Below are positions 1 through 11,232 of a stretch of DNA of 11,232 nt, piece by piece. This DNA is from an uncultured Ruminococcus sp. (GTDB taxonomy: Bacteria > Bacillota > Clostridia > Oscillospirales > Acutalibacteraceae). A program made the translations under genes and the position numbers. The stretch covers positions 1 through 11,232 of the forward strand of contig CACXHC010000035.1 of assembly GCA_902767285.1 (NCBI GenBank), read 5' to 3'. The stretch's first letter is position 1; every line of letters starts with the position of its first letter. The notes below the pieces were generated by a model. The model saw only the letters and a program-made list of their open reading frames with translations. It did no database searches and was not told the origin of the DNA.

Positions 1-15
1 AGTTTTTATTTTTCT

Positions 16-41
16 CTTCTTTTTTTTGAAAAAAAAAGAAG
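16..41. repeat. A/T-rich inverted repeat at the left edge
   Basis: CTTC plus eight T (16-27) pairs with eight A plus GAAG (30-41), leaving a two-base loop. AGTTTTT at 1-7 can also pair with AAAAACT at 46-52, so the whole 1-52 stretch could fold into one long imperfect hairpin. It may be the end of a terminator belonging to a gene left of the window. No coding sequence is visible in 1-278. Confidence 0.45.
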
Positions 42-141
42 CAAAAAAAACTTTTACTATATAAATTTTATATGTTTCAATGAACATTCTATAATTAGCA
101 AATAAACATTTTTTACACAATTAAAGTTTTTTGGAAAGGGT

Positions 142-177
142 TTGGGAAAACCTTTTTTTCAAAAAAGGTTTTCCCAA
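142..177. repeat. Perfect 17-bp inverted repeat (hairpin)
   Basis: TTGGGAAAACC plus six T (142-158) is exactly complementary to six A plus GGTTTTCCCAA (161-177), with a two-base loop. TTTGG near 129-133 and CCAAA at 183-187 could extend it past an internal loop. There is no T-run after the stem on either strand, so it is not a textbook rho-independent terminator. It could still end an upstream transcript or be an interspersed palindromic element. It lies about 50 bp upstream of the degV promoter. Confidence 0.55.
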
Positions 178-225
178 GAAAGCCAAATTTCACAGCACCC
201 AAAAACGCTTCCGAAAAAAAGGTGG

Positions 226-254
226 TTGACTAAAAATACAGTTTGTAATATACT
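226..254 (+). promoter_or_regulatory. Sigma-A-type promoter of the degV operon
   Basis: A -35 box TTGACT (226-231) and a -10 box TATACT (249-254) are separated by 17 bp. The expected start site near 261 would leave a leader of under 20 nt before the degV ATG, with the ribosome site AAAGGTG at 264-270. No operator is obvious. Confidence 0.7.
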
Positions 255-278
255 TAAAATAAAAAAGGTGTGTGACTC

Positions 279-1151
279 ATGAGTACATTTTCAATATTAA
301 CCGACACGGCGTGCGATATGCCTTATGCTACTGCAAAAGAACTCGGCATAACGGCTGTTCCGCTAAAAGTGACCCTTGCCGAAAAAAATTTCAGTTGCAA
401 GCTGTCAACTCTCGACATAGGAAATGCGAGCTTTTACGATACTTTGCGACATGGTGTTCCTGTAAAAACTGCCTCCCCGTCCATTGATGATTATATTAGA
501 TATTTCAGACGAATACTTGATTCCGGTAAAGATGTTCTCTACATAGGATTTTCAACAGCTTTGAGCGGTTCTTTCAATGTTGCGACAATCGCCGCCGAGG
601 AAATGGAGGAGCAATACCCAAATCGCAAGATTATTTGTGTGGACAGCTTGTGTGGCTGTATGGGACAATCACTCCTCATATATCGCTGTGTGGAAAAAAT
701 GAACGAGGGATTCTCAATTGAAGAAGTTCGAGATTACGCCGAAAGTATAAAAAGAAAAATTTATCACTGGTTTACTCCCGATGACCTGAATTTTCTCAAG
801 CGTGGCGGAAGAATTTCCGCTACCGCTGCCGCTGTCGGCTCGGTAATGAACATAAAACCTGTTATAAGAACTTCTCCCGAAACAGACGGCAAACTAAAAG
901 TTACTTATAAGGCTCGTGGCAGAAAACTCGCTATCGCAAAAATTGTTGAACAAATGAGTCAGACTTACGATAGAGAAAACGGTGGCACCGTGTTTGTTAC
1001 TCATGCCGATTGTGCCGAAGATGCCGACCTTCTCGCCCGCTCTATAATCAAAAATGTTGGTAATGTCGATGTTAAAATATCCGAAATAGGTATGGCTTTA
1101 GGAGCCCACTGCGGCCCCGGAACTATTGCTCTTTTCTATATAGGTAAATAG
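279..1151 (+). CDS. DegV family fatty-acid-binding protein
   Basis: DegV proteins are cytosolic two-domain proteins that hold a fatty acid. The FakB members present it to the kinase FakA so that host or medium fatty acids can be phosphorylated for phospholipid synthesis. At 290 residues the length is normal. Family landmarks are present in order: TDTACDMP (8-15), TASPS (64-68, the ligand-carboxylate Thr/Ser-Pro-Ser motif), GFSTALSGS (90-98), a DS-x4-MGQ motif, LKRGGRIS (173-180) and a C-terminal AHCGPG turn. In the middle motif the usual Ser before MG is Cys and a usual Gly after GQ is Ser, a mild departure. The ATG at 279 follows AAAGGTG by 8 nt. It is the first gene of the run, and the Nudix gene begins 13 nt after its stop. 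No fakA is visible here, so lipid specificity and a true FakB role are inference. Confidence 0.93.
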   Translation: MSTFSILTDTACDMPYATAKELGITAVPLKVTLAEKNFSCKLSTLDIGNASFYDTLRHGVPVKTASPSIDDYIRYFRRILDSGKDVLYIGFSTALSGSFNVATIAAEEMEEQYPNRKIICVDSLCGCMGQSLLIYRCVEKMNEGFSIEEVRDYAESIKRKIYHWFTPDDLNFLKRGGRISATAAAVGSVMNIKPVIRTSPETDGKLKVTYKARGRKLAIAKIVEQMSQTYDRENGGTVFVTHADCAEDADLLARSIIKNVGNVDVKISEIGMALGAHCGPGTIALFYIGK

Positions 1152-1164
1152 GAGGATATTCGTT

Positions 1165-1707
1165 ATGAATTTAGAAGAAAAAACATTGTCGTCAAAAGTT
1201 TTGTATGACGGCAAAATAATTAAACTTGAACTCGATGAAGTCGAACTTCCTAACGGAACAAAAGCAAAAAGAGAAGTAGCACGTCATCCCGCAGGAGTGT
1301 GCGTTGCCGCTGTTACCAAAGATAACGAGATTCTTTTCGTTAATCAATACAGATACCCGTATCATGAAGTAGTTTTGGAACTCCCCGCCGGAAAAGTTGA
1401 CGACCCAAAAACAACTCCTCTCGAAAATGCAAAAAGAGAACTTCTGGAAGAAACAGGTGCTGTCGGTTATAATTATGTTTCGCTTGGTGCAGAGTACGTT
1501 TCACCCGGCTTTACAGACGAAACACTCTATATGTATATGTGTCGTGTGGATCATTTCGAAAATCAACAGCTCGATGAGGACGAGTTTTTGAATGTTGAAA
1601 AAATTCCGCTCGATAAAGCTGTCGAAATGGTTATGAATAATCGCATTATCGATGGCAAAACTCAAACGGCAATCTTGAAAACGGCTTTTTTGCTTAAAAA
1701 TTCGTAA
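1165..1707 (+). CDS. Nudix hydrolase, ADP-ribose pyrophosphatase type (NudF-like)
   Basis: Likely hydrolyses ADP-ribose to AMP and ribose 5-phosphate in the cytosol, removing a reactive sugar nucleotide. The protein has 180 residues, typical for NudF-like enzymes. The Nudix box starts at Gly76 and ends in RELLEETG (91-98), which keeps the metal-binding glutamates. A proline (Pro114, in SPGFTDE) lies 16 residues beyond the box, the spacing used as the ADP-ribose signature of this subfamily. Compared with the strict GX5EX7REUXEEXGU pattern, the first half carries one extra residue and Thr in place of the early Glu. That Glu is not one of the core metal ligands, so activity is still expected. 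GGAGG lies 8 nt before the ATG, and the gene is 13 nt downstream of degV, so the two are probably co-transcribed. Confidence 0.92.
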   Translation: MNLEEKTLSSKVLYDGKIIKLELDEVELPNGTKAKREVARHPAGVCVAAVTKDNEILFVNQYRYPYHEVVLELPAGKVDDPKTTPLENAKRELLEETGAVGYNYVSLGAEYVSPGFTDETLYMYMCRVDHFENQQLDEDEFLNVEKIPLDKAVEMVMNNRIIDGKTQTAILKTAFLLKNS

Positions 1708-1714
1708 GAGAATA

Positions 1715-1753
1715 AAACACCTCGGAGAAGCAAATAATATTTCCGAGGTGTTT
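1715..1753 (+). promoter_or_regulatory. 12-bp hairpin holding the ribosome site of the next gene
   Basis: AAACACCTCGGA (1715-1726) pairs perfectly with TCCGAGGTGTTT (1742-1753), with a 15-nt loop. It starts only 7 nt after the Nudix stop. It could act as a weak rho-independent terminator, but only TTTAT follows the arm. The GAGGTG Shine-Dalgarno of the membrane-protein gene (1745-1750, 8 nt before its ATG) lies wholly inside the right arm, and CACCTC in the left arm covers it. Folding would therefore hide the ribosome site. Attenuation and translational control are both possible. Confidence 0.7.
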
Positions 1754-1758
1754 ATACT

Positions 1759-2133
1759 ATGAAAACAAATTCAAGTAAAATTTCGGCATTGTGGAAAGAT
1801 GACTCCGAAATATGTATAAAAAAAAGACTGTTCCTGCTCTTTATGTTTAATTTTTCGGACTGGGTATGCACTCTTTCTCTATTGCGTACAGGATTTTTTA
1901 AAGAAGCTAATCCGCTCATGCGTGACGTTATATCAAGCGTATATCTCGGACTTTTGGTAAAAGCAGTTATACCGCTTATTCTCATTTTGTTTGCGGTATC
2001 AAAAATAAAAGATGCCGATAAACGTCAACTTCTCATATCAAATAATATTGCACTGTTCGGCGTTTCGGTTTATTTTTTGCTGAATGTTTATCATATAGCG
2101 TGTTTTGTGGCAGTGCATACGATAATAAAATAA
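1759..2133 (+). CDS. Small DUF5658-like membrane protein
   Basis: A 124-residue integral membrane protein of unknown function. After a charged N-terminal stretch with KKR there are about three hydrophobic segments, at roughly residues 24-43, 60-80 and 92-122. The first contains a polar pattern with Asp in FNFSDW, then Thr, then Gly and EANPLM. This Asp-Thr-Gly-Glu-x-Asn-Pro arrangement is typical of the DUF5658 family as I know it. There is no cleavable signal peptide. The ATG at 1759 is chosen because GAGGTG lies 8 nt upstream, although that site is inside a hairpin. The stop is 14 nt before the ABC-F start, so the two genes probably share a transcript. Family assignment is moderately sure; the function is not known. 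Confidence 0.8.
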   Translation: MKTNSSKISALWKDDSEICIKKRLFLLFMFNFSDWVCTLSLLRTGFFKEANPLMRDVISSVYLGLLVKAVIPLILILFAVSKIKDADKRQLLISNNIALFGVSVYFLLNVYHIACFVAVHTIIK

Positions 2134-2147
2134 AAAGGAAAATAACA

Positions 2148-4040
2148 ATGTCAATTCTCTCTGTCAGTGGACTTTCAATGGATTTTGCCGAAAAGTCGCT
2201 GTTTAAAAATATATCATTCTTTGTAGAAAAAGGGGATAAAGTCGGTTTGATAGGTGCAAACGGCACCGGTAAAACTACTCTTTTTAAAATTCTCACGGGT
2301 CAGCTCGAACAAACAGGAGGTTCGATTTCCCGTGAAAAAGGATTAAAAATCGGCTATATGGAGCAATTTTCGTGCAGTCATCTCGATAGAACCGTCTATA
2401 CCGAACTCTTAAGCATCTTTCAGCCTCTTATCTCTATGGAAGAACGGCTCAACAGCATTGTGGAAGAAATAGAAAACGGCAATCATTCCGAAAAATTACT
2501 CGAAGAACAAATGATTCTGCGTGAAAAATTCGAGAATAACGGCGGTCTTACCTACGTCAGCCGAACAAATGCGACTCTTGTTGGATTGGGATTCGGTGAG
2601 GACAGCCGAAATATGTCGGTCGAAAAACTCAGCGGAGGTCAGCGATCCAAAATCGCACTCGCAAAACTTCTGCTCAGTAATCCGGATATTCTTCTGCTTG
2701 ACGAGCCTACAAATCATCTCGATATATCAGCTGTAAGCTGGCTCGAAAATTTTGTGAAAGAATACAAAGGATCCGCGATTATTATTTCTCATGACAGATA
2801 TTTTCTTGATAAAGTGACAAATAAAACTATCGAGATAGAACACGGAAAATCAAGAATGTATGTCGGCTCGTACTCCGAATTTATAGAAAAAAAGCAGAAA
2901 ATTTTGGAAGAACAAAAAGCTCATTACGAACAGCAAATGAAAGAAATTCACCGCATAGAAGGAATTGTGGAACAACAACGCCGTTGGGGTGTCGCCCATA
3001 ATTTCATAACCGCTGCGAGTAAGCAAAAACAAGCCGACAGAATAAAAGCCGAACTCGAAATCCCTGAATCCGAAATCGAAACTGTTAATTTTACATTCTC
3101 TCCCAAATGCGAAACCGGTGACGATGTTCTTATATGCGAAAATCTTGAAAAATATTTCGGCGATAAAAAAATTTTTTCGGACGTAAATATTCATATCCGC
3201 AAGGGTGAACGAGTTTTCATTTTGGGCGAAAACGGCTGCGGAAAAACAACTCTCCTCAAAATAATAAACAATATTTATACTGCAAATGCCGGGAGCGTGT
3301 ATCTCGGTGCAAACGTTGAAATGGGATATTTCGACCAAGTCCAAAGCGGTCTTGATTTAAAAAAGACCGCTCTTGAACAGATTTGGGATAGATTTCCGTA
3401 TCTTACCGAAACGCAAGTCAGAACTTCTCTCGGAAGATTTCTTTTTAAAGGCGATGAGGTTTTTCGTTCAATATCCGAAATGAGCGGAGGCGAAAGAGCC
3501 AGAATCGCTTTGCTCGAACTTATGCTAAAAGGTGCAAATTTTCTTCTCTTGGACGAGCCGACAAACCATCTCGATACTTCTTTCAGAGAAAATCAAGAAA
3601 AAACTTTGCTTGAATATTCCGGTACTATGCTCATTGTTTCGCACGACCGCTATTTTATAAACAAACTCGCTCACAGAGTTCTTGTTCTTGACCAAAACGG
3701 TGTTAAAGAATATCTGGGAAATTACGATTACTACATAGAAAAAACTTCTCCCGAAGTTAACAAGGATATTTTTCAACAGCCTAAAAAAGATAAAGAGAAA
3801 AAAACTCAGAATGAGTATTTTAAGCGAAAAGAAGAACGCTCTCAACTTGCAAGAGCAAAAGCCAATCTCAAAAAGTGCGAGGAAGCTATCGAAAATACCG
3901 AAGCCGAAATAGCTAAAATTCAAGAGGAGATTTCACTTATACAATCGGATTACGAAAAATTAGTTGAATTAACCCAAAAGCTCGGCGAACTAAACGAACA
4001 TCTTGATCAACTCTATGAACAATGGGCAGAGCTTAATTAA
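2148..4040 (+). CDS. ABC-F family ATP-binding protein
   Basis: A soluble ABC-F protein of 630 residues with two nucleotide-binding domains and no membrane part. The family binds the ribosomal E site to relieve stalling or, in some members, protect against antibiotics. Domain 1 has Walker A GANGTGKT (36-43), signature LSGGQ (161-165) and Walker B with LDEPTNHLD (Asp185, Glu186). The linker is charged and helical (about 240-310). Domain 2 has Walker A GENGCGKT (360-367), signature SGGER (446-450) and LDEPTNHLD (Asp469). The C-terminal 85 residues are a Lys/Glu-rich coiled coil like that of Uup/YdiF-type members. Both catalytic glutamates are intact. The ATG at 2148 is preferred over one at 2100 because AAGGAA lies 7 nt before it, the earlier start would overlap the preceding gene, and family homology begins here. 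Which subfamily it belongs to, and whether it gives resistance, cannot be told from sequence alone. Confidence 0.95.
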   Translation: MSILSVSGLSMDFAEKSLFKNISFFVEKGDKVGLIGANGTGKTTLFKILTGQLEQTGGSISREKGLKIGYMEQFSCSHLDRTVYTELLSIFQPLISMEERLNSIVEEIENGNHSEKLLEEQMILREKFENNGGLTYVSRTNATLVGLGFGEDSRNMSVEKLSGGQRSKIALAKLLLSNPDILLLDEPTNHLDISAVSWLENFVKEYKGSAIIISHDRYFLDKVTNKTIEIEHGKSRMYVGSYSEFIEKKQKILEEQKAHYEQQMKEIHRIEGIVEQQRRWGVAHNFITAASKQKQADRIKAELEIPESEIETVNFTFSPKCETGDDVLICENLEKYFGDKKIFSDVNIHIRKGERVFILGENGCGKTTLLKIINNIYTANAGSVYLGANVEMGYFDQVQSGLDLKKTALEQIWDRFPYLTETQVRTSLGRFLFKGDEVFRSISEMSGGERARIALLELMLKGANFLLLDEPTNHLDTSFRENQEKTLLEYSGTMLIVSHDRYFINKLAHRVLVLDQNGVKEYLGNYDYYIEKTSPEVNKDIFQQPKKDKEKKTQNEYFKRKEERSQLARAKANLKKCEEAIENTEAEIAKIQEEISLIQSDYEKLVELTQKLGELNEHLDQLYEQWAELN

Positions 4041-4044
4041 ACAT

Positions 4045-4066
4045 ATAACGAAAGGGCGATCGTTAT
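4045..4066 (+). promoter_or_regulatory. Hairpin spanning the ribosome site and start codon of the decarboxylase gene
   Basis: ATAACGA (4045-4051) is complementary to TCGTTAT (4060-4066). The Shine-Dalgarno AAGGG sits in the 8-nt loop, and the first two bases of the ATG are in the right arm. The stem is short and AT-rich, so it would be marginally stable. It may affect initiation or may be chance. Confidence 0.35.
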
Positions 4067-5429
4067 GAAAAACTCTCTTTATTCGGCACTGAAAAAACAC
4101 TCTCAGACGGGAACATACCCTCTTCATATGCCCGGACACAAACGTAATTTCGGTTCGGCTTTACCATACGATATAGATATTACCGAAATTTACGGATTTG
4201 ATGACCTCCATTCTGCCGATGGTATCATTAAAGAATGCTGTTTGAAAGCTGCCGAAATATACAAAAGTGACTCCGCATATATGCTCGTAAACGGCAGTAC
4301 CTGCGGGATTCTGGCGGCTGTATCTTCTGTGGCTCACCGTGGCGACAAAATAATAATTGCCCGAAATTGTCACAAATCCGTTTATAATGCCTGTATGCTC
4401 TCGGAACTTGATGCACGGTATATATATCCTCCAATGAGCAAATCGGGCATTTGCGGAAGCATATCGCCCGAAACCGTTCGTGCTGCTTTAACGGAATGTC
4501 CGACTGCAAAAGCCGTTGTCATAACTTCTCCTACATACGAAGGCGTTGTCAGCGATATTTCATCTATTGCCCGTGAGTGTCACTCACGCAAAATTCCGCT
4601 TATTGTCGATTCCGCACACGGCTCGCATATGCGTTTCTGTTCTTTCGGAAAATCCGGCGAGCCGATTTCTTCGGGTGCGGATATTGTCATAACAAGTCTA
4701 CATAAAACGCTTCCTTCGCTTACTCAAACCGCTTTGGCTTTCGTTAACGGCGAACTCGTAAACCGCAAACAATTCGAAAAATTTCTCTCTGTGTTTGAAA
4801 CCAGCAGTCCTTCTTACGTTCTCATGTCATCCATAGACAGATGCCTCGACTTTTTGAAAGTGAGCGAGAAATCCTTTGCCAATCTCGAAAAAAATCTTTC
4901 GGCATTTTATAAAAGAGCCGATAAACTAAATAATCTTAAAATAGTATGTTCGGATCCGACGTTTTTTTCGTTCGATAAAAGCAAAATAGCAATATCAACG
5001 GCAAATACGAATATTTCGGGCGTGGAGCTGATGAAAAAACTGCGTGAGGATTTTCGGCTTGAATTGGAAATGGCATATCCGACATACGCTTTGGCAATGA
5101 CAACTATATGCGATGAACCCGCTGTATTCAAACAATTATACTCGGCATTGGAACAAATCGACAAATCGTTAAAATCAAAAACCTGTACGGCTTTTCCGTC
5201 TTTGCCAAAACCGATGAAAATTCGCATGACAAACGCCGAAATAGATTCTTTGCCAATCATAGACCTCACTAAAGAACAAGCCGCAAGCGGAAAATATATA
5301 AGCAAGCATTTTGTTTATGCCTATCCCCCGGGAATACCCATAGTAACTCCCGGAGAAATTATAGGCTTGTTTGAGTATGATTATATGGAAATGCTGAAAA
5401 AATCCGGAGTTTCTTTTCGTTCGGTATAA
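4065..5429 (+). CDS. PLP-dependent Orn/Lys/Arg decarboxylase family protein
   Basis: A cytosolic fold-type I PLP enzyme of the bacterial ornithine/lysine/arginine decarboxylase family, whose products feed polyamine synthesis. At 454 residues it matches the compact Gram-positive members (B. subtilis SpeA and YaaO class) and lacks the N-terminal wing domain of the larger E. coli enzymes. Landmarks are PLHMPGHKR near the N terminus, NGSTCG (phosphate-binding loop), NCHKS (His that stacks on PLP), SPTYEG, VDSAHGSHM (181-189; Asp182 binds the pyridine nitrogen) and SLHKTL with Lys214 as the Schiff-base lysine. The C-terminal part ends in YPPGIPIVTPGE, also conserved. All catalytic residues are present. 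Substrate choice cannot be read from the sequence. It starts 24 nt after the ABC-F gene with a GAAAGGG ribosome site and is the last gene of the run. Confidence 0.93.
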   Translation: MKNSLYSALKKHSQTGTYPLHMPGHKRNFGSALPYDIDITEIYGFDDLHSADGIIKECCLKAAEIYKSDSAYMLVNGSTCGILAAVSSVAHRGDKIIIARNCHKSVYNACMLSELDARYIYPPMSKSGICGSISPETVRAALTECPTAKAVVITSPTYEGVVSDISSIARECHSRKIPLIVDSAHGSHMRFCSFGKSGEPISSGADIVITSLHKTLPSLTQTALAFVNGELVNRKQFEKFLSVFETSSPSYVLMSSIDRCLDFLKVSEKSFANLEKNLSAFYKRADKLNNLKIVCSDPTFFSFDKSKIAISTANTNISGVELMKKLREDFRLELEMAYPTYALAMTTICDEPAVFKQLYSALEQIDKSLKSKTCTAFPSLPKPMKIRMTNAEIDSLPIIDLTKEQAASGKYISKHFVYAYPPGIPIVTPGEIIGLFEYDYMEMLKKSGVSFRSV

Positions 5430-5441
5430 AATCAAGAAAAA

Positions 5442-5476
5442 ACAAAAGGGAACCGCACGAAGCGGCCCCCTTTTGT
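5442..5476. terminator. Hairpin terminator between convergent genes
   Basis: ACAAAAGGG (5442-5450) pairs with CCCTTTTGT (5468-5476), and CCGC (5453-5456) with GCGG (5462-5465). A 2x2 internal loop separates the two stems and the apical loop is five bases. On the minus strand a run of six T follows directly (5436-5441 read in reverse), so it is a strong terminator for the 89-residue gene. On the plus strand the T-run lies inside the stem, so it may also stop the decarboxylase transcript. Confidence 0.8.
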
Positions 5477-5521
5477 GGTCTAACATCTAACATCAAAATT
5501 ACAAGGAATCAGCTAAATTAA

Positions 5522-5791
5522 TTATTCTTCAACTTTTGCTTCACCGGTATCGCCGAGCAAGTTGAATCTAAAGAGCTTTCTCTCATCGTTAGGATTTTCA
5601 GCGATGATATAAGCCTCAGCGATCTTTCCACCCTCTATAAGCTGAGTCAAGCCAACGAGCTGGCAGAGCTTACTTCTAAGGTTAAGGTGGTCGCCCTCTT
5701 TTGTTACTAAAAATACGTTTCCTTCGCAAGTGTCAAGCACGGCAAGGAACTTAGTAACATCAATGTCATGTAATTCAAGAATCGGTGTCAT
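5522..5791 (-). CDS. Small conserved-looking hypothetical protein (89 aa)
   Basis: I do not recognise a function. The protein is soluble, 89 residues and acidic at the C terminus (ending AKVEE), with no signal or membrane segment. The alternating pattern around residues 12-45 (a helix, then CEGNVFLVTKEGDHLNL, then an amphipathic stretch with two Cys) suggests a small alpha/beta fold. The overall look matches short, one-domain clostridial proteins usually left as hypothetical; this is recognition by eye only. The start is secure: AGGAGG (5805-5800) sits 8 nt before the ATG. It is transcribed alone, with its own strong promoter (5891-5918) and the hairpin terminator at 5442-5476. The strong promoter and ribosome site suggest good expression. 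Confidence 0.75.
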   Translation of the reverse strand: MTPILELHDIDVTKFLAVLDTCEGNVFLVTKEGDHLNLRSKLCQLVGLTQLIEGGKIAEAYIIAENPNDERKLFRFNLLGDTGEAKVEE

Positions 5792-5890
5792 AAATTATTC
5801 CTCCTAAATAATCAACGTGCCTACTTTGATTTTCTTCTCATTTCGGGAAATACTGCAGGTCGTTTTTTGTTTCTCTCAACCTGTGATTTT

Positions 5891-5918
5891 ATTATAACAC
5901 AAAATTTGTAAATGTCAA
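5891..5918 (-). promoter_or_regulatory. Extended -10 sigma-A promoter of the 89-aa gene
   Basis: Read on the minus strand, a perfect TTGACA -35 box (5918-5913) is followed after 16 bp by a perfect TATAAT -10 box (5896-5891), with TGT just before it (extended -10). The start site would be near 5884, giving a leader of about 90 nt. I see no known riboswitch in that leader. The core is identical over 17 nt to the phoH promoter. Confidence 0.8.
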
Positions 5919-6138
5919 CAAAAAAATAACAAATCTTTGTGCAAGTCAAAAAATCGGTTGTTAAAGACCAATAAATATTTGATTGATTTTTTGTGTTGTT
6001 TTCACAACTAAAATTCTTGTAAAGAAAATAAGGTTACAGCGGAGCAATACTTTTTTATGAATAAAATCAAAAACAAAAATCAAACAAAAGATAGATTTGG
6101 TATTTTCGCCGTTTTTGATAAAACCTTAATTTTTCAAA
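5919..6138. other. Gene-free AT-rich spacer
   Basis: Between the 89-aa gene promoter and the ybeY terminator I see no gene, strong hairpin or repeat. A 38-codon frame from the ATG at 6057 runs straight through the ybeY terminator stem and has a poorly spaced ribosome site (GGAG 13 nt or more upstream), so it is not called. Confidence 0.5.
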
Positions 6139-6171
6139 AAAATAAAGCCGCTCTGCATGGGGCGGCTTATT
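6133..6171 (-). terminator. Rho-independent terminator after ybeY
   Basis: On the minus strand AATAAGCCGCCCC pairs with GAGCGGCTTTATT around a short loop (CATGCA), with one bulged base, and a run of seven T follows. It lies 16 nt downstream of the ybeY stop and should end the phoH-ybeY transcript. Confidence 0.85.
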
Positions 6172-6186
6172 AAAATACAACAAAAA

Positions 6187-6690
6187 TCAGTTCTCGTCAA
6201 TAACATAAGATGCCGAAGCAGGCAATCCGAGTTGTTCCATAACGAGTTCTTCCTTTTCACGCATATGAACTTTTTCGAGATTAGTTTCATGATCATAGCC
6301 TAAAAGATGAAGAACCGAATGTGCCGTCAGATACGCAACTTCACGCTGTATTGAGTGTCCGTAAAGTGCCGCCTGATCTTCCGCTTTTTCCATAGATATG
6401 ACCACATCGCCAAGCATTTTCGCACCGGTTTCGGGGTCTGTATCATAATTTCCGTTTTCACCGAGAGGGAAAGAAAGAACATCGGTAACAGAATCTATAT
6501 TTCTGTACTGTTTGTTCAGCTTGTGTATTTCTTCGTTGTCAACAAATGTAACGCTTACTTCGGCTGAGCCTTCGAAATTTTCAAGTTTAAGCACAGCCGT
6601 GCAACAACGGCGTACAAGCATCTTCATACCTGTGGGGAATTTTACTTTTTTCTGCTTGTTGGTAATTACTACCTTGATCTTGTTAGTCAA
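6187..6690 (-). CDS. ybeY: Endoribonuclease YbeY (16S rRNA maturation)
   Basis: YbeY is a zinc-dependent single-strand endoribonuclease needed for 16S rRNA 3'-end processing and ribosome quality control. The protein has 167 residues, normal for the family. The hallmark H-x3-H-x5-H zinc site is seen in HSVLHLLGYDH (His124, His128, His134). Upstream are the conserved LNKQYRNID-TDVLSFPL segment and the GDVVIS motif. The start appears to be TTG at 6690: it gives the full N terminus, AGGAGG lies 9 nt upstream within the last codons of phoH, and no ATG is suitably placed. The phoH stop is only 6 nt before this start, so translational coupling is likely. The phoH-ybeY order is standard in Firmicutes; here the transcript ends after ybeY, so the often-following dgkA/cdd/era genes are not adjacent. 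Confidence 0.95.
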   Translation of the reverse strand: MTNKIKVVITNKQKKVKFPTGMKMLVRRCCTAVLKLENFEGSAEVSVTFVDNEEIHKLNKQYRNIDSVTDVLSFPLGENGNYDTDPETGAKMLGDVVISMEKAEDQAALYGHSIQREVAYLTAHSVLHLLGYDHETNLEKVHMREKEELVMEQLGLPASASYVIDEN

Positions 6691-6696
6691 TTTCCT

Positions 6697-7614
6697 CTAC
6701 CTCCTTTGATTTTTGTCGGACTGTTCATAAGCCCTGATAATATCTTGAACAAGACGATGCCGCACAACATCTTTTTCGTTAAAAGTGACCTGAGCAATAT
6801 CGTTGATATTTTTCTGAACTTTCATGCACTCTTTCAGACCGCTTTTTCTACCGTCTGGCAAATCGATTTGTGTAACATCTCCCGTTATTACCATTTTTGA
6901 ATTGAAACCCAAACGAGTCAGGAACATTTTCATTTGTTCGCCTGTTGTGTTTTGAGCTTCATCAAGAATAATAAAACTGTCATCGAGGGTACGTCCTCTC
7001 ATATATGCGAGGGGGGCGACTTCGATATTTCCTCTTTCAACATATCGATGATAAGTTTCCGCTCCGAGCATATCAAAAAGAGCATCGTACAGCGGTCGCA
7101 GATACGGGTCAACCTTGCTTTGCAAATCTCCCGGAAGGAAACCGAGTTTTTCGCCGGCTTCAATAGCAGGTCTTGTCAAAATTATTCGGTTGACTTCGTG
7201 GGCTCTGAATGCCGTTACCGCAAGAGCAACTGCAAGATACGTTTTGCCTGTTCCGGCAGGGCCTACACCGATAGTTATAGTATTGTTTTTTATAGCATCG
7301 CAATAATGCTTTTGACCGATAGTTTTAGGCTTGACGGGCTTGCCTTTGGCAGATACGCAGATACAATCTCCCGAAAGAGTCGTCAAACGGCTTTCGGAGC
7401 CTTCATTGACAAGCGATATGCAGTATCTGACATTCTGCTCGTTTAGGGTTTCGCCTTTATTGATGAGCATCAGCATACTTTCGACAGCTTTTGCAGCGAG
7501 TGCAACATACTCGGGATCACCGCATATTTTGAGTTCCGAATCTCGCATTAAAATTTTAACGCCGTATGATTTTTCAACTATCTTTATATTTTCATCAAAA
7601 CTGCCGAACAGCAT
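6697..7614 (-). CDS. phoH: PhoH-like protein, P-loop ATPase; N terminus possibly frameshifted
   Basis: A cytosolic PhoH-family ATPase related to the helicase-like PhoH/PhoL proteins and routinely paired with ybeY. From the ATG at 7614 it has 305 residues. Walker A is GPAGTGKT (118-125) and Walker B ends in LDEAQN (Asp218, Glu219); TGDVTQIDLP is also conserved. The frame stays open upstream of 7614 for 19 codons that read like the usual family N terminus (TTEQTINIERLEQAV). No standard start codon exists in that stretch, and the ATG at 7663-7661, just after an AAAGGA site, is one base out of frame. Without base 7660 the protein would have 321 residues, close to the family norm. The ATG at 7614 has no good ribosome site. 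Translation may start at a rare codon (ACG or ATA), or the base is an indel or error. The annotated start is conservative. Confidence 0.9.
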   Translation of the reverse strand: MLFGSFDENIKIVEKSYGVKILMRDSELKICGDPEYVALAAKAVESMLMLINKGETLNEQNVRYCISLVNEGSESRLTTLSGDCICVSAKGKPVKPKTIGQKHYCDAIKNNTITIGVGPAGTGKTYLAVALAVTAFRAHEVNRIILTRPAIEAGEKLGFLPGDLQSKVDPYLRPLYDALFDMLGAETYHRYVERGNIEVAPLAYMRGRTLDDSFIILDEAQNTTGEQMKMFLTRLGFNSKMVITGDVTQIDLPDGRKSGLKECMKVQKNINDIAQVTFNEKDVVRHRLVQDIIRAYEQSDKNQRR

Positions 7615-7717
7615 TACAGCTTGTTCAAGCCTTTCGATATTTATTGTTTGTTCCGTTGTGCATCTTTCCTTTCATGATTGTGATAGCAATATTTTTAACA
7701 GAGATGACATCACAATA

Positions 7718-7753
7718 TGTGTTTATTATAACACAAAAAAAATTAAATGTCAC
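7718..7753 (-). promoter_or_regulatory. Extended -10 promoter of phoH-ybeY, overlapped by a small palindrome
   Basis: On the minus strand GTGACA (7753-7748) and TATAAT (7730-7725) are spaced by 17 bp, with TGT before the -10 box. The -10 lies inside an inverted repeat, TGTGTT-N6-AACACA (7718-7735), which could be an operator. The same 17-nt core (7722-7738) recurs in the promoter of the 89-aa gene at 5888-5904. Confidence 0.75.
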
Positions 7754-8093
7754 TAAAAAACAATAAAATTATTTATAAAAATAAATTTTTATTAAAATAC
7801 AACAAACAAAAAGGCTTTAGAACGTTAGAATTGACATATTCAGACAGTATTTTGATATATTTTTTTGTAGATTTGTTTACAAAAAGATTTAGGCAAAAAA
7901 AGATAGCCTAACGGACAGTATTTAATCATATAGTAACATTTTTAAAAAATATTATTGATTATTTGTTTATTTTGCCTTTTTTACTTAAAAATAATGACTT
8001 TTTGCTAAAAACATAAAAATATTTTTGTTCAAAACGTTAAAAAATCACAAAAATTAATTATATGCTTAAAAAAAATATAAAATTTTTTATAAA
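7754..8093. other. AT-rich divergent intergenic region
   Basis: No gene is visible. The DNA is very AT-rich with many A- and T-tracts. GACAGTATTT occurs twice in direct orientation (7843-7852 and 7914-7923, 71 bp apart). A 6-bp inverted repeat, TTAGGC/GCCTAA (7889-7894 and 7906-7911), lies between them. A TTGACA at 7831-7836 has only poor -10 candidates (GATATA at 17 bp, TATATT at 19 bp). These could be regulatory sites for the large gene at 8150, but nothing is decisive. Confidence 0.4.
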
Positions 8094-8127
8094 TTGTATT
8101 GAAAAAATATTCCGAATATAGTAAAAT
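8094..8127 (+). promoter_or_regulatory. Probable promoter of the large modular-protein gene
   Basis: Two overlapping registers each have 17-bp spacing: TTGTAT (8094-8099) with TATAGT (8117-8122), and TTGAAA (8099-8104) with TAAAAT (8122-8127). The gene's ribosome site AAGGAG (8135-8140) follows, 9 nt before the ATG at 8150. The leader would be short. Confidence 0.55.
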
Positions 8128-8149
8128 TTATAAGAAGGAGTGATTTTAT

Positions 8150-11100
8150 ATGCTCGATGCAAATAACGGTAAAAAACCTACTGACAGATTAAAATTTGAA
8201 ATGAATGAAAACACAACCCTCGTCCTTCAAAATGAGTTCTGCGAAATCTATAAAGATACAAGAGCCGGTAAGACTTTTAAAGTTATCGGCGGCGAAATAG
8301 TCCCCATAGAGCTGCGTGAACTGAATATGTGGAAGGGCAGGCAGAAAACCCCTACAAACTTTGTTGTTAAGCCCTTGAAAGATGAAAGAGGTATTCCTTA
8401 TGATTACATCATAACAAGAGTTACCCGTGGTGCGGCTCCCGAATTTGATTTTGACGCAACACCCATGACGTCAGCTGTACCTATGGCTCCACAGAGATCC
8501 ATCCCTCCGACACCTCCTGTTCCCCCTGTGGCTCAGGTTGCATCGGTAGCACCGGTAGCACCGGCAGCACCGGTAGCACCGGTAGCACCGGCAGCACCGG
8601 TAGCACCAATAGCACCGACAGCACCACCGGCAGTACCTGTTGCACCTGTCGCCTCGGCAATACCGGCGGTAAGACCGGCACCGCCCAGACCTGCTAAGGC
8701 ATCCAAACCCATTGTCACGGTTATAGAAGATTCCGAACGTGAATCAAGAATAAAATTTGTTGCCTCGGGCGATTTTGACGAAATATTCTCAAATGAGTAT
8801 TTCCCTGTTTACAGAGATAAAGTTAGAGGCCGTACATTTAAAGTTGTTAACGGTGAAGTTGCCAATATTGAAGTTCGTGAACTCAATATGTGGAAAAACC
8901 AGCTCAAAAAGCCGGGCGAATTTAATATTACAATAATCAACGACAAGCAGGGCAATCCATACGATTATAAAATTGAAAGAGCATCCGACCCCGGTGCAGC
9001 GTCAAGTATTCCTGTTATGAATCCGCAGAGATCTGTTCCGCCGGTTGCTCCTGTGGCTACTCCTGCTCCTGTGGCTAATTTGACACAGCAGAGAACGGTT
9101 CCTCCTGTTGCTTCCGCAGCTCCTGTTACTCCGCAAAGAACCGTTCCGCCGGTTGCTCCACAGAGAACAGTTCCGCCGGTTGCTCCTGTTGCCGCTCCTG
9201 CTCCTGTGGCTAATTTGGCACAGCAGAGAACTATTCCTCCTATTGCTCCGCAGAGATCTATTCCGCCTGTTGCACAGCAGAGAACTGCTGCTCCGGCTCA
9301 AAGAGGCCGTGGCGGAAAGACAATCGATATGAACGGCACAAAACCAACAAGCCGTGTTATATTTGTAGATAACGATACAACAGAAAAAGTTTTTGAAACC
9401 GAGTTCTGCAAATTCTACAAAGATAAAAGAGCCCCGAAAATATTCAAAGTTATTGATGATGAAATCGTTCCCATAGAACAACGTGAGCTTAACTGGTGGA
9501 AACAACGTGAAAAGAATCCTGCGGGATTTGTTGTTACTGTCATGAAAGATGGCGGAAAACCATACGATTACATTATCTCCAAAGTAGAAGAGGACGGCAC
9601 ACTGACCGCGGCTCCTGCTGTTATGGCTCCGGTGCCTGTAATCGTACCTGATACGCCTATTCCGGGACTCACGCCTATTTCTCCCAGAGGCGGTCAATCG
9701 ACATCGGCGGCAGCTGCTCCAGATTCGGTAGGCGTTGTTAAGCAGCCCGACCTCAAGAGAGTTAAATTTGTAGAAACAGAATCCATGAAATGCTTGCTCA
9801 CAAACGAGTATTTCAAAATATATACCGACTCTCGCCGTGGTGCGACTTTCAAAGTTATAAACGATGAAATAGCTCCGTTGCCTCAGCGTGAGTTGAATAT
9901 GTGGAAGAACCGTGAACGCCGTCCGAAGGACTTCTCCGTAAAGGTTATCAACGACCCCAGCGGTAAAGTTTACGATTACGAAATAACAAAAATAGCCAAT
10001 GTTACAGCCGCCGTTGAAACAACAACCACAAAGACGAATCTTCCGCCTGTAACAGAGCGTCTGAACGTTGGCGGAAACAAACGCCGTCCCAATGCAAGCC
10101 GTGTTATAAACTGTGCTTTGTGCGGAACAGAACACAAAGAATCCGAGCTGTTCCTGTTTGGAAATAAGAACATTTGCTCCGATTGTATGGAAGTTCTCGT
10201 AAAAGAGAAATTGTTTGCAAGCGAACACGTTGACCCCGTTCAGAAAAATATAGACGATATAGTTGCGGCAGACGAAATTTACTGCACATACTCTCTTGTT
10301 ACAAACTACCCCTATCTTAATGACGATTTCTGTGTTAACATCTGCACAATAAAGAGAGCTGCTGAACTTGGTATTCCTGATACTATCGCTCAGACGATAG
10401 ACGAAAAAGGCGATTTCTTTGATGATTTGAAGCGTTTTGGTCTTAAGAAAATCATAGTAAACAATGACAGCAGTCACATTTATTCTCCCGAAGATTTTGA
10501 TGTTCATGTAAAGAGCGATGGTCTTATAGCTCCCAAACTTTACTTCAAAGTACTCAACTATATGCAGAGAGGAAACGACTCTCTCCGTGAAACAATTGCC
10601 GAGTCATTCTTGGGCAGCAAGGTCTATACATACGCTCTCAACGATGATATTACCGAAATCACCGACGAGAATATAGACGACTTCAAACCGCTTACATTTA
10701 CAGATGGCAAGAACAATTTCTGCCCTGTATTTACCGACTTTACCGAGGCGAGAAGCGTTGGTATGCCGTTCAAGGGTCTTTATGAAATTGAAACAAGACT
10801 TCTTGCTTTCCGCAAGATAACTCACTTCATAATAAATCCGCAAAGTCTTGGATTTATCATGAACAAAAAAATACTTGAGGGCGTTACTCCGAACTACGAC
10901 AGATCTATTATAGACGAGGACGATAAGCGTATTAAGGATATCGACTCTTATCAAAATCCGTTCGATATTGAGGACGAAGTAGCTGATCAGGAAGCCAAAA
11001 GAAAAGCCGCTGAAGAAGCTAAAAAGATAACTGATATACAAAATGCTGCTGATGCCGTTATAACTGATATACGAAATGCCGCCGATGCTGATATAGCAAA

Positions 11101-11232
11101 GGAAAAGGCTGTTGCAGAAGCTGCTCAAGAAGCCGAAAGAAAAGCCAAAGAAGCTGAAAAAGCAGCTAAACAAGAGGCTAAAAAAGCTCGCAAAGATGCT
11201 GAAAATGCTCGAAAAGAAGCCGAAGATGCAAA
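8150..11232 (+). CDS. Large modular protein: four novel repeats, zinc ribbon, two SseB-like domains, coiled coil (partial, 3' end off window)
   Basis: The frame is open from the ATG at 8150 to the window end (1027 codons, no stop), with AAGGAG 9 nt before the start. It has no signal peptide or membrane segment, so it is probably cytosolic. In order: four ~80-residue repeats (about 12-93, 199-278, 401-480, 536-616) sharing R-x-x-F, NE[FY], Y-x-D, FKV[IV], RELNxWK and YDY; Pro/Ala-rich linkers, one made of nine VAP-like triplets (133-159) and one of QR[ST][VI]PP motifs (from 293); a C4 zinc ribbon (Cys655, 658, 676, 679) resembling the ClpX zinc-binding domain; two segments like the SseB N-terminal domain (about 708-790 and 824-915), the second with FCPVFTDFTEAR and FIINPQSLGFIM; and a Lys/Glu/Ala coiled coil from about 944 with an 11-residue period. 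I do not recognise the repeated domain. The shape suggests a multivalent adaptor or scaffold (inference). It is transcribed divergently from phoH. Confidence 0.88.
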   Translation, partial: MLDANNGKKPTDRLKFEMNENTTLVLQNEFCEIYKDTRAGKTFKVIGGEIVPIELRELNMWKGRQKTPTNFVVKPLKDERGIPYDYIITRVTRGAAPEFDFDATPMTSAVPMAPQRSIPPTPPVPPVAQVASVAPVAPAAPVAPVAPAAPVAPIAPTAPPAVPVAPVASAIPAVRPAPPRPAKASKPIVTVIEDSERESRIKFVASGDFDEIFSNEYFPVYRDKVRGRTFKVVNGEVANIEVRELNMWKNQLKKPGEFNITIINDKQGNPYDYKIERASDPGAASSIPVMNPQRSVPPVAPVATPAPVANLTQQRTVPPVASAAPVTPQRTVPPVAPQRTVPPVAPVAAPAPVANLAQQRTIPPIAPQRSIPPVAQQRTAAPAQRGRGGKTIDMNGTKPTSRVIFVDNDTTEKVFETEFCKFYKDKRAPKIFKVIDDEIVPIEQRELNWWKQREKNPAGFVVTVMKDGGKPYDYIISKVEEDGTLTAAPAVMAPVPVIVPDTPIPGLTPISPRGGQSTSAAAAPDSVGVVKQPDLKRVKFVETESMKCLLTNEYFKIYTDSRRGATFKVINDEIAPLPQRELNMWKNRERRPKDFSVKVINDPSGKVYDYEITKIANVTAAVETTTTKTNLPPVTERLNVGGNKRRPNASRVINCALCGTEHKESELFLFGNKNICSDCMEVLVKEKLFASEHVDPVQKNIDDIVAADEIYCTYSLVTNYPYLNDDFCVNICTIKRAAELGIPDTIAQTIDEKGDFFDDLKRFGLKKIIVNNDSSHIYSPEDFDVHVKSDGLIAPKLYFKVLNYMQRGNDSLRETIAESFLGSKVYTYALNDDITEITDENIDDFKPLTFTDGKNNFCPVFTDFTEARSVGMPFKGLYEIETRLLAFRKITHFIINPQSLGFIMNKKILEGVTPNYDRSIIDEDDKRIKDIDSYQNPFDIEDEVADQEAKRKAAEEAKKITDIQNAADAVITDIRNAADADIAKEKAVAEAAQEAERKAKEAEKAAKQEAKKARKDAENARKEAEDA
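8546..8626 (+). repeat. Nine tandem 9-bp units coding for Val/Ala-Ala-Pro
   Basis: Nine units close to GTAGCACCG follow each other in frame, with GCAGCACCG variants and drift in the last three units. They encode residues 133-159 of the modular protein, in its first linker. The unit length is a multiple of three, so slippage would lengthen or shorten the linker without breaking the frame. Confidence 0.9.
9026..9306 (+). repeat. Imperfect repeats coding for QR[ST][VI]PP linker motifs
   Basis: The second linker carries six copies of Gln-Arg-Ser/Thr-Val/Ile-Pro-Pro followed by Val/Ile-Ala, plus a degenerate seventh (QRTAAPA). One related copy is in linker 1. A longer unit around PAPVANL-x-QQRT occurs twice, pointing to internal duplication. 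The region is basic (Arg) and proline-rich, so it should be extended and disordered. Confidence 0.85.
11027..11089 (+). repeat. 33-bp tandem duplication in the coiled-coil region
   Basis: Two adjacent 11-residue units beginning ITDI and containing NAADA (from residue 960) differ at few bases. Later residues keep an 11-residue Ala/Glu/Lys rhythm up to the window edge, consistent with a hendecad coiled coil. Confidence 0.75.

Follow-up and report, generated by a model that had tools for sequence, protein, structure and literature searches.

The window analysed here, a stretch of 11,232 nucleotides, is one complete contig of a genome assembly of 323 contigs (1.93 Mb, 97% complete). Most of its left part is taken up by genes that were assigned from reading frames and Pfam, ending with ybeY and phoH (Table 1). 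To the right of phoH, after 535 bases with only 20% GC, a single uninterrupted frame of 1027 aa begins that is still open at the contig end. Since the window is the whole contig, this gene, which we call the giant, was cut by an assembly break; the contig stops in repetitive DNA inside it. An Rfam scan of the window matched no RNA element, and a promoter search found three promoters versus 6.1 expected in shuffles, so that no promoter is claimed.

Table 1. Genes and features of the window, with the parts of the giant protein
Feature	Position	Strand	Basis or remark
degV	279-1151		reading frames and Pfam
NUDIX	1165-1707		reading frames and Pfam
DUF5658	1759-2133		reading frames and Pfam
two-cassette ABC ATPase, presumably of the ABC-F type	2100-4040		reading frames and Pfam
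Orn/Lys/Arg decarboxylase	4065-5429		reading frames and Pfam
89-aa frame between decarboxylase and ybeY	5522-5791	-	no Pfam family
ybeY	6187-6690	-	reading frames and Pfam
phoH	6697-7614	-	reading frames and Pfam
ribosome-binding site AAGGAG, 9 bases before ATG	8135-8140	+	read from sequence
5' part of giant gene, cut by contig end	8150-11230	+	multi-X homologues of 1177-1650 aa continue
X domain copy 1, aa 11-92	8180-8425	+	repeat profile
Pro/Ala/Val/Gln-rich linker, 68% PAVQ; 9/27-base tandem repeats at 8536-8625	8426-8740	+	
X domain copy 2, aa 198-279	8741-8986	+	repeat profile
Pro/Ala/Val/Gln-rich linker, 62% PAVQ	8987-9346	+	
X domain copy 3, aa 400-481	9347-9592	+	repeat profile
linker 3, 50% PAVQ	9593-9754	+	
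X domain copy 4, aa 536-616	9755-9997	+	repeat profile
C4 finger C655-x2-C658-x17-C676-x2-C679	10112-10186	+	cysteines invariant in 25/25 rows
SseB-like domain S1, aa 701-812, with invariant C712, C728, C732	10250-10585	+	
SseB-like domain S2, aa 813-912, with invariant C858	10586-10885	+	
codon starts of the invariant S1-S2 cysteines	10283, 10331, 10343, 10721		
spacer start; helix-like charged run from aa 971 (11060-11230)	10886-11230	+	

The initial annotation had read the giant as a modular protein with a four-copy domain, a metal-binding module, two SseB-like domains and a long coiled coil, in an order not known from any named family. Most of this description stands. The repeated domain, here called X and ~82 residues long, was found four times in the window's protein with domain E-values of 1.2e-36 to 1.8e-41; copies 1-3 of this protein were among the seeds of the profile, and copy 4 was found though it lay outside the seed. 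The metal-binding module is a finger of four cysteines, both SseB-like domains (S1 and S2) are present, and Pfam and NCBIfam, the latter run on the window's protein only, gave nothing above cut-off in the window's protein; no named family was found for the whole architecture. Four copies proved not to be a fixed number, as complete-looking members have 1, 3, 4 or 5. The coiled coil had to be given up as a feature of the family: it is a charged helix-like run that, by a composition threshold, is missing in 18 of 29 members.

A search of the rest of its own assembly did not recover the C-terminal part of the gene. A match in the same genome (C226) was considered as the missing 3' part and rejected: its relatives harbour no X, finger or SseB according to our own profiles, so it belongs to a different giant, described below.

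Searches with the whole protein yielded 29 homologues, 24 from the first search and five from the second. All 29 have the same order of parts, namely a variable number of X domains, the finger, an SseB pair, an acidic spacer and another SseB pair (S3 and S4). The suspicion that further domains follow the contig end was therefore correct, as the homologues add the acidic spacer and the second SseB pair. Five X copies were found in two proteins, four in 18, three in two, two in one and a single one in six; those with two (P0013) and with three in one case (P0022) look truncated at their start. Most members are 1300-1650 aa long, with 1177-1650 aa for the multi-X homologues and 879-963 aa for the six short forms with a single X. 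The finger, S1, S2 and S3 occur in 29/29 homologues and S4 in 28/29, the only one without S4 being P0002, which its source calls partial. The spacer between the SseB pairs (167-495 residues) is net negative in every homologue and, by the composition threshold, helix-like in 11 of 29, so that the conserved feature is an acidic spacer and not a coiled coil. Most of the invariant alignment columns lie in the finger, S1 and S2, with the caveat that truncated rows lower the counts elsewhere. A full-profile search of the sequences of solved structures gave nothing under E 0.01, and its matches were mostly to helical parts and the finger. One family, PF27701, is listed for homologue P0011 in a precomputed annotation, yet it was not in our own Pfam result for that protein.

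The gene was present in 21 of the 22 genomes of the genus, including the window's own; the exception is a genome that is 68% complete. It was found in none of 18 other genomes of the order, three of which belong to the same family. In whole-protein searches of larger samples, 3 of 394 genomes matched in the order sample, all from the same genus, and 8 of 398 in the family sample, six of them from the genus and two (L151 and L152, other genera of the family) with weak matches to S3-S4; the proteins behind these two matches are tandem SseB proteins about 380-430 aa long. X alone matched 2 of 391 genomes in the class sample and one, the window's own, of 398 in the phylum sample; these samples overlap, and their counts cannot be added. 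The second genome of the class sample (G668) had a match in a frame of 882 aa, over positions 11-42 of 84 (E 1.4e-4; E 1.8e-6 when re-scored in a small set), which we took as chance. The comparison across Clostridia thus confines the family, in the genomes sampled, to one genus, and none of the genomes searched contained a short form with one X. A phage origin was also considered and rejected, as 31 stretches of a viral collection matched a pattern and none was confirmed as a relative; the match to PHROGs was restricted to the helical spacer of homologue P0001. The 19 named loci come from metagenome genomes labelled Ruminococcus, Clostridiales or Clostridia. Habitats are named for two, dairy cattle rumen and duodenum, and we take the RUG labels of most of the others to mean rumen; the host is a gut bacterium, probably of the rumen.

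In 10 of the 21 genomes of the genus with the gene, the giant is intact as a single frame of 1523-1644 aa, and no stop or frameshift splits its parts into separate genes; in the other 11, contig breaks fall inside it. The same order of parts in 29 proteins together with the unbroken frames excludes chance. For the core of the giant, nine loci were tried and one (L014, 73 codons aligned) was dropped; among the eight usable ones, which represent six genomes, two of them twice, dN was 0.10-0.19, and dS was saturated for six and 3.5 for two. We conclude that the giant is real, conserved, unnamed and, as sampled, genus-restricted. It is a new architecture from partly known parts, combining a known kind of core domain with one undescribed domain, a term for which literature text searches are the basis. 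Literature searched by name for PF07179 and 'SseB family protein' contained no mention of them, and in a paper that mentions Oscillospiraceae, the rumen and giant proteins, the passage found concerns proteins of over 40,000 residues.

The gene had been described as standing alone, and this holds for its genomic setting: in 27 stretches of 21 genomes, no gene constantly adjoins it. Genes whose sequences we read as ctsR-, mcsA-, mcsB- and clpC-like occur in the vicinity in 6 of 21 genomes, three of which have all four, and a gene likewise read as aroB-like in 4 of 21. Because neighbouring genes are not conserved, the giant would act alone or with distant genes.

Neither Pfam nor the PDB sequences contain a convincing match to domain X: the best Pfam match was WWE_3 (E 0.0073), obtained for 2 of 67 copies, and the best E-value against PDB sequences was 0.69. 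All 67 copies share F6, K34, N49, W51, F61, G71 and I78, which suggests that they bind one kind of ligand. In a structural model of the one-X form P0026, X is predicted to consist of four strands, one helix and two strands; a fold search with this whole model barely tests X, and the lack of an X row in the VIA-align result is uninformative. To follow the history of the array, a tree was built from 90 copies, namely 67 distinct ones with 76 or more residues, which came from the window and the named loci, and 23 from ten database proteins. Position labels changed 13 times on this tree versus a mean of 45.9 after shuffling, and none of 200 shuffles was as low; for this count, eight rows of four start-cut contigs were left unlabelled, while the labels of the start-cut locus L048, probably off by one, were kept. 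The closest neighbour of each of the window's copies 1-4 is a relative's copy of the same number, and copies 2 and 3 of the five-copy forms are recent duplicates. None of the positions X1-X4 is monophyletic; each requires at least 2-4 changes on branches with good support, and the X1 and X2 copies of P0017, L045 and L049 cluster with X4 copies. The tree is based on few columns, and many of its forks are weak. From the number of changes and these exceptions, the array is old, with position largely but not strictly kept.

The finger resembles the ClpX C4 finger (PF06689) and DUF4428 weakly, below cut-off. PF06689 scored E 0.029 and 14.7 bits versus a cut-off of 27 on the window's finger and 13.3 bits on P0001, and matched 4 of 25 homologues scanned (best E 0.00026). 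The four finger cysteines, and with them C712, C728, C732 and C858 of the first SseB pair, are invariant in 25/25 aligned rows, and the same eight are invariant in a second, 24-row alignment that includes the six short forms. Strict letter patterns matched the S1 stretch in 26 and the finger in 22 of 29 homologues. The S1-like stretches of 35 of the 36 related SseB proteins (all but P0058) were compared by eye for C712, C728 and C732, and no cysteine was seen at these three places; in P0063, a cysteine stands two residues ahead of the C728 place. Besides the finger, C712, C728, C732 and C858 are candidates for a second metal site, which would lie in the first SseB pair.

The whole protein has two tandem SseB pairs, S1-S2 and S3-S4. 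SseB (PF07179) was not listed by Pfam for the window's partial protein and matched 5 of 25 homologues at E <= 0.5; it exceeded the cut-off in S4 of P0017 (30 bits) and reached it in the C-terminal region of the giant of genome G015 (21 bits). SseB_C (PF14581) was not listed for the window's protein, for 25 homologues (25 of 28 families listed), for six proteins or for P0026. The family of L152 comprises 36 proteins at E <= 0.001, with PF14581 in 36 and PF07179 in 33, and profile-profile comparison with it gave a probability of 99.2 for S3-S4 and 95.5 for S1-S2. A direct profile-profile comparison of S1-S2 with S3-S4 failed, and single SseB halves did not match each other significantly. By these profiles, the C-terminal pair is homologous to the 380-aa SseB+SseB_C proteins.

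The AlphaFold2 model of P0026 was made from the 24-row alignment. Its block-mean pLDDT is about 65-90 in X, the finger and S1-S4 but falls to 47-58 where S3 passes into S4; linkers and spacer are mostly under 50, and pTM is 0.34. With this model, the sole Foldseek match at E <= 0.001 was Tic22 (4ev1; E 3.1e-4, but a target TM of 0.24 and an rmsd of 19.6 A for 274 columns), and the best VIA-align match was TTHA0547 (2z0r), on S3. The predicted fold of S3 and S4 appears to resemble TTHA0547 and Tic22. The SseB of the Salmonella translocon is probably a different protein of the same name. It is also cited in the passages of PMC9503650 in which SseB is proposed to be related to Tic22 and is placed in ADP-ribosylglycohydrolase systems. 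Tic22 takes part in protein import in the chloroplast and in cyanobacteria. According to PMC12895209, it is located in the intermembrane space, and Tic22-III is proposed to have chaperone-like activity.

The genus harbours further proteins of related composition. SseB proteins over the Pfam cut-off were found in 22/22 genomes of the genus versus 2/18 others. Of 20 stretches fetched, 11 contain a small SseB protein (172-231 aa as called), followed in 11/11 within four frames downstream by a protein with helix and zinc ribbons (ribbons confirmed by Pfam in the two proteins scanned), and the remaining nine contain a longer SseB protein of 280-364 aa. In the window's own genome (C89, L113:4342-5737), a small SseB gene precedes one for a protein with helix, zinc ribbons and a Pro-rich tail. 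Separate genes for SseB, zinc finger and Pro/Ala-rich tails mirror the giant's own parts. In 5 of 20 stretches, e.g. at L131:5637-6347, the small SseB gene has a gene for a LigT-like phosphoesterase as its neighbour (Pfam, L131 only). Genome G031 of the same order encodes a 748-aa protein with ADP-ribosylglycohydrolase, SseB and macro domains (L092:514-2760, minus strand).

A second genus-restricted giant is represented in the window's own genome by C226 (L005:3-2477, plus strand) and in relatives by L144:3132-9377, L145:4491-9155 and L146:3649-9654. It was matched in 19/22 genomes of the genus and 0/18 others, and its largest frame is 1418-2204 aa in six relatives. It has four to six matches to a C4-finger pattern (WKCPxCGxxNxxY...CxCG), which we take to be RanBP2-like, Pro/Gln-rich linkers and a long charged helix; a 2081-aa form matched no Pfam family at E <= 0.01. 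In the six relatives, the second giant is preceded by a frame of 467-497 aa, genes for carboxyltransferase, biotin carrier and PYC_OADA lie directly upstream in L144 (L144:2-2971; Pfam, L144 only), and an alpha-amylase type protein with CBM26, CBM48 and MucBP adjoins it (L005:3104-6319, L145:420-3749).

The idea of a multivalent cytosolic adaptor for the clustering of partners, put forward with the initial annotation, would fit the anatomy of the giant. We tentatively propose that the protein is a large cytosolic multivalent scaffold that binds peptides or proteins and is built on Tic22-like chaperone-type domains, a reading for which we draw on the fold resemblance and on the published proposals on SseB/Tic22 and Tic22-III. 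Exposed peptides or unfolded stretches of client proteins would be bound and held by the two Tic22-like pairs. The X domains, with their invariant core N-x-W, could bind one kind of target repeatedly from their Pro/Ala linkers (avidity), and the finger may pair or dock the giant protein. The outcome would be holdase-like activity or an assembly scaffold for a process special to the genus. Such a holding scaffold is probably the most likely reading, as it uses all parts.

The same multivalent modules on Pro/Ala linkers could instead make the giant a structural organiser that forms a cytoplasmic meshwork or condensate with the second giant, its SseB domains being mere glue without chaperone work. 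The spacer, net negative in 29/29, and the second giant with its repeated C4 fingers, Pro/Gln linkers and charged helix, similarly confined to the genus, are in line with this. However, nothing indicates that the two giants meet, six members have one X only, and the concentration of invariant columns in the finger, S1 and S2 is more than plain glue would seem to need; we regard this as rather less probable. An adaptor for protein quality control that delivers clients to ClpC or another protease is unlikely: the weak ClpX-finger match and the presumed ctsR/mcs/clpC-like neighbours in 6 of 21 genomes point that way, but the match is below cut-off, the neighbourhood is not conserved and the window's giant adjoins phoH and ybeY.

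A role in conflict or immunity, suggested by the place of SseB in ADP-ribosylglycohydrolase systems in the passage of PMC9503650 and by the fused protein of G031, seems more doubtful still. The giant is kept in 21/22 genomes and is not patchy, with PADLOC the window's protein and P0026 gave no match and P0001 matched in its helical spacer alone (JetC, E 0.00064), and no relative was confirmed in viral contigs. Repetitive DNA and the contig breaks in 11 of 21 genomes might raise the suspicion that misassembly joined separate genes, but such an artefact is refuted by the ten genomes in which the gene is unbroken and in the same order, with which the 29 database proteins agree; its probability is negligible. 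The scaffold reading also has a bolder extension, which we think improbable: X would be a new interaction domain in a genus whose eukaryote-like cytoplasm is organised by its own giants, and the eight invariant cysteines would form two metal sites, which would make the giant a metal- or redox-gated peptide-binding hub acting with the small SseB and zinc-ribbon pair and the second giant.

It is unusual for a core gene that encodes about 1500 residues and combines chaperone-like modules to be confined, as sampled, to one bacterial genus. Should the giant act as a scaffold, it would offer a clean system for asking why a genome of ~2-3 Mb pays for eukaryote-style multivalent proteins. The giant also brings in an undescribed domain, X, and a candidate for a second metal site within SseB domains, and with it one could test whether these domains are Tic22-like chaperones, as has been proposed.

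Among known systems, the SseB/SseB_C tandem proteins (P0030-P0065, about 380 aa) share tandem SseB domains with the giant and can be aligned over both, but they lack X, finger and spacer, and SseB_C, present in 36/36 of them, was not listed for the giants. Tic22 is small (226 residues in 4ev1), whereas the giant has extra modules and is read as cytosolic. TTHA0547 of Thermus (2z0r) has about 100 residues and is titled hypothetical protein; the giant is far larger. The likeness to the ClpX C4 finger and DUF4428 consists of two CxxC pairs and weak profile matches, and the window's protein differs from ClpX in that its finger is below the curated cut-off and no AAA+ domain was found. For the link between SseB and ADP-ribose described in the passage of PMC9503650, the 748-aa protein of G031 represents a fused form.
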